A stretch of DNA of 64,000 nucleotides, taken from assembly GCA_013336525.1 (NCBI GenBank), contig JAAXTM010000001.1, forward strand, positions 248,001 to 312,000, written 5' to 3'. The notes beneath the pieces were generated by a model. That model saw nothing but the letters and a program-made list of their open reading frames with translations. It had not been told where the DNA came from and did not search any database. Origin of the DNA: Geobacteraceae bacterium. Lineage in GTDB: Bacteria > Desulfobacterota > Desulfuromonadia > Geobacterales > Pseudopelobacteraceae. Made by a program: the position numbers and the translations under genes. Positions 1-64,000 of the stretch are shown here, piece by piece. Positions within the stretch are counted from its first letter, which is position 1. Each line of letters starts with the position of its first letter.

Positions 1-16
1 CTTTTATTAAGATAGA

Positions 17-31
17 GCGCTCATTAAGCGC
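17..31 (-). terminator. Weak hairpin after greA
   Basis: A 5-bp stem, GCGCT/AGCGC with a 5-nt loop, starts directly after the greA stop codon. No clean U-tract follows it, so it is at best a weak terminator at the end of the pyr-carB-greA run. Confidence 0.25.
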
Positions 32-508
32 CTACTCGTACTTTATATCGATAATTTCGTATTCTTTTGTTCCAGATGGAACTATTACCCTGACGGAATC
101 GTCAAGCTTATGGCCGATCAGAGCTTTTCCTACAGGTGAAGTACAGGATATCTTGCTCAGCTTTATATCAGCTTCATCTTCACCGACAATCTTGTAGGTC
201 ACCTCTTCCTCTGAAGTAGTGTCATATACGGTTACAGTGCAACCAAACACGACTTTATCCGGTTTCATGCCGGATAGATCGACAACATGCGCACGGGCAA
301 GTTTGCCATTTATTTCCTGAATGCGCCCTTCAATAAAACCCTGACGGTTCTTGGCAGCATCGTATTCGGCATTTTCTGACAGATCACCATGATCGCGGGC
401 TTCAGAAATATCCTGGATTACCTTGGGACGTTCTTCACGGACAAGTCTCTTTAATTCTTCTTGAAGTGATTCAAAGCTCTCTTTTGTTAATGGTATTGAA
501 TGAGACAT
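32..508 (-). CDS. greA: Transcription elongation factor GreA
   Basis: GreA rescues backtracked RNA polymerase by inserting its coiled coil into the secondary channel and stimulating transcript cleavage. The 158-residue length is normal. Residues 1-75 form the coiled coil; the tip motif DHGDLSENAEY carries the two essential acidic residues, Asp42 and Glu45. Residues 80-158 form the FKBP-like C-terminal domain, with the usual SPVGKALIG segment. It is the last gene of the minus-strand run that starts at pyrR, about 100 bp after carB, and a long hairpin lies in that gap. It may be read through from carB or have its own promoter. Confidence 0.97.
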   Translation of the reverse strand: MSHSIPLTKESFESLQEELKRLVREERPKVIQDISEARDHGDLSENAEYDAAKNRQGFIEGRIQEINGKLARAHVVDLSGMKPDKVVFGCTVTVYDTTSEEEVTYKIVGEDEADIKLSKISCTSPVGKALIGHKLDDSVRVIVPSGTKEYEIIDIKYE

Positions 509-570
509 CGAGTAGTCTGCTCCTGTAAAAAAATTCAGTTCGCCCTGATAAACAGGATAAGTGCGTTAAC

Positions 571-610
571 GAAGCTGTTTTCTGCAACAAATAATGCAGA
601 AAACAGCTTC
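571..610 (-). repeat. 16-bp perfect inverted repeat between carB and greA
   Basis: The arms at 571-586 and 595-610 are perfectly complementary (GAAGCTGTTTTCTGCA and its reverse complement) with an 8-nt loop; the right arm touches the carB TAG stop codon. There is no U-tract on the minus-strand side (the next bases are GTTAACGC), so it does not look like a classic intrinsic terminator. It could stabilise the upstream mRNA, direct processing or partly terminate transcription. Confidence 0.75.
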
Positions 611-3600
611 TAACTTACTAAAAGATAGTCCTGAATCGGCTTGACGCATAAATCCTGAGTCTGCAGAGAAAGAATACTATCAGCTACCGCTTTTGCACCG
701 GCAACGGTTGTATAATAAGCGAGACCATGCATCAAGGCCTCACGACGGATTGAAAAAGAATCAGCCACCGCTTGAGCACCATGGGTGGTGTTAAATACCA
801 ACTGTACTTCTCCGTTCTTGATAGCATCAACAATATGAGGCCGTCCCTCCAGCACCTTGTTGACGCGCCTGACCGGAATTCCCTTATCTTCCAGGTATTG
901 GGCTGTACCACCGGTGGCCAGAATACCGAATCCGGATTTATACAGTTTTTCCGCAGCGCTGACAACATGTTTCTTGTCAGCATCCCGCACACTGATAAAG
1001 ACGTTTCCGGACAGCGGCAGCTTTACATTTGCCCCCAGTTGCGATTTGGCAAAGGCCTCGGCAAACGTTTCACCAACCCCCATAACCTCCCCCGTTGACT
1101 TCATCTCAGGTCCCAGCAGAGTATCAACACCGGGAAACTTTACAAAAGGAAAGACCGCTTCTTTTACTGAAATGTGCTTTGGAATGATATCGTTGATTAT
1201 CCCCAGCTCTTTAAGTGTTTTACCGGCCATAACGCGGGCTGCTATTTTGGCAAGCGGACGTCCGGTCGCTTTGGATACAAACGGTGATGTGCGTGAGGCA
1301 CGCGGATTTACCTCAAGGATATATACAACGGTGCCTTTGACAGCATACTGTACGTTCATTAGTCCTTTAACGTTCAGCTCAAGTGCCATTAAAACAGTCT
1401 GGCGCCGAATCTCGGCAACTATTTCCTGGCTGATAGAGTATGGCGGCAGACTGCAGGCAGAATCTCCGGAATGAATACCCGCCTCCTCGATATGCTCCAT
1501 GATTCCGCCAATCACCACATCAGTCCCGTCACAGAGTGCGTCAACATCAATCTCGATCGCCTCATCCAGAAAACTGTCGATCAGTATGGGATGTTCAGGA
1601 GACACCAGAACAGCTGTTTTCATATAGCGCTGCAAGTTTTCCGAATCATACACTATTTCCATCGCACGGCCACCCAGCACATATGATGGACGAACTACAA
1701 CAGGATAACCTATACGTTCAACAACTTTTACTGCTTCCTCAAAAGAACGGGCAGTGCCGTTTTCCGGCTGCAGCAGCCCTAATTTATGAAGCATTTCCTG
1801 GAACCGCTCCCGATCCTCGGCTCTATCAATCGCATCAGGTGACGTTCCGATAATAGGCACACCAGCCTTTTCAAGGGCAACCGCCAGCTTAAGCGGTGTC
1901 TGTCCACCAAACTGTACGATCACACCGACCGGTTTCTCGACTGCAACGATTTCAAGGACATCTTCAAGTGTCAAGGGTTCAAAATAAAGCCGGTCCGAAG
2001 TGTCATAATCGGTGGATACCGTTTCAGGGTTGCAGTTTACCATAATGGTTTCATAACCATCTTCAGCCAACGCGAAGGCACCATGCACACAGCAGTAGTC
2101 AAATTCGATCCCCTGACCGATCCGGTTTGGTCCTCCGCCCAGAATCATGATTTTTTTCCGGTCTGTCGGTGCAGCCTCACACTCTTCTTCGTACGTTGAG
2201 TACATGTAGGGAGTGTAGGCAACAAATTCAGCGGCACAGGTATCAACGCGCTTGTAAACGGGGCGTACTCCCAGAGACCAACGCAGGGCGCGAACCTCAT
2301 CTTCACGGCATCTCCAGAGTTGCGACAGAAATTTATCAGAAAAGCCGTACTGTTTGGCGTCGCGTAGCGCAGCAGCTGAAACCTCGGTAAGGGCAAGAGA
2401 TTTCAGTTCATCCTCTTTCTCAATGATCTGGCGAATATTGTGCAGGAACCATGGATCAATGGCGGTATGTTTATAAATTTCCTCTACGGTCATCCCGCTG
2501 CGCAGAGCATCACCGACATACCAGAGCCTGTCTGCGTTCGGTACCCGCAGTTTTTCCAGCAGCAACTGTTGTTCCTTGCCGGTCAGAGCCCGTCTTGTTT
2601 CACTGCCAAGTTCAAACATTTTTGAGTCAAAACCGCTGACGCCGATTTCAAGCGACCTGATCGCTTTCTGAAATGATTCCTTGAAGGTTCTACCAATAGA
2701 CATGACTTCACCAACCGACTTCATCTGCGTCGTCAGCGTTGCGTCAGCTGCAGGGAACTTCTCAAATGTGAAACGCGGAATTTTAGTTACAACGTAGTCA
2801 ATGCTCGGTTCAAAACATGCCGGAGTTTCGCGGGTTATATCGTTGGTTACTTCATCCAATGTATAGCCGACCGCCAGCTTGGCAGCTATTTTAGCGATCG
2901 GGAAACCGGTTGCTTTAGAAGCCAGCGCCGATGATCGAGATACCCTCGGATTCATCTCGATTACAACAAGACGCCCGTCACGTGGATTAATGCCGAACTG
3001 TATATTGGAACCGCCGGTATCCACACCAATTTCACGAATAATCTTCAGCGAGGCATCACGCAGAATCTGATATTCCTTATCGGTCAGCGTCTGGGCGGGA
3101 GCGATCGTAATAGAATCACCGGTATGAACCCCCATCGGGTCAAAGTTTTCAATTGAGCAGATAATTACGACATTGTCAGCAGTATCGCGCATAACTTCAA
3201 GCTCGTACTCTTTCCAGCCGATAACTGATTCCTCAATAAGAATCTCATCCGTCGGCGACGCATCAATACCGCCAATCGCCATCTTTTCATACTCTTCAAG
3301 GTTATATGCTATACCGCCGCCGCTCCCTCCAAGTGTGAATGAGGGCCGAATGATTGCCGGAAAACCGATGGTCTTGATTACCTCCATGGCCTCAATATAG
3401 TTGTGGGCAAGCCCTGAATTTGGGACTGCCAGCCCGATTTTCTCCATTGCCGCCTTGAAAAGAGTACGATCCTCCGCTTTCTTGATAGCCGGAAGTTTGG
3501 CACCGATCAGCTCCACACCGAATTTTTCCAGAATTCCCATCTCGGCAACGGACACCGCAGTATTAAGTGCCGTCTGCCCTCCCAATGTCGGTAAAACAGC

Positions 3601-3852
3601 GTCAGGACGTTCCTTCTCTATTATCTTGGCAAGTATTTCCGGTGTTACCGGCTCAATATAAGTCCGATCGGCAAAATCAGGATCAGTCATAATGGTAGCC
3701 GGATTACTGTTCAGCAGTATAACCTCATACCCCTCTTCTTTTAATGACTTGCAGGCCTGAGTACCGGAATAGTCAAATTCGCAGGCCTGGCCGATGACAA
3801 TCGGGCCGGCACCGATAATGAGGATTTTTTTTATATCAGTTCTTTTAGGCAT
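610..3852 (-). CDS. carB: Carbamoyl-phosphate synthase large subunit
   Basis: This subunit makes carbamoyl phosphate from bicarbonate, two ATP and ammonia delivered by CarA, for pyrimidine and arginine synthesis. At 1080 residues it is full length. It has two homologous halves, each with a pre-ATP-grasp segment ([17 protein letters not shown] near the start, [15 protein letters not shown] near residue 570) and an ATP-grasp domain. An MGS-like allosteric domain lies at the C-terminus (about 940-1080, including LATGGTA). Unusually, carA is not the adjacent gene: three unrelated genes separate the two, all on the same strand with short gaps, so one transcript is still likely. Confidence 0.98.
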
Positions 3853-3876
3853 TTATGCAATACTCCTTTTGTATAA

Positions 3877-4206
3877 TTATCTAAATATGAAAAATACAGC
3901 TCCGGCCATACAGCAACCTGCCCAGAGAAAATCCCATTTAAGGGGAATACCCATATAAAAAACCGCGAATGGCACGAACACGCAAAGCGTGATCACTTCT
4001 TGGGTTATCTTAAGTTGAGCAAGTGAAAAATACCCGGAATAACCAATTCGATTTGCCGGGACCTGTACTAGATACTCAAAAAACGCGATCCCCCAGGAAA
4101 CCAGCACTGCAATCATCCAATGCCTGTTATTCAAATTTTTAAGATGCGCATACCAGGCAAAGGTCATGAATATGTTGGATATGACCAATAGTACTATTGT
4201 TCTCAT
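3877..4206 (-). CDS. DMT-family small membrane protein (DUF486)
   Basis: This 109-residue protein has four predicted membrane helices covering almost its whole length, like the DUF486 group related to small drug/metabolite transporters. Family-like features are the N-terminal segment ending in FAWYAHLKN and the central FEYLVQVPANRIGY stretch. Substrate and function are unknown. It lies 19 bp after the ferritin-like gene and 24 bp before carB, within the pyrimidine operon, but nothing in it points to pyrimidine metabolism. Confidence 0.8.
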   Translation of the reverse strand: MRTIVLLVISNIFMTFAWYAHLKNLNNRHWMIAVLVSWGIAFFEYLVQVPANRIGYSGYFSLAQLKITQEVITLCVFVPFAVFYMGIPLKWDFLWAGCCMAGAVFFIFR

Positions 4207-4225
4207 TACACGTATTCTTTCAGTA

Positions 4226-4726
4226 TTAACCGGTAAAGGACTTGTCCTGAGCGCCCATCAGTTTATCATAAGCCGCTTGGAGTGATTCTACATGTTCATT
4301 ATCGCTCGACATCATGGCATTAAACATCTTCCTGTACGAGTCATCCTCAAACATGGCAACACATCCGAGGTGAAATTCGGCAAGGTATTTTTCCAGCTTA
4401 ATTGAAGAGCCCAGAGCATCCACAAACTTTGGCGGAGCCGACTTTACCTTCTCAATCAAACCCCTGAACTGGAGAATAACCGACTCAACCCGTGCTGCGT
4501 CAACAAGAATAATACATGGCAAGTCATTTATAAGCCTGAGGGCCATTGTAAACTGTGCCGCGTGATTCTCTTCCTCGGCAGCCGTCTTGGACCAGAGCCT
4601 GACAGCATCCTCGTCATCCGAATAAAGCTCCGTGAAATAATCATATAGTTCCTTGCAGAGCAGCTCTATTTCCCTGCATTTTTCAAGCAGAATCTGTTCG
4701 GATATTGTCATGGTTACGCCGGACAT
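4226..4726 (-). CDS. Ferritin-like / rubrerythrin-fold protein
   Basis: A 166-residue, mostly helical protein with Glu/His pairs typical of a ferritin-like di-iron four-helix bundle: EEENHA near residue 52 and DNEHVESL near residue 147. It has no rubredoxin domain. Such proteins often act as diiron oxidases or peroxidases or store iron; the role here is unknown. The ATG at 4726 is preceded by GGAAGG at good spacing. It follows the radical SAM gene by 18 bp, so the two may be co-expressed. One of the usual ligand positions is hard to place by eye, so metal binding is an inference. Confidence 0.6.
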   Translation of the reverse strand: MSGVTMTISEQILLEKCREIELLCKELYDYFTELYSDDEDAVRLWSKTAAEEENHAAQFTMALRLINDLPCIILVDAARVESVILQFRGLIEKVKSAPPKFVDALGSSIKLEKYLAEFHLGCVAMFEDDSYRKMFNAMMSSDNEHVESLQAAYDKLMGAQDKSFTG

Positions 4727-4744
4727 AAAGACAACCTTCCCTGA

Positions 4745-5659
4745 TCAAGTTTCATCATGATCCTGCACCCAACCGTTCTCAAACCCCAACTCTTCAAGCG
4801 CATCAACTACCTGACTATACTCTTCAGCAGTAATTCTGTTCTTCATTCCTTGAATATTCACGGCCAGATGGGCTGGGAAATACTGACTCATCAGCGCAAT
4901 GTGAGTTTCCCTGCCAAGATTTTCGGCAATCCACTTCAGGGTCTCAGATGATCCCGCCCTCCCCTCCGGCAGGACAAGATGACGGATAATCAGCCCCTTG
5001 ACGGCAATACCGTTCTCATCTACCTGAAGATGACCGACATGCCGCAGCATCTCAGTCACTGCAGCGCGATTGATCCGGCAATAACCCGGCGCGGAAGATA
5101 TCTCTACCGCCGATTCATCTTCGCTGTATTTCATATCAGGCAGGTAGATCGAGACGACCCCGTCCAGAAGCTGCAAGGAATCAATTTTTTCATACCCGCC
5201 GCTATTCCAGACAATCGGCAAAGTAAAACCTTGAGGAATCGCCAGCCAGAGCGCCGCCAGGATTTGCGGCAGGTAATGGGTCGGGGTAACGAAGTTGATA
5301 TTGTGAACCCGCTGCTTTTGCAGCTTCAGCATCCGTGCAGCAAGCTCCCTGGTGGTAATTACTTCGCCATTACCAAACTGACTGATTGGAAAGTTCTGGC
5401 AGAAAACACATTTTAGAGAACAACCTGACAGAAAGATTGTGCCGGATCCTTTTGTCCCGGATATCGGCGGTTCCTCGCCCCGATGAACATTGGCAGAGGC
5501 AATTTTCGGTTTCAGTCCGGCCCCGCAGATTCCCTTTTCTCCCTTGATACGATTGACACCGCAATTGTGGGGGCAGAGATCACAGGACAGCAACCGCCGG
5601 TAAGCTTTCTGAACGCGCCGGAGCAGTTCACCGGATTGATAAAGAGCTACATACTCCAC
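4745..5659 (-). CDS. Radical SAM protein, PflX/PFL-activase-like
   Basis: A 304-residue radical SAM protein of the COG1313 (PflX) type. The SAM cluster motif is CSLKCVFC (Cys80, Cys84, Cys87; CX3CX2C). An N-terminal four-Cys segment (residues 26-45, CDLCPHNCG then GICG) could bind a further cluster or metal. Families of this kind resemble pyruvate formate-lyase activating enzymes, but no glycyl radical enzyme gene is in the window, so the substrate is unknown. It starts 3 bp after the carA stop, so it is almost certainly translated from the carA transcript. Confidence 0.8.
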   Translation of the reverse strand: MEYVALYQSGELLRRVQKAYRRLLSCDLCPHNCGVNRIKGEKGICGAGLKPKIASANVHRGEEPPISGTKGSGTIFLSGCSLKCVFCQNFPISQFGNGEVITTRELAARMLKLQKQRVHNINFVTPTHYLPQILAALWLAIPQGFTLPIVWNSGGYEKIDSLQLLDGVVSIYLPDMKYSEDESAVEISSAPGYCRINRAAVTEMLRHVGHLQVDENGIAVKGLIIRHLVLPEGRAGSSETLKWIAENLGRETHIALMSQYFPAHLAVNIQGMKNRITAEEYSQVVDALEELGFENGWVQDHDET

Positions 5660-5662
5660 TAC

Positions 5663-6790
5663 CTACACCGCCTTGTGCTTCTCCATCATCTCCACAAAAC
5701 GCTCAAACAGATACTGCGAATCGTGCGGGCCGGGCGAGGCTTCCGGATGATGCTGCACCGAGAAAATCGGCAGATTGCAGTGACGGATACCCTCAACGGT
5801 CTGATCGTTCAGGTTCTCATGCCCCAGACATGCGGCATCCCCAAGTGAATCGAGATCAACGGCAAAACCGTGGTTTTGGGAAGTGATCTCCACCTTGCGC
5901 GTTTGCATATCCATAACCGGAAGATTTGAGCCATGGTTGCCGAATGGGAGCTTTGAAGTCTTGCCACCCAAGGCCAGTCCAAGCAACTGGTGCCCGAGGC
6001 AGATACCGAAGATCGGCTTTTTACCAACAAACTTTCTGATTTCAGCCTGTATCTCAACCAGAGGTTCAGGATCTCCAGGACCATTAGAAAGGAAGATTCC
6101 GTCAGGATTCATGGCCAGAACATCCTCTGCCGGGAAGTTTGCCGGTACGACAGTTACATCGCAACCTGCATCCACAAGGCACCGCAGAATATTATATTTG
6201 ATGCCGAAATCGTAAGCTACGACCTTATACTTCAGTGTGGATTTGTCCACATGAGAGTAACCATCTGCAAGATCCCAAACCCCTTCTGTCCAGTGGTATG
6301 GCTTGCCGCAGCTAACTCCGGAAGCGAGGTCGAGTCCGGCCATGCTTGGCACGGCCCTGGCCTTTGCAATCAGGCTGGCATGATCTAAGTCAACAGATGA
6401 AATAATGCCGTTCTGGGCACCTTTGTCACGCAGATGGCGCGTGAGGGCACGTGTGTCGATACCCTGGATGCCGACTACACCATTCTCCATAAGATAGGAG
6501 GCAAGACTCATTGTGGCACGCCAGTTTGAATAGCACTCAAGATACTCCTTGACGATAAAGCCGGACAAAAACAGACCTCGACTTTCAACATCTTCAGGAT
6601 TGATACCGGTATTGCCGATCTGCGGATACGTCATAGTGACCATCTGCCCCTTGTAGGACGGGTCGGTCAGAACTTCCTGATAACCTGACATCGCGGTGTT
6701 GAATACGACCTCACCGGTGGATTCGCCGCTTGCACCGAATGACTTGCCTTCAAAAATGCGCCCGTCGGCGAGCGCAAGGATTGCTTTCAT
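5663..6790 (-). CDS. carA: Carbamoyl-phosphate synthase small (glutaminase) subunit
   Basis: CarA hydrolyses glutamine and channels ammonia to CarB. The protein has 375 residues. The N-terminal domain begins MKAILALADGRIFEG; the class I glutamine amidotransferase domain carries the nucleophile Cys in GICLGHQLLG and the His/Glu pair in QHHPEASPGP. The frame stays open upstream to 6922, but that extension overlaps pyrC and lacks family similarity, while the ATG at 6790 has an AGGAG site and matches the family N-terminus. It lies 25 bp after pyrC. Confidence 0.97.
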   Translation of the reverse strand: MKAILALADGRIFEGKSFGASGESTGEVVFNTAMSGYQEVLTDPSYKGQMVTMTYPQIGNTGINPEDVESRGLFLSGFIVKEYLECYSNWRATMSLASYLMENGVVGIQGIDTRALTRHLRDKGAQNGIISSVDLDHASLIAKARAVPSMAGLDLASGVSCGKPYHWTEGVWDLADGYSHVDKSTLKYKVVAYDFGIKYNILRCLVDAGCDVTVVPANFPAEDVLAMNPDGIFLSNGPGDPEPLVEIQAEIRKFVGKKPIFGICLGHQLLGLALGGKTSKLPFGNHGSNLPVMDMQTRKVEITSQNHGFAVDLDSLGDAACLGHENLNDQTVEGIRHCNLPIFSVQHHPEASPGPHDSQYLFERFVEMMEKHKAV

Positions 6791-6815
6791 AGAGAATAAC
6801 TCCTGGATTCCGTTT

Positions 6816-8090
6816 TTATCGTTTGTATACCAATTTACCGTCCACAATGGTCGCTGCAGCAACACCTTTAAGTCTTTGACCAAGCCACGGTGAATTTTTT
6901 GACTTGCTGGCCAACCTGTCAACCTCCACTACCCACTCAAATTCCGGATCGATCAGGGTTATATCAGCAACTGAGCCCACCTTAAGTGTACCACGATTTA
7001 AACCAAGTATATTAGATGGGTTAAGCGACATGGCTTCAACCAATTGGTTAAGTGTAAGCACTCCATCTTGCACAAGCTTTAATGACAGCGGAAGAGATGT
7101 TTCCAGCCCGATAATGCCATTCATTGCAACATTGAATTCGACATCTTTTTCGTCCTGATGGTGAGGTGCATGATCAGTAGCAATGGCATCAATTGTGCCG
7201 TCCTTCAAACCTTCTTTGATAGCAGCAACGTCAGCAGCTTCACGAAGCGGCGGATTCATCTTGGCGTTGGTGTTGTAGCCGCGCACAGCGTCATCGGTAA
7301 GGGTGAAATAGTGAGGTGCCGTCTCACAGGTCACTTTTACACCACGTACTTTGGCTTCTCTGATGATCCGCACCGAACCTTTTGTGGAAACGTGAGCGAT
7401 ATGTATCGGCGCACCGACATACTCAGCCAGCAGCGTTTCTCTGGACGTAGCAACATCCTCCGCAACACGGGGAATCCCTTTTAACCCCAGTTCGGTAGAA
7501 GTGAAGCCTTCATTCATAACCCCCTCACCTACCAGTTCCAATTCCTCGGCGTGCGAAATCACCATAATGCCGATCCCCGCAGCGTATTGCAGAGAGCGCA
7601 TCATCATCTCACTGTTGCCAACCGGCTTGCCGTCATCAGAGACAGCAACACAGCCGGATTCCTTCAGCTCCCCCATTTCCGACATACGATCGCCTGAAAG
7701 TCCGTAGGTAATTGAGCCAACAGGGAATACGTTACAGAACCCTTCAGCTTTGGCCTTGTTAATGATGTAGCTGGCAACAGTTTTATTATCAATGACCGGC
7801 TTCGTATTCGGCATGCAGCAGACCGAGGTAAAACCGCCCGCCACCGCCGCCTTAGTGCCGGAAATAATGTCTTCCTTGTATTCCAGTCCCGGATCGCGCA
7901 GATGGACATGCATGTCGATCAGCCCCGGGACAACATATTTCCCGCTAGCGTCGATGGTTTCAACCCCAGCCGGCGCAGACAATCCTTTGCCGATCTCCTT
8001 AATGAGGCCGTTCTCCACTAAAACATCAAGCATGCCGTCAATCTTCTGAGAAGGATCGATCACCCGTCCATTTTTTATCAACATATTCAT
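6816..8090 (-). CDS. pyrC: Dihydroorotase
   Basis: It catalyses the reversible cyclisation of carbamoyl aspartate to dihydroorotate, the third step of pyrimidine synthesis. The 424-residue length and motifs fit the class I amidohydrolase type: the zinc-binding HxH in [10 protein letters not shown] near residue 60, ISHAEE and IAHVST for further metal ligands, and [12 protein letters not shown] near residue 305 with the catalytic Asp. The ATG at 8090 has an AGGTGA site. It follows pyrB after about 160 bp that hold a palindromic repeat, and precedes carA by 25 bp. Confidence 0.97.
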
Positions 8091-8136
8091 ATAGTCACCT
8101 CGTAAATAAAGTTTTTAAACATCTAACGCTGCCCTG

Positions 8137-8258
8137 AATCGGTCAATTTCGCGTCAGATCAAGGCTGTCGAGAGATGGCGCGGAGGCGTAGCACCGCTAC
8201 GCCGCACAAGCTATTCCGAAGACTTACGCCGAGCTGGCGTGAAAGTGGCCGATTTATT
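8137..8258. repeat. Palindromic intergenic repeat between pyrB and pyrC
   Basis: The ends at 8137-8158 and about 8234-8255 are imperfect inverted repeats (AATCGGTCAATTTCGCGTCAG against the complement of CTGGCGTGAAAGTGGCCGATT). The centre is a perfect 8-bp hairpin with a 3-nt loop: GGCGTAGC at 8185-8192 and GCTACGCC at 8196-8203. The whole could fold as one long hairpin and runs into the pyrB stop codon. It looks like a dispersed intergenic element (REP- or MITE-like), but only one copy is in this window. Confidence 0.6.
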
Positions 8259-9186
8259 CGAGTTCGCCGCCACAAACATGGTAAAGCATCGCCATTCTAA
8301 CAGCAACGCCGTTCTCCACCTGTTTCAATATCCAGGACTGGTCGCCATCAACCATGCTGGAGGACATTTCAACTCCACGGTTGATCGGGCCTGGATGCAT
8401 AACCATCGCATTTGGCTTGGCAAGTTTTATATTAGTCGGGTTCAGACCGAAATAGCGGGAATATTCGCGGGCATTCGGCATCAGGGTTTTGCCCTGCCGT
8501 TCCTGCTGGATACGGAGCATCATAACTACATCCGCATCCTGCAGCGCCTCGTTCATTGTGGCACAGACCGTAACATCACCAAGTTTTTCTACCCCGGGTG
8601 GAACCATAGTAGGTGGACCGGCCAGAAATACCGATGAGCCCATCTTGGTCAGCCCCTGAATATTGGAACGGGCGACACGGCTATGCGTTATATCTCCGAC
8701 AATGGCAACTTTTAAACCGTCCAACCGTCCAAAACGATCCTTCATGGTCAACATGTCCAGCAAACCTTGTGAAGGATGCTCATGGGCACCGTCTCCGGCG
8801 TTGATTATCGAGCAGTTTAGCTTGTTCGCCAAAAAATAGTGTGCGCCGGAAACGGCATGGCGCATAACAATGATATCAGGCTTCATCGCCAGCAGGTTCA
8901 AGGCCGTATCGGCCAACGTTTCGCCCTTAGTCGCCGAACTGTTCGAGGGGGCGATATTGACAGTATCGGCAGAAAGCCGTTTGCCGGCAATTTCGAAGGA
9001 TGTTCGGGTGCGTGTTGATGCTTCGTAAAAAAGGTTGATAATGGTTTTACCGCGCAGCGTCGGAACCTTCTTGATATCGCGGCAGTTGATCTCCCTCATG
9101 TTCTCGGCTGTTGAGATCAGGAGTTCGATATCCTCTTTTGACAGGTCCCGCAGGGCAATAATGTGTTTGTGCTTAAACTCGGCCAT
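8254..9186 (-). CDS. pyrB: Aspartate carbamoyltransferase catalytic subunit
   Basis: It joins carbamoyl phosphate and aspartate, the committed step of pyrimidine synthesis. The length is 310 residues. The carbamoyl-phosphate loop STRTRTSFE lies near residue 56 and the HPGPINRG motif near residue 264. No pyrI regulatory gene is nearby; the layout with pyrR upstream and an unlinked or absent PyrI matches Gram-positive-type and many deltaproteobacterial operons. It starts 17 bp after pyrR. Confidence 0.97.
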
Positions 9187-9203
9187 ATCAGTTAACCCTC
9201 CCC

Positions 9204-9740
<537 letters not shown>

Positions 9741-9760
9741 TTAAGATCCTCCTCAGGCAC

Positions 9761-9797
9761 AAAAAAAGAGCCTCCCCGCGCCAAGCGGCAAGACCCC
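9761..9797 (-). terminator. Attenuator terminator in the pyr leader
   Basis: Read on the minus strand, GGGTCTTGCCGC and GCGGGGAGGCTC pair across a short TTGGC loop (with some G-U pairs and one mismatch), and a run of seven T follows. It ends about 20 nt before the pyrR start codon, so it must be bypassed for operon expression. Confidence 0.8.
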
Positions 9798-9830
9798 TTC
9801 TGTTATGAATTAAGTTTGTTCATTGTGTCG

Positions 9831-9862
9831 CCTTTGCTAGTCTCTCGGACTAATTTAAAAGG
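9831..9862 (-). promoter_or_regulatory. PyrR RNA-binding loop
   Basis: On the minus strand the leader contains TTAGTCCGAGAGACTAG flanked by CCTTTT and AAAGG, which can form an outer stem. The inner stem TAGTC/GACTA closes a loop matching the CNGNGA hexaloop consensus (CCGAGA) of known PyrR binding sites. It lies 35-70 nt before the terminator. By analogy with Bacillus, PyrR-UMP binding here would favour the terminator. Function is inferred from the family. Confidence 0.8.
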
Positions 9863-9881
9863 GTGTGTATGTAGTAGCGGC

Positions 9882-9911
9882 ACTCTACCACTCAAAACGG
9901 AAACAGGTCAA
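9882..9911 (-). promoter_or_regulatory. Putative sigma-70 promoter of the pyr operon
   Basis: On the minus strand, TTGACC (9906-9911) and TAGAGT (9882-9887) are separated by 18 bp. Transcription would start near 9875, just before the PyrR binding loop, which fits an attenuation leader. Confidence 0.6.
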
Positions 9912-9951
9912 GCACGATTTCAAAAGAAAATACTTTTATTCATGCAGACGG

Positions 9952-11211
9952 TTAAACCGCCAGCATCTCCGCAGACAGCCCCAGATCGGCAACCTGCCCC
10001 ATCACTTCAAGATGAAGATATTCACTACGGATCAACTCCTGTGACACCCTCTGAATATCATTAATGCTAACCGCATCGTAATTAGCGATAACATCCTCAA
10101 TTGACTGCTGCTTTTGGTGGTAAATCTCGTTTTTTGCCAGACGTGTCATTAAACTGTCACTGCTTTCAAGCGACATGAGGGTTTTACCTTTAAGCTGCTC
10201 ACGTGCCGCGTCGAGTTCGTCCTGCGGCACCTCGTCGGCAGCAAGTCGGGACATTTCACGTTGTGCAATATCAATCACTTCAAGGCAATGATCCTTTTCA
10301 GTCCCTGCATAAACAACCAGCGCACCTGAGTCTACATGAGATATGATGTAAGAGTAGACCGAATACGCGAGCCCCTTCTTCTCGCGAACTTCCTGAAACA
10401 GCCGCGAACTCATCCCACCACCCAAAATTGTCGTCAGCAAAAACAGTGCATAACGATCCTGATGATCATAACGGAGCGAACGTGTACCAAGACAGACCAA
10501 AGTCTGCTCCATTTCTCGTTCTATGAGATTCAGTTTCTTTTCAGCAGCCGGAAATTCATCAATTGACTGGGGGCGCCACAGAGAAGAAACTCCTGAAAAC
10601 AGTGGAGCCAGAAGAGCAACCAACTCATCGTGATGCACGTTGCCAGCCGCTGCGATAATTATATCCTGGGGACGATAGCGGCTCTCTTTGTGTGACAGGA
10701 TTGAAGTTCGTGACAAATTGGAAACAGTTTCTTCACTTCCAAGGATCGGCATGCCGACCAGCTGTCCACGCCAGAAGTTCTGATGAAAGCGGTCATGGAT
10801 GAACTCTTCAGGAGAGTCGTCGCGCATCTTAATTTCCTGAAGAACAACCTTGCGCTCCCGCTCAATCTCATCGGTAGGAAAGGTGGAATTCAGAAAGATA
10901 TCGGCCAGCAGATCGGCAGCACCGGGGAGGAATTTAGCCAGAACTTTGGCATAATAGCAGACATATTCATGTCCGGTAAACGCATTCAGAATCCCGCCCA
11001 TTGAATCAATCTCACGGGTAATCTGATGAGCACTGCGTCGTTTCGTCCCTTTAAACAGCATATGCTCAATGAAATGAGCAACGCCGTTATCAACGGGAGA
11101 TTCATGTCTGGTGCCGTTGGCGACCCAGATGCCGGTTGTTACTGTGTGCATATAGTCAATATTTTGGGTGACTATACGGATACCATTATCAAGTGTGGTT
11201 GTAGTTATCAT
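9952..11211 (-). CDS. M16-family zinc metallopeptidase
   Basis: A 419-residue peptidase of the M16B type, related to mitochondrial processing peptidase and B. subtilis YmxG. The inverted zinc motif HFIEH (HxxEH, residues 46-50) is intact, and a downstream Glu in QEIK is a likely third ligand. The C-terminal half is the usual non-catalytic repeat containing GLAYSVYSY. The ATG at 11211 matches the family start (MITTTTLDNG); a TTG two codons upstream is less likely. No signal peptide is seen. The specific substrate is unknown. The pyr promoter starts only about 40 bp after its stop codon. Confidence 0.92.
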   Translation of the reverse strand: MITTTTLDNGIRIVTQNIDYMHTVTTGIWVANGTRHESPVDNGVAHFIEHMLFKGTKRRSAHQITREIDSMGGILNAFTGHEYVCYYAKVLAKFLPGAADLLADIFLNSTFPTDEIERERKVVLQEIKMRDDSPEEFIHDRFHQNFWRGQLVGMPILGSEETVSNLSRTSILSHKESRYRPQDIIIAAAGNVHHDELVALLAPLFSGVSSLWRPQSIDEFPAAEKKLNLIEREMEQTLVCLGTRSLRYDHQDRYALFLLTTILGGGMSSRLFQEVREKKGLAYSVYSYIISHVDSGALVVYAGTEKDHCLEVIDIAQREMSRLAADEVPQDELDAAREQLKGKTLMSLESSDSLMTRLAKNEIYHQKQQSIEDVIANYDAVSINDIQRVSQELIRSEYLHLEVMGQVADLGLSAEMLAV

Positions 11212-11303
11212 TTCCAAATCATACCCTACTTATTTACTATTTCAACCTAGTAATTTTTAAGAATGTTGTTTTAACATCACATTTTCAGATGGCTAAAAAA
11301 GAG

Positions 11304-11341
11304 TTGACATTAAACAGTCAAAGTAATAACTGGTATTACCA
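11304..11341 (+). promoter_or_regulatory. sucC promoter with GntR (FadR-type) operator
   Basis: TTGACA at 11304-11309 and TAACTG at 11327-11332 are 17 bp apart. The perfect palindrome TGGTATTACCA at 11331-11341 overlaps the -10 element and matches the TNGTNNNACNA operator of FadR-subfamily GntR regulators. The same arrangement occurs before lldP. Repression of sucCD by the GntR protein encoded at 22923-23642 is an inference. Confidence 0.6.
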
Positions 11342-11453
11342 CACCTTATAACTTATTTATATTTCTGCTAAAGCCACATCTTTATGTAATATCTTTGATT
11401 TCACATTCACAGCCTAACGCAGCGGTATACGAAAATTCAGAACAGGAGACTTT

Positions 11454-12626
11454 ATGAATATTCACGAGTACCAGGCAAAAGCAATACTCAGAAAATTTGG
11501 TGTGCCTGTCCCGGATGGACATGTCTGCTACAACAGCGCCGGCGCCCGTGAATGGGCCAAACGCCTGGGTGACGGACCATGGGTCGTTAAAGCACAGATT
11601 CATGCCGGCGGACGCGGAAAAGGTGGGGGCGTGAAACTTGCCCACTCCCCGGATGAAGTTCGCAACATATCACGCGAGATGCTTGGTATGATTCTCCGCA
11701 CCCACCAGACCGGTGCCGCAGGAAAACTGGTTACACGTGTCCTGGTTGAAAAAGGGTGTAATATCGCCAACGAACTCTACGTCAGCCTTCTGGTAGACCG
11801 AGCCACCTCCAAAGTTACCGTCATGGCCTCCACAGAAGGGGGGATGGATATCGAAGAGGTCGCTGCCAAAACTCCAGAAAAAATCTTTATTGAAACAGTC
11901 GATCCGCTGATCGGCCTGACCGCCTTTCAGTGCCGCAACATTGCATTCAGCCTCGGCTTGACCGGAAAACTGGTAGGCAAAGCTACTGCCGTGCTGGAGG
12001 GTCTCTACACAACCTTCATGGCTTGCGACTGTTCCATGCTGGAAATAAATCCACTGGTAGTCACCGCCGAAAACAATCTTCTGGCTCTGGACGCAAAATT
12101 TGGTTTTGACGACAACGCCATGTTCCGTCATCCAAAAATCGCCGACATGCGTGATTATGATGAAGAGGACCCCAAGGAGATTGAAGCATCCCAATTCGAA
12201 CTTTCCTATATCTCACTCAGCGGCAACATCGGCTGCCTCGTCAACGGTGCCGGACTGGCGATGGCGACAATGGACATCATCAAACATTATGGAGGCGACC
12301 CGGCCAACTTCCTGGACGTTGGGGGCGGGGCAACTATTGAGCGCGTTACCGAAGCGTTCAAAATAATCCTCTCCGACAAGAACGTACGCGGCATTCTGGT
12401 CAATATTTTCGGCGGTATCATGAAATGCGACATCATTGCCACCGGTGTTGTAACAGCCGCCCGCCAGGTATCGCTCAGCGTTCCGCTGGTTGTTCGCCTG
12501 GAAGGAACAAACGTGGATCGGGGCAAAGAAATTCTGGCAGAGAGCGGCCTGAATATCGTTGCCGCCGACGGCATGGCTGACGCAGCTCAAAAAATAGTCC
12601 AGGCCGTGAAAGGAGCCAACCAATGA
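11454..12626 (+). CDS. sucC: Succinyl-CoA synthetase beta subunit
   Basis: SucC forms the ADP- or GDP-forming succinyl-CoA ligase with SucD in the TCA cycle. The 390-residue protein opens with [20 protein letters not shown]; its ATP-grasp domain has the [13 protein letters not shown] loop near residues 48-60, and the C-terminal CoA-ligase domain contains the [11 protein letters not shown] segment. The start has an AGGAG site. sucD overlaps by 4 bp. In acetate- or lactate-oxidising Geobacteraceae, acetate CoA-transferase often converts succinyl-CoA on acetate, so a regulated SucCD would matter when acetyl-CoA comes from lactate or pyruvate. Confidence 0.97.
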
Positions 12627-13495
12627 GTATTCTGATAGATAAAAACACCAGAGTAATCACTCAGGGGATCACCGGCGCTACCGGACTTTTTCATGCCCAA
12701 GGAGCCAGAGATTACGGCACCCGGATGGTTGGCGGCGTAACTCCCGGCAAGGGTGGCACTTATATTGACGGCTTCCCCGTATTTGACACCGTCAAGGAAG
12801 CCGTTGAAAAGACCGGTGCAACAGCCTCTGTAATTTACGTTCCGCCACCGTTCGCAGCAGACTCCATTATGGAAGCCGTTGATGCCGGGGTTGATATGGT
12901 CTGCTGTATCACCGAGGGAATCCCGGTTCTAGACATGGTTAAAGTTAAACACTTCATGATCGGCAAAAAGACCCGACTGGTAGGACCTAACTGCCCCGGC
13001 GTTATCACCCCTGGTGAATGCAAGATCGGTATCATGCCAGGCTACATTCACAAGCCAGGCAGAATCGGAGTAGTGTCGCGCTCCGGTACCCTGACATACG
13101 AAGCGGTCTGGCAACTCACCTGCCTGGGTATGGGTCAGTCCACTTGCGTCGGCATCGGCGGGGACCCTGTCAACGGGACCAATCACCTTGACGTGATGCG
13201 ACTTTTTGAAGAAGACCCCAACACCGATGCGATCATCATGATTGGTGAGATCGGCGGCAATTCCGAAGAAGAGGCGGCCAGGTTCGTTAAGGAAAATATG
13301 ACCAAACCGGTAGCAGCATATATCGCCGGCCGCACCGCCCCCCCCGGAAAGCGCATGGGACACGCCGGTGCAATCATCTCCGGAGGCAAGGGTACCGCTG
13401 CCGAAAAGGTGGCAATACTGGAAGAGTGCGGCATCAGTGTAGCCGCCAGTCCGGCCGAGATGGCACAGGCGTTGATGAAGGTGTATAAGCCGTAA
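12623..13495 (+). CDS. sucD: Succinyl-CoA synthetase alpha subunit
   Basis: The CoA-binding alpha subunit of succinyl-CoA ligase, 290 residues. The N-terminal Rossmann-like CoA domain has [10 protein letters not shown]; the catalytic phosphohistidine is His247 in GHAGAI. The ATG overlaps the sucC stop by 4 bp, giving translational coupling. A strong bidirectional terminator follows. Confidence 0.97.
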
Positions 13496-13513
13496 TCAGT
13501 TGGCATAATTCAG

Positions 13514-13550
13514 TAATAAAAAAGGCGACCAGAAGGTCGCCTTTTTTATT
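13514..13550. terminator. Bidirectional terminator between sucD and the rhodanese gene
   Basis: GGCGACC and GGTCGCC pair across an AGAA loop, with A- and T-runs on the two sides. It can serve both sucCD (plus) and the converging rhodanese gene (minus). Confidence 0.9.
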
Positions 13551-13579
13551 ACTTGCCATGACTCTATCAAAACAGCAGT

Positions 13580-14953
13580 TTAGTCAGTAATCTTGTACTC
13601 GTCCCCTGTAAAGTTGACGTTTGCCTTAAGCAGCTTGACGTTAGTGTAACCTTTTGCCTTGAGGATGTCATAGGCCATTTCAGCACGCATTCCGGTGGCG
13701 CAGTGGACGTAGACAGGCTTATCCTTGGGTACCTCGTTAAAGCGCTTTTCCATATTTTCAGACGGAACATTGATGGCGCCTTTGAATTTGCCGCTTGCAA
13801 ATTCATCAGAAGAGCGGGCATCAAGAATCACAACGCCGGGGGTAGTCAGCATCTTTACGAAATCAGGAATGTTGATTTCATGCGGTGCCAGCTTACGGAT
13901 ATAGGTGAGTTTAGCCGGAGCAGGTTTTAGGCCGGTTTCAACCGGGTTACCCAGTTTCTGCCATTTGGCAACACCACCATGGAAGTAGGTCCCCTTGGTA
14001 TAGCCGTAATCCCACATAAGTTCCAAAGCCTTGGCAATATCATCCATGTTGTCACTGTAAAAAACGATCGGGGTGCCTTTGTAATCAGGGAAATTAGCCG
14101 CCTGATAATTATCCAGATTGGCAGCAGGCAGGTTCAGGGCACGGGGGATATGACCTGCAGCAAACTTATCTGTTGCCCGCAAATCCAGGAGCAGAATATG
14201 GTCTTCTTTGACAAATTTTGCAGAAGATACAAAGGGCTGGTCAGCTTTTGCCCATTCAGGATCACCACCGGAAAATACTTTTATATTTGTGTAACCATAC
14301 TTAACTGCCAGACCGGCAGCTTTAGGAGACATGCCTCACGTAATTCCTCCGCACCAGAAAATTAGCATCTTGTTCTTGTCATTAGGCATATAGGGGGAAA
14401 CTTTACCTTCCTTATCCATTTTTTCCATTTCGGTAATTGGCAGCGAGAGTGAGTTCAGTATTGTTGCCTGATGGAAACGTCCTGCGGGTCGGGTGTCAAA
14501 CAACAGGTAGTTATCGTCTTCAGGACTTTTTGACAGCAGGGCCTTGAGCTCATCAACTTTAATTTCGCTGGTGCCCTTTGGCAGTTCAGCCAAAACTTTG
14601 GAAAGCACGGTGGCAATATTTTCAGCTCCGACAGCTTTGAATACAACATCCACTTTTTCGCCGGCAGACAGGTCCTTATAACCGGACGCATTTTTGAAAA
14701 CGGTTTCTTTGTCGAACTTAAAGACCATCATCTCCTTATCCGAAATTTTTATAGAGATGGTGTTGCTCTTTCCAACAACAGTATTAACAGTACCACGAAC
14801 CTTGTTGGCGTCATTCTTTGTCGCTTCTGCAGGAACTGCTTGAGGAACCGGCGTCTCACTCTTTACCAATGGTCTGGTTTTACTACAACCGGCCAACATA
14901 GACACTGTAATGAGCGTTACCAAACTTGCTGCAACCCTGGTGCGAATTTTCAT
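13580..14953 (-). CDS. Triple-rhodanese lipoprotein with probable selenocysteine
   Basis: One reading frame of 457 codons is crossed by a single in-frame TGA at 14336-14338, read here as Sec206. The ATG at 14953 has an AGGAGG site and a lipoprotein signal (LAGC, Cys23). Three rhodanese-like domains follow. In the first (about 115-230) the active loop reads Cys201-Gly-Gly-Ile-Thr-Sec206-Gly-Met-Ser-Pro; homologues of this type that I recall have a second Cys (CxGxxC) where the TGA falls. The second (about 245-340) has Ser300 in place of the catalytic Cys. The third (about 355-457) keeps Cys418 in HCATGMR. A SECIS-like hairpin lies just downstream of the TGA. It would act on sulfur or selenium species, or as a thiol redox protein, outside the inner membrane. 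A nonsense mutation splitting a pseudogene is the alternative, but the sequence on both sides is intact. Confidence 0.75.
14303..14321 (-). promoter_or_regulatory. Putative bacterial SECIS hairpin
   Basis: On the minus strand, 17 nt after the TGA codon, CTGCC and GGCAG pair around a GGTCT loop (core CTGCCGGTCTGGCAG, 14305-14319), and two outer pairs extend the stem to 7 bp. The GGTC loop sequence and the loop distance (about 22 nt past the TGA, against about 19 in E. coli fdhF) fit a SelB-binding element. It lies inside the coding sequence, as bacterial SECIS elements do. Confidence 0.65.
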
Positions 14954-14985
14954 GCATCTACCTCCTGTAATTTGAGCTGCCAGAT

Positions 14986-15013
14986 AGTATATTTTTATGA
15001 ACAATTAAAGCAA
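14986..15013 (-). promoter_or_regulatory. Putative promoter of the rhodanese gene
   Basis: On the minus strand TTGCTT (15008-15013) and TATACT (14986-14991) are 16 bp apart, in a very AT-rich stretch between this gene and the lutB-like gene. Confidence 0.4.
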
Positions 15014-15109
15014 ATACGTCAATTTTATATATAAATTGTTATATAACTATAAGCTGTTCAAACAGGCAGTGACATATTACAAGTATAGCCGCATATCTCC
15101 ACCTCACCC

Positions 15110-17254
15110 TTATTGAGAGGAGATTATTAACTGCTCCGCCAGAAGTTCAACCGTATGCCTGACCTTTATCAGCGTTCCATCCTGGTCCATCCCCCCTCTG
15201 ATCTGCATGACACAGCCGGGACAGTCCATAGCGACGGTTGAAGCGCCGGTATCCTTGATGTTCTTCAGTTTGCGCTGCAGAATAGGCGCTGATATTTCCG
15301 GGAGCTTGAGTGAATACGAACCACCCATACCACAGCAGGTGTCGCACTCGAACATCTCGGCAAGTTCATATCCCGCACGTTGCAGCAATTCCCTCGGCTG
15401 TTCCGTCACCTTCAGCGTCCGTTTCAGATGACATGAATCGTGGTAGGTGATCTTGCCGAGCTTCTGCCCCTCCTTCATGGTCAAGCGCCCCTCATCGACC
15501 AATTTCTTGACTAACGTGGAAAAATCTATCGTTTTATTAGCCAGTTCCCTGGCCTCCGACATCCATTCGGTTTGTCCCAGACTTTCAAAAGTGCTGATGA
15601 ACTCGTGTGCCAGCGCCACCGTGCAGGTCGGGCAGGCGGAAATAACGTAGGTTGCATCCACGCTCAACAACGCTTTGATGTTATCGACAGCGTTATTTGC
15701 GGCCACTTCATACGCTCCGTTGTAACGGGCCGGAGCACCGCAGCAGGTCTGATCTTCAGGAAATAACACCTCGTAACCAGCCTTGTTCAGTATTCTCACC
15801 AGCGACTCACCCATTTCCGGATAGGCAAAATCAATCAGACAGCCGGCATAGAAAGCCACCCTCTCCTTCAACTTTGGCTGAATGATTTTTTTGAAACGAT
15901 CGCGGAATGGTTCGGCGGCTATTGCCGGCAGACTACGGCCGTCAGTCAGGTCCGCAAGGAACAGTGGCAGATGACGGATAAACTTACCTGATGTAAATGG
16001 CTTGCCAGCGACTGAAGCGGCTCGCAGCATGCCGTGGAACAGCTTGCGATTATTCACCACGGCATAGATCGTTTTTTGCAGTAGCGGCACCCCCTGCTCA
16101 AGCACTAACCGCCGCCTGATTTCCATTATCAGATCCGGAATATCAATTTTTCCGGGGCAGACATCTTTACAGGCACCGCACTGGATACAGAGCCCCTGAA
16201 TATCTTCGGATTTTTTCAGTTCATCGAACCAGGCAGTCAGGATTGTGCCGATGCCACCGGTGTAGACTTTGCCAAAAACATGCCCCCCGACCAGGCGAAA
16301 AATGGGGCAGACGTTCAGACAGGATGCACAACGGATACACTGCAGCGCCTGTTTGAATTTGGGATCCGCCGCCATTTCAGAGCGGCGGTTATCCATGAGG
16401 ATAATGTGAAGTCCCTTCATACTCCCGTCAGGATTCGGCGTCGGGCCGGTAATGATCGATACATAACTCGTCAGGAGCTGGGCTGTAGCACTCCGGGGAA
16501 GGGCTTTTAAAATTGTAGCGACATCCGCATACTTCTCAATCAGCTTTTCGATGCCGACCAGCGCGATATGTATTTTGGGAAGTGATGTAACAAGCCGGGC
16601 GTTACCCTCGTTGGTCATAAGCACGATGCTGCCGGTTTCCGCTACGGCGATATTACCGCCGGAAATCCCCATGTCGGCGGCAAGAAAGGCTGGACGAAGC
16701 TGCTCTCTGGCAACTTTTACAAGCCTGGGAATATCTGAAGTCAGCCTTTCATTGACCTCCTTGCTGAACAGATCAGAAACTTCCTCCTTAGTCATATGGA
16801 TAGCAGGCATTACCATGTGCGATGGTGTCTGCCCGGCCAGTTGAATAATCCACTCACCCAGATCAGTTTCCCCGACTTCGATCCCGGCTTTTTCAAGATA
16901 CGGATTGAGATGAATCTCTTCCGTCGCCATTGACTTTGATTTTACAACTGTTTTGACGTTGTTATCCTGTGCAACCTTCAGGATGTACTCCCTGACCTTG
17001 GCCGGATCATTAGTCCTGAAGACCTTGGCGCCGGAGGATTCAGCCTTACTGGCAAACTGTTCGGACAATTCATCCAGGTGTGAAGCGGCATAGCTCTTCA
17101 GTTCGGCAATCCTCCCTCGCAGCTCCTCAAAGTCGATCCCCTCATACGCCTTGGCGCGGTTAACCTTGTATGCCTCTGAGAACTTACCTAGTGCACCGGT
17201 CAGATTGGCGTTATTCACAGCCTTGGTGATGGATTCCTTGAATTCATTACCCAT
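15110..17254 (-). CDS. LutB-like iron-sulfur protein fused to LutA-like CCG domains
   Basis: A 714-residue fusion. Residues 1-300 are the LUD domain of LutB (including TGSIVLMTNEGNAR). Two 4Fe-4S clusters follow: CIRCASCLNVCP (Cys306, 309, 312, 316) and CIQCGACKDVCP (Cys356, 359, 362, 366). The C-terminal part holds two cysteine-rich CCG domains (TCCGAP near 500 and CDTCCGMGG near 650), the content of a separate LutA. With LutC it should form the L-lactate oxidising LutABC-type complex, electrons going to the quinone or menaquinone pool. Its ATG overlaps the lutC stop (TAATG), so the two are coupled. Confidence 0.92.
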   Translation of the reverse strand: MGNEFKESITKAVNNANLTGALGKFSEAYKVNRAKAYEGIDFEELRGRIAELKSYAASHLDELSEQFASKAESSGAKVFRTNDPAKVREYILKVAQDNNVKTVVKSKSMATEEIHLNPYLEKAGIEVGETDLGEWIIQLAGQTPSHMVMPAIHMTKEEVSDLFSKEVNERLTSDIPRLVKVAREQLRPAFLAADMGISGGNIAVAETGSIVLMTNEGNARLVTSLPKIHIALVGIEKLIEKYADVATILKALPRSATAQLLTSYVSIITGPTPNPDGSMKGLHIILMDNRRSEMAADPKFKQALQCIRCASCLNVCPIFRLVGGHVFGKVYTGGIGTILTAWFDELKKSEDIQGLCIQCGACKDVCPGKIDIPDLIMEIRRRLVLEQGVPLLQKTIYAVVNNRKLFHGMLRAASVAGKPFTSGKFIRHLPLFLADLTDGRSLPAIAAEPFRDRFKKIIQPKLKERVAFYAGCLIDFAYPEMGESLVRILNKAGYEVLFPEDQTCCGAPARYNGAYEVAANNAVDNIKALLSVDATYVISACPTCTVALAHEFISTFESLGQTEWMSEARELANKTIDFSTLVKKLVDEGRLTMKEGQKLGKITYHDSCHLKRTLKVTEQPRELLQRAGYELAEMFECDTCCGMGGSYSLKLPEISAPILQRKLKNIKDTGASTVAMDCPGCVMQIRGGMDQDGTLIKVRHTVELLAEQLIISSQ

Positions 17255-17802
17255 TAGATTGTACCTCCCAACTCATCTACAAACACAATAACCAGCCTCT
17301 CAGGTCCATGTACTCCGATAGTCAACACCCGCTCGATGTCTGCGGTACGACTGGGGCCGGTGATTATGGCGAGGTACGCGCAATCTCCGGGATGAACTCT
17401 GGACAACAGTGCCGGCATATCAGGCAGTATCCCGTTTGTCGGAACAATAGCAATATGTATACTGGATAGTGAAGATACCAGTCGCTGTTCAATGGCAGAA
17501 GAGTTCTGAGCAAGTGAACCGGTATCCGCCAGAGCCCAATCCATCTGACTTATTCCGAAACGGGCCTCCGCTGCAAGTTCTCTGGTAACCACAAATTTCA
17601 ATCCCGGGACCCTCTTCAGCACATTCCTGTCAAGGTTATCAAGAAATGAACATTCAGCCCACAAAGCACACGCTTGTGGTGTATCGGCCAGTCCCTCCCC
17701 CTGCAGAAACCCGATCAGAAAGTCAAGTGCCGCTTCTTTTGTAGCGTAGTGATATACCTCGGCACTGACCCCTTCAGCCCTGATTTTGAATTGCTCATAC
17801 AT
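17254..17802 (-). CDS. lutC: LutC-like lactate utilization protein (LUD domain)
   Basis: A 182-residue LUD-domain protein of the LutC type. Motifs shared with the family include GISQMDWALADTGSL and the C-terminal VHGPERLVIVFVDE. LutC lacks Fe-S motifs; its exact part in lactate oxidation is unknown. It is the first gene of a two-gene minus-strand unit, divergent from lldP across a 351-bp region that carries two GntR-type operator sequences. Confidence 0.85.
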   Translation of the reverse strand: MYEQFKIRAEGVSAEVYHYATKEAALDFLIGFLQGEGLADTPQACALWAECSFLDNLDRNVLKRVPGLKFVVTRELAAEARFGISQMDWALADTGSLAQNSSAIEQRLVSSLSSIHIAIVPTNGILPDMPALLSRVHPGDCAYLAIITGPSRTADIERVLTIGVHGPERLVIVFVDELGGTI

Positions 17803-17911
17803 GATGTGCCCCCTCTGTCAGCATTTTATCAAGTGAAAAACAGTTTTACTTGAGTTTCAGTAATACGAACAATGCGCAGAATATGTTTAATGCAGGAAAC
17901 ATGAATACAAG

Positions 17912-17922
17912 TTGTATAACCA
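17912..17922. promoter_or_regulatory. Second GntR-type operator in the lutC-lldP region
   Basis: TTGTATAACCA fits the TNGTNNNACNA consensus of FadR-subfamily regulators. It lies about 110 bp upstream of the lutC start and 100 bp upstream of the lldP-proximal operator, so it could control lutC-lutB or allow looping. The rest of the divergent region (17803-18153) holds no gene. Confidence 0.45.
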
Positions 17923-17994
17923 CATTACATGTCACACTATTTCATCTGTACATCCCTTGTCAACAGGCATTATACAAAGATTATAAAATAACAC

Positions 17995-18032
17995 TTGACA
18001 GCTTTTTTCAAAACACGTAATTGGTAATACAA
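17995..18032 (+). promoter_or_regulatory. lldP promoter with overlapping GntR operator
   Basis: TTGACA at 17995-18000 and TAATTG at 18018-18023 are 17 bp apart. TGGTAATACAA at 18022-18032 overlaps the -10 element and fits TNGTNNNACNA. The layout is base-for-base like that before sucC: the operator begins at the fifth base of the -10 hexamer in both. Confidence 0.6.
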
Positions 18033-18153
18033 GTTTACAAAACCTGTTTATATTTTAGTTTTACACTGAAAAGCCAAGACACACATCAAGGATTAAAACA
18101 CAATCACCGCGCTGTAGTGATTCACCCCCCCTGGAATGGAAAGGAGAAACATC

Positions 18154-20106
18154 ATGCCCTGGATTCAAACGTACACACCTGTAGCAGGTAGTCTCGGCTT
18201 GTCGGCTTTGTTAGCCGCCATCCCACTTGTCGTTATTTTTGTCTGCCTCGCCTTACTCAAGATGAAGGCTCACAAAGCTGGCCCCCTGGCGGTAGCTTCG
18301 GCGATCGGCATTGCCATCCTGGCATGGGGAATGCCGGCTAAACTGGCCGGACTTGCCTTTATGCAGGGTGCGGCCTTCGGCCTCTTTCCGGTCTTCTATA
18401 TAGTCATCACCACCCTCTTTCTCTACAACATTACCGTTAAAGGTGGTCAATTCGAAATAATCAGGGCATCACTTGCCGGAGTAACCGGTGACCGCCGTAT
18501 TCAGGCTCTTTTGATTGCGTTCTGTTTCGGTGCATTTATCGAGGGTGCTGCCGGCTTCGGTACACCGGTGGCAATTGCAGGCGCCACCCTGGTTGGCCTT
18601 GGTTTCCGCCCATTATATGCTGCCGGCGTCTGTCTGGTCGCCAATACAGCGCCGGTCGCTTTCGGTGCCATCGGTATTCCTGTTGTTGCGCTGGCCGGTG
18701 TCATGGGGTACGGTGATGACGGTTTGATGAAACTATCCACCATGGTTGGCCGACAGCTCCCCTTCATTTCCGTGGTGATACCATTCTATGTAATCATGAT
18801 CATGGTCGGCTGGAAAAAGACTATAGAAGTACTGCCTGCCATCATCGTTTGCGGTTTGACCTTCGCTGTTTCCCAATGGGCCACGGCCAGCTACCTCGGC
18901 CCTTACCTCCCTGACATTACCGCATCGCTGGCATCAATGGTTGCCCTGGTAGCCCTGCTCCAGGTATGGCAGCCGAAAGAAAACTACGTATTCGACCACG
19001 AAACACACACCGGAACGAAAGAACAGCATCACTATACAGTTGCTGAGGTCTTGCGCGCCTGGTCACCATATCTGGCCCTGACTGTAATGGTGCTGCTGTG
19101 GGGCATCCCTTCCATCAAGTCCGAACTCGACAAAAGCAAAGTTGTCATTACCGTTGCCGGCCTGGACAGCATGATCATCAAAAAAGTCTCCAAGCCGGAG
19201 GATGGCGTAAAGAAAATTGCTGTTGTTACTGCCGAGGCTGACAAACTGCTGGCATTGTTGCCGACAACCGAGCCAAAGATGGCCGGTGCGATCACCATGC
19301 TGAATGAACTTAAAGCACTAGAGGAGAAGTTCCTGCCGGTTGAACAGGGTATGGCCGGCAAGGGAGCCATATTGACCGAAGAGCGCAGTGCCGGATTCAA
19401 TGCAATTGCCAAGAAGAGTGCCGACATCCAGAAACTGGTCAAGGATGATCTCGAAAAAAACAAACTGGTAGCCAAGGACCAATTCAAAGCGCTGGGCAAA
19501 GCTACAGCAGATCAGCTACCTATTAAAATTCCTGCGAAGTATAACTTTAACTTCATGTCCGCTGCCGGCACAGCAATCCTGATCGCCGCCTTCCTGTCCG
19601 CACTGCTTTGTGGCGTAGGTTTCGGCGATGTCATCAAGCTTGGCGGAAAGACCCTCTATGACATGCGCTTCCCTGCGATCACCGTTGCCTCCGTACTCGG
19701 CCTGGCGTACGTCATGAACGCCTCCGGCATGACCAACTGTCTCGGCCTGGTTTTCACCAAGACCGGCCACTGGTTCCCGTTCATCGCGCCGTTCCTTGGC
19801 TGGCTTGGAGTTTTTCTGACCGGTTCCGACACTTCCAGTAACGTCCTCTTCGGCGGCCTGCAGAAAGCCACCGCCGAACAGCTGGGTCTGGATCCGATTC
19901 TTATGGGTGCGGCAAATACCAGTGGCGGAGTTATGGGCAAGATGATCTCCCCGCAATCACTGGCCGTGGCCACAGCCGCCTGCGGTATGGTAGGAGAAGA
20001 GGGGACCCTGTTCCGCTTTACCCTCAAGCACTCTATTTTCCTGACGGTGATCGTCGGGGTAATAGTGTATCTGCAGGCGTATTATCTGCAGTGGATGATA
20101 CCTTAG
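18154..20106 (+). CDS. lldP: L-lactate permease with enlarged soluble loop
   Basis: A lactate:proton symporter of the LctP family in the inner membrane. The ATG at 18154 has an AAGGAG site; an in-frame ATG 18 bp upstream would put that site inside the gene. At 650 residues it is longer than E. coli LldP (551). The family segments GAFIEGAAGFGTPVAI and FLTGSDTSSNVLFG are intact. The extra length is a hydrophilic, Lys/Glu-rich, probably helical stretch at about residues 315-450, between two membrane helices. It heads the plus-strand lldP-glcD-glcF unit. Confidence 0.93.
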   Translation: MPWIQTYTPVAGSLGLSALLAAIPLVVIFVCLALLKMKAHKAGPLAVASAIGIAILAWGMPAKLAGLAFMQGAAFGLFPVFYIVITTLFLYNITVKGGQFEIIRASLAGVTGDRRIQALLIAFCFGAFIEGAAGFGTPVAIAGATLVGLGFRPLYAAGVCLVANTAPVAFGAIGIPVVALAGVMGYGDDGLMKLSTMVGRQLPFISVVIPFYVIMIMVGWKKTIEVLPAIIVCGLTFAVSQWATASYLGPYLPDITASLASMVALVALLQVWQPKENYVFDHETHTGTKEQHHYTVAEVLRAWSPYLALTVMVLLWGIPSIKSELDKSKVVITVAGLDSMIIKKVSKPEDGVKKIAVVTAEADKLLALLPTTEPKMAGAITMLNELKALEEKFLPVEQGMAGKGAILTEERSAGFNAIAKKSADIQKLVKDDLEKNKLVAKDQFKALGKATADQLPIKIPAKYNFNFMSAAGTAILIAAFLSALLCGVGFGDVIKLGGKTLYDMRFPAITVASVLGLAYVMNASGMTNCLGLVFTKTGHWFPFIAPFLGWLGVFLTGSDTSSNVLFGGLQKATAEQLGLDPILMGAANTSGGVMGKMISPQSLAVATAACGMVGEEGTLFRFTLKHSIFLTVIVGVIVYLQAYYLQWMIP

Positions 20107-20114
20107 CTTAAACA

Positions 20115-20188
20115 GGGTCAAGGGGTCAGGGGCAAGGGTCAAGTAGAATCAAAAAACCTTGACCCTTGATTCTTGACCCTTGACCCTT
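20115..20188. repeat. GGGTCAAGG-type repeat cluster with inverted arms
   Basis: The lldP-glcD gap holds GGGTCAAGG-like units in one direction (20115-20143) and three TTGACCC units in the other (20159-20186). AAGGGTCAAG at 20134-20143 and CTTGACCCTT at 20158-20167 form a 10-bp perfect hairpin with a 14-nt loop. It ends just before the glcD ribosome binding site. It looks like a member of a simple intergenic repeat family and may adjust expression between lldP and glcD. Confidence 0.7.
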
Positions 20189-20201
20189 AAAGGAGTTCCT
20201 C

Positions 20202-21572
20202 ATGCAACCATCATTCATAAAAGAGCTGCAAAACATAGTAAGTGAGCAATACGCTCTTACCGACCGAGAATCACTTGCCGTATACGGTTATGATTCCACT
20301 CCGGAAATTGAAAGCCTTCCTGGTGCTGTGCTTCTGCCCGGCACATCCGAAGAAGTTGCACGCATCATGCGACTCTGCCATGAAGCCGGCGTGACAGTAA
20401 CACCAAGAGGATCAGGCACTAACCTGTCGGGCGGCTCACTATCTGCCGGGGGTGTTGTTGTTCAGACCAGTCGGCTGAATAGTTTGCTGGAAATAGATGA
20501 AGAGAATCTTACTGCCACGATGGAGCCCGGGTTGATAACCAGTGCCCTGCACCGCGAAGTAGAAGCGCGCGGCCTGTTCTACCCGCCAGATCCGGGCAGT
20601 ATGAACATTTCCACCATGGGTGGCAACGTGGCCGAGAATTCAGGCGGCCTTCGCGGACTCAAATACGGCGTTACCGCAGATTATGTTATGGGTTTAGAGA
20701 CCATACTTGCTGATGGAGAACTTCTTCGAACCGGAGGCAAGGTAGTCAAGGACGTCGCCGGATACAGCCTTAATCCACTGCTTGTTTCATCTGAAGGGAC
20801 ACTCGGATTCTTTACCGGCATTACTGTCAAGCTGATACCCAAACCGCAGGGGAAAATTACCATGCTGGCCCACTTCCCGGTGTTGCAGGATGCTGCCCTC
20901 GCAGTCTCAGCCATTATCGCCGCCAAGGTGATTCCGGCCACGCTTGAGTTCCTTGACAAGGTCACCATCAAGTGCGTCGAGGATTATGCCCATGTCGGCC
21001 TGCCGCTTGATGTAGACGCCGTGCTGCTGATCGAGGTGGACGGCCATCCGGTGGTTATTGCAGAGGAAGCGGCAGCGGTGGCAGACATCTGCAAGAAACA
21101 CCGCTGTTCATTCTTTCAGACCGCACAAACCCCTGCCGAAGCGCTTAAACTGACCGAGGCGCGCCGTACCGCCCTGTCAGCTCTGGCCCGCCTCAAGCCG
21201 ACTACAATTCTGGAGGATGCCACTGTGCCGCGCAGCTGTATCGCCGCCATGCTTCAGGTGATTCAGACATCGGCCAAAAAACACAATGTTGTCATCGGCA
21301 CCTTCGGCCACGCCGGGGACGGCAACCTGCACCCCACCTGCCTGACTGACGAACGTGACAAAGATGAAATAGCCCGTGCCCACGCCGCATTTGCGGAAAT
21401 ATTTGATGCTGCAATCGCCATGGGGGGCACCATTACCGGTGAGCATGGTGTCGGACTGGCAAAAAAGAAGTACCTGCCAAAGCTGGTCGGTGAGTCCGGA
21501 ATCAAGGTCATGCGGGGTATCAAGCAGGCATTTGATCCGATGGGGATTTTGAATCCGGGAAAGATATTTTAA
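20202..21572 (+). CDS. glcD: FAD-linked glycolate / D-lactate oxidase subunit GlcD
   Basis: A 456-residue FAD-binding PCMH-type oxidase that oxidises D-lactate or glycolate. The FAD-binding region has TPRGSGTNLSGG (about residue 67) and NVAENSGGLRGLKYG (about 146); the C-terminal domain has TFGHAGDGNLHP and GEHGVGLAKK. Next to lldP and glcF, D-lactate dehydrogenase is the likeliest role. The start has an AAGGAG site directly after the repeat cluster. Confidence 0.93.
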   Translation: MQPSFIKELQNIVSEQYALTDRESLAVYGYDSTPEIESLPGAVLLPGTSEEVARIMRLCHEAGVTVTPRGSGTNLSGGSLSAGGVVVQTSRLNSLLEIDEENLTATMEPGLITSALHREVEARGLFYPPDPGSMNISTMGGNVAENSGGLRGLKYGVTADYVMGLETILADGELLRTGGKVVKDVAGYSLNPLLVSSEGTLGFFTGITVKLIPKPQGKITMLAHFPVLQDAALAVSAIIAAKVIPATLEFLDKVTIKCVEDYAHVGLPLDVDAVLLIEVDGHPVVIAEEAAAVADICKKHRCSFFQTAQTPAEALKLTEARRTALSALARLKPTTILEDATVPRSCIAAMLQVIQTSAKKHNVVIGTFGHAGDGNLHPTCLTDERDKDEIARAHAAFAEIFDAAIAMGGTITGEHGVGLAKKKYLPKLVGESGIKVMRGIKQAFDPMGILNPGKIF

Positions 21573-21601
21573 CCTTCTGACTTATTACTACGGTGACCTA
21601 T

Positions 21602-22840
21602 ATGGACTACGTTAAACTAATAAATTGTATGCGTTGCGGCATGTGCCTTCCTTCCTGTCCTACCTACAAGGAAACTTTTCTGGAAACTGCATCTCCTCGT
21701 GGAAGGGTGGCTCTGATCCGCAAGCTGCAAGAAGGCGAGCTGGACCAGTCAGAACGACTGCTGGAATACCTGTCGCTCTGTCTGGATTGCCAGGCCTGCG
21801 CTTCGGCCTGTCCCTGCGGCGTCAATGCCGGGGAATTGGTGGCTGAATTCACTTGTGAGAGGAAGGACGGCAGCGGCCTCAATTACATGGAAGACCTGAT
21901 CCTCCGCAAACTGGTGCCGCACCCGGACCGCCTGGAAACATCAATGATGCCGATGCGAATCTACCAACGCACCGGCCTGCAAAAGCTGGTCAGAACGCTC
22001 GGTATCCTCAAGATGTTTCCAAAACCGCTGGAACGGATGGAAGCGCTTTTACCTCCCCTCCCCTCCAGGCCGCTACGCCAGGAAATTATGGAGATAACGC
22101 CAGCGATCGGCATAGAGCGCGGCACAGTCGGCTTCTTCCTCGGATGTGTCATGAGCCTGATTTTTTCAGATGCCAGTCGCGCCACAATTAAACTGCTTTC
22201 GTCCCTCGGCTACAAGGTCATAACCCCGCGCAATCAGGTCTGCTGTGGTGCTCCAAACATGCTTGGTGGAGACCTTGATGGACTGAAAGAGGCCGCCCGT
22301 ACCAATATTGAGGTATTTGGCGGCTATGACGTAGATTTCATCGTCACCGATTGTGGCGGTTGCGGAGCTGAACTCAAGAAATACGGACATCATATTGACG
22401 GCGATCTGTCTTCGGCTTTCAGCGCCAAGGTTCGAGATATTTCTCAGGTACTGGCACTGCATGCCGACGTACTGGCACCACTCCTGAAACCTCTACCGCT
22501 GAAGGTCACCTACCATGATCCCTGTCACATCGCCCATTGTCAGGGAATTCGCAAGGAACCGCGCGATCTGCTTAAACTGGTACCGGGATTGATATACAAA
22601 GAGTTGGAAACTGCCGATGCATGCTGCGGCAGTGCCGGGACATACAACATCACCAAACCTGAGATGTCCGACATGATCCTGCAGCGCAAGCTGGATACGG
22701 TACGTGCAAGCGGTGCCGAAATACTTGTGACCAGCAATCCAGGGTGTTTATTGCAACTGAAGAAAGGGCTGGCTGATCATCTTCCGGATGTCAGAATTAT
22801 GCACCTGACCGAAATACTGTCCCAAAGCATGGATTCTTGA
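21602..22840 (+). CDS. glcF: Glycolate / D-lactate oxidase iron-sulfur subunit GlcF
   Basis: A 412-residue protein with two 4Fe-4S motifs (CMRCGMCLPSCP and CLDCQACASACP) and two CCG domains (VCCGAPNMLGG and ACCGSAGTYN). It should take electrons from GlcD to the membrane quinone pool. The ATG at 21602 has GGTGA as its Shine-Dalgarno; a GTG three codons upstream lacks one. It ends the lldP-glcD-glcF unit and is followed by a terminator. Confidence 0.92.
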   Translation: MDYVKLINCMRCGMCLPSCPTYKETFLETASPRGRVALIRKLQEGELDQSERLLEYLSLCLDCQACASACPCGVNAGELVAEFTCERKDGSGLNYMEDLILRKLVPHPDRLETSMMPMRIYQRTGLQKLVRTLGILKMFPKPLERMEALLPPLPSRPLRQEIMEITPAIGIERGTVGFFLGCVMSLIFSDASRATIKLLSSLGYKVITPRNQVCCGAPNMLGGDLDGLKEAARTNIEVFGGYDVDFIVTDCGGCGAELKKYGHHIDGDLSSAFSAKVRDISQVLALHADVLAPLLKPLPLKVTYHDPCHIAHCQGIRKEPRDLLKLVPGLIYKELETADACCGSAGTYNITKPEMSDMILQRKLDTVRASGAEILVTSNPGCLLQLKKGLADHLPDVRIMHLTEILSQSMDS

Positions 22841-22882
22841 CATCGTGTTGGTTGCAGAACAACTAAAAATACTATAAAAGAA

Positions 22883-22909
22883 GGGGTGCCGCGATGACAC
22901 CCCTTTTTG
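22883..22909 (+). terminator. Terminator after glcF, in the leader of the GntR gene
   Basis: GGGGTG and CACCCC pair around a 9-nt loop, followed by TTTTT. It ends about 14 nt before the regulator's ATG, downstream of a possible promoter (TATAAA at about 22873), so it may also lower expression of the regulator. Confidence 0.75.
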
Positions 22910-22922
22910 ATTGGATAAAACC

Positions 22923-23642
22923 ATGAATTTTCAACCTATAAAACCAAAAAAAGTCTCAACACAGATAGCAGACCAGATTCGCTCCTCGATACTGGCAGGT
23001 GAATTTGCCCCGGGCGACAAGCTGCCGCCTGAACGCGAACTGGCAGAAATGTTCGGGGTGTCGCGTCCATCAGTGCGTGAAGCACTGAACGTTCTGGCTT
23101 CGTCCGGGCTGGTCATGTCGTATCAGGGTGGTGGCACGGTTGTCATGTCTCTGGTGGAGACATCTTCATCCAATCCGTTGAGTGAATTGATCCGTATTCA
23201 GCAGGACCGTGCGCTTGATGTAATCGAAGTACGTAAATCCATGGAGTCATGGACCGCATGGTATGCCGCAGAACGAGCTCTTCCAGATGATATCCGCCGT
23301 ATGGAGGAGATTATCGCCGGAATGAAGCACAATCTTGAAACGAAGCAGCCTTCTGAAGATCTTGATGCCAATCTGCATATAGTTATTGCCAGAGCCACGC
23401 ATAATATCGTCTGGCTACACCTGATGCAGAGCCTGTTTGATGCCATGAAAGAGTTTCAGCAAACCGTATGGCGTGCAGTATATCTGACTCAGGAAGACCA
23501 CCAGCTTCTGTTTGAGCACCACAGCACTATCGTGCAAGCAATCAAGGCTAAAGACCCCAAAGCCGCCCGCGATGCCATGATTCACCACCTGACTTTTGCC
23601 GAAAGGCGCAGCAGTATCTACGTTTCACAGAAACAGCAGTAA
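22923..23642 (+). CDS. GntR-family regulator, FadR/LldR-type
   Basis: A 239-residue regulator. The N-terminal winged helix (residues 1-75) has LPPERELAEMFGVSRPSVRE; the C-terminal all-helical FCD domain (about 90-235) would bind a carboxylate effector and carries candidate His/Asp metal ligands. Its position after lldP-glcDF and the FadR-type operators at lldP, lutC and sucC suggest it is the lactate-responsive repressor. A TTG at 22911 is an alternative start; neither has a strong ribosome binding site. Confidence 0.88.
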   Translation: MNFQPIKPKKVSTQIADQIRSSILAGEFAPGDKLPPERELAEMFGVSRPSVREALNVLASSGLVMSYQGGGTVVMSLVETSSSNPLSELIRIQQDRALDVIEVRKSMESWTAWYAAERALPDDIRRMEEIIAGMKHNLETKQPSEDLDANLHIVIARATHNIVWLHLMQSLFDAMKEFQQTVWRAVYLTQEDHQLLFEHHSTIVQAIKAKDPKAARDAMIHHLTFAERRSSIYVSQKQQ

Positions 23643-23675
23643 TCGTTAAGTTTAACATTTTTGGGAGTTACATTT

Positions 23676-24221
23676 ATGCAGATTATACCCACGACCATTC
23701 CCGATGTCCTGATTCTGGAGCCGAAAGTGTTCGGCGACGATCGTGGTTTCTTTTTTGAGAGCTTCAATAAGCGCAACTGGCACGACTTGACCGGAGTGGA
23801 CCTCAACTTTGTCCAGCACAACCACTCGCGATCTGCAGGTGGTGTCCTGCGCGGTCTGCATTATCAGATTCAGCAGCCTCAGGGGAAGCTGGTGCGAGTC
23901 GTTGTCGGTGAAGTATTCGATGTCGCTGTTGACATACGACGTAGTTCTCCAAGCTTTGGTCAATGGTTCGGCACCATGCTCTCGGCAGAAAACAAACGCC
24001 AGATGTGGGTGCCACCCGGCTTTGCCCATGGTTTTTGTGTAACATCCGATGTTGCCGAGTTCCTGTATCTGACGACGGAGTATTATGCCCCTGAGCATGA
24101 ACGCTGCATCGCCTGGAACGATCCCGACCTGAATATCACCTGGCCTCTGGCAACAGCGCCAAATATTTCAGCCAAAGACCGTCAGGGACAGTCATTTAAA
24201 GACGCCGACTTGTTCCCGTAA
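23676..24221 (+). CDS. rfbC: dTDP-4-dehydrorhamnose 3,5-epimerase
   Basis: RmlC catalyses the third step of dTDP-L-rhamnose synthesis. The 181-residue cupin protein shows the family motifs: FFESFNKRNW, the HNHSR active-site stretch, and GVLRGLHYQ near residue 57. The ATG at 23676 has a GGGAG site. The other rml genes are not adjacent, so it is a stand-alone copy here. Confidence 0.95.
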   Translation: MQIIPTTIPDVLILEPKVFGDDRGFFFESFNKRNWHDLTGVDLNFVQHNHSRSAGGVLRGLHYQIQQPQGKLVRVVVGEVFDVAVDIRRSSPSFGQWFGTMLSAENKRQMWVPPGFAHGFCVTSDVAEFLYLTTEYYAPEHERCIAWNDPDLNITWPLATAPNISAKDRQGQSFKDADLFP

Positions 24222-24280
24222 TCTGTCCCACAACAAGAAGTTATGATTTTGCTGCCCCAATTTCAGTTTGAGGCGATGCT

Positions 24281-24382
24281 ATGAAATTCCTTACCAACAG
24301 TCCCCCGCAAAAAACTCTTAAAATCAGAGCAGTAAACCACCATGCACTAATTTCAAGCATCGAAGAGGCCATGATCAAGTGA
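24281..24382 (+). CDS. Possible 33-residue leader ORF before the HPt gene
   Basis: An ATG at 24281 with a GAGG site 7 nt upstream opens a 33-codon frame that ends in TGA at 24380-24382, overlapping the GTG start of the HPt gene. No known domain is visible. The overlap suggests translational coupling, but a frame of this length can arise by chance. Confidence 0.35.
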   Translation: MKFLTNSPPQKTLKIRAVNHHALISSIEEAMIK

Positions 24383-24768
24383 CAAGCCGAGACCAGGGGC
24401 AGGAAACAATTGATATTTTCGACATGGACAAATTTGTGCACCGAAATCTTGGTGATCTTGACCTTTCCCGAGATGTGGCTACAATATTTCTCGACAGTGC
24501 TCCGGAATATATCAAATCAATCCGCAACGCACTTGATGCTTTCGACTCTGTGGCCCTGCGCCAGTCAGCACACAAACTGAAAGGGGCTGCGGATAATCTC
24601 GCATTATCTTCGCTGTCCAAGATAGCCGGCAGGATCGAAACAATTGCCCAGACTGGTGATTTCGAGATAAACCGGCAACTTTTACCAGAGTTAGAACTTC
24701 AATTTGATCAGGCAGAAATTGCGCTGAAGAATTTTATTGTTACCTCTCAGGAAAAGGTGCGCTTATGA
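24379..24768 (+). CDS. Histidine phosphotransfer (HPt) domain protein
   Basis: A 129-residue single-domain HPt protein. The phosphorylated residue is His65 in AHKLKGAADNL. It should pass phosphate between a hybrid histidine kinase and a response regulator, probably the one encoded next, whose ATG overlaps its stop by 4 bp. The GTG start is uncertain; an ATG at 24424 is possible but lacks a ribosome binding site. No kinase gene is nearby. Confidence 0.85.
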   Translation: MTSRDQGQETIDIFDMDKFVHRNLGDLDLSRDVATIFLDSAPEYIKSIRNALDAFDSVALRQSAHKLKGAADNLALSSLSKIAGRIETIAQTGDFEINRQLLPELELQFDQAEIALKNFIVTSQEKVRL

Positions 24769-25679
24769 ATATACTGATAGCTGAAGACGATGCACCTTCC
24801 CGCTTCATGCTTCAGTCACTTCTTACCAAATGGGGGTATGATGTCACGGTCGCCGCTGACGGCGATGAAGCGTGGAAAATCCTGTGTGATCCGGTGCACC
24901 CCCTACTGGTAATTCTTGACTGGTTGATGCCTGGAATTGAAGGTCCTGAAATTGTCCGACGGTTAAGGATGAAAGAGGGTAATAATCCTCATTACGTCAT
25001 CATAATGACATCAGGAACGAGTGAAAATTCGCTGGCATTAGCTCTTGATTCCGGTGCGGATGATTTTATCACCAAACCGTTTAACAACTCTGAATTACGA
25101 GCCAGGGTTAATGTCGGCTGCCGGATAACCCGCCTTCATGAAGCACTGGCTGAGAAAATTTATAAATTGGAATCTGCCACCGAGACCATATTTGAGCTTG
25201 CTCGAACGGACGAATTAACCGGCCTCCATAACCGCCGTTCTTTTAATGAAACCTTTACTCTGGTACTGAGTTCGGCCCGGCGACATGGCCATCCGCTTTC
25301 GTTGATCAGTATAGACCTCGATCATTTTAAAACTGTAAATGACACCTATGGTCACACTATCGGTGACATGGTACTGAAGGAATTTTCCGATCTGCTAAAA
25401 GATATGGTGCGCATCGAAGATGTCGCCAGCCGTTGGGGTGGTGAGGAGTTCATCATCATGCTGCCTAACACTGCAAGCGAAGCGGCCGCAGCTCTGGCCG
25501 AGAGGATACGCTCAAATTTTGAGCAACAACCAAGCAGTGCTTCGCCGTTCGCTGTCACAGCAAGCTTCGGTGTGGCACAACTTCAAAATGGAGATGATGA
25601 AGACAGTCTTATCCGCCGTGTTGATGACGCACTCTATACTGCCAAGCGTGAAGGTAGAAACAGAGTAGTGACAGTTTGA
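24765..25679 (+). CDS. Response regulator diguanylate cyclase (REC-GGDEF)
   Basis: A 304-residue protein with an N-terminal receiver (phospho-acceptor Asp52 in LDWLMPG; Lys104 in TKPF) and a C-terminal GGDEF domain with an active-type GGEEF signature (225-229). RIED at 216-219 is a typical inhibitory I-site. It should make c-di-GMP when phosphorylated. It is coupled to the HPt gene and followed 43 bp later by an HD-GYP protein, which would degrade c-di-GMP. Confidence 0.95.
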   Translation: MNILIAEDDAPSRFMLQSLLTKWGYDVTVAADGDEAWKILCDPVHPLLVILDWLMPGIEGPEIVRRLRMKEGNNPHYVIIMTSGTSENSLALALDSGADDFITKPFNNSELRARVNVGCRITRLHEALAEKIYKLESATETIFELARTDELTGLHNRRSFNETFTLVLSSARRHGHPLSLISIDLDHFKTVNDTYGHTIGDMVLKEFSDLLKDMVRIEDVASRWGGEEFIIMLPNTASEAAAALAERIRSNFEQQPSSASPFAVTASFGVAQLQNGDDEDSLIRRVDDALYTAKREGRNRVVTV

Positions 25680-25722
25680 TTTTTATGATTTATGATGCCT
25701 CATACAACTAAGGAGAAAATAT

Positions 25723-26883
25723 ATGGCAAAAGTTATCATGCCGCTGGCACAAGGTTTTGAAGAGATTGAGGCCCTTACAGTTATTGACATACTCCGCAGG
25801 GCTGAAATTGAGGTAGTCCTTGCAGGACTTCTTCCCGGTACTGTAGTAGGTGCCCACGGCATAAGCATAGTCCCTGACACAACTATAGACACCATCGATG
25901 CCAGTAACTTTGACATGATCATTTTGCCAGGCGGACAGCCAGGCACTGACAATCTCAACACAGATAAACGCATCCACAAACTTCTCGGTAAATTTGCATC
26001 CAAAAAGAAATTGATTGGTGCCATCTGCGCTGCTCCGATTGTACTTGCTACAACCGGACTACTGAGTGGTAAAAAAGTAACATGTTACCCTTCATATCGT
26101 GATCAATTAAATGGCGGCATATATGAAGATACACCGATAGTATCAGACGGTTCCTTCATTACCAGCCAGGGACCGGGAACAGCTATCAACTTCGGACTCG
26201 CAATAGTCACCAGACTGGCAGGGTACCGGACTTCAGATGAAATTTCCAAAGCCATACTGTTTCAGGATAAACCGAGGGACATATGGAGCCCCTATTTATT
26301 CGATAGTACTGTACAGGCCCTGCTTGGTGCATTGGAACTAAAAGACAGTTATTCTCAGGGACAGGCTCGCAGGGTTGCTGAACACAGCCTGAATATCGGA
26401 TTAAAACTGAAAATGTCCAAATCGGAGATGCGTGATCTTTATCTGGGCGCGATGTTGCATGATATCGGTAAGTACAATACTGCTGAAGATCTCCTCAACA
26501 AACCTGACAGCCTCAGTCTCCGCGAGGAGACGTTAACTCGTGAGCATACTCTGAAAGGAACACTCTTTGTTGTGGGTATCGACAATATAAGTCATATCGG
26601 TCCGACTATTCTCCATCACCATGAGCATTGGGACGGCTCCGGATATCCCAGCGGTTTGAAAGGCGAGCAGATCCCTTTTCATGCACGCATCGTAGCGGTA
26701 GCTGATGCGTACGACGCAATGATTTCAAACCGTTCCTATCGGGACGGACTTGATAAAGAGACCGTACTGCGTGAACTTGTGAAGAAAAAAGACACACAGT
26801 TCGACCCGTTCATTGTAGATGTTTTTATTGAGTGTTTAAAGGAATCGCCGTTCGAGATGAAGGATTTCAGTTACTATTTCTAG
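25723..26883 (+). CDS. DJ-1/PfpI domain fused to HD-GYP phosphodiesterase
   Basis: A 386-residue fusion. Residues 1-185 are a DJ-1/PfpI domain with the nucleophile elbow Cys102 (GAICAAP) and the supporting Glu16 (GFEEIEA); the His found after the elbow strand in DJ-1 is replaced by Tyr (CYPSYRD). Residues 200-386 are a complete HD-GYP domain: His221, HD at 246-247, His275, the HHHEHWDGSGYP signature at 298-309. The HD-GYP half should hydrolyse c-di-GMP; the DJ-1 half may sense oxidants or reactive carbonyls through Cys102. The frame is continuous and the start has AAGGAG. The 3' end overlaps the converging znuB gene by 17 bp. Confidence 0.92.
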   Translation: MAKVIMPLAQGFEEIEALTVIDILRRAEIEVVLAGLLPGTVVGAHGISIVPDTTIDTIDASNFDMIILPGGQPGTDNLNTDKRIHKLLGKFASKKKLIGAICAAPIVLATTGLLSGKKVTCYPSYRDQLNGGIYEDTPIVSDGSFITSQGPGTAINFGLAIVTRLAGYRTSDEISKAILFQDKPRDIWSPYLFDSTVQALLGALELKDSYSQGQARRVAEHSLNIGLKLKMSKSEMRDLYLGAMLHDIGKYNTAEDLLNKPDSLSLREETLTREHTLKGTLFVVGIDNISHIGPTILHHHEHWDGSGYPSGLKGEQIPFHARIVAVADAYDAMISNRSYRDGLDKETVLRELVKKKDTQFDPFIVDVFIECLKESPFEMKDFSYYF

Positions 26884-27700
26884 GATATATAATTCTGCGG
26901 ACTACACAAGCGGCGGCAAAAAAGAGCAGATTTACCATGACTATTGAGGCACTGGCAGGAAGGTTGGACATGATGGAGATAATAATTCCTATAATCACCG
27001 AACTGCACCCCTGAAGCGCTGCCAGAACGATACAGACTTTGAATCCGCGAGCAAGCTGCAGGGCTCCTGCAGCCGGAACAATCAACAATGAAGAAATCAG
27101 CATGATGCCGACCAGCTTCATCGCCAACACGACCGACAACGCGGTCAGCAGCACCAGAATTGAATTAATGAACGAAGTCCTGATGCCTGATACTTTTGCC
27201 AGCTCATCACTGAATGAAATTGCGAACAGCTCGTGATAGTATAGTGTTAACAGCAGCATAACTCCCAGACAGAGGAATCCGGCGATCACCACCTCTTCCT
27301 TTTTTATCGAAAGAATATTGCCGAACAGGTAACTGAGCAGGTCAACATTGTACCCCCCGCCAACACTCGCCAGTATAATTCCGGCAGAAATACCGAGAGC
27401 AGACACCAGGCCGATTGCGGCATCACCGCTCAATCGCCCCTTCTCGGTAAGCTTTAGTATACCGAGAGACGCCAGCATAACAATCGGCGCCGTCACCAGC
27501 AGCGACATAGCAGAGTAGAACTTAAGAGCCAGAGCGATGGCAGTGCTGCCGAAGGTAACATGCGCCAGTCCGTCACCGATCAGCGACAGACGCCGCAGCA
27601 CGAGAAAAACTCCCAGCACCGAACAGAGCAGCGCGATCAGGGTCCCGGCCAGCAGAGCCCGTTGAATAAAGCCGTATGAAAGTATTTCCAGTAGATTCAT
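26867..27700 (-). CDS. znuB: Zinc/manganese ABC transporter permease
   Basis: A 277-residue integral membrane subunit of the ABC-3 family with about eight hydrophobic helices, importing Zn2+ (or Mn2+) with ZnuC and ZnuA. The family segment GDGLAHVTFGSTAIAL lies near residue 40. The ATG at 27700 is 2 bp after the znuC stop; a GTG at 27718 is another possible start. The gene ends inside the 3' end of the convergent DJ-1/HD-GYP gene. Confidence 0.92.
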   Translation of the reverse strand: MNLLEILSYGFIQRALLAGTLIALLCSVLGVFLVLRRLSLIGDGLAHVTFGSTAIALALKFYSAMSLLVTAPIVMLASLGILKLTEKGRLSGDAAIGLVSALGISAGIILASVGGGYNVDLLSYLFGNILSIKKEEVVIAGFLCLGVMLLLTLYYHELFAISFSDELAKVSGIRTSFINSILVLLTALSVVLAMKLVGIMLISSLLIVPAAGALQLARGFKVCIVLAALQGCSSVIIGIIISIMSNLPASASIVMVNLLFFAAACVVRRIIYPRNSN

Positions 27701-27702
27701 GG

Positions 27703-28455
27703 TTAATGCCGGTGACACATAAGGTGCTGTGAGTGTTCGCCGAACAGCGACGACATCTCCGGTGAACAGCAGAATTCATCAAAACTGCCGTAAAAAAGTA
27801 TCTTCTTGTCAAGGTAGAGCATTTTTGAGGCATATTCCCCTATTGCACCGCTGTCATGGGTAACAAGCAGGACAGTTACTCCTCGCGAGTTGTTGATATC
27901 AGCTATCATGGCATAAAAACGATCTCTTGTTTCTGGATCAAGAGCCGCAGTCGGCTCATCCAAAACCAGCAATTCAGGATCGTTTACGATGGCTCGTGCA
28001 AGTAAAACACGTTGCAGCTGGCCACCTGATAGTTCACCTATCAGTTTATGTTTTAATTCTGATATACCTAATTCACATAGAGTTTTATCAATTTTGATAT
28101 TATCGGCACGATTCAACCGTTTTGGGAATCTCTTCAGGGACAACAGGCCAAGACCTACAGTTTCATGCACTGTTGCAGGGAAAATCGGATTAACCAGATG
28201 GAGGCTTTGCGGCAGATAGCCGACTTTGCTCCAATTCCTGAAGTTTGACAGAGGAGTTCCGAACAAAGATGCAGATCCTTTGCTGATCCTCACCAGACCG
28301 AGTAACGCCTTGACCAATGTGCTCTTGCCTGACCCGTTCGGTCCGACTATTCCCACGTAGTCGCCACGCTCTACCTGAAAGGAAATATCCTCTAGTACCT
28401 GCCCCTCACGATAACTGCACGACAGCAGCTCTGCCCTGACTATCTCTCCTGACAT
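27703..28455 (-). CDS. znuC: Zinc/manganese ABC transporter ATPase
   Basis: A 250-residue ATPase with Walker A GPNGSGKST, signature LSGGQLQRV, and Walker B LLVLDEPTAALD. It powers ZnuB in the inner membrane. It overlaps znuA by 16 bp. Confidence 0.94.
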   Translation of the reverse strand: MSGEIVRAELLSCSYREGQVLEDISFQVERGDYVGIVGPNGSGKSTLVKALLGLVRISKGSASLFGTPLSNFRNWSKVGYLPQSLHLVNPIFPATVHETVGLGLLSLKRFPKRLNRADNIKIDKTLCELGISELKHKLIGELSGGQLQRVLLARAIVNDPELLVLDEPTAALDPETRDRFYAMIADINNSRGVTVLLVTHDSGAIGEYASKMLYLDKKILFYGSFDEFCCSPEMSSLFGEHSQHLMCHRH

Positions 28456-29402
28456 TGAAGACCTTTCTGCAACTGTTCAAGATTCCGCTCCATCAGGTCA
28501 AAAAAAGTGGTATTTTTGGACTGATCATCACGTGACAGATTATGAGCACCGTGAAGCATCAATACACCAACTCCAGCTTCCTGAGCTAGCGTTTCTGTCA
28601 GGCGCGGTGATAAAAGCTCTTCAGCAAAAAGGTATTTGGTGCCGGATGATCTGATTTCACGGACAAGTGCAGCCATACGTTCAGCTGAAGGTTCAGAATC
28701 GGAAGAGACTCCGCTGAGCGCATGATACTCTAAATCATAGCGACCAGCCAGATAACCGAAGGTATAATGTCCGCCATGGAGGAGTTTACGGGTAGCGCAG
28801 GTTGATAGACTTTTCCGGTAGCGCTCGTCAAGCGCTGTCAGCCGGGATTTCAGGACTTCGGCATTTTTACGGTAGAGCGTACTGTTTGCCGGATCAGCGG
28901 CGATAAAACCGTCAAGAATGGTATCAATCATAAGTGCGGCATTGGTAAAATCGAGCCAGAAGTGCGGATCCATCCCTTTTTGATCATGACCCCTCCCCTC
29001 TTCAGACCCATGATCATGTTTGTCTTTACCGGCACCGGCGCGATAACTGACCCGTTCTCCGGCATTGACAACCCGCACTGTTTTGCTGTCAATCCCGGTG
29101 ATGATCTTCTCCGCCCACGGTTCCATGTATTTGCTGGTATAGATAAACAGTCCGGCCCGGCTGATCCTGATCATATCCTCCGGCTTAGGCTCAAAAGTGT
29201 GCGGTTCGACACCGGGGGGGAGCAGCATGGTCACTTGGGCCTTGTCACCGCCAATGGTGCGGGCAAAGTCATAGAGGGGGAACAGGGTCGTTACCACCTG
29301 CAGGCCGGTTGCAGGCTTGACTTCCGCTTTTTTACATCCGGCGAAAACAAGTGCGCCACAGCACAAGAGAATTATGAATACGATGCAGATACGAATATTC
29401 AT
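28440..29402 (-). CDS. znuA: Zinc/manganese-binding lipoprotein (cluster A-I)
   Basis: A 320-residue solute-binding protein with a lipoprotein signal (VFAGC). Likely metal ligands are the His in GVEPHTFEPKP, in DPHFWLD, and in GGHYTFGYL. Between them sits a His/Asp/Glu-rich loop (KDKHDHGSEEGRGHD, residues 130-150), typical of zinc-specific members and taken to capture zinc. It overlaps cvfB by 4 bp upstream and znuC downstream. Confidence 0.92.
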   Translation of the reverse strand: MNIRICIVFIILLCCGALVFAGCKKAEVKPATGLQVVTTLFPLYDFARTIGGDKAQVTMLLPPGVEPHTFEPKPEDMIRISRAGLFIYTSKYMEPWAEKIITGIDSKTVRVVNAGERVSYRAGAGKDKHDHGSEEGRGHDQKGMDPHFWLDFTNAALMIDTILDGFIAADPANSTLYRKNAEVLKSRLTALDERYRKSLSTCATRKLLHGGHYTFGYLAGRYDLEYHALSGVSSDSEPSAERMAALVREIRSSGTKYLFAEELLSPRLTETLAQEAGVGVLMLHGAHNLSRDDQSKNTTFFDLMERNLEQLQKGLQCQER

Positions 29403-30238
29403 GGCGCTTGTACATCCCGCAGCCGTATGCCATCTGGAAGCATTGAGATCAGGCCTTCCTTGTAGAGCCCACCAATCGTTTTTTTGAAGCTTTTCTTACT
29501 CAGGCGCAGCTGTTGGGCAATAGCTTCCGGAGAGCTTTTGTCAGTCAGAGGCAGAAAGCCGTTGTGAGCAGCCAAAGCGGCCAGAACAACTTCACGGTCT
29601 TTGAAAGCCTCCTGCGCCCCGCCGATCCTCAGCGTTACATCGACCTTGCCATCATCTCTGATTTTTTTGACATAGCCACGCAGACGCTCACCGCACTTCG
29701 GCTTAATGACCAGCTCGGTATGAAAGAGAAGCCCGCCAAAATTGTTGTTGATAATGACCTTGGCACCCAGATCGGTATGGGCATAAACCAGCAGATCGAC
29801 CTCATCCCCCTCGGCTAAACTGTCATCCACCGGTATGATGAATTTATCCAGTTTGGTGGTGGCGACAATCCGGCCGGTTGAGTGCAGGTAAATCCGCACC
29901 AGCACCTGATCGCCACGTCTAACCGGTTCGGTCTGTTCGCCAAACGGCAGCAGCAGATCCTTTTCCAGCCCCCAGTCAAGAAACGAACCGACGGTTGTTG
30001 TTTCCAGTACCTTGAGGATAGCAAAATCGCCCACAACGGCACGCGGTTTTTTAGTAGTCGCAGTCAATCGTTCCTCAGAATCTACGTAAACAAATACATC
30101 CAGCATGGTGCCGGCTTCCGCACCAGTCGGTACCAGCCTCAAAGGGAGCAGCACGTCCCCTTCGTCAGTCTTGAAAACAGCGCCGGATGGAGTGATACGG
30201 GTGATTGTGAGCTGATTGTAGTTACCTATTTGAAGCAT
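29399..30238 (-). CDS. cvfB: CvfB-like S1 RNA-binding protein
   Basis: A 279-residue protein of the CvfB/YitL family: three S1-like domains (about residues 5-65, 70-135, 145-215) and a C-terminal winged helix (about 225-279, with SPEAIAQQLRLSKKSFKK). CvfB affects virulence gene expression in Staphylococcus; its molecular role here is unknown. It is the first gene of cvfB-znuA-znuC-znuB; its TGA overlaps the znuA ATG, so RNA binding and zinc uptake are expressed together. Confidence 0.88.
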   Translation of the reverse strand: MLQIGNYNQLTITRITPSGAVFKTDEGDVLLPLRLVPTGAEAGTMLDVFVYVDSEERLTATTKKPRAVVGDFAILKVLETTTVGSFLDWGLEKDLLLPFGEQTEPVRRGDQVLVRIYLHSTGRIVATTKLDKFIIPVDDSLAEGDEVDLLVYAHTDLGAKVIINNNFGGLLFHTELVIKPKCGERLRGYVKKIRDDGKVDVTLRIGGAQEAFKDREVVLAALAAHNGFLPLTDKSSPEAIAQQLRLSKKSFKKTIGGLYKEGLISMLPDGIRLRDVQAP

Positions 30239-30281
30239 ATAATTCCCCCTACCTTACTTTATCCTAAATACGGCAATTCAC

Positions 30282-30410
30282 TCTCGCAAAGGCGCAAAGA
30301 CGCAAAGAAAGTCAGCAACTTAGAATCTATGATACACCCACCAAATTGGAGATGAGATTATTGCTTATATCGGTTTGATTTTCTTGGCGAACTTTGCGCC
30401 TTTGCGCGAT
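30282..30410. repeat. Inverted GCAAAGGCGCAAAG repeat element
   Basis: About 35-bp inverted arms (30282-30316 and 30374-30410) bound a 130-bp element between two minus-strand genes. Each arm contains GCAAAGGCGCAAAG, and they match over most positions. The gap between cvfB and the J-like/LRR gene shows nothing else. It resembles a short mobile or REP-type element; single copy here. Confidence 0.7.
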
Positions 30411-30435
30411 CAACTGCTTTTTATAGGTTTATACT

Positions 30436-31758
30436 TTAATATCGCCATTTAAAATTAACCGTCTTGCACCCTGGCATGGCCTTCCGGAACAGATTAAATC
30501 CTTCCTCGGTGGCATCGGTTCCGCTGCAGGTAAGCCATTTCAGTCCCGGCAGCAGAGAAAGATTCAAGATTCCCTCATTACCAACAGCAGTGTGGTAGAT
30601 AGATAACCGCTGCAGTGTGACCAAGGGACGCAGCAGCGCCAAACCACGATCGGTAATCTTTGTATCGGAGAGATATAACTCCTGAAGTCCGGTAAGATGC
30701 AAAATCCGGCTCATAATAGTGTCATCGCAATTATAAAGAAACAGGGATTGAAGATCACCAGACTGAAGATCTTTCAAAAAGTCTGTATCCATACCATTGT
30801 CTACTTTCACATCAAGTCGCAGTGATGTATTAAGAAAGACCTCTTTAACGCCCCGAGCTATCCCAATTCGCTGCCAATCTCTAAAATCAATTGAAGAAGA
30901 TTTCCGCACAAAAAGAGTTCCGCAGTTTTGTTCTGACGGAAAGCGGACAATTCGTGTTTCGAAGAGTGCTTCATCATCGCCGGTTAATTCACCTGACTCA
31001 CCGCGAGCGGTTGACAGGCGCCGCCTGACTCTCGCAATATCCAGATCAACAGCGGCAGCCATCTCTGCCAATAGATCTACACCATCAGCCAGCGCGTCAT
31101 TAACCCGTATCTTGAAAAGATAAATATCCGTCTGTTTCAGCTCTTCGGTCTGGCGGACAACCGCATGGATATTTTGCTGAACCGCAGCAAGCTGGCGAAT
31201 AACGCGTACGAGCTCAAGCGCTATATCCAGATCTGATCCGTATGAAACTGGTGCTTGTTCCCATTCACTCAAGAGGTCTATCAGCGCCTGTCTATTACCG
31301 GTTTGATAGGCTTCATTGGCAAGCGCCATCAACTCCTGTCTGCGCAGGCGTTCGATTTCATCAGCAGCAAGATCGGGGTGAACCGCCTTGGCTACACCTC
31401 TGTATAGAGATTTCAGACTTAAATCGGCTACATTCTGAGGTGCCTCTTCATCATCAAGCAGATCTGTTGAGTGTTTGAAGTGAGTATAGGAAGGTGACTG
31501 TTTTTGTGATTCGGTCGTTTTTGCTGCCTTCATCTCACCCAACAGACCGTTTAATTGCCATTCAAGGTCTTCCAAAGTTTCAATACGGACACCAAGTATA
31601 TCCTCATACACCTGTTCGAATATTTTTATTTCAGACTTCAGACGACTGTAATCCTGCTCTCGGCGCTGAAGATCTGCTTTAACCTGTACCAGTTGCTGAT
31701 ATTTGTGTTCCAGCTCTATTTCTTCAGGGGTTTTCAGCCGGTTTTTGAAGGGGGTCAT
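30436..31758 (-). CDS. Coiled coil, J-like and leucine-rich-repeat protein
   Basis: A 440-residue protein with no precise match that I recognise. Residues 10-80 are a charged coiled coil. Residues 115-165 resemble a J-domain: YRGVAKAVHPDLA carries the HPD motif (127-129), followed by a helix with NEAYQTGN. Residues 180-270 are helical. Residues 330-440 show leucine-rich repeats (LTGLQELYLSDTKITDRGL, then LVTLQRLSIYHTAVGNEG). It may bring DnaK to partner proteins. It is the last gene after hisS-ruvB-hda and overlaps hda by 4 bp. Confidence 0.75.
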   Translation of the reverse strand: MTPFKNRLKTPEEIELEHKYQQLVQVKADLQRREQDYSRLKSEIKIFEQVYEDILGVRIETLEDLEWQLNGLLGEMKAAKTTESQKQSPSYTHFKHSTDLLDDEEAPQNVADLSLKSLYRGVAKAVHPDLAADEIERLRRQELMALANEAYQTGNRQALIDLLSEWEQAPVSYGSDLDIALELVRVIRQLAAVQQNIHAVVRQTEELKQTDIYLFKIRVNDALADGVDLLAEMAAAVDLDIARVRRRLSTARGESGELTGDDEALFETRIVRFPSEQNCGTLFVRKSSSIDFRDWQRIGIARGVKEVFLNTSLRLDVKVDNGMDTDFLKDLQSGDLQSLFLYNCDDTIMSRILHLTGLQELYLSDTKITDRGLALLRPLVTLQRLSIYHTAVGNEGILNLSLLPGLKWLTCSGTDATEEGFNLFRKAMPGCKTVNFKWRY

Positions 31759-32447
31759 AATATTCGTTCCTTCAAAGACATCTCGCGCACTTCACGGGCA
31801 AGCGGCAGTGTTATACGCCTTTTCTCCGCCATAGAGAAGCGGTACAACTGATTGAAAAAAGTTATTAAAGCTGTAACTTCGCGGCTGGTGGTAGCCAGTA
31901 TATAGTCGACGACATCATCTGGTATCCTTATTTGATGATCCTCGGCCACCTTCTTGATAATCATTCTCCGGGAGTTGTCGTTAGAGGTATCGAGCTGGGC
32001 AACCAACCCCCATAACAGACGAGAAGTCAGATGATCGTCCATATTGGCAAGTTCGCGCGGCGGAGTGGCTCCGGCCATGGCAATTATACGACCGGATGTA
32101 TGAAATTCATTAAACAGCTGCCAGAGAGAGCGCCGCATGCCAGGATCATCGGGCATATTTTGCAGGTCATCTACCACTAAACCGCCAGCATTGCAAAATA
32201 TCGATACAAGCTGTTCAGGTGTTGCAGGTTCGCGGAGCGAAAGATATGGGAAATTGTTCCCGGCGATGGAACGAAGCAGATGGGTTTTTCCGGATCCTGG
32301 TGGACCATACAGGTAAAGCAGGCACTCTGAATCGGAAGGATCGACAATCCGGAGTGCAAACCGCAGTGCAGCGGCATTTCCTTCGCAGGGGACAAAGCTC
32401 TCAAAACTGAAGCTTTGGGTAATGGGAAAATCGAAGAACTGCTGCAT
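31755..32447 (-). CDS. hda: Hda-like DnaA-family ATPase
   Basis: A 230-residue protein with the AAA+ part of DnaA but no DNA-binding domain IV: Walker A GPPGSGKTH near residue 50 and Walker B GLVVDDLQ near residue 90, then the sensor region SRLLWGLVAQL. Hda proteins stimulate hydrolysis of DnaA-ATP after initiation. It starts with QQFFDFPIT, which resembles the N-terminal clamp-binding segment of Hda. It sits 2 bp after ruvB and overlaps the next gene by 4 bp. Confidence 0.85.
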   Translation of the reverse strand: MQQFFDFPITQSFSFESFVPCEGNAAALRFALRIVDPSDSECLLYLYGPPGSGKTHLLRSIAGNNFPYLSLREPATPEQLVSIFCNAGGLVVDDLQNMPDDPGMRRSLWQLFNEFHTSGRIIAMAGATPPRELANMDDHLTSRLLWGLVAQLDTSNDNSRRMIIKKVAEDHQIRIPDDVVDYILATTSREVTALITFFNQLYRFSMAEKRRITLPLAREVREMSLKERIL

Positions 32448-32449
32448 GG

Positions 32450-33481
32450 TTAAAAAAGAGGTGCCTGTGGTGATTCAGGCGCAATACGGCCAAAATGTAG
32501 ATAGGCCGCACGGGTGGCCACTCTACCACGCGGAGTGCGATTGATAAATCCGTTCTGAATCAGAAACGGCTCGTAGACATCCTCAATAGTATCGCTCTCT
32601 TCGCTGATGGCAGCGGCAATTGTGTCAAGTCCAACCGGCCCGCCTCCGAACTTGTCAATAATTGTCAACAGGATCATACGATCCATCTGGTCAAATCCCA
32701 TCTCGTCTATTTCAAGCAGTTTGAGGGTTTCCCGCACGACTTCCAGTGTGATGACACCATCCGCTCGCACCTGAGCATAATCACGCACACGGCGAAGCAG
32801 GCGGTTGGCAATCCGGGGGGTTCCGCGGCTACGACGAGCCAGTTCGGCCGCCCCGCGTGGATCGATTTCCATCCCCAGAATGCCGGAGGAACGACTGATT
32901 ATGGTTGCAAGTTCTTCATAGGTGTAAAATTCAAGGCGCGAAATAACCCCGAAGCGATCGCGAAGAGGCGAGGAAAGCAGTCCGGCGCGGGTAGTCGCGC
33001 CCACCAGAGTAAAGCGGGGAAGATCCAGTTTGATTGAGCGGGCGCTTGGCCCCTGACCGATCATGATATCAAGCTGGTAATCCTCCATGGCCGGGTAGAG
33101 GATCTCTTCGACTATATGGGAAATGCGGTGAATTTCGTCGATAAAAAGAACATCATGCGGTTCAAGGTTGGTGAGAATGGCGGCCAGATCGCCAGGACGT
33201 TCAATAACCGGCCCGGAGGTTGACTTGATATTGACCCCCATCTCGCAGGCGATTATATTGGCCAGCGTCGTCTTTCCAAGCCCAGGTGGGCCGTACAGCA
33301 GGACATGATCAAGCGCTTCCCCACGCCCCTTGGCGGCATCTATGAACAGGCGCAGGTTGCCCTTGATCTTCTCCTGACCGATATAGTCATCAAAGGATCG
33401 AGGGCGCAGTGTTGCGTCATACTGGGAGTCATCGTCTCGTTTTTCAGGTGTAATTGTACGGTTTATACTGGAATCCATCAC
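32450..33481 (-). CDS. ruvB: Holliday junction branch migration ATPase RuvB
   Basis: A 343-residue AAA+ helicase that drives branch migration with RuvA. Family motifs are complete: [13 protein letters not shown], Walker [12 protein letters not shown], Walker [19 protein letters not shown], and the C-terminal winged helix with TPRGRVAT. ruvA and ruvC are not in the window; here ruvB overlaps hisS by 4 bp. Confidence 0.98.
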
Positions 33482-34734
33482 AGTTCAGATATCCTGACCA
33501 GTGCTTTTATAGCGGCGACTGTCAATACTGTCTCTGTCATGAGGCCGTCAGACATCCTTTTGAAGGAGGCACTTCCTGACAACAGCTCATTTTCACCGAG
33601 CACGACGCTATAGCGAGCTTTAAGCTTGTCGGCACGGCGCATCTGACTCTTCAGGCTTTTACCTTCATAATCCATTTCTACCCTGACTCCTGATTTTATG
33701 AGACCATCCATCAGGCAGAAGGCGATGTCACTCTCCCCTCCCCCCATTGTTGCGATAAACAGATCTGGCTGAGTAGCAAAATCCTTGGCGCCGAGTAACA
33801 GTGCGACGCGTTCAAGCCCCATCGCAAAACCAATCCCTGGAATGGCCGGTCCCCCAAGTTGCGAGATCAGTCCATCATAGCGCCCCCCTGCAGCAACAGC
33901 GGATTGCGAGCCTAATAGGCCAGTAACCATCTCAAAGGTAGTGCGGGTATAGTAATCAAGGCCGCGCACCATTCGGGAATTGAGACTGTACGGAGTGGAC
34001 GACAGATCAAGATAGCGGCGAACACTGCTGAAATGATCGTCACAACTGCCACAGAGATGCTCCAGCACCGACGGAGCCCCGACCGTAGCAGCGATACACC
34101 CTGGAACCTTGCAGTCCAGTGTGCGCAGAGGATTTGTGGCAAAGCGCCGTTTGCAATCTTCACAAAGATGCCCCATCCGTTCTTCCAGAAAGCTCCGCAG
34201 TGTCGCTCTGTATGCAGGACGGCACTCCGGACAACCCAGTGAATTTATCTGAAGAGTCGGCTCTGTTAAGCCGATTTCTCGAAAGAATGTTGTCAGCATG
34301 TTCAATACCTGGGCGTCGGCCAGTGGGTCGTTGACACCGGTAATTTCGGCACCGATCTGATGAAACTGCCGGTAGCGTCCTTTTTGTGGGCGTTCATAGC
34401 GAAACATCGGCCCCATATAGTACAACTTTGCAATAGGGTCCTGTGCGTACAGCTTATGTTCGATGAAGGAGCGCATAACGCCTGCTGTTCCTTCCGGCCT
34501 CAGTGTGACGCTGTTCTCACCCTTGTCAGTGAACGTGTACATCTCTTTTTCTACAATATCAGTTGCATCGCCGATCGAGCGGCTGAAAAGTTCGGTTTTT
34601 TCCATTATCGGAACCCTGATTTCACCAAATCCGTTCAGCTCAAAGACCCGGCGGGCCGTCTGCTCAATATACTGCCAACGCCCGGACTCATCAGGCAAAA
34701 TATCATTAAAACCCTTAACTGCTGTAAGTGCCAC
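33478..34734 (-). CDS. hisS: Histidyl-tRNA synthetase
   Basis: A 418-residue class II synthetase. Motifs include [10 protein letters not shown] at the start, [16 protein letters not shown] (motif 2), and [12 protein letters not shown] (HisA motif). The anticodon-binding domain is at the C-terminus. The start is GTG with a GAGGTGA site. It leads the hisS-ruvB-hda-LRR unit with 4-bp or shorter gaps. Confidence 0.97.
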
Positions 34735-34784
34735 TGTTCACCTCATAATATTAAAACACCAATGAAAGTATCAAAGGCGAATTG

Positions 34785-36149
34785 TCAATCACCGCGAGTT
34801 ACCCGCTGAATGCGGTTTTTACCGGTTGTTTTCCCTACATACATGGCTCTGTCAGCCATTTCAAGCAGTACATCCTTTGTTGCAGCATCATCAGGACAGC
34901 AGGCATAACCGATACTGCATGTCAGTCTAATGACCTGACCATCAGAACCCGAAAAATGGTTGGCTTCGATATTTTTGCGAATACGTTCGGCAACAATTTC
35001 AGCTACAGCACAGGTTGTTTCTACCAGTATGGCGGTATATTCATCGCCACCATAACGGATAACGATATCAACGTCGCGGACAGACTTTTTAATCAGTGCA
35101 CCGAATTCCGCCAGAACCCGACTGCCGACAAGATGGCCATGAACGTCGTTGACCTGTTTGAATGAATCAACGTCGATAAAGAGAACCGCAAGGTGCGATG
35201 AATAACGCTCAACCCTCTTCATTTCACGTTCAAGAGCAACGTCAAGATAGCGATGGTTATAAAGCCCGCTGACATCATCAATAAAAGACAGATCTTTTGC
35301 TTTGGAAAACTTTTCAGCGTTTTCAAAGGCATGCAATGATTGTTCGACCAAAAAAAGGATATTTTTTCTAAATTTCGCAATATCAGGAAGTGTACAGGAA
35401 GGCTCATTCAGCAGTAAAATCATTCCTAAAGTTGCAGAAGAATTTTCAACCGGAATCAGGAAGGCTTCGGTGAATCCTTCTGAACTGAACGGTGATGAAA
35501 GCTGCAGATGTCTGATTGAAAACTCTGCCGACATCAATGTGGCAGGCAGGGTAGGGATTTCATCTAAAAGACGTCTGCCCAATTTACGGGAAATTCCTTT
35601 GGCGATCTTGAGTTCCAGGGTTTCATCCACCATGAAAAAACCGAGGGCGTTAGTGAGTCCGGCTTCACGGGCAACTGTTTCAACCAGCAGGTGGTAGAGA
35701 TGTTCACTGTCAAGACATCCGGCAATAGCCTGGCTGGACCTGAAAAGCGAAAGCATGTTTTTCAGTTCGTCATTTTCATCGAGGAGATGACGCTGCTGGA
35801 TGCACTGGGCAACAGAATGTCTGAATTCATCAGGGTTAACCGGTTTTACGAGATAATCCCTGGCACCATGCTTCAGAGCTAAAATGGCAGATTCCATATT
35901 AGCATTGCCGGTGACCATTATAACATCAACAGTCGGATGGCTTTCCCGCACACGTGACAGGATCTCCAGACCACTGATATCAGGCATGACCAGATCGGTA
36001 ATAACCAGAGAATATTGCCCTTTGGCAAGCATCTCAAGCCCATCACTCCCGCAGGAAGCGGTCTCAACCTGATACCCTTCGGCCTGCAGAAGGCCGGAGA
36101 ACATTTCACGAAAAAACCGGTCATCTTCAACTAATAAGATAGTATCCAT
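34785..36149 (-). CDS. REC-GAF-GGDEF response regulator
   Basis: A 454-residue protein: receiver domain (1-120, Asp52), a GAF-like sensor domain (about 130-275), and a GGDEF domain (about 285-454) with signature GGDEY (367-371) and I-site RDVD (358-361). The Phe-to-Tyr change in the signature is conservative, so c-di-GMP synthesis is still likely. Two inputs, phosphorylation and a GAF ligand, may control it. It ends 50 bp from the hisS start on the same strand and starts 74 bp after comEC. Confidence 0.92.
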   Translation of the reverse strand: MDTILLVEDDRFFREMFSGLLQAEGYQVETASCGSDGLEMLAKGQYSLVITDLVMPDISGLEILSRVRESHPTVDVIMVTGNANMESAILALKHGARDYLVKPVNPDEFRHSVAQCIQQRHLLDENDELKNMLSLFRSSQAIAGCLDSEHLYHLLVETVAREAGLTNALGFFMVDETLELKIAKGISRKLGRRLLDEIPTLPATLMSAEFSIRHLQLSSPFSSEGFTEAFLIPVENSSATLGMILLLNEPSCTLPDIAKFRKNILFLVEQSLHAFENAEKFSKAKDLSFIDDVSGLYNHRYLDVALEREMKRVERYSSHLAVLFIDVDSFKQVNDVHGHLVGSRVLAEFGALIKKSVRDVDIVIRYGGDEYTAILVETTCAVAEIVAERIRKNIEANHFSGSDGQVIRLTCSIGYACCPDDAATKDVLLEMADRAMYVGKTTGKNRIQRVTRGD

Positions 36150-36223
36150 TTAACGCCGCTCAATAAAGGATTTTGCAAAAAATAACGTATCTTTGTACTC
36201 TATTTTACGGTACAGAGTCAACG

Positions 36224-38626
36224 TCAATCGGGTTTATAGGGGGTTGAAACTGACCAGCCGACTCCGTCAGTGACCAACTCAATCGTTCCATCACGATCCG
36301 TGCGATATACCGGGATTTTTTTCGATCTGAGCAGATCAACTGTCCTTGCTGAAGGAAGTCCGAACCGATTTCCTGCACCGACAGAAATTAGAGCCAAGGC
36401 CGGCTTTACCTTTTCAAGAAACGCCTCTGATGTTGAGTAACGACTACCATGATGTCCGACTTTAAGAACAGTCGATTTCAAATCATATCGGCCGGCAAGC
36501 ATCCGCAGTTCAGCCTCGAAACCCGCATCAGCGCAGAAAATCATGCTGAAGGTGCCGTAACTCAGGCGAAAAACCAGTGACTGTTCATTTGTGCTGGACT
36601 CGTCGCCGTCTGCCTGTATTTTATCGTATCCAGCAGGCGAAAGGACCGTGATTGTTACGGGACCTGGCAACGCAAGGACATCTCCGGCAGTAATAGTGCG
36701 CTGCAGCACTGATCCTTTAAGTAGCTCTCTCTGTACCTCGGCAGACACTTCAGGACCACTCCAAAACTGACCGACCGGGAAGTTCTTGATTATAAAAGGA
36801 AGGCCGCCGCTATGATCGGGATGATCGTGAGTGGCGATCATCGTATCGACCCTTACAGTGCGCAGTGCTCCCAGCGCCGGAGCCAGCAGCCGCTGCCCGA
36901 AATCGTTGCCGGTTTCGTGCAGATATCCGCCACCGTCAATAAGAAGAGCCGAACCATCAGGAAGCTTTAACAGCAAGGATTCGGCCTGTCCGACACTGAG
37001 CATAGTAATATGGAGACGGCCATCTGAAGCCGTTGTGGCAAACAGATGCAGAGCAAATGCCGTCGACACAATCAGCAATCCGGTAACAGTGAGGAGAAAT
37101 CGTCCCCTCAAAAAAGTCATGCTGCCCATGAACAGCAGGAAAAAGAACATGTCCCAAGAGGTAATGCCGTGGAAGGCAAGTACGGGAAGAGATGTACACC
37201 ACATGATAAACTGGTTTGAGATAGCAACCAGTGCAGCTGCCGGCCAGAGAAGTAGAGGAGCAAACGACGGAAACAGAACCACAAGCGGCAGAGCGATAAA
37301 CCCGGCCAGCACCGCACCGTAGCCGAGAAGCGGCACAATCAAGAAATTAGTCAAGATGCCATTAATAGAGGCAACCTTGAAGAAAAACAGCACCGGCAGC
37401 AGAGTTACAAGCGATGCCGCTACAGATGCTGATAAAAACTGGATCGTACTGCGCAGCCATTGAGAGTTCACGGCTGCCTTATATTTCATGAACAGCGGAA
37501 CGGCGATAAGTATTCCCCACAGGGATAAAAAAGAGAGTTGAAATGATATATCGAAAAGGGTTGGCGGATTGATCGCAACCAGAGAAAAAGCCGCAAGCAG
37601 TAGCGTATTGATCGAATCACGCTCCCTCTCTACAAACAGAGCCACAGCAAAGACAACCAGCATAATCACAGACCGCGCGGTCGCCGGAGCGTTGCCGGTC
37701 AGAAACAGATAAGCGAGCATGGCTGGAATGGCAATCAAAACTGCTATTCTTCGCACATTCCAGCGCAGTGCCGGGTATTCAAAACGGGTCAGAAGCCATA
37801 TCACCAACAATGTAATGAATGCTGCAATAATACCTATATGGAAACCGGAAATTGAAAGTATATGATTGACCCCGGCCCTTGTATAGGCTTCGGCCAACTC
37901 CGCAGGAATTCTTCTTTGATCGCCAATAAGAAGCGCAGTCAAGACTGAAGAAACACGTTCATCTGGAATTGATTTCCGGATAGCGTCACCTAGGTGTCTT
38001 GCTGTCATATCAATTGTACGTTGTGGTGATTCCACTGCGGCGCCACGAATAAGAACAATATCGGCTTGAGAGGCGACACGACCAGTGGCTGATATCCCCT
38101 GAAGTGCAAGATAGCGGGGATAATCGAATTCTCCCGGCAGACCGAGTCTACGAGGCACAGAAATACGGGAGATAAAACGGATACGATCACCTCTGGCCAG
38201 ATAAACATATCCCTCACTGACATACAGTAGGAGAAGACCGGTTGCTGTTTCTGTCTGATTTCCACTGTTCACGCTTTCTACCCTGACAGTCAGTCGGCTA
38301 CCATCAGGAGACACTGAAGGGCGTGTTGTTATAACTCCTTCAATAACAATCGGAGTGCCGGAAACCATATTACGAATGGAGTAAGGTGATGTTTCAGGAG
38401 AAAGCCAGGGCTGCAGAGCAGACAGCCCCCATAAGAAGAAAAACAATGCAGTAATGGCAGAAAACAGATAAGAGTTGCGTACAAAAACCGCAAGCAGAAG
38501 ACATAAAAAGGCTGCAACAACGGTAGTTGTATCGGAAAAATAGCCTATAAAAACAGACAGAACCATGCCGGCTGTCATGAACAAAAATGGGACCAGAAAA
38601 GGCCAGCGGTTCGATAAATTGGTCAT
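36224..38626 (-). CDS. comEC: ComEC/Rec2-type DNA uptake channel
   Basis: An 800-residue inner membrane protein: an N-terminal membrane segment with an OB-like domain (about 65-200), the Competence domain with many helices (about 220-520), and a C-terminal metallo-beta-lactamase domain with ATHDHPDHSGG near residue 600 and VGHHGSRYS near 745. In competent bacteria it carries single-stranded DNA across the inner membrane. No other competence gene is in the window. Confidence 0.95.
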   Translation of the reverse strand: MTNLSNRWPFLVPFLFMTAGMVLSVFIGYFSDTTTVVAAFLCLLLAVFVRNSYLFSAITALFFFLWGLSALQPWLSPETSPYSIRNMVSGTPIVIEGVITTRPSVSPDGSRLTVRVESVNSGNQTETATGLLLLYVSEGYVYLARGDRIRFISRISVPRRLGLPGEFDYPRYLALQGISATGRVASQADIVLIRGAAVESPQRTIDMTARHLGDAIRKSIPDERVSSVLTALLIGDQRRIPAELAEAYTRAGVNHILSISGFHIGIIAAFITLLVIWLLTRFEYPALRWNVRRIAVLIAIPAMLAYLFLTGNAPATARSVIMLVVFAVALFVERERDSINTLLLAAFSLVAINPPTLFDISFQLSFLSLWGILIAVPLFMKYKAAVNSQWLRSTIQFLSASVAASLVTLLPVLFFFKVASINGILTNFLIVPLLGYGAVLAGFIALPLVVLFPSFAPLLLWPAAALVAISNQFIMWCTSLPVLAFHGITSWDMFFFLLFMGSMTFLRGRFLLTVTGLLIVSTAFALHLFATTASDGRLHITMLSVGQAESLLLKLPDGSALLIDGGGYLHETGNDFGQRLLAPALGALRTVRVDTMIATHDHPDHSGGLPFIIKNFPVGQFWSGPEVSAEVQRELLKGSVLQRTITAGDVLALPGPVTITVLSPAGYDKIQADGDESSTNEQSLVFRLSYGTFSMIFCADAGFEAELRMLAGRYDLKSTVLKVGHHGSRYSTSEAFLEKVKPALALISVGAGNRFGLPSARTVDLLRSKKIPVYRTDRDGTIELVTDGVGWSVSTPYKPD

Positions 38627-38802
38627 TTATCTAGTAATTATTAAAATAGGAAAGCGAGACATGAATCACCAGGATTGTTTGAAGTTCATGTGAGATGTGA
38701 ACAGGTAAATTTATACCAAAGTTTATGCCACTTGAAAACAGGACAATTGAATGATAGAACAATGTGGCACGGGCTATTATAAACGTTTGGAGAACAAAAA
38801 GA

Positions 38803-39849
38803 ATGAAAGAACATATTCTAATTGTTGATGATGAAGAGATGATTCGGGATTTGCTTTCTTCCGCTTTGTTACAGGATGATTATGTTTGTCATCAGGCATC
38901 CAATGTAGAAGAAGCTTTCGCACTTCTGGACGAACAACCGGTCGAACTTGTTATTTCAGACATCATGATGCCTGGCAGAAGTGGGGTGGAATTACTGCGT
39001 GACCTTAAAAAGATTGACCCTGATATCGCTGTTTTAATGATAACCGGGCTCTCAGACATGAATACCGCAATGGAATGTGTACATCTGGGGGCCGATGATT
39101 ATATTACCAAGCCGTTCGGCATTAACCGCGTGGTATTGACAGTAAAAAACCTGATTGAGCGTCGCCGCCTTGCCATTGAAAAGAAAAACTATCAGATAAG
39201 CCTTGAGTTCAAGGTTATGGAACAGACAGCCCAGATCCGGAAAGCGATGGATGAGCTTTCAAGTGCCTACGACAGCACACTGACCGCACTGGTAAAAGCT
39301 CTGGATGCCCGTGAGAAGGAGGTTGGATCTCACTCTGAACGCGTTATGAACTTTGCTGTTTTTCTGGGTGGAAAGCTTGGGATGGTGGGCAGGGAAATTC
39401 AGGATCTGGCGAAAGGTGCGCTGCTGCACGATATTGGCAAAATCGGCATTTCAGACAACATACTGCTCAAACCCGGCCAACTTGATGATAACGAGTGGAT
39501 TGAGATGCGTAAACATCCGCAAGTTGGTTATGCAATTCTGTCCGAAATAGATTTTTTAAAGGGCCCGGCCGAAATCATCCTCAGCCACCACGAGCGTTTT
39601 GATGGAACCGGCTACCCTAAACAAATCAAAGGAGAAGAAATTCCGCTCGGCTCCCGTATCTTTTCAGTTATTGATACTCTGGACGCCATGACTTCGGATC
39701 GACCATACCGCAAGGCGCTCCCTTTTGACATAGTTACTTCGGAAATCATCAAATACAGATGCACTCAATTCGACCCGGCCATCGCCGACCTTTTTCTTTC
39801 AATTCCCCGTAAGCACTGGGAAGATTGCGCAGGAAAGCATTTCAAATAA
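38803..39849 (+). CDS. REC-HD-GYP response regulator
   Basis: A 348-residue c-di-GMP phosphodiesterase. The receiver domain (1-120) has Asp53 in SDIMMPG and Lys103; a coiled linker follows (121-160). The HD-GYP domain (about 160-340) has HD at 209-210 and the signature HHERFDGTGYP (262-272). The ATG at 38803 has a GGAG site; a GTG at 38764 is in frame but lies before it. It is divergent from comEC. Confidence 0.94.
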   Translation: MKEHILIVDDEEMIRDLLSSALLQDDYVCHQASNVEEAFALLDEQPVELVISDIMMPGRSGVELLRDLKKIDPDIAVLMITGLSDMNTAMECVHLGADDYITKPFGINRVVLTVKNLIERRRLAIEKKNYQISLEFKVMEQTAQIRKAMDELSSAYDSTLTALVKALDAREKEVGSHSERVMNFAVFLGGKLGMVGREIQDLAKGALLHDIGKIGISDNILLKPGQLDDNEWIEMRKHPQVGYAILSEIDFLKGPAEIILSHHERFDGTGYPKQIKGEEIPLGSRIFSVIDTLDAMTSDRPYRKALPFDIVTSEIIKYRCTQFDPAIADLFLSIPRKHWEDCAGKHFK

Positions 39850-39879
39850 AAAACGGGGTCAGACGAATCCGAACCCCGT
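39847..39879 (-). terminator. Terminator of the fbp unit
   Basis: On the minus strand ACGGGGT and ACCCCGT pair around a 13-nt loop, followed by TTTTTT. It lies between the REC-HD-GYP gene and the convergent acidic-protein gene. Confidence 0.8.
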
Positions 39880-39904
39880 AGCAAGCAAATAATATGTTTA
39901 ACGA

Positions 39905-40204
39905 CTATTTTTCTTCCCAGCAGTCATCCTCACAGTCATCTAAATCATCCGCGGCAAACTCATCTTCTTCATCATAACCGTAGTTATCAGCGGCTTCCTC
40001 ATCATCAATCTCTTCTGCAATATAGCTGTCTGAAGAGACGAGTTCCTTCTCGGCAATTTTTTCAAACCGATCAAGCAATAATGAGTCTGTGCAAAAACGT
40101 CCGTTTTTACTTGCGCAAGAATCAAGATCACATAGATCAAAAAGTTGAATCTCGCTACAAAGGCGCTTAGGCAGAATATCTGGAGTTTGATCAGAATCTT
40201 GCAT
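39905..40204 (-). CDS. Small acidic cysteine-containing protein
   Basis: A 99-residue protein of unknown function. The N-terminal half has four Cys (16, 25, 30, 38) in FDLCDLDSCASKNGRFC, which could bind a metal. The C-terminal half is extremely acidic (Asp/Glu-rich, residues 63-99) and has two more Cys (91, 95). It starts 4 bp after fbp, so it is co-translated with it. I recall similar small proteins in related bacteria, but no function. Confidence 0.75.
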   Translation of the reverse strand: MQDSDQTPDILPKRLCSEIQLFDLCDLDSCASKNGRFCTDSLLLDRFEKIAEKELVSSDSYIAEEIDDEEAADNYGYDEEDEFAADDLDDCEDDCWEEK

Positions 40205-40208
40205 GGTT

Positions 40209-41153
40209 TTAACAGGTGCCGTTCAAAAACTCTGCCGCTTTGGCAACATCCTCCTTGCAGCCGATATATACCGGACAGCGCTGTTCAAGGCCTTCTGGAA
40301 TAATGTCAAGGATAGGAATTTCACCATTTGTGGCAGCGCCACCGGCCTGTTCAATCAGGAACGCCATGGGGTTGAGCTCAAACAGTAACCGTAGTTTTCC
40401 ATTGGGGCTGTCATTAAGCGCCGGGTACATAAAGACCCCCTTTCCTTTCATCAATATCTGATTGAAATCAGGCACAAAACCACCGGAATAACGCAATTTA
40501 GCACCTTTTTCTTCAAGATAGCGGATAAAACGCTCATTTCCCTCACTGTATTTTTTGCGTAAACCACCTGGCGAATAAATGTTGCCTGATGGTGCCATCT
40601 GAATATTTTCACGGGTAAGTGTATATTCCATCAGCTGATTCATAGTAAATTCGAAAACGCCTTTACCGACAGAATAAACCAAAGAGACGCGAGGACCATA
40701 CAGTATATAAATTGAACCGACCATTTTTCTACCCGGCTGAAGCAGATCATTCCCCTGATAAATGCCAACAATTGTACCTACCGCCAGATTAACATCAACC
40801 AGCGAAGAGCCATCCAAAGGGTCGTACGCTACGGAAAACATCCCCTGCGGGTTACTGGTAACCTGAAATATTTCCTCCATCTCTTCTGATGCTATGTTAC
40901 ACACAACGCCTGAATGCTGCAGACGCTTGCGCATAATACGATCGGAGAGGACATCAAGGGCAAGCTGTTCTTCACCGTACAGGTTTGAGGTACCGGCTAC
41001 GCCAAGCTCACCGGTTCGAACTGCGTTAATTACATATTTGCTTGCTTCAGCAATTTCACAGATAAGATGGACCAGATTGCCGCTGATGTTCTGATCACGC
41101 AGATGTTGGCGCAAATCTATCTGAAATTTAGTCTTACCTGCCTGGGTTGCCAT
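40209..41153 (-). CDS. fbp: Fructose-1,6-bisphosphatase class 1
   Basis: It removes the 1-phosphate from fructose 1,6-bisphosphate in gluconeogenesis, needed when growing on acetate or lactate. The 314-residue protein has the metal-binding motif DPLDGSSLVDVN near residue 113 and the KYSEGNERFIRYLEEKGAKLRYSGG region cut here as KYSEGNE and LRYSGG. It is paired with a small acidic protein gene 4 bp downstream. Confidence 0.96.
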   Translation of the reverse strand: MATQAGKTKFQIDLRQHLRDQNISGNLVHLICEIAEASKYVINAVRTGELGVAGTSNLYGEEQLALDVLSDRIMRKRLQHSGVVCNIASEEMEEIFQVTSNPQGMFSVAYDPLDGSSLVDVNLAVGTIVGIYQGNDLLQPGRKMVGSIYILYGPRVSLVYSVGKGVFEFTMNQLMEYTLTRENIQMAPSGNIYSPGGLRKKYSEGNERFIRYLEEKGAKLRYSGGFVPDFNQILMKGKGVFMYPALNDSPNGKLRLLFELNPMAFLIEQAGGAATNGEIPILDIIPEGLEQRCPVYIGCKEDVAKAAEFLNGTC

Positions 41154-41335
41154 GCTTCCTCCGAACCGAATAAAATGGATATTTTAACCTAGCTACCATA
41201 CGCAAAAGTCGCTGTTTTAGCAAGATTAAAGAAATATTTTACAGCGAATATTAAACAGATTTGAGGACACAGAAACTATTAAAGCCGAGGGACAGGTAAA
41301 GACAACCTGTTATTGACCGACTCTAAAAGTCAGCA

Positions 41336-41584
41336 TTAAACAGCAGTCCCGCAATATTTGCACGCGGTGGCTTTCCATGGAAAGGTTTCACCGCACTGTT
41401 TGCAAACGCGGAAATGCCCTTTTATTTCGTGCTTTGGTTTTTCAAAGTGCAGGACTATAAGGAAAAATGGAAATACACATAAAAGCCCCCACAGAAATGG
41501 GTTTTTACCTCGAGACTTCGCAAGTTTGAATCCAATGGCAGCCGGAAGGCCAAAAACCAGCAAAAGGAAAATCATTTCATTCAT
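41336..41584 (-). CDS. Small membrane protein with zinc ribbon
   Basis: An 82-residue protein with two hydrophobic segments (about 4-18 and 30-46) and a C-terminal zinc ribbon, CKQCGETFPWKATACKYCG, with two CxxC knuckles. The function is unknown. It is a single gene between fbp and the TonB receptor. The 180-bp regions on both sides show no further gene. Confidence 0.75.
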   Translation of the reverse strand: MNEMIFLLLVFGLPAAIGFKLAKSRGKNPFLWGLLCVFPFFLIVLHFEKPKHEIKGHFRVCKQCGETFPWKATACKYCGTAV

Positions 41585-41721
41585 AGTCCACCCCTCATTT
41601 ACCCGAATCTAAATTATTCAGCTGTGAGCATCAGTTGCTGACTATAACACCAATAAACTCTCATTTCCACCGACTGATTAAGTGCCTTAATTTGCAACCT
41701 CTATCATAGCGCCAATTCTAA

Positions 41722-41750
41722 TTGACGCATAACATACTTTAACGTATTTA
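41722..41750 (+). promoter_or_regulatory. Putative promoter of the TonB receptor gene
   Basis: TTGACG at 41722-41727 and TATTTA at 41745-41750 are 17 bp apart, about 45 bp before the start codon. Confidence 0.45.
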
Positions 41751-41795
41751 TTTAAAATTACATTTTTTCAGTTGTCCATAGAGTTAGGAGCTGTC

Positions 41796-43838
41796 ATGAA
41801 ATTATTTTCTATCTACCTTCTGCCATATGTACTTGCACTGTTTTTATTATCTCCCTCTTTTGCATCAGCCGCTCCCGACAGTGATCTAACCGACCTTCCA
41901 TTGGAATCGCTGATGGAATTGATGGTAACTTCGGTTTCTAAAAAATCTCAGCCGATTACTAATGCCGCTGCTGCCGTGTTTGTAATATCCCAGGAAGACA
42001 TCAGGCGCTCCGGTGTAACCACCATTGCCGATGCTCTCAGAATGGCTCCAGGGGTGCAGGTGGCCAAAATAGACAGCAATAAATGGGCCATCACCTCACG
42101 GGGTTTCAATGGTCGCTTTGCAAACAAACTACTGGTGCTTATGGATGGTCGCAGCCTGTATACACCTTACTTCATGGGCGTCTACTGGGAGATTCAGGAT
42201 ACAGTACTGGATGATATTGACCGGATTGAAGTCATTCGCGGTCCAGGGGCAGCTCTCTGGGGGGCAAATGCTGTTAACGGTGTCATCAACATCATTACAA
42301 AGTCCGCTGAAAATACTAAAGGCACTCTTCTTACCGCTGGAGGAGGATCATACGAAAAAGCTTTTGCATCGGCCCGTGTTGGTACAACACTAGGTGAGAA
42401 AGTTAACATACGTCTTTATGCAAAACATAATCAGCGGGACAGTTTTGAATTGGAATCCGGCACAAGCAGCAATGACAAGTGGCATACAACTCGAGGTGGA
42501 TTCAGGCTGGATGCGCAGCCTAACGTAAGAGACACCATAACACTGCAGGGTGATTATTATGACGGGCGACTGGATGAAACCTATAAACTCTACGATCACC
42601 CGGCATCCTCCAATCCGCCATACGAGCGTGACGTCAATCATAAAACGGCTGTAAATGGCGGCAATATTCTCTCGCGATGGCAGAGGACTTTATCAGATAC
42701 TAACAGCCTGTCATTACAGTTGTATTTTGATCATTCAGAAAATAACATGCTTGTTTCGCCACAGACTTTCAACACTGTCGACCTTGACTTCCAGCAGCGC
42801 TTCTCGCTTGGAACACAGCAGGAGATTGTATGGGGACTAGGCTATCGCTACAATAAGTACGAACTAATTAACACCCCTACCTTGGTATTTGACACTACAA
42901 ACGTAACCAACGATATTTACAGTGCGTTTCTCCATGACGAGATTTCACTGATTCCTTCAAAACTCTCCCTGATAATCGGCTCACGATTTGAACAGAATGA
43001 TTATTCCGGTTTTTCTGTGCAACCAAATGGACGTTTACTCTGGATTGTAACTCCACGCGACTCGCTCTGGGGTTCCGTTTCCAGGGCAGTTCGATCAAGT
43101 ACCAAGAGTGAACAAGACGTAAATTACAACTATCGGACACTGCTGGTACCTATATTCCCAAATCAACCTCCGACTCCACTGAAACTTGAGATCAATGGCA
43201 ATCAGAATTTCAAATCAGAAGAGCTGCTGGCGTATGAAATCGGCTACCGAACCGAAGTAATGTCACGCCTCTCCATAGATGTGGCACTTTACTACAACGT
43301 ATATAAAAATTTGCGCGTGATAACACCTGGCACACTCACTTTTGAGGGAAATCCACTTTATGCAGTTCAACCATATATACTCAGTAATGACATGCATGGC
43401 CGGGCGATCGGAGTTGAACTGGCTGCTGACTGGACTCCACTTGACTGGTGGAGACTTCAGGCTGCTTACAGCTATCAGAAATTGAAAATGCAACTTGACG
43501 GGGCAAGTGAAGATGAAATCAACAAAGGAAATGCAGAGGGAGACACCCCGCGACATCAGCTGTCAGTCCGCTCCGGCTTCGACATGGGGCGACAGGTAAC
43601 GCTTGATTTTTGGTTGCGCGGAACAGACCGCCTTGCTTCAATCGACGAAAATACGATAGCGGGATATGTAACAATGGACGCCCGCTTGGCATGGAAACCG
43701 GTAAAGAACCTTGAATTATCAATTGTAGGACAAAATCTGTTCCACAATCGGCACCCTGAATTCATTCCTGAATACATAAATACCCAACCATCGGAAGTAG
43801 TCAGAAGCGCCTACGGAAAAGTTACCTGGAAATATTAA
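41796..43838 (+). CDS. TonB-dependent outer membrane receptor
   Basis: A 680-residue receptor. Signal peptide 1-26 (FASA before Ala), TonB-box-like segment LMELMVTSVSKK, plug domain (about 45-165, ending VNGVINIITK), then a 22-strand-type barrel ending in an aromatic residue (TWKY). The ATG at 41796 has an AGGAG site. The substrate is unknown. It is followed 35 bp later by a YfiR-like gene, a pairing often seen with a membrane GGDEF or kinase gene, which is missing here. Confidence 0.92.
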   Translation: MKLFSIYLLPYVLALFLLSPSFASAAPDSDLTDLPLESLMELMVTSVSKKSQPITNAAAAVFVISQEDIRRSGVTTIADALRMAPGVQVAKIDSNKWAITSRGFNGRFANKLLVLMDGRSLYTPYFMGVYWEIQDTVLDDIDRIEVIRGPGAALWGANAVNGVINIITKSAENTKGTLLTAGGGSYEKAFASARVGTTLGEKVNIRLYAKHNQRDSFELESGTSSNDKWHTTRGGFRLDAQPNVRDTITLQGDYYDGRLDETYKLYDHPASSNPPYERDVNHKTAVNGGNILSRWQRTLSDTNSLSLQLYFDHSENNMLVSPQTFNTVDLDFQQRFSLGTQQEIVWGLGYRYNKYELINTPTLVFDTTNVTNDIYSAFLHDEISLIPSKLSLIIGSRFEQNDYSGFSVQPNGRLLWIVTPRDSLWGSVSRAVRSSTKSEQDVNYNYRTLLVPIFPNQPPTPLKLEINGNQNFKSEELLAYEIGYRTEVMSRLSIDVALYYNVYKNLRVITPGTLTFEGNPLYAVQPYILSNDMHGRAIGVELAADWTPLDWWRLQAAYSYQKLKMQLDGASEDEINKGNAEGDTPRHQLSVRSGFDMGRQVTLDFWLRGTDRLASIDENTIAGYVTMDARLAWKPVKNLELSIVGQNLFHNRHPEFIPEYINTQPSEVVRSAYGKVTWKY

Positions 43839-43873
43839 ACCATCACCTTCAAGACATTTAATTACGGATTTCA

Positions 43874-44416
43874 ATGATTTTCAGAACTCGCATATATATG
43901 TTTGTTTTAATCACAGCGCTTTTTCTGCATGCAGAACGTCTGCATGCAGAAAATCAGCAATTGAGCGAACAGCAGCTAAAATCTGCAATAGTATATAATA
44001 TTGCCAGATATGTGACATGGCCGGCCTCAACTATGAATAATGGCCAGAGCTTTACAGTAGGAATTTTTGGACAGGGTCGCAGCGTTTCCCAATGGGGAGG
44101 ATTACAAGGTAAAACTGTTCATGGACGGAAAATAACAGTTCGCAGATTCACTGACATCGACGAACTGGTAAATTGCCAACTCGTTTTTATTGAATCATCA
44201 GAGAGAAAGAATGTACTCAGAATACTAGCTGTTCTTAAAGACTATTCTATTCTTACAATCAGTGAAATTGAGGGGTTCAGCCACAACGGCGGAATGATTG
44301 CCCTGCACCTTGTTAACAATCGCATGACATTTGAAATAAATCTGAAGAGTGCTCGAACCATGGGTCTTGATATCAGCAGCAACCTGCTCAAACTTGCAAC
44401 CGAGGTAATCAAATGA
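43874..44416 (+). CDS. YfiR-family periplasmic protein (DUF4154)
   Basis: A 180-residue secreted protein of the YfiR family. A signal peptide covers about residues 1-25; its end is made of a 15-bp tandem repeat (CTGCATGCAGAA twice, Leu-His-Ala-Glu). The mature part has FAMILY features such as YNIARYVTWP and LLKLATEV at the end. In Pseudomonas YfiR represses the diguanylate cyclase YfiN; no YfiN-like membrane protein is adjacent here. It is linked to the TonB receptor, so it may have a different partner. Confidence 0.85.
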   Translation: MIFRTRIYMFVLITALFLHAERLHAENQQLSEQQLKSAIVYNIARYVTWPASTMNNGQSFTVGIFGQGRSVSQWGGLQGKTVHGRKITVRRFTDIDELVNCQLVFIESSERKNVLRILAVLKDYSILTISEIEGFSHNGGMIALHLVNNRMTFEINLKSARTMGLDISSNLLKLATEVIK

Positions 44417-44435
44417 GTCTTAGTTCCTTGCTTAC

Positions 44436-44470
44436 AAAAAAAAGCTGGGCTATTGCCCAGCCTTTTTTTG
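44436..44470. terminator. Bidirectional terminator, yfiR-like and VOC genes
   Basis: GCTGGGC and GCCCAGC pair around TATT, with seven or more A/T on each side. The stem overlaps the last codons of the VOC gene (minus strand). Confidence 0.9.
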
Positions 44471-44881
44471 TATCGGCATCGACTCATCAAGAACTATCAG
44501 ATAACCATCAGGATCAAAACACCACATTTCCTTAACGCCATACGGCTTAATCTCCAAAGGATAGAGAACTTCAAGCCCCTCCTCCATTATCGCATCACGT
44601 ATATCCTCTATATCAAGCACTTCAAAATGGAGTGTAACACCTATGCCGCGAGGAAACATACTAAAACGCGGCCCAAGAACCGGGTGGGCTTTTATGACGT
44701 CCGCTTCCTCAACAAAAACAATCGCCATGCCATCCATATCTATAACCAGATGATCAGGCGCACCCTTCGATGTAAACGAACGTTGCACCGGCAACTCCAG
44801 TATGCCGGAATAAAAAGCTTCCGTTACTACGAGTTGAGATACGGTTAGCTGAATTGAATGTGGGGCACGATGTGCCTTCAC
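44450..44881 (-). CDS. VOC-superfamily (glyoxalase-like) protein
   Basis: A 143-residue protein with the paired beta-alpha-beta-beta-beta modules of the vicinal oxygen chelate fold: QLVVTEAFYSGILELPV in the first, LHFEVLDIEDIRDAIMEEG and CFDPDGYLIVLDE in the second. Function cannot be assigned; family members include glyoxalases, dioxygenases and resistance proteins. It overlaps ccdA by 4 bp, and its stop codon lies inside a terminator stem. Confidence 0.8.
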   Translation of the reverse strand: MKAHRAPHSIQLTVSQLVVTEAFYSGILELPVQRSFTSKGAPDHLVIDMDGMAIVFVEEADVIKAHPVLGPRFSMFPRGIGVTLHFEVLDIEDIRDAIMEEGLEVLYPLEIKPYGVKEMWCFDPDGYLIVLDESMPIQKKAGQ

Positions 44882-45609
44882 TCGATTCCCTTATAAATAG
44901 TATTCATAAAACCGGAAAGACGAGAAAGCCAGTTAGAATAAATAAGCACACCGACAACCATCAATAAAATCCCGGTAACTATTTCAAAAGCATGAATATA
45001 TTTTTTAAAGCGATTGAATAACACCAGAAAGCGGTGCATGGCAAGTGCCGAAAAAAAGAAAGGAACTCCAAGACCAAGGGAGTAAAGCAGAAGCAGAATT
45101 ATCCCCTGATAGACTTTCTCTTCGGTAGCTGCAATAGCAAGAATAGCAGCCAGTATTGGTCCTATGCAGGGGGTCCAGCCAGCGGCAAATGCGATGCCGA
45201 CCAGAAAACTTCCGGCATACCCTGCCGGTTTGTGTTTAATTGAAACTCTTTTCTCGCCCAAAAGAAATTTAAGATGCAGGATACCGGTTACATGGATGCC
45301 AAGCAGAACCAGAAGAACCCCGCCCACTTTTCTGATTGTGGCGGCATTCTCGGACAGGAACGATCCAATATACGTTGCGGAAGCCCCAAGCAGGACAAAT
45401 ACAACTGTGAACCCGCAGATAAAACACAACGCGTGAAGAATTGATTTTTGCCGGATGATGTGAGAAGGGTGCTCTGCCTGTAAATCGGCATAAGAAATGC
45501 CGGTGATGTACATAATATAGGATGGGATCAACGGAAAGACGCACGGAGACAGAAAAGAGAGCAAGCCGGCGACGAATGCTCCAATATAAGTTACTTCATG
45601 GCTAATCAT
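44878..45609 (-). CDS. ccdA: Cytochrome c biogenesis / thiol-transport protein CcdA
   Basis: A 243-residue membrane protein with six helices that carries electrons from cytoplasmic thioredoxin to periplasmic thiol proteins. The two reactive Cys are in SPCVFPLIPSY (Cys23) and GWTPCIGP. It follows a TlpA-like gene by 9 bp, the expected partner. Reduced apocytochrome c maturation would need such a pair in a cytochrome-rich organism. Confidence 0.93.
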   Translation of the reverse strand: MISHEVTYIGAFVAGLLSFLSPCVFPLIPSYIMYITGISYADLQAEHPSHIIRQKSILHALCFICGFTVVFVLLGASATYIGSFLSENAATIRKVGGVLLVLLGIHVTGILHLKFLLGEKRVSIKHKPAGYAGSFLVGIAFAAGWTPCIGPILAAILAIAATEEKVYQGIILLLLYSLGLGVPFFFSALAMHRFLVLFNRFKKYIHAFEIVTGILLMVVGVLIYSNWLSRLSGFMNTIYKGIE

Positions 45610-45618
45610 GGCGGTTCC

Positions 45619-46140
45619 CTATTTCATCAATCCTTCAATAAAGGAGACGGCTTCAGGTGAATCCCAATTAGCACCACCAATGATTTTTTTAACCAGGACT
45701 CCCTGTTTGTCAATAATAAAAGATTCCGGAACCCCTGTAACCCCGTAAGCTTTAGCTGAGACTCCGCTCTCATCAAGATATGTTGGAAGCGAAAATCCGG
45801 ACTCTTTATAAAATGATTCAATTGCCTGCTTTCCACCTTCATCAATCGATATTGCCACCATCTGAAACGGTTTACCGGCCATAAGAGTGTTCAGCTTCAT
45901 CATGGAAGGTATTTCTTCCCGGCAGGGTGGACACCAGGTCGCCCAAAAATTAAGCAGGACAACTTTGCCTTTAAGATCTGATAATTTCAGAGTGCTTCCA
46001 TTGGTAACAGATATGACAGAAACATCCGGGGCAGGACTTTTTTCAACAGCAACAGCGCTCTTTTTGGGCGTATCTGTTTTGGAGCAGGCGGTCAGTGTCA
46101 GAAACAGGCAACCTACTAATAGAAAAAAAATCCGTTTCAT
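45619..46140 (-). CDS. TlpA/ResA-family thioredoxin-like lipoprotein
   Basis: A 173-residue membrane-anchored thiol-disulfide oxidoreductase. Lipobox LTAC near residue 19; thioredoxin fold with active site WCPPC (WATWCPPCREE) near residue 74, and the cis-Pro in GVPESF. It likely receives electrons from CcdA, whose gene follows. Confidence 0.92.
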   Translation of the reverse strand: MKRIFFLLVGCLFLTLTACSKTDTPKKSAVAVEKSPAPDVSVISVTNGSTLKLSDLKGKVVLLNFWATWCPPCREEIPSMMKLNTLMAGKPFQMVAISIDEGGKQAIESFYKESGFSLPTYLDESGVSAKAYGVTGVPESFIIDKQGVLVKKIIGGANWDSPEAVSFIEGLMK

Positions 46141-46155
46141 AAAACCTCCGGTGAA

Positions 46156-47124
46156 TTATTTACTGCGTGTGACAACATATTCAGACAGACTGAGCAGAGC
46201 CTCACGAACCGGCGAAGGCAAAAACAGATTCAGATGACTCTTGCAGCGCTCAATATAAACAAGGGCAGCATCAACAGTATATTCAATACCACCATATTGT
46301 TTAACCAAACCGGAAACGGCACGGAAGTCGTCCAGCGACATTTCATCCTGCTCGACGACCGAAGTTATCACAGCACGTTCAGAAGCGCTGCAATGCCGAA
46401 GGGTATGAATCAACGGCAGTGTGATTTTTCCCTCTTCAAGATCATGACCTATGCTTTTACCAAACTCTTCCTCAGTGGCAACATAATCGAGAATATCATC
46501 CATTAGTTGAAACGCTATACCTAGATCCATCCCGAAATCAGCCAATGCCTGCTGTTGAGCTTTCGGAACAGCGCCAAGAATTGCTCCAGCTTCGCAGGCA
46601 GCTGACATCAAAATAGCGGTTTTGGACCGTACTACATTGATATATCGCTCTTCTGTAAGATCTATCTCACCGGTACAGAGAAGCTGCATAACCTCGCCTT
46701 CTGCAATTACAGTTGTGGCATCTGAAAGGACCCGCAGGATATCAAGACTGCCAACACCAACCATAAGAGAGAATGACTTGGAAAACAGAAAGTCTCCAAC
46801 AAGTACAGAGGCTTCATTGCCCCAGAGAGTGTTGGCAGATGCCAGTCCCCTCCGTAGAGTGGCACTATCTACAACATCATCGTGAAGCAGTGTGGCAGTG
46901 TGGATAAACTCAACGACACTCGCAAGCGGAACGGCCTTGTCGGAAGTATATCCGCACAAACGGGCGGCAAGAAGGAGCAGTGCAGGACGCACACGTTTTC
47001 CGCCGCTCGAGAGTACATACTCCCCAACTTTTCGAATCAGCGGTACATCTGATTGCAGATCTTTACGGAACTGCTGTTCAACCAGTTTGAGATCTTCGCC
47101 GATAATGGCAAGTGCAGCCTGCAT
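46156..47124 (-). CDS. ispB: Polyprenyl diphosphate synthase
   Basis: A 322-residue trans-isoprenyl diphosphate synthase. The two Asp-rich motifs are LLHDDVVD (FARM region) near residue 77 and LMDDILDY near residue 205. It makes the long isoprenoid tail for menaquinone or ubiquinone, probably octaprenyl. It is first in a unit with tlpA, ccdA and the VOC gene (gaps of 15 and 9 bp, then an overlap). The 188-bp gap before rhlE shows no gene. Confidence 0.92.
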   Translation of the reverse strand: MQAALAIIGEDLKLVEQQFRKDLQSDVPLIRKVGEYVLSSGGKRVRPALLLLAARLCGYTSDKAVPLASVVEFIHTATLLHDDVVDSATLRRGLASANTLWGNEASVLVGDFLFSKSFSLMVGVGSLDILRVLSDATTVIAEGEVMQLLCTGEIDLTEERYINVVRSKTAILMSAACEAGAILGAVPKAQQQALADFGMDLGIAFQLMDDILDYVATEEEFGKSIGHDLEEGKITLPLIHTLRHCSASERAVITSVVEQDEMSLDDFRAVSGLVKQYGGIEYTVDAALVYIERCKSHLNLFLPSPVREALLSLSEYVVTRSK

Positions 47125-47312
47125 GAGATGACATCCTTAAGGTAAATTCGATCTATAGTAATGGAATGGTTTCCGATTTGTCAAAGCATTTTTGGCAAGG
47201 ATTTATGGCAGTTTGTGGCCGGAACAGCATCATCTTTCGATTGCCAGACGTAACTCCACAGTATATGGTGTTTAAATAGTAACTAACGGATTTTATAAAA
47301 AAGGACCTTTGT

Positions 47313-48701
47313 ATGAGATTTGATGAACTTCCGATTCCTGAGCAGGTGCTTCGCGGCATTACTGAAACCGGTTTTAGTATCTGCACCCCAATCCAGGAAC
47401 AAACTTTGCCGACAACACTGAAAGGTATCGATATTGCTGGTCAGGCGCAGACAGGAACCGGCAAAACGGCTGCTTTTCTGATTTCACTTTTTGCCAGACT
47501 GTTGGCAAATGAACACCCTGTCGGCAGACCACGCGCTTTGATTCTTGCACCGACCCGCGAGTTGGTAGTGCAAATAGAAGCTGATGCCAAACAACTGGGA
47601 GCCCACTGCGGTTTCGCGGTTCAGGCTATATACGGTGGCGTTGATTATATGAAACAGAAGAACGCCCTTCTCGACGGCGCTGATATAATAGTCGGAACTC
47701 CGGGACGTTTGATCGATTACTTAAAGCAGAAGATCTACAGTTTAAAGGATATCGAGGTACTGGTTATTGACGAAGCTGACCGCATGTTCGATCTCGGCTT
47801 CATTGCTGATCTGCGCTATATTCTCCGTAAATTGCCGCCATTCGAAAAACGCCAGAACATGATGTTTTCAGCGACCCTCAACCCACGGGTAATGGAGTTG
47901 GCATATGAATTCATGAACTCACCGACCAAGGTTTCAGTTACTCCGGAAACAATGACTGCCGAACGGGTTGAACAGCTCCTGTTTCACTGCTCCCGCAAAG
48001 AGAAATTTTCTCTCCTGTTGGGGCTTCTGCGGCGCGAAGGCATGGCACGCACCATGATTTTTATGAACACCAAGCGTGAGGCTGAGCATCTTCATAACTT
48101 ACTGAATGCAAATGGTTTTCCGTGTAAGGTCATTTCAGGGGATGTTGAACAGCGCAAAAGAATGAAAATCCTCGACAACTTCAAAGACGGCACGCTGCCG
48201 ATCCTTATTGCGACTGATGTTGCATCGCGGGGTCTGCATATTGATGGTGTCTCCCACGTTATCAACTACGATATGCCGCAGGATTGTGAAGATTATGTCC
48301 ATCGCATCGGACGTACCGCCCGTGCCGGTGCCGAGGGAAAAGCTATTTCTCTGGCAGATGAGGATGGAGCTTTTTTTCTGGAGGCTATTGAAGAGTACAT
48401 AAAAGCGAAGATTCCAACAGAATGGGCTGATGACGAGCTGTACGTGTTGGATTACGTTCGTACACCACGCCCGAAAAGAGTGCAGGATTTAAAACGAGAT
48501 AAGCCGGGTGCAGGCCGTGGTAATGACAAGGTTGGGCGACCTGCTGCGCGGCCTATTAAAAAGAAATCAAATGTTGTTGCCAAGCCGACCGTCGCCGCTC
48601 CCCAGGCAGAGGGTGAAGTCAAAAAGAAACCTCGCCGTCGTAACAGAAAGCCGAAACCGTCCGGTGACCAAGCCGTTGTCAAAGCAACCGAACAGTCATA
48701 A
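47313..48701 (+). CDS. DEAD-box RNA helicase, RhlE-type
   Basis: A 462-residue helicase that remodels RNA or ribosomal precursors. Core motifs: Q motif (SICTPIQEQTLP), AQTGTGKT, PTRELVVQ, DEAD in VLVIDEADRMFD, SAT, and HRIGRTARAG. The C-terminal 80 residues are a basic, Lys/Arg/Pro-rich tail that may bind RNA. Such genes are often cold-induced; a leader of more than 100 bp is possible here. Confidence 0.93.
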   Translation: MRFDELPIPEQVLRGITETGFSICTPIQEQTLPTTLKGIDIAGQAQTGTGKTAAFLISLFARLLANEHPVGRPRALILAPTRELVVQIEADAKQLGAHCGFAVQAIYGGVDYMKQKNALLDGADIIVGTPGRLIDYLKQKIYSLKDIEVLVIDEADRMFDLGFIADLRYILRKLPPFEKRQNMMFSATLNPRVMELAYEFMNSPTKVSVTPETMTAERVEQLLFHCSRKEKFSLLLGLLRREGMARTMIFMNTKREAEHLHNLLNANGFPCKVISGDVEQRKRMKILDNFKDGTLPILIATDVASRGLHIDGVSHVINYDMPQDCEDYVHRIGRTARAGAEGKAISLADEDGAFFLEAIEEYIKAKIPTEWADDELYVLDYVRTPRPKRVQDLKRDKPGAGRGNDKVGRPAARPIKKKSNVVAKPTVAAPQAEGEVKKKPRRRNRKPKPSGDQAVVKATEQS

Positions 48702-48706
48702 TAACA

Positions 48707-48742
48707 GCAACGCCCTTCCTAAAAAAACTGGAGGGGCGTTGC
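48707..48742 (+). terminator. Hairpin after the RhlE gene
   Basis: A 13-bp stem (GCAACGCCCTTCC with GGAGGGGCGTTGC, one G-U pair) encloses a 10-nt loop of mostly A. It follows the stop codon by 6 bp. No U-tract follows, so terminator strength is uncertain. Confidence 0.55.
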
Positions 48743-48785
48743 TGATTTATCAACAATATTTTCAAAGGCAATACAGACCCGAGCC

Positions 48786-49742
48786 CTACCCCATCTGAAC
48801 CCCTTTAATTGTGTTACCCCCCTCCTCCAGTGCAAGAGAAAGATTATGGTCAGCCTTATCAAGCAGAATATCAGCAGTGAAACCAAGTTTCTGCTGACTG
48901 GCCGTAAAGCCTGAAATACCGAAACTGGCAGTCACCTTCAACTCCTTATCGTACATCTTCATAACCAGAGATGCAATTCTGATCCTTAAGCGTTTGGCAA
49001 CAATCATCGCACCGGCTGAATCTGTTTCAGGCATTATCACGGCAAAAGAATCCTGCCCATACCTCGCTACCCAGTCAACATCCTTACGCACAGCTTCAAC
49101 CAGACTGTCAGCACAACATTTGAGAATAAGATCTCCTGCAAAATGACCATGAGTAACTACAGTCTGCTCAAACAGATTGATGCCTACCAGAATAACTGAA
49201 AGGGAACGCTCATAACGATATGCACGCTTAATCTCCTGATGGATCCGCTCATCCATGTAACGACGGCAGAACACACCGGAAACAGGATCAACCAGAGAAA
49301 GGTTTTTAATGGTCTCGATGTAACGCTGCTGAGACTGTTCGAGATCCAGAATACGCCTTGCTGTTTTCAGGCGTGAAGTTAATTCAGCTTGATGTGGGGG
49401 CTTGACCAGATACTCGTCGGCGCCAGCTTCAAGCCCGGCGATAATATCATTTTTGGAATTAAGAGAAGTTAAAATAATTATATATGTATAGCGCCCCGAA
49501 TCATCCTTTCTGATTTCGCGGCATAATTCCAGTCCGCTCATCTCCGGCATGATCCAGTCAGTCATAACTATTGGATAATATCCTTTGCGGAATATTTCCA
49601 GTGCTTCCCTGCCGTTTTCAGCGGAGACAACATTATACCCGGCTGTTTTGAGGTTTGCTTCCAGCACACTCCGTTGAAGCCGATCGTCGTCAACAATAAG
49701 AATCGGGAAAGTATTTTGTTCAGCCGGAACGGGTTCACTCAT
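48786..49742 (-). CDS. Response regulator with degenerate GGDEF domain
   Basis: A 318-residue REC-GGDEF protein. The receiver domain (about 14-130) keeps Asp62 (TDWIMPE) and Lys114. The GGDEF domain is degenerate: the signature is GQDSF (229-233), and the metal-binding Asp of the FIDVD strand is replaced (VGINLFE). It should have no cyclase activity; it may bind c-di-GMP or GTP or act as a partner. The ATG at 49742 has a GGAG site. Confidence 0.88.
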   Translation of the reverse strand: MSEPVPAEQNTFPILIVDDDRLQRSVLEANLKTAGYNVVSAENGREALEIFRKGYYPIVMTDWIMPEMSGLELCREIRKDDSGRYTYIIILTSLNSKNDIIAGLEAGADEYLVKPPHQAELTSRLKTARRILDLEQSQQRYIETIKNLSLVDPVSGVFCRRYMDERIHQEIKRAYRYERSLSVILVGINLFEQTVVTHGHFAGDLILKCCADSLVEAVRKDVDWVARYGQDSFAVIMPETDSAGAMIVAKRLRIRIASLVMKMYDKELKVTASFGISGFTASQQKLGFTADILLDKADHNLSLALEEGGNTIKGVQMG

Positions 49743-49802
49743 AGACAGGCTCCAACAGGTAATATGCAAATATTATCACTCAAATCTTCCTGAATGAATA
49801 AT

Positions 49803-49961
49803 TTATTCTTCCACGGCAACTGCATCAGTTTCTTCTGCATCTCCGGCTATTTCGGCACCTTCAGCATTTTGCTCACCCTTGCGAGCCTTTTTTTCATCCT
49901 TTTTCTTCTGACGATCCAGCTCTTTCTTGCGCTTTTCAAACGAATAATTAGGCTTGGCCAT
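49803..49961 (-). CDS. Small basic/acidic conserved protein
   Basis: A 52-residue protein with a strong AAGGAG site 7 nt before the ATG. Its N-terminal half is very basic and charged (MAKPNYSFEKRKKELDRQKK), its C-terminal half acidic and Ala-rich. Similar short proteins starting MAKPNY.FEKR are, to my recollection, common in proteobacteria with unknown function. It lies between the ABC-F gene (37 bp) and the degenerate GGDEF gene. Confidence 0.75.
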   Translation of the reverse strand: MAKPNYSFEKRKKELDRQKKKDEKKARKGEQNAEGAEIAGDAEETDAVAVEE

Positions 49962-49998
49962 AGTAGTTCTCCTTGTTGGTTGTTACAATTATATAACT

Positions 49999-51627
49999 TT
50001 AACCTAGCGTATGATGACTCTTTGAAAGGTAATAATCATAGTTCCCTTCATACACCCGCATCTCACCATGATCAACCTCAAAAACGCGATCAACCAGCAA
50101 TCGTAAAAAATGTCGGTCATGGCTGACCAGAATAATTGTCCCGCCAAAGTTTATAAGTGTTTCCAGCAGCATCTCACGGGATCGGATATCCAGATGATTG
50201 GTAGGTTCATCAAGGATTAAAAAATTAACCGGGCGAGCAAGAATCGTAGCAAGCACCACTCTACTCTTCTCGCCACCCGAGAGGTTTTCGATACGCTTAT
50301 CCACAGCATCTCCGGAAAAAAGGAAAGCGCCGAGCAGATTACGGATCATACCGATTGTCGCTAGCGGCATATAATCCTGCATGGTTTCGAAAATAGTCTT
50401 CTTTGGATCAAGCAGCTCCATGGCATGCTGGCTGAAATATCCTATCTCTACATTGGCACCAATGGTCACGCAGCCGTCTGTTGCCTCGGTTTGACCAGCA
50501 AGAATCTTGAGAAAAGTTGACTTACCGGCGCCATTTACACCTACAACAGCGATCTTGTTAAGGCGTTTAACCATACCTGTAACGCCGTGAAAGACAGGTT
50601 TTTCCTGGCCGTCAGGCGTTATCCAAACCTTGCCCAGACCTTCAAAAGCGGCAACATCATCGCCGCTGCGAGGTGGTTCGGCAAAACCGAAACGTACCGT
50701 TTTCTCTTCAGCAGGTATCTCTATCCGCTCTATCTTTTCCAGCTTTTTGACTCTGGATTGCACCTGGGCAGCATGGGAAGCACGAGCTGCAAAGCGGGCT
50801 ATAAACTCCTCTTCCTTGGCCAGCATATCCTGTTGACGCTTGTGCGAAGCGATTAATTGCTCCAGGCGGATATCCCGCTCCCGTTCATAAAAATCGTAAT
50901 TCCCACCATAGGTGGTTACCGTTGTATTAGCGACCTCGATGACCCTAGTTACAACCCGGTTCATAAAATCACGATCATGGCTCGTCATTAACAGCGAACC
51001 TTTAAACTCGCTGGAAAGCCACTCCTCCAGCCAGACGATAGATTCGACATCAAGATGGTTGGTCGGTTCGTCCAAAAGCAATACATCAGGCTTTAGAGTC
51101 AGAATACTGGCCAATGCTATACGCATTTTCCATCCACCGCTGAACGATTCAACCGGATGATTATAGCGATCAGGACCGATACCGAGACCGGTCAAAACTG
51201 CCTGAGCGCGTGAGTCAAGATCATATCCCTCCATATGTTCAAACTCTTCAACAGCATTACCATAACGCTCAAGAAGGGCAGTCATTTCATCATCAGACTG
51301 TGGCAGGCACATGGCCGCCTCCATCTCCTTCATCTCTGCCGCCAATTGCACTGTTGATCCACAGGTAGCCATGACTTCCTCAAGCGCAGAGCGCCCGAAC
51401 ATTTCGCCAACATCCTGTGAAAAATATCCGATAGTTGTCTTTTTGGGCAGGATCACCTCGCCTGAGTCCGGCTCCTCCTCACCTGCTATGATTCTAAAAA
51501 CTGTTGTTTTCCCGGCACCGTTAGGTCCTACCAGACCGGTATGTGTACCTGGCAGAATCTGGCAGGATGCATCACGAAACAGAATCTGAGAACCGTGCTG
51601 TTTGGATATGTTTGATAATTGAACCAT
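49999..51627 (-). CDS. ABC-F family ATPase (first copy)
   Basis: A 542-residue soluble protein with two ABC ATPase domains and no membrane segments. Walker A motifs GPNGAGKTT (near residue 37) and GVNGAGKST (near 350), signatures FSGGWKMRI and LSGGEKSRV, and Walker B with LLLDEPTNHLD and LILDEPTNHLD. The charged linker between the domains (about 235-310) fits the ribosome-binding P-site interaction motif of ABC-F proteins. These factors act on stalled ribosomes. A second ABC-F gene lies 560 bp upstream. Confidence 0.93.
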   Translation of the reverse strand: MVQLSNISKQHGSQILFRDASCQILPGTHTGLVGPNGAGKTTVFRIIAGEEEPDSGEVILPKKTTIGYFSQDVGEMFGRSALEEVMATCGSTVQLAAEMKEMEAAMCLPQSDDEMTALLERYGNAVEEFEHMEGYDLDSRAQAVLTGLGIGPDRYNHPVESFSGGWKMRIALASILTLKPDVLLLDEPTNHLDVESIVWLEEWLSSEFKGSLLMTSHDRDFMNRVVTRVIEVANTTVTTYGGNYDFYERERDIRLEQLIASHKRQQDMLAKEEEFIARFAARASHAAQVQSRVKKLEKIERIEIPAEEKTVRFGFAEPPRSGDDVAAFEGLGKVWITPDGQEKPVFHGVTGMVKRLNKIAVVGVNGAGKSTFLKILAGQTEATDGCVTIGANVEIGYFSQHAMELLDPKKTIFETMQDYMPLATIGMIRNLLGAFLFSGDAVDKRIENLSGGEKSRVVLATILARPVNFLILDEPTNHLDIRSREMLLETLINFGGTIILVSHDRHFLRLLVDRVFEVDHGEMRVYEGNYDYYLSKSHHTLG

Positions 51628-51679
51628 CTTCGTAAAACTCCCTGATTATTAAAATATTACCAATAACAATAGCATGACT

Positions 51680-52117
51680 TTATCCAAGCTGGACTAACCA
51701 TACAGACGGAATCATGCCGTAATTCCACCCGAGACAGAGGCGCCTGTATCCGGAAAAGAGCAAACCTTCACCACCATAACAGAGAACTATCGGAGCCTTA
51801 AGACTCAGAGAGCCGCCACTCTGCAGTGCATCTTCCATCTGGGAATAATTCTTCCGGTAGCCACGCTTAGCTTTTGCAAGGTAGAATTGGTAGTCATCAT
51901 AGCTGTGGTATGAAAGCGCAACCGGAACTTCACCGATTGCAGCTGAGCGCTGATAAGAGACCAGTTCCCCGCAATCAAAGCAGGATACGATCTGCTCCCA
52001 CGTAACAGCATGAGATCGGTACCACTCCTGCTTGGCAGGATGATTGAAAAACTCCCATCGTTCTTCTTCAATATCCGGCTTTAACCAGTCAATAGAAAGA
52101 GTTGAGTGAGAAATCAT
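51680..52117 (-). CDS. Hypothetical protein between two ABC-F genes
   Basis: A 145-residue protein that I do not recognise. The C-terminal third (GGEGLLFSGYRRLCLGWNYG) vaguely resembles the ParB N-terminal-like fold (a strand, a G-x-R-R-L turn and a helix). Two Cys lie close together (FDCGELV and nearby). It sits between the two ABC-F genes, on the same strand, 52 bp before the first copy and downstream of a terminator. Function unknown. Confidence 0.65.
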   Translation of the reverse strand: MISHSTLSIDWLKPDIEEERWEFFNHPAKQEWYRSHAVTWEQIVSCFDCGELVSYQRSAAIGEVPVALSYHSYDDYQFYLAKAKRGYRKNYSQMEDALQSGGSLSLKAPIVLCYGGEGLLFSGYRRLCLGWNYGMIPSVWLVQLG

Positions 52118-52133
52118 GGAATCTCCGCTGCGT

Positions 52134-52167
52134 AAAAAACCACAGGGTTGTATCCCTGTGGTTTTTT
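52134..52167. terminator. Terminator after the second ABC-F gene
   Basis: AAAAAACCACAGGG and CCCTGTGGTTTTTT pair perfectly around TTGTAT, so it can stop transcription in both directions. Its right arm shares CCCTGTGGTTTTTTA (minus-strand sense) with the hairpin in the leader of the same gene. Confidence 0.92.
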
Positions 52168-52189
52168 AAAGGTAAAAACATATAACCGA

Positions 52190-53827
52190 CTACAGACTCA
52201 GATCAGCATGGCCATGATACAGTTCATCCCGCTCCCGTGACACATCCGCATTCTCCAGATACTCTTCAAATCCCATAGTGCGGTCAATTACTCCACCAGG
52301 TGTAATCTCGATTATCCTGTTAGCAATGGTAGAAACAAATTCATGGTCGTGTGAAGCAAAGAGAATCACTTCAGTAAAAGCGATCAGGCCGTCATTAAGT
52401 GCGGTGATTGACTCCAAGTCAAGGTGGTTGGTCGGTTCATCAAGGATAATCACATTGGCAGCGGTCAACATCATGCGTGACAACATGCAGCGGACCTTTT
52501 CGCCACCGGAAAGAACGGTGGTTTTTTTCATGGCCTCTTCACCAGAAAAAAGCATACGACCGAGGAATCCACGCGCAAAAGTTTCACCCTCAGTTGGAGG
52601 AGAATACTGACCCAACCACTCAATCAGAGTCATCTCGCGTTCAAAGTACTGGCTGTTTTCCTTAGGGAAGTAGGCGCTGGTAATAGTAATACCCCAGCGG
52701 AAGCTGCCGCTGTCCGGTTCCAGTTCGCCGGCCAGAATCTGAAAAAGCGTCGTACGAGCTAGAGTATTACCTCCGACAAAAGCAATTTTGTCACCCTTGC
52801 GTACTATCAGGTCGAGATTATCCAACACCTTGACGCCATCAATCTCTTTGCTCAGCCCCTGAATTTCCAGGATGATATCGCCGCATGGTCTCTCAGGCTT
52901 GAATACAACATGCGGGTATTTTCTTGATGAGGTTGGCATATCCTCAATGGTAAGTTTATCGAGCAGCTTCCTGCGCGACGTCGCCTGTTTTGCTTTGGAT
53001 GCATTGGAACTGAAGCGCTGGATAAAAGCTTTAAGTTCATCAGCTCTTTCAGATACTTTGCGGTTTTCGTTCTGCTTCTGCTTTAAGTTTAACTGGCTGG
53101 CGTGATACCAGAAATCATAATTGCCGACATAAATCTGAATCCTTCCGAAATCGATATCAGCGGTATGCGTACAGACCTGATTCAGAAAGTGACGGTCATG
53201 TGAAACAACAATAACCGTATTGGGGAAGCGGAACAGGAACTCTTCCAACCAGTTTATGGATTTAAGGTCAAGATTGTTGGTCGGCTCATCCAGCAGCAGC
53301 ACATCAGGGCTGCCAAACAGGGCCTGCGCTAAAAGTACGCGCACTTTGTCACCCGCCTCAAGCTCCTTCATCTGCTTTGTCCTCAGCTCCTCAGGGATAC
53401 CGAGTCCGTTCAAAAGTACGGCAGCCTCGGACTCAGCTTCATAGCCATTCATCTCGGCAAACTCGCTCTCAAGCTCGGCAGAACGTACCCCGTCCGCTTC
53501 ACTGAATTCAGCTTTGGCGTAAATCGCCTCACGCTCGGTCATGACATCGTACATCCGCTTGTGTCCCATGATGACCGTATTGAATACGGTTTCATCATCG
53601 AAAGCAAACTGGTCCTGACGGAGAACGGCGATTCGCTCGCGGGGCCCGACTATGATTTCCCCTTTATCTGCATCAAGTTCACCGGCAAGGATTTTGAGAA
53701 AGGTGGACTTCCCGGACCCGTTTGCGCCGATCAATCCATAGCAATTACCTGGGGTGAATTTGATGTTAACATCTTTGAAAAGGACTCGTTTACCGTAGGA
53801 AAGGGTGATATTAGATGCTGCAATCAT
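52190..53827 (-). CDS. ABC-F family ATPase (second copy, YbiT-like)
   Basis: A 545-residue soluble protein with two ABC domains. NBD1 is complete: GANGSGKST, LEAGDKVRV as signature, LLLDEPTNNLD. NBD2 has a degenerate Walker A, GGNTLARTT, in which the usual Lys is Arg, but a normal signature (LSGGEKVRC) and LDEPTNHLD. This fits the YbiT/YkpA branch, where the second site is often modified. The interdomain linker is about 80 residues. It probably acts on the ribosome. The leader contains an intrinsic terminator, suggesting regulated expression. Confidence 0.92.
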   Translation of the reverse strand: MIAASNITLSYGKRVLFKDVNIKFTPGNCYGLIGANGSGKSTFLKILAGELDADKGEIIVGPRERIAVLRQDQFAFDDETVFNTVIMGHKRMYDVMTEREAIYAKAEFSEADGVRSAELESEFAEMNGYEAESEAAVLLNGLGIPEELRTKQMKELEAGDKVRVLLAQALFGSPDVLLLDEPTNNLDLKSINWLEEFLFRFPNTVIVVSHDRHFLNQVCTHTADIDFGRIQIYVGNYDFWYHASQLNLKQKQNENRKVSERADELKAFIQRFSSNASKAKQATSRRKLLDKLTIEDMPTSSRKYPHVVFKPERPCGDIILEIQGLSKEIDGVKVLDNLDLIVRKGDKIAFVGGNTLARTTLFQILAGELEPDSGSFRWGITITSAYFPKENSQYFEREMTLIEWLGQYSPPTEGETFARGFLGRMLFSGEEAMKKTTVLSGGEKVRCMLSRMMLTAANVIILDEPTNHLDLESITALNDGLIAFTEVILFASHDHEFVSTIANRIIEITPGGVIDRTMGFEEYLENADVSRERDELYHGHADLSL

Positions 53828-53855
53828 GCTGGTCTGGTGCTCCTCAATTAGAAAT

Positions 53856-53888
53856 AAAAAACCACAGGGCTTATGTGAGCTCCGTGGT
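53856..53888 (-). terminator. Leader terminator upstream of the second ABC-F gene
   Basis: On the minus strand ACCACGG-A-GCT and AGC-CC-T-GTGGT pair (10 bp with two single-base bulges), with six T following. It lies 29-61 nt upstream of the ATG, before the GAGGAG site, so transcripts must pass it to reach the gene. Confidence 0.7.
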
Positions 53889-53906
53889 CACTAACTGAAA
53901 ACAATA

Positions 53907-53966
53907 TCATATGTTTTGTCTTTGGAGCAATATATTTCGGTCGATATTCAGTAGATAAACTATCAT
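53907..53966 (-). CDS. Possible 19-residue leader peptide before the ABC-F gene
   Basis: A 20-codon frame (MIVYLLNIDRNILLQRQNI) ends 18 nt before the leader terminator. Ribosome-mediated attenuation of ABC-F genes uses such peptides. No convincing ribosome binding site precedes it, and a TATGAT hexamer overlaps its ATG, which could instead be a -10 element; chance is quite possible. Confidence 0.25.
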   Translation of the reverse strand: MIVYLLNIDRNILLQRQNI

Positions 53967-53994
53967 AACTACCAAGACAGGATTCTTCATCAGA

Positions 53995-54024
53995 TTGACT
54001 TTTCACCACCTAGAGTGGTATTCA
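53995..54024 (+). promoter_or_regulatory. Putative promoter of the MMPL gene with palindrome
   Basis: TTGACT (53995-54000) and TATTCA (54019-54024) are 18 bp apart. Between them is ACCACCTAGAGTGGT (54005-54019), a 5+5 palindrome that may be an operator. Confidence 0.4.
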
Positions 54025-54069
54025 GGGTCTATATTCTAGCAAGTATTTTAAACAGGAAGTGCGAAAACG

Positions 54070-54102
54070 AAGCTATATTCAGACTAAAACAGAATATAGC
54101 TT
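54070..54102 (+). repeat. Inverted repeat in the MMPL gene leader
   Basis: AAGCTATATTC and GAATATAGCTT are perfect 11-bp arms with an 11-nt loop, then TT. The hairpin ends about 20 nt before the GTG start and just upstream of its AAGGAG site. It may be a weak attenuator or mRNA-stability element. Confidence 0.6.
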
Positions 54103-54123
54103 TTAATTTACCAAGGAGTATCC

Positions 54124-56787
54124 GTGTCCCAAAAACATAGTCGCCTGTTCGCCTTCGTATCGAAATATCCGCGCCTGATCTTAGCTCTTGCCCTCCTTTT
54201 TTCCTCCATATCCGTAATATACACGGTCAAGAACATGAAGTTCCTGACCGGTCGAGATGACCTGATGCCGAAGAACGCCCCCTTTCAGGTCGATTATCGT
54301 GCCTACCGCGCAGAATTCGGCGATCAGGAAGAGATTGTGGCGGTGATCGAATCGGATGACGCCGAGAAATCAACCCGCGCTGCTGATGCTCTCTACTCAC
54401 TTCTGAGCCAGGACAAAGAGCTTTTCAGAGATGTTTTTTACCCCGGCGGGCTCCCTTTCTTCCGCAAAAACGGCCTGCTTTTCATGCCGCTGAATGACAT
54501 CAAAAACCTGCGTCATACTCTGACAATGGCGACTCCGGTATTGAAGGATTTATCAGCTGCGCCATCAGTACAAACTCTTTTCACCAGCCTGACCGGGCAG
54601 ATCGATGGGTATCTGAAAAACAACGATCCGGCTTCATTGGAGAGCCTGACCTTCATGCTGACCACATTGAGCAAGGGTTTTAAAGCCTTTGACGGCAAAT
54701 CCAGCCGTTTATCCATGGATTCATTCCTGAAAGGCGGCGGTAGCGACAAATCTTCCATGCTGGAGAGTGCCGGGAAACAGCAGGTCATTACGATGCTGCC
54801 GGTCAAAGAGGAAGGGAGTTTTGTCGCCTCGGAAAAGTCTATCAAAGCCGCCCGCAGGGCACTGGATGAAATTCTGAAGAAATCGGAATTCAAAGGCATA
54901 CGGGGCGGTCTCACCGGTGTGCCGGTTCTGGAGTATGAAGAGATGGCCACCAGTCAGAGCGACATTGGCACCGCCACAATACTTTCTCTGTCTCTGACCA
55001 TATTCCTGCTGCTGTTTGCCTTCCGTGGTTTTTTGAATGTTGTTGCTGCTATGGTCTCGCTGATTGTCGGAATAAGTCTTTCCTTCGGCTTTGCAACTCT
55101 GGCAATCGGTCACCTCAACATTCTTTCAATGGTTTTTGCCATAATGTTGATCGGATTGGGTATTGAATACGGCATTCAGGTTGTTTTACGCTATCAGGAA
55201 GAACTGACTGACGAATCAAAACAGACGGCTGCAATCGACATTTCGCTTGCAACAAATTTGCGTTCGGTGGTTATGGCCGCTGCCACAACTGCACTAGCAT
55301 TTGTTACATTTGTCCTGACGGACTTTAAAGGTATTGCAGAACTGGGCATCATTGCAGCAGGCGGAATTTTTATCTGCGTAATTTCCACATTCACTGTCCT
55401 GCCAGCCATGCTGGTACTTCTGAAGCGTTTCAGAAAAACTGTTCCCTTCGACTCCGCACAGCGCAAGCCTCTGCCTAAAAAAGAGATTATTTTTTTACAA
55501 CATCTTTTTGCCAGACCAAAGACCATCATCGCCACTACGCTGCTGCTGTCGTTTATCTGTCTCTACCCTACCCTGACCATGCGCTTTGATTACAACCTGA
55601 TGAACCTGCAGGCCAAGGGACTGCAATCGGTGGAGTACGCATACAAGCTGATGCGCAGCAAGGAAAACTCCGGCTATTTTGCCGTGGTCACAGCCAGAAA
55701 CGAAGCGGAAGCTCTACTTCTGACTGAGAGACTGGAAAAACTACCTGCCGTGGACCATGTGGTCAGCAGATTGACTTTTGTTCCGGAGCAGCAAAGCGAA
55801 AAGCTGGCCGAACTTGCGGCATTGCGCCAGATTATGGCCCAGGTTAAGCCGGTACCCTATGAAGAAAATCTGCAGGTTATGGAGCTTCCGAAGGTATTTG
55901 AAGATTTCCGTGACCGTGTGGAAAAGCTCAAGAATGTACTTGAGGCACGTAAAGCCCCGGAAGCAGAGCAGGCAGCGGCCTTCCTGGCAACTCTGGACAG
56001 TTTTTTTAGAAATCTGGAAGCAGAAAAGGACAAAAATGCTCTGGGATTACTGCGGGAATTTCAAGGGAGCATGTTTGCCGAACTGCCTGAAAAGTTACGG
56101 ATGATGAAGGAGAGCCTGGAGGCAGCACCGATCTCTCAAGCTGACGTCCCGCTACAACTTTTGCAGCGCTTTGTCGGCAAAAGCGGCAAACTACTGTTGC
56201 AGGTTGCAGCAAAGAAGGAAATATTCGAGCGTGAACCGTTGCAGGAATTTATCGGCCAGGTCAAAAGTATCTCGCCAAAAGCTACCGGCGAGCCGGTGAT
56301 GGTGTATGAATCCATCTCAGTGCTGCGCGATGCCTACCTGAAGGCCTTCATCTATGCCTTCATTGGAATCGCCATAATCCTGTTGATCAATTTCAAGAGC
56401 ATTCGCTATGCACTGTTGGGAATCGTGCCGCTTGGAGTCGGATTGTTATTGATGGTCGGCGGCATGAGATTGATTGGAATCCGTTTCAACTCGGCCAACA
56501 TTATTGTGTTGCCGCTAATTCTGGGGGTAGGAATCGATTCGGCTATTTATATAATGAACCGCTACCGCCAGGGAAATGAGTCTCCAGGACAGGTGGCGGT
56601 AAGCAGCGCTGGCATCGGTGTATTCTTGAACGCTCTTACGATCCTGTTCAGTTTTGGCGCCTTGATGGTGGCACACCACCAAGGGGTATTCAGCATCGGT
56701 GCAGTCATGTCGCTCGGAATGGTTGCCAGCGTGGCGGCGTTTCTGGTGTTTCTGCCGGCGTTGTTAAGCCTGTGGGGTAAGCGCTAA
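54124..56787 (+). CDS. MMPL/RND-family exporter, HpnN-like
   Basis: An 887-residue inner membrane protein with the RND layout: helix 1 (about 15-35), a large periplasmic domain (about 40-280), helices 2-6 (about 285-430), a second long periplasmic domain (about 490-740), and helices 8-12 (about 745-885). Both halves have MMPL-like signatures (IMLIGLGIEYGIQVVL and LPLILGVGIDSAIYIMNRY). It resembles HpnN, which moves hopanoids to the outer membrane; no other hopanoid gene is near. The start is GTG with AAGGAG. Confidence 0.88.
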   Translation: MSQKHSRLFAFVSKYPRLILALALLFSSISVIYTVKNMKFLTGRDDLMPKNAPFQVDYRAYRAEFGDQEEIVAVIESDDAEKSTRAADALYSLLSQDKELFRDVFYPGGLPFFRKNGLLFMPLNDIKNLRHTLTMATPVLKDLSAAPSVQTLFTSLTGQIDGYLKNNDPASLESLTFMLTTLSKGFKAFDGKSSRLSMDSFLKGGGSDKSSMLESAGKQQVITMLPVKEEGSFVASEKSIKAARRALDEILKKSEFKGIRGGLTGVPVLEYEEMATSQSDIGTATILSLSLTIFLLLFAFRGFLNVVAAMVSLIVGISLSFGFATLAIGHLNILSMVFAIMLIGLGIEYGIQVVLRYQEELTDESKQTAAIDISLATNLRSVVMAAATTALAFVTFVLTDFKGIAELGIIAAGGIFICVISTFTVLPAMLVLLKRFRKTVPFDSAQRKPLPKKEIIFLQHLFARPKTIIATTLLLSFICLYPTLTMRFDYNLMNLQAKGLQSVEYAYKLMRSKENSGYFAVVTARNEAEALLLTERLEKLPAVDHVVSRLTFVPEQQSEKLAELAALRQIMAQVKPVPYEENLQVMELPKVFEDFRDRVEKLKNVLEARKAPEAEQAAAFLATLDSFFRNLEAEKDKNALGLLREFQGSMFAELPEKLRMMKESLEAAPISQADVPLQLLQRFVGKSGKLLLQVAAKKEIFEREPLQEFIGQVKSISPKATGEPVMVYESISVLRDAYLKAFIYAFIGIAIILLINFKSIRYALLGIVPLGVGLLLMVGGMRLIGIRFNSANIIVLPLILGVGIDSAIYIMNRYRQGNESPGQVAVSSAGIGVFLNALTILFSFGALMVAHHQGVFSIGAVMSLGMVASVAAFLVFLPALLSLWGKR

Positions 56788-56900
56788 GCCGGAAGAGAAG
56801 TATTTCGCATTCTTTACCGACAGAGCCATTTTAGCAGCACTTCCAGCACAATAATCTGCAACTATGACAAAAATAGTGTCTATGTGCGCTTAAAAACAAA

Positions 56901-57824
56901 TCAAGGGGCCGTTACGGTGATTACCTGACTTCCCTCTCCTCCGGTATTAACAACCTGAAGACGGAAATCCTTATTGACCGGGGAGAATGGATGACGCTGG
57001 TAGATCAATTTTGTGCAATCGACATAGATCAACTTTTCCCGCTCAGCCATATCCTGTCCGCCACGACCACCGATCTGAACACCATCTACATACAGCGATG
57101 AGTTTTGATTGAAGTTTCTTCCGCTAATAATCAGTTCATATAAGTTTACATGCTCGTTTCCAACGGTAACCTGGCCTATCTCAGGCCTGGTTTCCACAAC
57201 GAATGTCAGTGGTACCGAACTGTTTTCAGAAGCGTTTTTCACAAGCACTTGATGAAGCCCACCCGGAACGGTCGGAACATTAAAAGAGATCGACTCAGGC
57301 GAGAGGAATGTAGCTGTAAGCGTGGCCCCATCGAAGAAAAGCATCGAGGTATTACCAAAGTTTTTGCCACGGGCAATAACTTCGCGTTCCTTGCCGACAG
57401 CACAGGAGCTTATCATGGCCGGTTGCAGCGAACTAAGTATAGGGCGCAGCGGGAGAACCGTAAAATTATAGGATCTGCCGATCATTCCGTCGGAGCGTTT
57501 CAGATAAAGAGCATACAGCCCAGCTTCCAGTTGTGGAGGGATATTGAATTCAGCCTGTCTGGAAGCGGTAATACGGACTGGAACTTCAACACTCCCAAGA
57601 AAAACAGTGGCGTTTTCACCAAATCCTGATCCGGACAATGTCACCATTGAACCGGGCTCAGCCTGTGCCGGAATGATACTAAGAACAGTAACCGGTACTA
57701 TCGCAGGAACAGATTTTGGTACTGCTACACCATTTATCCGCTTCGGACGTTCTGCGGCGTATGCTTCGCACAACAGAGAAAAACAGAATAAAAAAACAAA
57801 TATTCGTATAGATGTTAGTAGCAT
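56901..57824 (-). CDS. Secreted IPT/TIG-repeat protein
   Basis: A 307-residue protein with a signal peptide (about 1-23) and three IPT/TIG immunoglobulin-like domains, each opening with a P-x-x-G-x-x-V-x-x-x-G-x-x-F/NFG pattern: VLSIIPAQAEPGSMVTLSG, then a repeat with ARGKNFGNTSMLFF, and ISGRNFNQNSSLYVDG. The function is unknown; such domains are found in cell-surface or envelope proteins. It is 34 bp from lptG on the same strand, so the two may share a transcript. Confidence 0.8.
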   Translation of the reverse strand: MLLTSIRIFVFLFCFSLLCEAYAAERPKRINGVAVPKSVPAIVPVTVLSIIPAQAEPGSMVTLSGSGFGENATVFLGSVEVPVRITASRQAEFNIPPQLEAGLYALYLKRSDGMIGRSYNFTVLPLRPILSSLQPAMISSCAVGKEREVIARGKNFGNTSMLFFDGATLTATFLSPESISFNVPTVPGGLHQVLVKNASENSSVPLTFVVETRPEIGQVTVGNEHVNLYELIISGRNFNQNSSLYVDGVQIGGRGGQDMAEREKLIYVDCTKLIYQRHPFSPVNKDFRLQVVNTGGEGSQVITVTAP

Positions 57825-57858
57825 ATGGACTTTTCCTCGTTAAGACAGATTTTATATA

Positions 57859-58938
57859 TTAGCCTTTAACTGACATCGACAGCCAGATTCCACTTAACAT
57901 AAAAAGGAAGTTGGCACCCCAGGCAGCAACTATTGGTGTCAAAACGCCGCTCCGCCCATATGAAAGCAGTACCGCATTAACAATAAAATACGCAAAACCG
58001 ATTCCGATGCTGGTGCCGATTCCCATGGCGATACCTCCGGAGCGACTGTTTCGAAGTGCAAATGGAATCCCGAGCAGAACCATTATCAGTGCGGCAAATG
58101 GTGAAGCTATTTTGGTGTGCATCAGCGTCAGATAACTGTGGGCTTGATAACCGCCACGCCGCAAATTTTCCGCATATTCTTTCAAAGTAAAAATACTCAT
58201 GTTATCGGCATCTTTATCCAAGACCTTTAAATCATCTACTTTAAGATCGAGATCCAGTGACATCGCTTGAGCAGCCTGTGTTGAATACCCGGCGCCCGTT
58301 TGGAAGCTTCTCGTGTTAGTGGAATTCAGAACCCAACGCCCTTCCCGATAGACGGCAGTATCGGCGTCAATCCTGCTGACCGGATTCATAGAGCCATCTA
58401 CGCTCCATACAACAACCCCGCTCAAGGTTCTTGTTTTAGGTTCAAACAGACGTGCCTGGAGGATCATCGACTGGGAACGAAACCAGATATTGTTGCGTTT
58501 AAATGCAATTCTATCACCTTTTTTCTTAATTTTGACGTTTTCAATCATTTCAGTACGTGCATAGCTATACGGCAAAAGCAATTCGGAGTTGATCAGTAAC
58601 AAAATGCTGGCAAGTAACCCGAGAATAAGCATCGGCAGCGAAATTTTCAGCAAACTGATACCACAACTGCGCATGGCAATGATTTCGCTGTCACGTGAAA
58701 GCACCCCAAGTGTCAGTAAAGTAGCCATAAGAATCGAGAACGTGGCTGTACGGCTGATCATTTCAGGAAGCTTCAAGACGAAGTACTGCAGCATATCGCC
58801 GGCAACACCACCGGCACGCATAAAACGCGGGATTTTTTCTATCAGGTCAATAACCAGATAGATACCTACAAAACCGCTCAAGCAGAGCATAAGCAGTCGC
58901 AGCCAGGTCTTCGCAATATAGCGGTTTAGAATACCCAT
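57859..58938 (-). CDS. lptG: LPS export permease LptG
   Basis: A 359-residue inner membrane subunit of the LptBFG ABC transporter, with six helices (three N-terminal, three C-terminal) around a jellyroll periplasmic domain (about 130-265). Family motifs such as ATLLTLGVLSRDSEIIAMRSCG and LLGIPFALRNSR fit LptG. It starts 1 bp after lptF. lptB is not in the window. Confidence 0.93.
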   Translation of the reverse strand: MGILNRYIAKTWLRLLMLCLSGFVGIYLVIDLIEKIPRFMRAGGVAGDMLQYFVLKLPEMISRTATFSILMATLLTLGVLSRDSEIIAMRSCGISLLKISLPMLILGLLASILLLINSELLLPYSYARTEMIENVKIKKKGDRIAFKRNNIWFRSQSMILQARLFEPKTRTLSGVVVWSVDGSMNPVSRIDADTAVYREGRWVLNSTNTRSFQTGAGYSTQAAQAMSLDLDLKVDDLKVLDKDADNMSIFTLKEYAENLRRGGYQAHSYLTLMHTKIASPFAALIMVLLGIPFALRNSRSGGIAMGIGTSIGIGFAYFIVNAVLLSYGRSGVLTPIVAAWGANFLFMLSGIWLSMSVKG

Positions 58939-58939
58939 A

Positions 58940-60088
58940 TCAGGCTGCTCTCCGAAAATAATTCAGCAATCTTCTTATCGGTAACAAAGGAATTCTCTTC
59001 TCAAGTGACGCCAATCTCAAAAAACAACATCCAATTACAAAGAAAATCAGATTTGGAATCCAGAGTGCAACTACCGGGGGGACAACACCCTTATCCGCCA
59101 GAGTGCGAACAACCGACATCAGAATGTAATAGGTAAGTATGATTGCGATACTGACAGTGAAACCGCCAGATTTACCGGTACGCCGGTTCTGTATGCCAAG
59201 AGGGACCGCCAGGACAGCAAAAACAAGCGAAGCAAATGGAAAAGTAAAACGGCTGTAATACTCCGCAAGCGATTTTAGCCGGTCGACGGCAGAAGTGCCG
59301 GGATCATCAATCTGACGTCGAAGCTCTGACAACCACATATCCTTTTCATTGCTGGATATCCCGTTGCTGCTCGCTTTTTCGCCAACGGTCATACTGTATT
59401 CACCGAAATGGACCAATCGATAGAGACCACCGGAACCGGCAATATGGATGGAGCCGTCATGTAAAGAGAGCAGTAGCGCTTGGCTGCCGGCAGTGGTTGT
59501 TACTACCCCATCACGTGCAAAGATTGTCATTGGTTGATCTGGGTTGCGACCATCATTAATAACGACACCTTTCAATGTTTGGCTGCGTTCATCATACTGA
59601 TCGGTATACATGACGATACCAGGAATATCGTCCCAGAAGGTCTTTTCGCGAATAGTGGCCGTGATGTTCTGCTTCAACACCTGGAATGTGAGCTCTTTGA
59701 ATGCGCTGTTGCCCCATGGCACGCCAACAGCACTTGCCCCAAAGGACAGCAACACGGCAACAAGAGCACAGGCAATTACAGGTGGCATAACCTGAAGCAG
59801 GCTTAAACCGCTGGCCTTCATGACAATAATTTCGTTATCAGCAGAAAGTCGTCCGAACGTCAACAGCACCGCCAGTAAAAAAGCCATTGGAATTGTGAAC
59901 ACCAGGAATGACGGAATAAGATACAGGATCATTCTGCTGACATCTGCCAGCGGTACACCACGTGACACAACCAGATCAGTCAAAGTGATCAAGCGACCCA
60001 TCAGCAGAACCAATGTAAAAATGACGATGCCCAGCAGGAAGAGCGCGGAAATTTCGCGAATTATGTAGAGGGATATAATGCGTTTCAC
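58940..60088 (-). CDS. lptF: LPS export permease LptF
   Basis: A 382-residue partner of LptG with the same six-helix/jellyroll layout; the segments LLTFGRLSADNEIIVMKASG and FAVLAVPLGIQNRRTG identify it. With LptB and LptG it extracts lipopolysaccharide from the inner membrane. The presence of both supports a Gram-negative envelope. Confidence 0.93.
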   Translation of the reverse strand: MKRIISLYIIREISALFLLGIVIFTLVLLMGRLITLTDLVVSRGVPLADVSRMILYLIPSFLVFTIPMAFLLAVLLTFGRLSADNEIIVMKASGLSLLQVMPPVIACALVAVLLSFGASAVGVPWGNSAFKELTFQVLKQNITATIREKTFWDDIPGIVMYTDQYDERSQTLKGVVINDGRNPDQPMTIFARDGVVTTTAGSQALLLSLHDGSIHIAGSGGLYRLVHFGEYSMTVGEKASSNGISSNEKDMWLSELRRQIDDPGTSAVDRLKSLAEYYSRFTFPFASLVFAVLAVPLGIQNRRTGKSGGFTVSIAIILTYYILMSVVRTLADKGVVPPVVALWIPNLIFFVIGCCFLRLASLEKRIPLLPIRRLLNYFRRAA

Positions 60089-60139
60089 AGGGGGGATGAT
60101 ACATGAGAGGGGGATTTGTGTAAAGCACTCAGCAAACTA

Positions 60140-60171
60140 ATAACGGGAACCCGTTGCCGGATTCCCGTTAT
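60140..60171 (-). terminator. Hairpin after desulfoferrodoxin
   Basis: ATAACGGGAA and TTCCCGTTAT pair perfectly around a 12-nt loop. It follows the dfx stop by about 20 bp; the T-tract is poor (TTATTAGTTT). Confidence 0.65.
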
Positions 60172-60191
60172 ATGCATTATTCTATCTAAAA

Positions 60192-60572
60192 TCAGCCCTG
60201 AGCAGACCAAAGTCCGTGCAGGTTACAGAATTCTCGGGCTGTCACCGTAGTTGCTGTAACTTTAAACACAGCTTCAGCAACTTCGCCCGGCTTCAGGAAC
60301 TGACGATAGGCCTTACCATCAGCGATCAACTCGATCCACTCGATGTAATGCTTCTCTTCCATAGGATGAGCCACGCTGCCAACGGTGACTTTATATCCAC
60401 CATCAACTTTTTCGATTACAGGTACATGCTTTTCCTTGGCAGCATCAACAGTATTTTCTGTCAGAAGAACCATCTCCTGTTCACAACAGGACAGTGAACC
60501 ACCACCTGCATGAATGACTTCAACAATATTGCCGCACAACTCACATTTGTAAACTTCAAGTAATTTTGCCAT
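60192..60572 (-). CDS. dfx: Desulfoferrodoxin (2Fe superoxide reductase)
   Basis: A 126-residue superoxide reductase. The N-terminal desulforedoxin domain has CELCG and SCCEQEM (a Cys4 iron centre); the neelaredoxin domain has the active-site ligands in [20 protein letters not shown] and CNLHGLW. It reduces superoxide to peroxide without making oxygen, as anaerobes need. The ATG at 60572 has an AGGAG site; an ATG seven codons upstream is less likely. It pairs with rubrerythrin 51 bp upstream. Confidence 0.95.
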
Positions 60573-60623
60573 TTTTAATATCTCCTGTGTCATGAAATAG
60601 CCCCTGAAAAGGGGATCTGATAA

Positions 60624-61202
60624 TTACCAATTCTCGCCAAGCAGTTCAAAATGGGCTTTAGGATGTAAACAGGCTACGCACACTTCCGGCGCCTCCTTGC
60701 CGGTATGGAGATAACCGCAGTTGCGACAGCGCCAAACAGAATCACCATCCCTTGTAAATACACGTCCGGCATCGATATTTGCCAATAGGTCACGAAACCG
60801 TTTTTCGTGTTGTTTTTCAGATACCGATATTGCTGTCCAAGCCGCAGCAATTAATGGGAAACCCTCTTCATTTGCAATTGCAGCAAAAGCGGGATAAAGA
60901 AGCATATGCTCCTCATGCTCACCATTAGCTGATTCCAGAAGGTTCTCTGCGGTAGTACCTAATCTACCAGCCGGGAAAGAGGCGGTTATTTCGAGATCAC
61001 CACCTTCAAGAAATTTAAAAAACCGTTTGGCATGCTCCTTCTCCTGATTAGCAGTTTCTTCAAAAATATCCGCTATCTGAATAAAGCCTTCTTTTTTCGC
61101 GACACCGGCAAAATATGTATAACGATTACGCGCCTGACTCTCACCGGCAAAAGATTTGAGCAGATTTTGCTCAGTCTTCGTCCCTTTGATTGAAGCTGTC
61201 AT
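60624..61202 (-). CDS. rbr: Rubrerythrin
   Basis: A 192-residue peroxidase: ferritin-like di-iron domain (EESQARNRY-type GESQARNRYTYFA, EKEHAKRF, EEHMLLY, SEKQHEKRF) and a C-terminal rubredoxin centre, CRNCGYLHTG and CVACLHPK. It reduces hydrogen peroxide, the product of the superoxide reductase gene that follows. The start has a strong GGGGGGA site. Confidence 0.95.
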   Translation of the reverse strand: MTASIKGTKTEQNLLKSFAGESQARNRYTYFAGVAKKEGFIQIADIFEETANQEKEHAKRFFKFLEGGDLEITASFPAGRLGTTAENLLESANGEHEEHMLLYPAFAAIANEEGFPLIAAAWTAISVSEKQHEKRFRDLLANIDAGRVFTRDGDSVWRCRNCGYLHTGKEAPEVCVACLHPKAHFELLGENW

Positions 61203-61245
61203 TATCCCCCCTGATTGATATATTTAAATACGACTGTTATTGTCC

Positions 61246-61273
61246 TTTATACCGCACTTAATTTTTTTTGCAA
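61246..61273 (-). promoter_or_regulatory. Putative promoter of rbr-dfx
   Basis: On the minus strand TTGCAA (61268-61273) and TATAAA (61246-61251) are 16 bp apart, about 45 bp before the start. Confidence 0.45.
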
Positions 61274-61300
61274 GCAGGAAAATGAATATTCGATCACTAA

Positions 61301-61333
61301 AATAAAAAGGGGACACATTTCTGTGTCCCCTTT
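61301..61333 (-). terminator. Terminator of gltA
   Basis: AAAGGGGACACA and TGTGTCCCCTTT pair around a 4-nt loop, with TTTTTATTTT on the minus-strand 3' side. Confidence 0.9.
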
Positions 61334-61363
61334 CTGATGTAAATAAAATTAAATCCAAACTTT

Positions 61364-62689
61364 TTACATCTCACGACCACCTGCAGCAGCCCATTTCTCG
61401 AGCATTGCAGTAGTGACAGACTTAGGACGCTCAAGAGCGTAGCCGAGGCCACGGTCCCAAGTTATGTTAGCCATGCAGCCGAGTGCGCGGCCTACACCAA
61501 ACAGAACGGTGTAGAATTCAAACTCTGTCAAACCAAAGTACATCTGGATAACGCCGGACTGTGCATCAACGTTTGGCCATGGGTTTTTGGTTTTGCCGTG
61601 CTCAGTGAGAACACCAGGAGCAACTTCGAAGATCATGGCGATAACTTTGAACAGCGGGTAGTCTTTGAGGCCAGGAGTGTTAAGACAGAATTCACGCTGT
61701 GAAGTATAGCGTGGATCGGTCTTACGGAGAACGGCGTGACCGTAACCAGGAATAACCTGACCGGCATTAAGAGTATCCCAGAGAGCAGCTTTGATCAGTT
61801 CAGCTGTAGGCTCAACACCCTTGCAGTATTTTTCCTGGAACTTAAGAGTCCAGTCGAGAACTTCCTGATTGGCAAGGCCGTGCAGAGGTCCGGCAAGGCC
61901 GTTCAGACCTGCAGAGTATGCATAGTAAGGATCGGAAAGTGCGGAGTGTACCAGGTGTGTTGTATGTGCCGAAACGTTACCGGACTCATGATCGGAATGA
62001 AGGATGAAGTACATACGGGCAACGTCCTTGTACTCCTCTTTCTGACCGATCATGTGGGCAAAGTTGGCACCCATGTCGAGGCTTGGATCAATAGCGATCT
62101 GTTTATCGTCGCGATACTTCAGGTTGTAAATAAAGGCCGCAATGATCGGGATACGGGCAACGATATCGCACGCATCTTCATACACATATTCCCATGCGGT
62201 CATTTTGTTGAATTTGCCTGAGTTATAGAAACCGGCAAACTTGGAGTCTTTCTGCAGTGTCAGTATGGCAACGGAAAGCATTACCATTGGATGGCTGTCA
62301 CGCGGCAGAGCGCGTACTACGTCAAATACATACTGAGGAACAACCTGACGGGTTTTCCACTCTGCAACAACTTCAGCAACCTGAGCATCAGTCGGAACGT
62401 CTCCTGTAAGGAGCATGTACCAGAAGGACTCAACGGTAGGATATGTAGAACCAGGAGCCTTGGGCAGCGCTGCAAAGGTCTCAGGAATGGTCTTGCCGCG
62501 GAAACGGATACCTTCCTGCGGATCCAGGTAGGAGATATCGGTTACGAGTGAACGGATATCACGAGCACCACCGATACACTGATCGATGGTAACTTTGTCG
62601 ATAACAACTTGACCAAATTCTTTAACAAGTTTGGTGGTGCGGGGACGGTGTTCCTCGATCTTCAGCTTGAGCGTGTCTTTCAGGGCCAT
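61364..62689 (-). CDS. gltA: Citrate synthase, eukaryotic-type
   Basis: A 441-residue enzyme that condenses acetyl-CoA and oxaloacetate at the entry of the TCA cycle. It resembles the mitochondrial enzyme rather than the usual bacterial types: the segments HSDHESGNVSAHTTHLV and NGLAGPLHGLANQEVL (catalytic His) match mitochondrial citrate synthase almost exactly, and PGYGHAVLRKTDPR holds the second His region. This variant is a known trait of Geobacteraceae. The start has an AAGGAG site and a leader of about 130 nt follows the likely promoter. Confidence 0.97.
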   Translation of the reverse strand: MALKDTLKLKIEEHRPRTTKLVKEFGQVVIDKVTIDQCIGGARDIRSLVTDISYLDPQEGIRFRGKTIPETFAALPKAPGSTYPTVESFWYMLLTGDVPTDAQVAEVVAEWKTRQVVPQYVFDVVRALPRDSHPMVMLSVAILTLQKDSKFAGFYNSGKFNKMTAWEYVYEDACDIVARIPIIAAFIYNLKYRDDKQIAIDPSLDMGANFAHMIGQKEEYKDVARMYFILHSDHESGNVSAHTTHLVHSALSDPYYAYSAGLNGLAGPLHGLANQEVLDWTLKFQEKYCKGVEPTAELIKAALWDTLNAGQVIPGYGHAVLRKTDPRYTSQREFCLNTPGLKDYPLFKVIAMIFEVAPGVLTEHGKTKNPWPNVDAQSGVIQMYFGLTEFEFYTVLFGVGRALGCMANITWDRGLGYALERPKSVTTAMLEKWAAAGGREM

Positions 62690-62807
62690 TGTTTTACTCT
62701 CCTTTTTGTGGTGTTGGGGTTAAACCCGGATGAAAAGCTCTTCGGCTTCCTAACATCTGATCCATTGGTTCGTACGGGGAGAAACTCGACTCATTCTTGG
62801 CATACTG

Positions 62808-62856
62808 TATACAATTTTGTACGGCTGTTATACTCGACCGTATACGAAAAATGCAA
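62808..62856 (-). promoter_or_regulatory. gltA promoter with paired GTATAC palindromes
   Basis: On the minus strand TTGCAT (62851-62856) and TATAAC (62827-62832) are 18 bp apart. GTATAC palindromes lie in the spacer (62840-62845) and downstream near +10 (62808-62813), 32 bp apart, about three helical turns. They may bind a dimeric repressor of citrate synthase. Confidence 0.45.
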
Positions 62857-62877
62857 CAAAAATTTTGCACGATGAAA

Positions 62878-64000
62878 TCAGCTCAGAATTACCAGCTCAT
62901 CACTGGAGTGAGTAAGGCGTTTAAGACCTTCATTGCTCAAATAAAACGTGTTCTCAATCCCGATTGCACCTTCACCTGGAAAGACTACTTTTGGCTCAAA
63001 AGCAAACGCCATACCGACCTCCAGTGGCATTTGGGAGAACCCTCGGGCGATAAAAGGATATTCATCTATTTCAACCCCCAGACCATGTCCAATAAAAGAG
63101 ACCTGTGACCCTTTTGCTCCCATAAAGTTTTCGGCATAGCCCATGTCAACGGCATACTTCAAACATGCATCGTACAGAGCGCCCCAACTCATTCCTACTT
63201 CCGCTAACCGCATCATTAAGGCCTGAACCTCCAGCATGTCGTCATAAGCTCTCCGCAACCGGTCAGAGAGATTACCAACTGAAAAAACCCGGGTTTGATC
63301 ACTTAGATATCCATCCACACATCCTGCAAAGTCAATAATGACAGGTTCATGAGGTTCAATCCGTTTCAGTCCGGCGCTCTGACCGAAAGAGGGATTAAGC
63401 CCCATTCCCCCCAACGGTGTATCTGCATAGGCAGGTACTGCACTATCGGTTCCGGAAAATATCTGTGCATAAAAAAGTTCGGAGTTAAAGCCACGCATAC
63501 GTACTAACCCCTGATGGCCATCTTTTCTTGCTGTAAACTCGAGTTCGGCAGCAACCTCAAGGTCAGTCATGCCAACGCGTATAATTTCTCTGGCACGTTT
63601 GTATATCCTATCGACTTGATCAGCAGCATCCTGCATAAGGTGGATCTCGTAATGAGATTTAATCATCCTTACTTTGCGAATCAAAGGTGTTGCGTCAGAA
63701 AAAGCAGCATTCGGGTAAACAGCACGGTATCGTTCAAAAAAGTTTACCGGGAGAACGTCGAACTCTAACCCGATTCGCTTCGGTTCGGGGTATCCGTACT
63801 TCGCCAGAATTGATGGAATATCCTTCATCGAGCCAAAGGGTATCACCTCCTTAAGGCCGGACTCCATACGGGCCCGACCTGCATCCTTTCTAACCATGAA
63901 AAGAGGCTGGCCAGAAACTGGAACATATAAATTTCCGCTCTGGACGGTTCCGGTAAAGTAAAACAGGTCGGCGTTCTGGACGATAATAACTGCATCCAGT
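62878..64000 (-). CDS. M24-family Xaa-Pro peptidase (5' end outside window)
   Basis: The frame is open to the window edge, so the gene begins beyond 64000; the part seen is 373 residues. Upstream of an internal Met (63897) the frame still encodes protein typical of the creatinase N-terminal domain (FYFTGTVQSG). The C-terminal M24 fold has the metal ligands in IIDFAGCVDGYLSDQTRVF (two Asp), GHGLGVEIDE (His), FEPKVVFPGEG (Glu) and GIENTF (Glu). It should remove N-terminal residues next to proline; the true substrate is unknown. It ends about 20 bp before the gltA promoter. Confidence 0.9.
   Translation of the reverse strand, partial: LDAVIIVQNADLFYFTGTVQSGNLYVPVSGQPLFMVRKDAGRARMESGLKEVIPFGSMKDIPSILAKYGYPEPKRIGLEFDVLPVNFFERYRAVYPNAAFSDATPLIRKVRMIKSHYEIHLMQDAADQVDRIYKRAREIIRVGMTDLEVAAELEFTARKDGHQGLVRMRGFNSELFYAQIFSGTDSAVPAYADTPLGGMGLNPSFGQSAGLKRIEPHEPVIIDFAGCVDGYLSDQTRVFSVGNLSDRLRRAYDDMLEVQALMMRLAEVGMSWGALYDACLKYAVDMGYAENFMGAKGSQVSFIGHGLGVEIDEYPFIARGFSQMPLEVGMAFAFEPKVVFPGEGAIGIENTFYLSNEGLKRLTHSSDELVILS

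Follow-up and report, generated by a model that had tools for sequence, protein, structure and literature searches.

YnjE and EanB carry several rhodanese domains in a row, and to our knowledge neither contains selenocysteine (Sec). Rhodanese-like selenoproteins are listed in reviews (PMC13188914, PMC9312934), in line with the first-pass annotation of the locus described here, which mentions reports of such proteins. Zhang et al. 2026 (PMC13188914) list them in five forms, of which form 1 (Table 1 of that paper, citing Zhang & Gladyshev 2005) is a predicted PF00581 protein with the motif UxxS and one Sec (WP_010941598.1), form 3 comprises the CxU type, and TsoB, with the motif UxxxxU, constitutes form 5. 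Rhodaneses of sulfur-disproportionating and cable bacteria are discussed in PMC12998232 and PMC13047784, whose main texts each contain the word 'selenocysteine' zero times, and related literature includes PMC1794560 and PMC2398784. No paper devoted to a triple-rhodanese Sec family was found in the open-access literature searched.

Here, we analysed a gene of this kind in the window, that is, the whole 64,000-nt stretch of DNA under study. Very probably, its product is a Sec-containing, membrane-anchored exported lipoprotein with three rhodanese domains, adding a well-supported, probably exported member to the known selenoproteins.

Reading frame and domain layout

The gene (13580-14953, minus strand; 457 codons, delimited by reading frame, Pfam and an AlphaFold2 model) runs from an ATG at 14953 to a TAA at 13582-13580, and its sole internal stop is a TGA at 14338-14336 (codon 206). 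A Shine-Dalgarno sequence, AGGAGG, was read 7 nt 5' of the ATG (14961-14966, minus strand), and the translated start resembles a signal peptide with the lipobox LAGC at residues 20-23 (14885-14896, minus strand), which the alignment reveals as M/L-A-G-C in the relatives G009 (L018) and G013 (L019). The frame described in the first-pass annotation, with AGGAGG, lipobox and a single TGA interruption, was thereby confirmed, and its suggestion of an outward-facing protein finds its support in the signal peptide with the lipobox, from which we infer export and membrane anchoring. Downstream of the gene, a terminator-like hairpin, GGCGACC-TTCT-GGTCGCC followed by T6 (13518-13541, minus strand), was recognized by eye and is missing from the hairpin scan listing.

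Pfam matched PF00581 to the window protein in three stretches (144 bits against a cut-off of 22.2; E 2e-42), and the AlphaFold2 model, built from 35 sequences (mean pLDDT 88.8), comprises a small all-beta domain followed by three rhodanese domains. According to the secondary structure of the model, the N-terminal all-beta domain covers residues about 50-119 (14597-14806, minus strand). Rhodanese domain 1 (residues about 125-245; 14219-14581, minus strand), delimited by Pfam, model and structure alignment, contains both C201 and U206, and aligning model residues 125-243 to 3tp9_A with VIA-align gave a Z of 15.5 and an rmsd of 1.6 over 104 residues. Because a strand of the model ends at residue 200 and a helix (208-218) follows U206, Cys201 (codon 14351-14353, minus strand; placed directly after strand 196-200 by the family alignment and the model) would open the active loop and U206 would close it before the helix. 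To judge from alignment and model, C201 appears to occupy the position where the rhodanese catalytic Cys sits. Pfam and the alignment place rhodanese domain 2 at residues about 246-345 (13919-14218, minus strand), with an active loop devoid of Cys (YSDNM), and rhodanese domain 3 at residues about 357-445 (13619-13885, minus strand), with the loop C418-ATGMR. Both C201 and C418 are Cys in 35 of 37 family genes. The claim that full rhodanese sequence is kept on both sides of the TGA also held, as judged by the three Pfam stretches and by a low dN/dS in both halves.

The TGA codon and its downstream hairpin

A first search of 39 genomes, including the host's own, returned matches in 30 (E up to 1e-20), and an order-wide search (E up to 1e-30) returned a match in 78 of 141 genomes; among the 91 order-wide matches listed, 19 have one TGA and 72 have no stop. 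In the first alignment (30 rows, window gene included), the column of codon 206 reads TGA for the window gene, for a relative sharing 82% protein identity with it and for a protein from another family that is 36% identical. The same column of a family alignment of 37 genes, which include the window gene and two Cys homologues from the same genome, reads TGA in 19, Cys in 16, Ser in one (G070) and Asp in one (G037), with TGA over-represented because all 19 TGA matches were taken and only part of the others. Thus, the predicted second Cys of the homologues, five residues after Cys201, was right, and Cys or TGA fills the column in 35 of the 37 genes. Most non-TGA family genes of both alignments combine Cys with Cys at the positions of C201 and U206, while G070 and G037 indicate that the Sec/Cys residue can be lost.

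The two triple-rhodanese homologues of the host genome with Cys at the Sec position (L083, G000:C11:766030-767382; L084, G000:C24:102137-103450) carry an N-terminal CxxCH motif (possible haem c) in place of the lipobox.

Comparison with the 82% identical relative revealed a dN/dS of 0.16 before the TGA and 0.09 after it, as translation and retention of both halves would predict. The longest identical run between the two genes spans 44 bases and begins exactly at the TGA (1131 of 1371 bases are identical overall); a run of this length was reached anywhere in the gene by 645 of 20000 codon shuffles. A true stop, in the form of a pseudogene, a sequencing error or two separate genes, would fit the standard ORF listing, which gives ORFs of 222 and 250 residues, and the ATG that opens the second half two codons after the TGA. 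However, all three variants are rejected because the TGA recurs in relatives (19 of 37 family genes) and because of the two dN/dS values. Moreover, the TGA falls inside the active-site loop of domain 1, where most other relatives have Cys, and four stretches described below hold two TGA codons at domain spacing, leaving a true stop a very improbable reading.

The host genome encodes selB (368 bits with neighbours), selD (381 bits) and selA (606 bits), all above cut-off, together with one tRNA-Sec above gathering score (anticodon TCA, ARAGORN). The four-part apparatus for Sec decoding is complete in this genome, so that the genes the first-pass annotation had named as a check (selA, selB, selC and selD) were all found.

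The hairpin reported in the same annotation, starting 17 nt from the T of the TGA (that is, after 14 spacer bases), was likewise found (AGCTGCC-GGTCT-GGCAGTT, 14303-14321, minus strand; 7-bp stem; loop at 14314-14310, GGUCU in RNA), and we take it to resemble the SECIS of E. coli fdhF. Folding and family comparison revealed that 19 of 19 TGA genes share a 5-nt loop at a common offset, closed by six to seven unbroken pairs, with stems of two quite different sequences and the loops GGTCT and CGTGA. In contrast, the 18 non-TGA family genes form zero to four unbroken pairs around the same loop (four in G079 and G000c). Among 118 listed sites retrieved with a DNA pattern of the Sec loop (see below), 48 have six to seven unbroken pairs, 67 have four to five and three have none; at least four pairs are therefore found in 115 of 118, the stem being weaker in this wider family than in the 19 TGA genes.

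For pair counts at synonymous sites, the first 82 of the 118 pattern sites and the 19 Geobacterales genes were reduced to 86 distinct Sec sequences and set against 39 distinct Cys sequences. Pair 20-32 is formed in 86 of 86 Sec and 14 of 39 Cys sequences, pair 23-29 in 84 of 86 and 17 of 39, and pair 19-33 in 59 of 86 and 3 of 39, respectively. In the Sec set, pair 20-32 exceeded all 2000 shuffles, which ignore relatedness (86 against a maximum of 81). Pairs 21-31 and 22-30 are uninformative because the search pattern fixed both, the outer pair 18-34 favours Cys (57/86 Sec, 33/39 Cys), and the outer pair 17-35 is about equal (46/86 Sec, 22/39 Cys).

Taken alone, the window hairpin has no exceptional stability (z -1.06; at least equally good folds in 28 of 200 shuffles), and an Rfam scan of 14200-14500 with E up to 5 returned two chance-like matches and no SECIS. 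The case for Sec rests on comparison between genes, not on a single fold, and by this comparison a SECIS hairpin directly 3' of the TGA appears to be conserved beyond the needs of the protein. The codon column (14336-14338, minus strand), the decoding machinery and the hairpin comparison all support the Sec reading proposed initially: almost certainly, SelB and tRNA-Sec decode UGA 206 under the direction of the hairpin that closely follows it. If suppression or an altered genetic code placed Trp or Cys at the UGA, this would suit the Cys found in 16 of the 18 non-TGA family genes; such a reading is very improbable, however, given the complete Sec set in the genome and a hairpin at fixed offset that is stronger in TGA genes, which SelB needs and for which an altered code would have no use.

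Distribution and gene neighbourhoods of the Sec loop family

A protein-pattern scan of the genome contig collection found no relative, and a degenerate DNA pattern, consisting of the Sec loop with its TGA and downstream codons, was therefore used for a second scan. This pattern demands both C201 and the TGA, so that their conservation among its matches is no evidence. It retrieved at least 118 sites (82 in L136-L215 and 36 in L216-L251) in at least 116 stretches. According to record titles, 71 of the 116 listed stretches belong to Thermodesulfobacteriota (52 Desulfobulbales, 9 Geobacteraceae), 15 to Nitrospirota and one to Rokuibacteriota, and 29 bear broad or unplaced names only, including SAR324 (4) and 'Deltaproteobacteria bacterium'. 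That the rest of the matched gene encodes the same protein is indicated by 34 full-length members, which could be aligned over the length of the window protein at 30-42% identity (33 members) or 82% (one). Complete proteins were obtained from 90 listed stretches with a full-length filter, and simple motif rules assigned a lipobox only to 30 of them, CxxCH only to 26, both to two and neither to 32. Four stretches (L161, L203, L220 and L222) encode double-Sec relatives, in which a second TGA follows after 104-105 codons; the two TGA codons occupy the equivalent CGGxTU loops of consecutive rhodanese domains.

In a tree of 89 rows (59 Sec and 27 Cys, with three rows left uncounted), six Sec/Cys changes are required, and well-supported branches force every one of them. 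Both G133 (L069 and L074) and G138 (L070 and L071), genomes of genus g14, possess a Sec copy alongside a Cys copy from the window's group, and the Cys copies are nested among Sec copies. Outside Geobacterales, the direction of Sec/Cys change is unreadable from the tree because the pattern retrieves Sec forms only.

The same Sec loop is thus common among groups of sulfur reducers and disproportionators, and the picture is of a large, little-studied family spread through sulfur-cycling bacteria. None of six members scanned matched an NCBIfam model at its cut-off, so that annotations may often split these proteins into two fragments. The breadth of the family, its double-Sec members and the occurrence of CC, CU and UU in one loop may have gone unseen by specialists.

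Two further kinds of protein came up in these searches. Five related genomes (L131-L135) encode short rhodaneses of a single domain, with CA(TGA)P or CQ(TGA)P and frames of 112-131 residues; by motif, they would be a separate selenoprotein of the CxU/NF041203 type, and the small CA-TGA-P proteins were accordingly rejected as members of the window family. A triple-rhodanese protein of G029 (L266), considered as ExtH or a near relative, was set aside as well, as its domain 1 loop has no Cys and its gene lies beside an ORF with four CxxCH motifs and not in a porin cluster.

The window gene follows a LUD-domain/Fe-S gene pair of the lactate utilisation type, near genes for an L-lactate permease and an FAD oxidase, and it faces succinyl-CoA ligase genes. 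The LUD-domain proteins directly upstream of the Sec gene, one of them fused to Fe-S and CCG domains, are encoded at 15110-17254 and 17254-17802. No sulfur genes were found among the scanned window neighbours, and no neighbour is common to the window locus and all of its nearest relatives; the succinyl-CoA ligase genes alone recur, in G009. At the loci of genus g14, G134, G138, G129 and G137, two gene clusters lie upstream on the opposite strand; those of genus g14, divergent from the Sec gene, encode [NiFe] hydrogenase subunits by Pfam in G138, and G125 has two adjoining genes of the same hydrogenase clusters. A gene judged by eye to encode an ABC-F-like ATPase recurs among the neighbours in 11 of 80 stretches. 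The Cys copy of G138 (L071) has selD-like (AIRS_C) and TusA-like genes close by.

Within scanned stretches of at most 8 kb, genes resembling those for CISM/molybdopterin oxidoreductases, NrfD or YeeE/YedE, of the type seen at L200 or L171, are present, as a raw count, in 10 of the 116 listed stretches. Pfam confirmed Molybdopterin, Fer4, NrfD and Sulf_transp among the neighbours at L200. The stretches with molybdopterin oxidoreductase, ferredoxin, NrfD or YeeE/YedE genes are L143, L145, L154, L155, L171, L200, L211, L219, L235 and L251. We treat this link to polysulfide-reductase-like and YeeE/YedE genes as a lead.

Possible function and comparison with described rhodaneses

The likely role of the protein, which the first-pass annotation proposed as a thiol or selenol enzyme, would be periplasmic transfer or reduction of persulfides by the Cys/Sec pair. 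Cys201, at the usual rhodanese position, would carry the persulfide, with Sec206 serving as its redox partner from the opposite end of the loop. Attack of Sec206 on the Cys201 persulfide would release sulfide or pass on sulfane sulfur, leaving behind a Cys-Sec (selenenylsulfide) bond to be reset by a thiol reductant or an electron-transfer partner. Domain 3, with C418-ATGMR, may provide a second, conventional-looking sulfurtransferase site, domain 2 would have lost its catalytic Cys, and the Cys-Cys pair of the Cys homologues would act alike, though presumably at a lower rate. We consider this Cys201/Sec206 persulfide mechanism close to an even prospect, though slightly short of it. It is supported by the rhodanese fold of domain 1, by the Cys found at C201 throughout most of the family, by the presence of Sec at both aligned positions of TsoB and by the sulfur-gene neighbours of some relatives, whereas the lactate-utilisation, lactate permease and succinyl-CoA ligase genes beside the window gene, which are not sulfur genes, speak against it. 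Further points against it are the hydrogenase genes divergent from the gene at the g14 loci, the ABC-F-like ATPase neighbour, the small share of listed stretches (10 of 116) with CISM, NrfD or YeeE genes, and the Ser and Asp forms (G070 and G037).

The main rival is a general periplasmic selenoprotein that reduces thiol-disulfides or peroxides and is not a sulfur-transfer enzyme. Most selenoproteins without a known function are thought to be redox enzymes (PMC9312934, PMC13188914), the Sec here belongs to a C-x4-U pair, TsoB joins the same kind of domain to a part that is DsbD-like by its NCBIfam name, and the neighbours scanned at the window locus include no sulfur genes. Nonetheless, a standard rhodanese loop is kept in domain 3 and some relatives adjoin polysulfide-reductase-like and YeeE/YedE genes, which makes this alternative a minority prospect, albeit a serious one. 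Handling of selenite or tellurite, with Sec206 binding products of the chalcogen oxyanions, has a precedent in a Geobacter cluster in which the rhodanese-like ExtH and a putative Sec cytochrome (ExtKL) are linked to selenite reduction (PMC5877670), and the selD-like and TusA-like genes beside the G138 Cys copy point the same way. Since no such genes are among the scanned window neighbours, and the genera of sulfate reducers and disproportionators named in the record titles fit sulfur better, we regard it as improbable.

Returning to persulfide chemistry, a wider and more tentative proposal, which is rather unlikely to hold in full, is that sulfur-cycling bacteria (Desulfobulbales, Nitrospirota, SAR324 and Geobacterales) possess a large class of selenium-dependent periplasmic carriers of sulfane sulfur, of which the C-x4-U loop is the hallmark. 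In such carriers, Sec would resolve the persulfide of the neighbouring Cys and feed polysulfide- or thiosulfate-reductase-like complexes as well as YeeE/YedE uptake. The double-Sec members and TsoB, whose loop has Sec in both places, would represent stages of a single series, and C-x4-U genes would be split in two by gene callers that have no model for them. Whatever the role, the combinations CC, CU and UU at two positions of one loop offer a clean system for asking what selenium adds to persulfide chemistry.

Among described systems, form 1 shares with the window protein the PF00581 domain, the UxxS motif (here U206-G-M-S209) and one Sec, and the Geomonas/Citrifermentans group, with U-A-L-S, fits UxxS too. 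Accessions near WP_010941598.1 presumably belong to Geobacter sulfurreducens, and for this reason form 1, compared by motif description alone, is likely to be this triple-rhodanese family. Four stretches found here have two Sec, in contrast to the one Sec given in the table (PMC13188914).

YnjE and EanB rank high in a Foldseek search with the window model (6ktw, 2wlr), with an identity of about 16% in the Foldseek alignments and a whole-chain rmsd of about 17-18, so that the similarity is domain-wise only. NF041203 (form 3, CxU, 'LYCAU') likewise has a rhodanese domain with Sec in the active loop. However, it is a single-domain protein with Sec two residues after Cys, compared with five in the window protein (CxxxxU), which scores 70 bits against the NF041203 cut-off of 115.

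A search for TsoB (NF045694, rhodanese/DsbD fusion-like) in 297 genomes of the phylum gave 13 with a match above cut-off, and ten sequences were taken. The N-terminal rhodanese of TsoB aligns with domain 1 of the window protein (E 3e-22), although the latter reaches 78 bits against a TsoB cut-off of 805. By its NCBIfam name TsoB continues into a DsbD-like part, whereas the window protein is a lipoprotein with three rhodanese domains. All ten TsoB sequences have Sec at both positions aligned with C201 and U206, where the window protein combines Cys with Sec.
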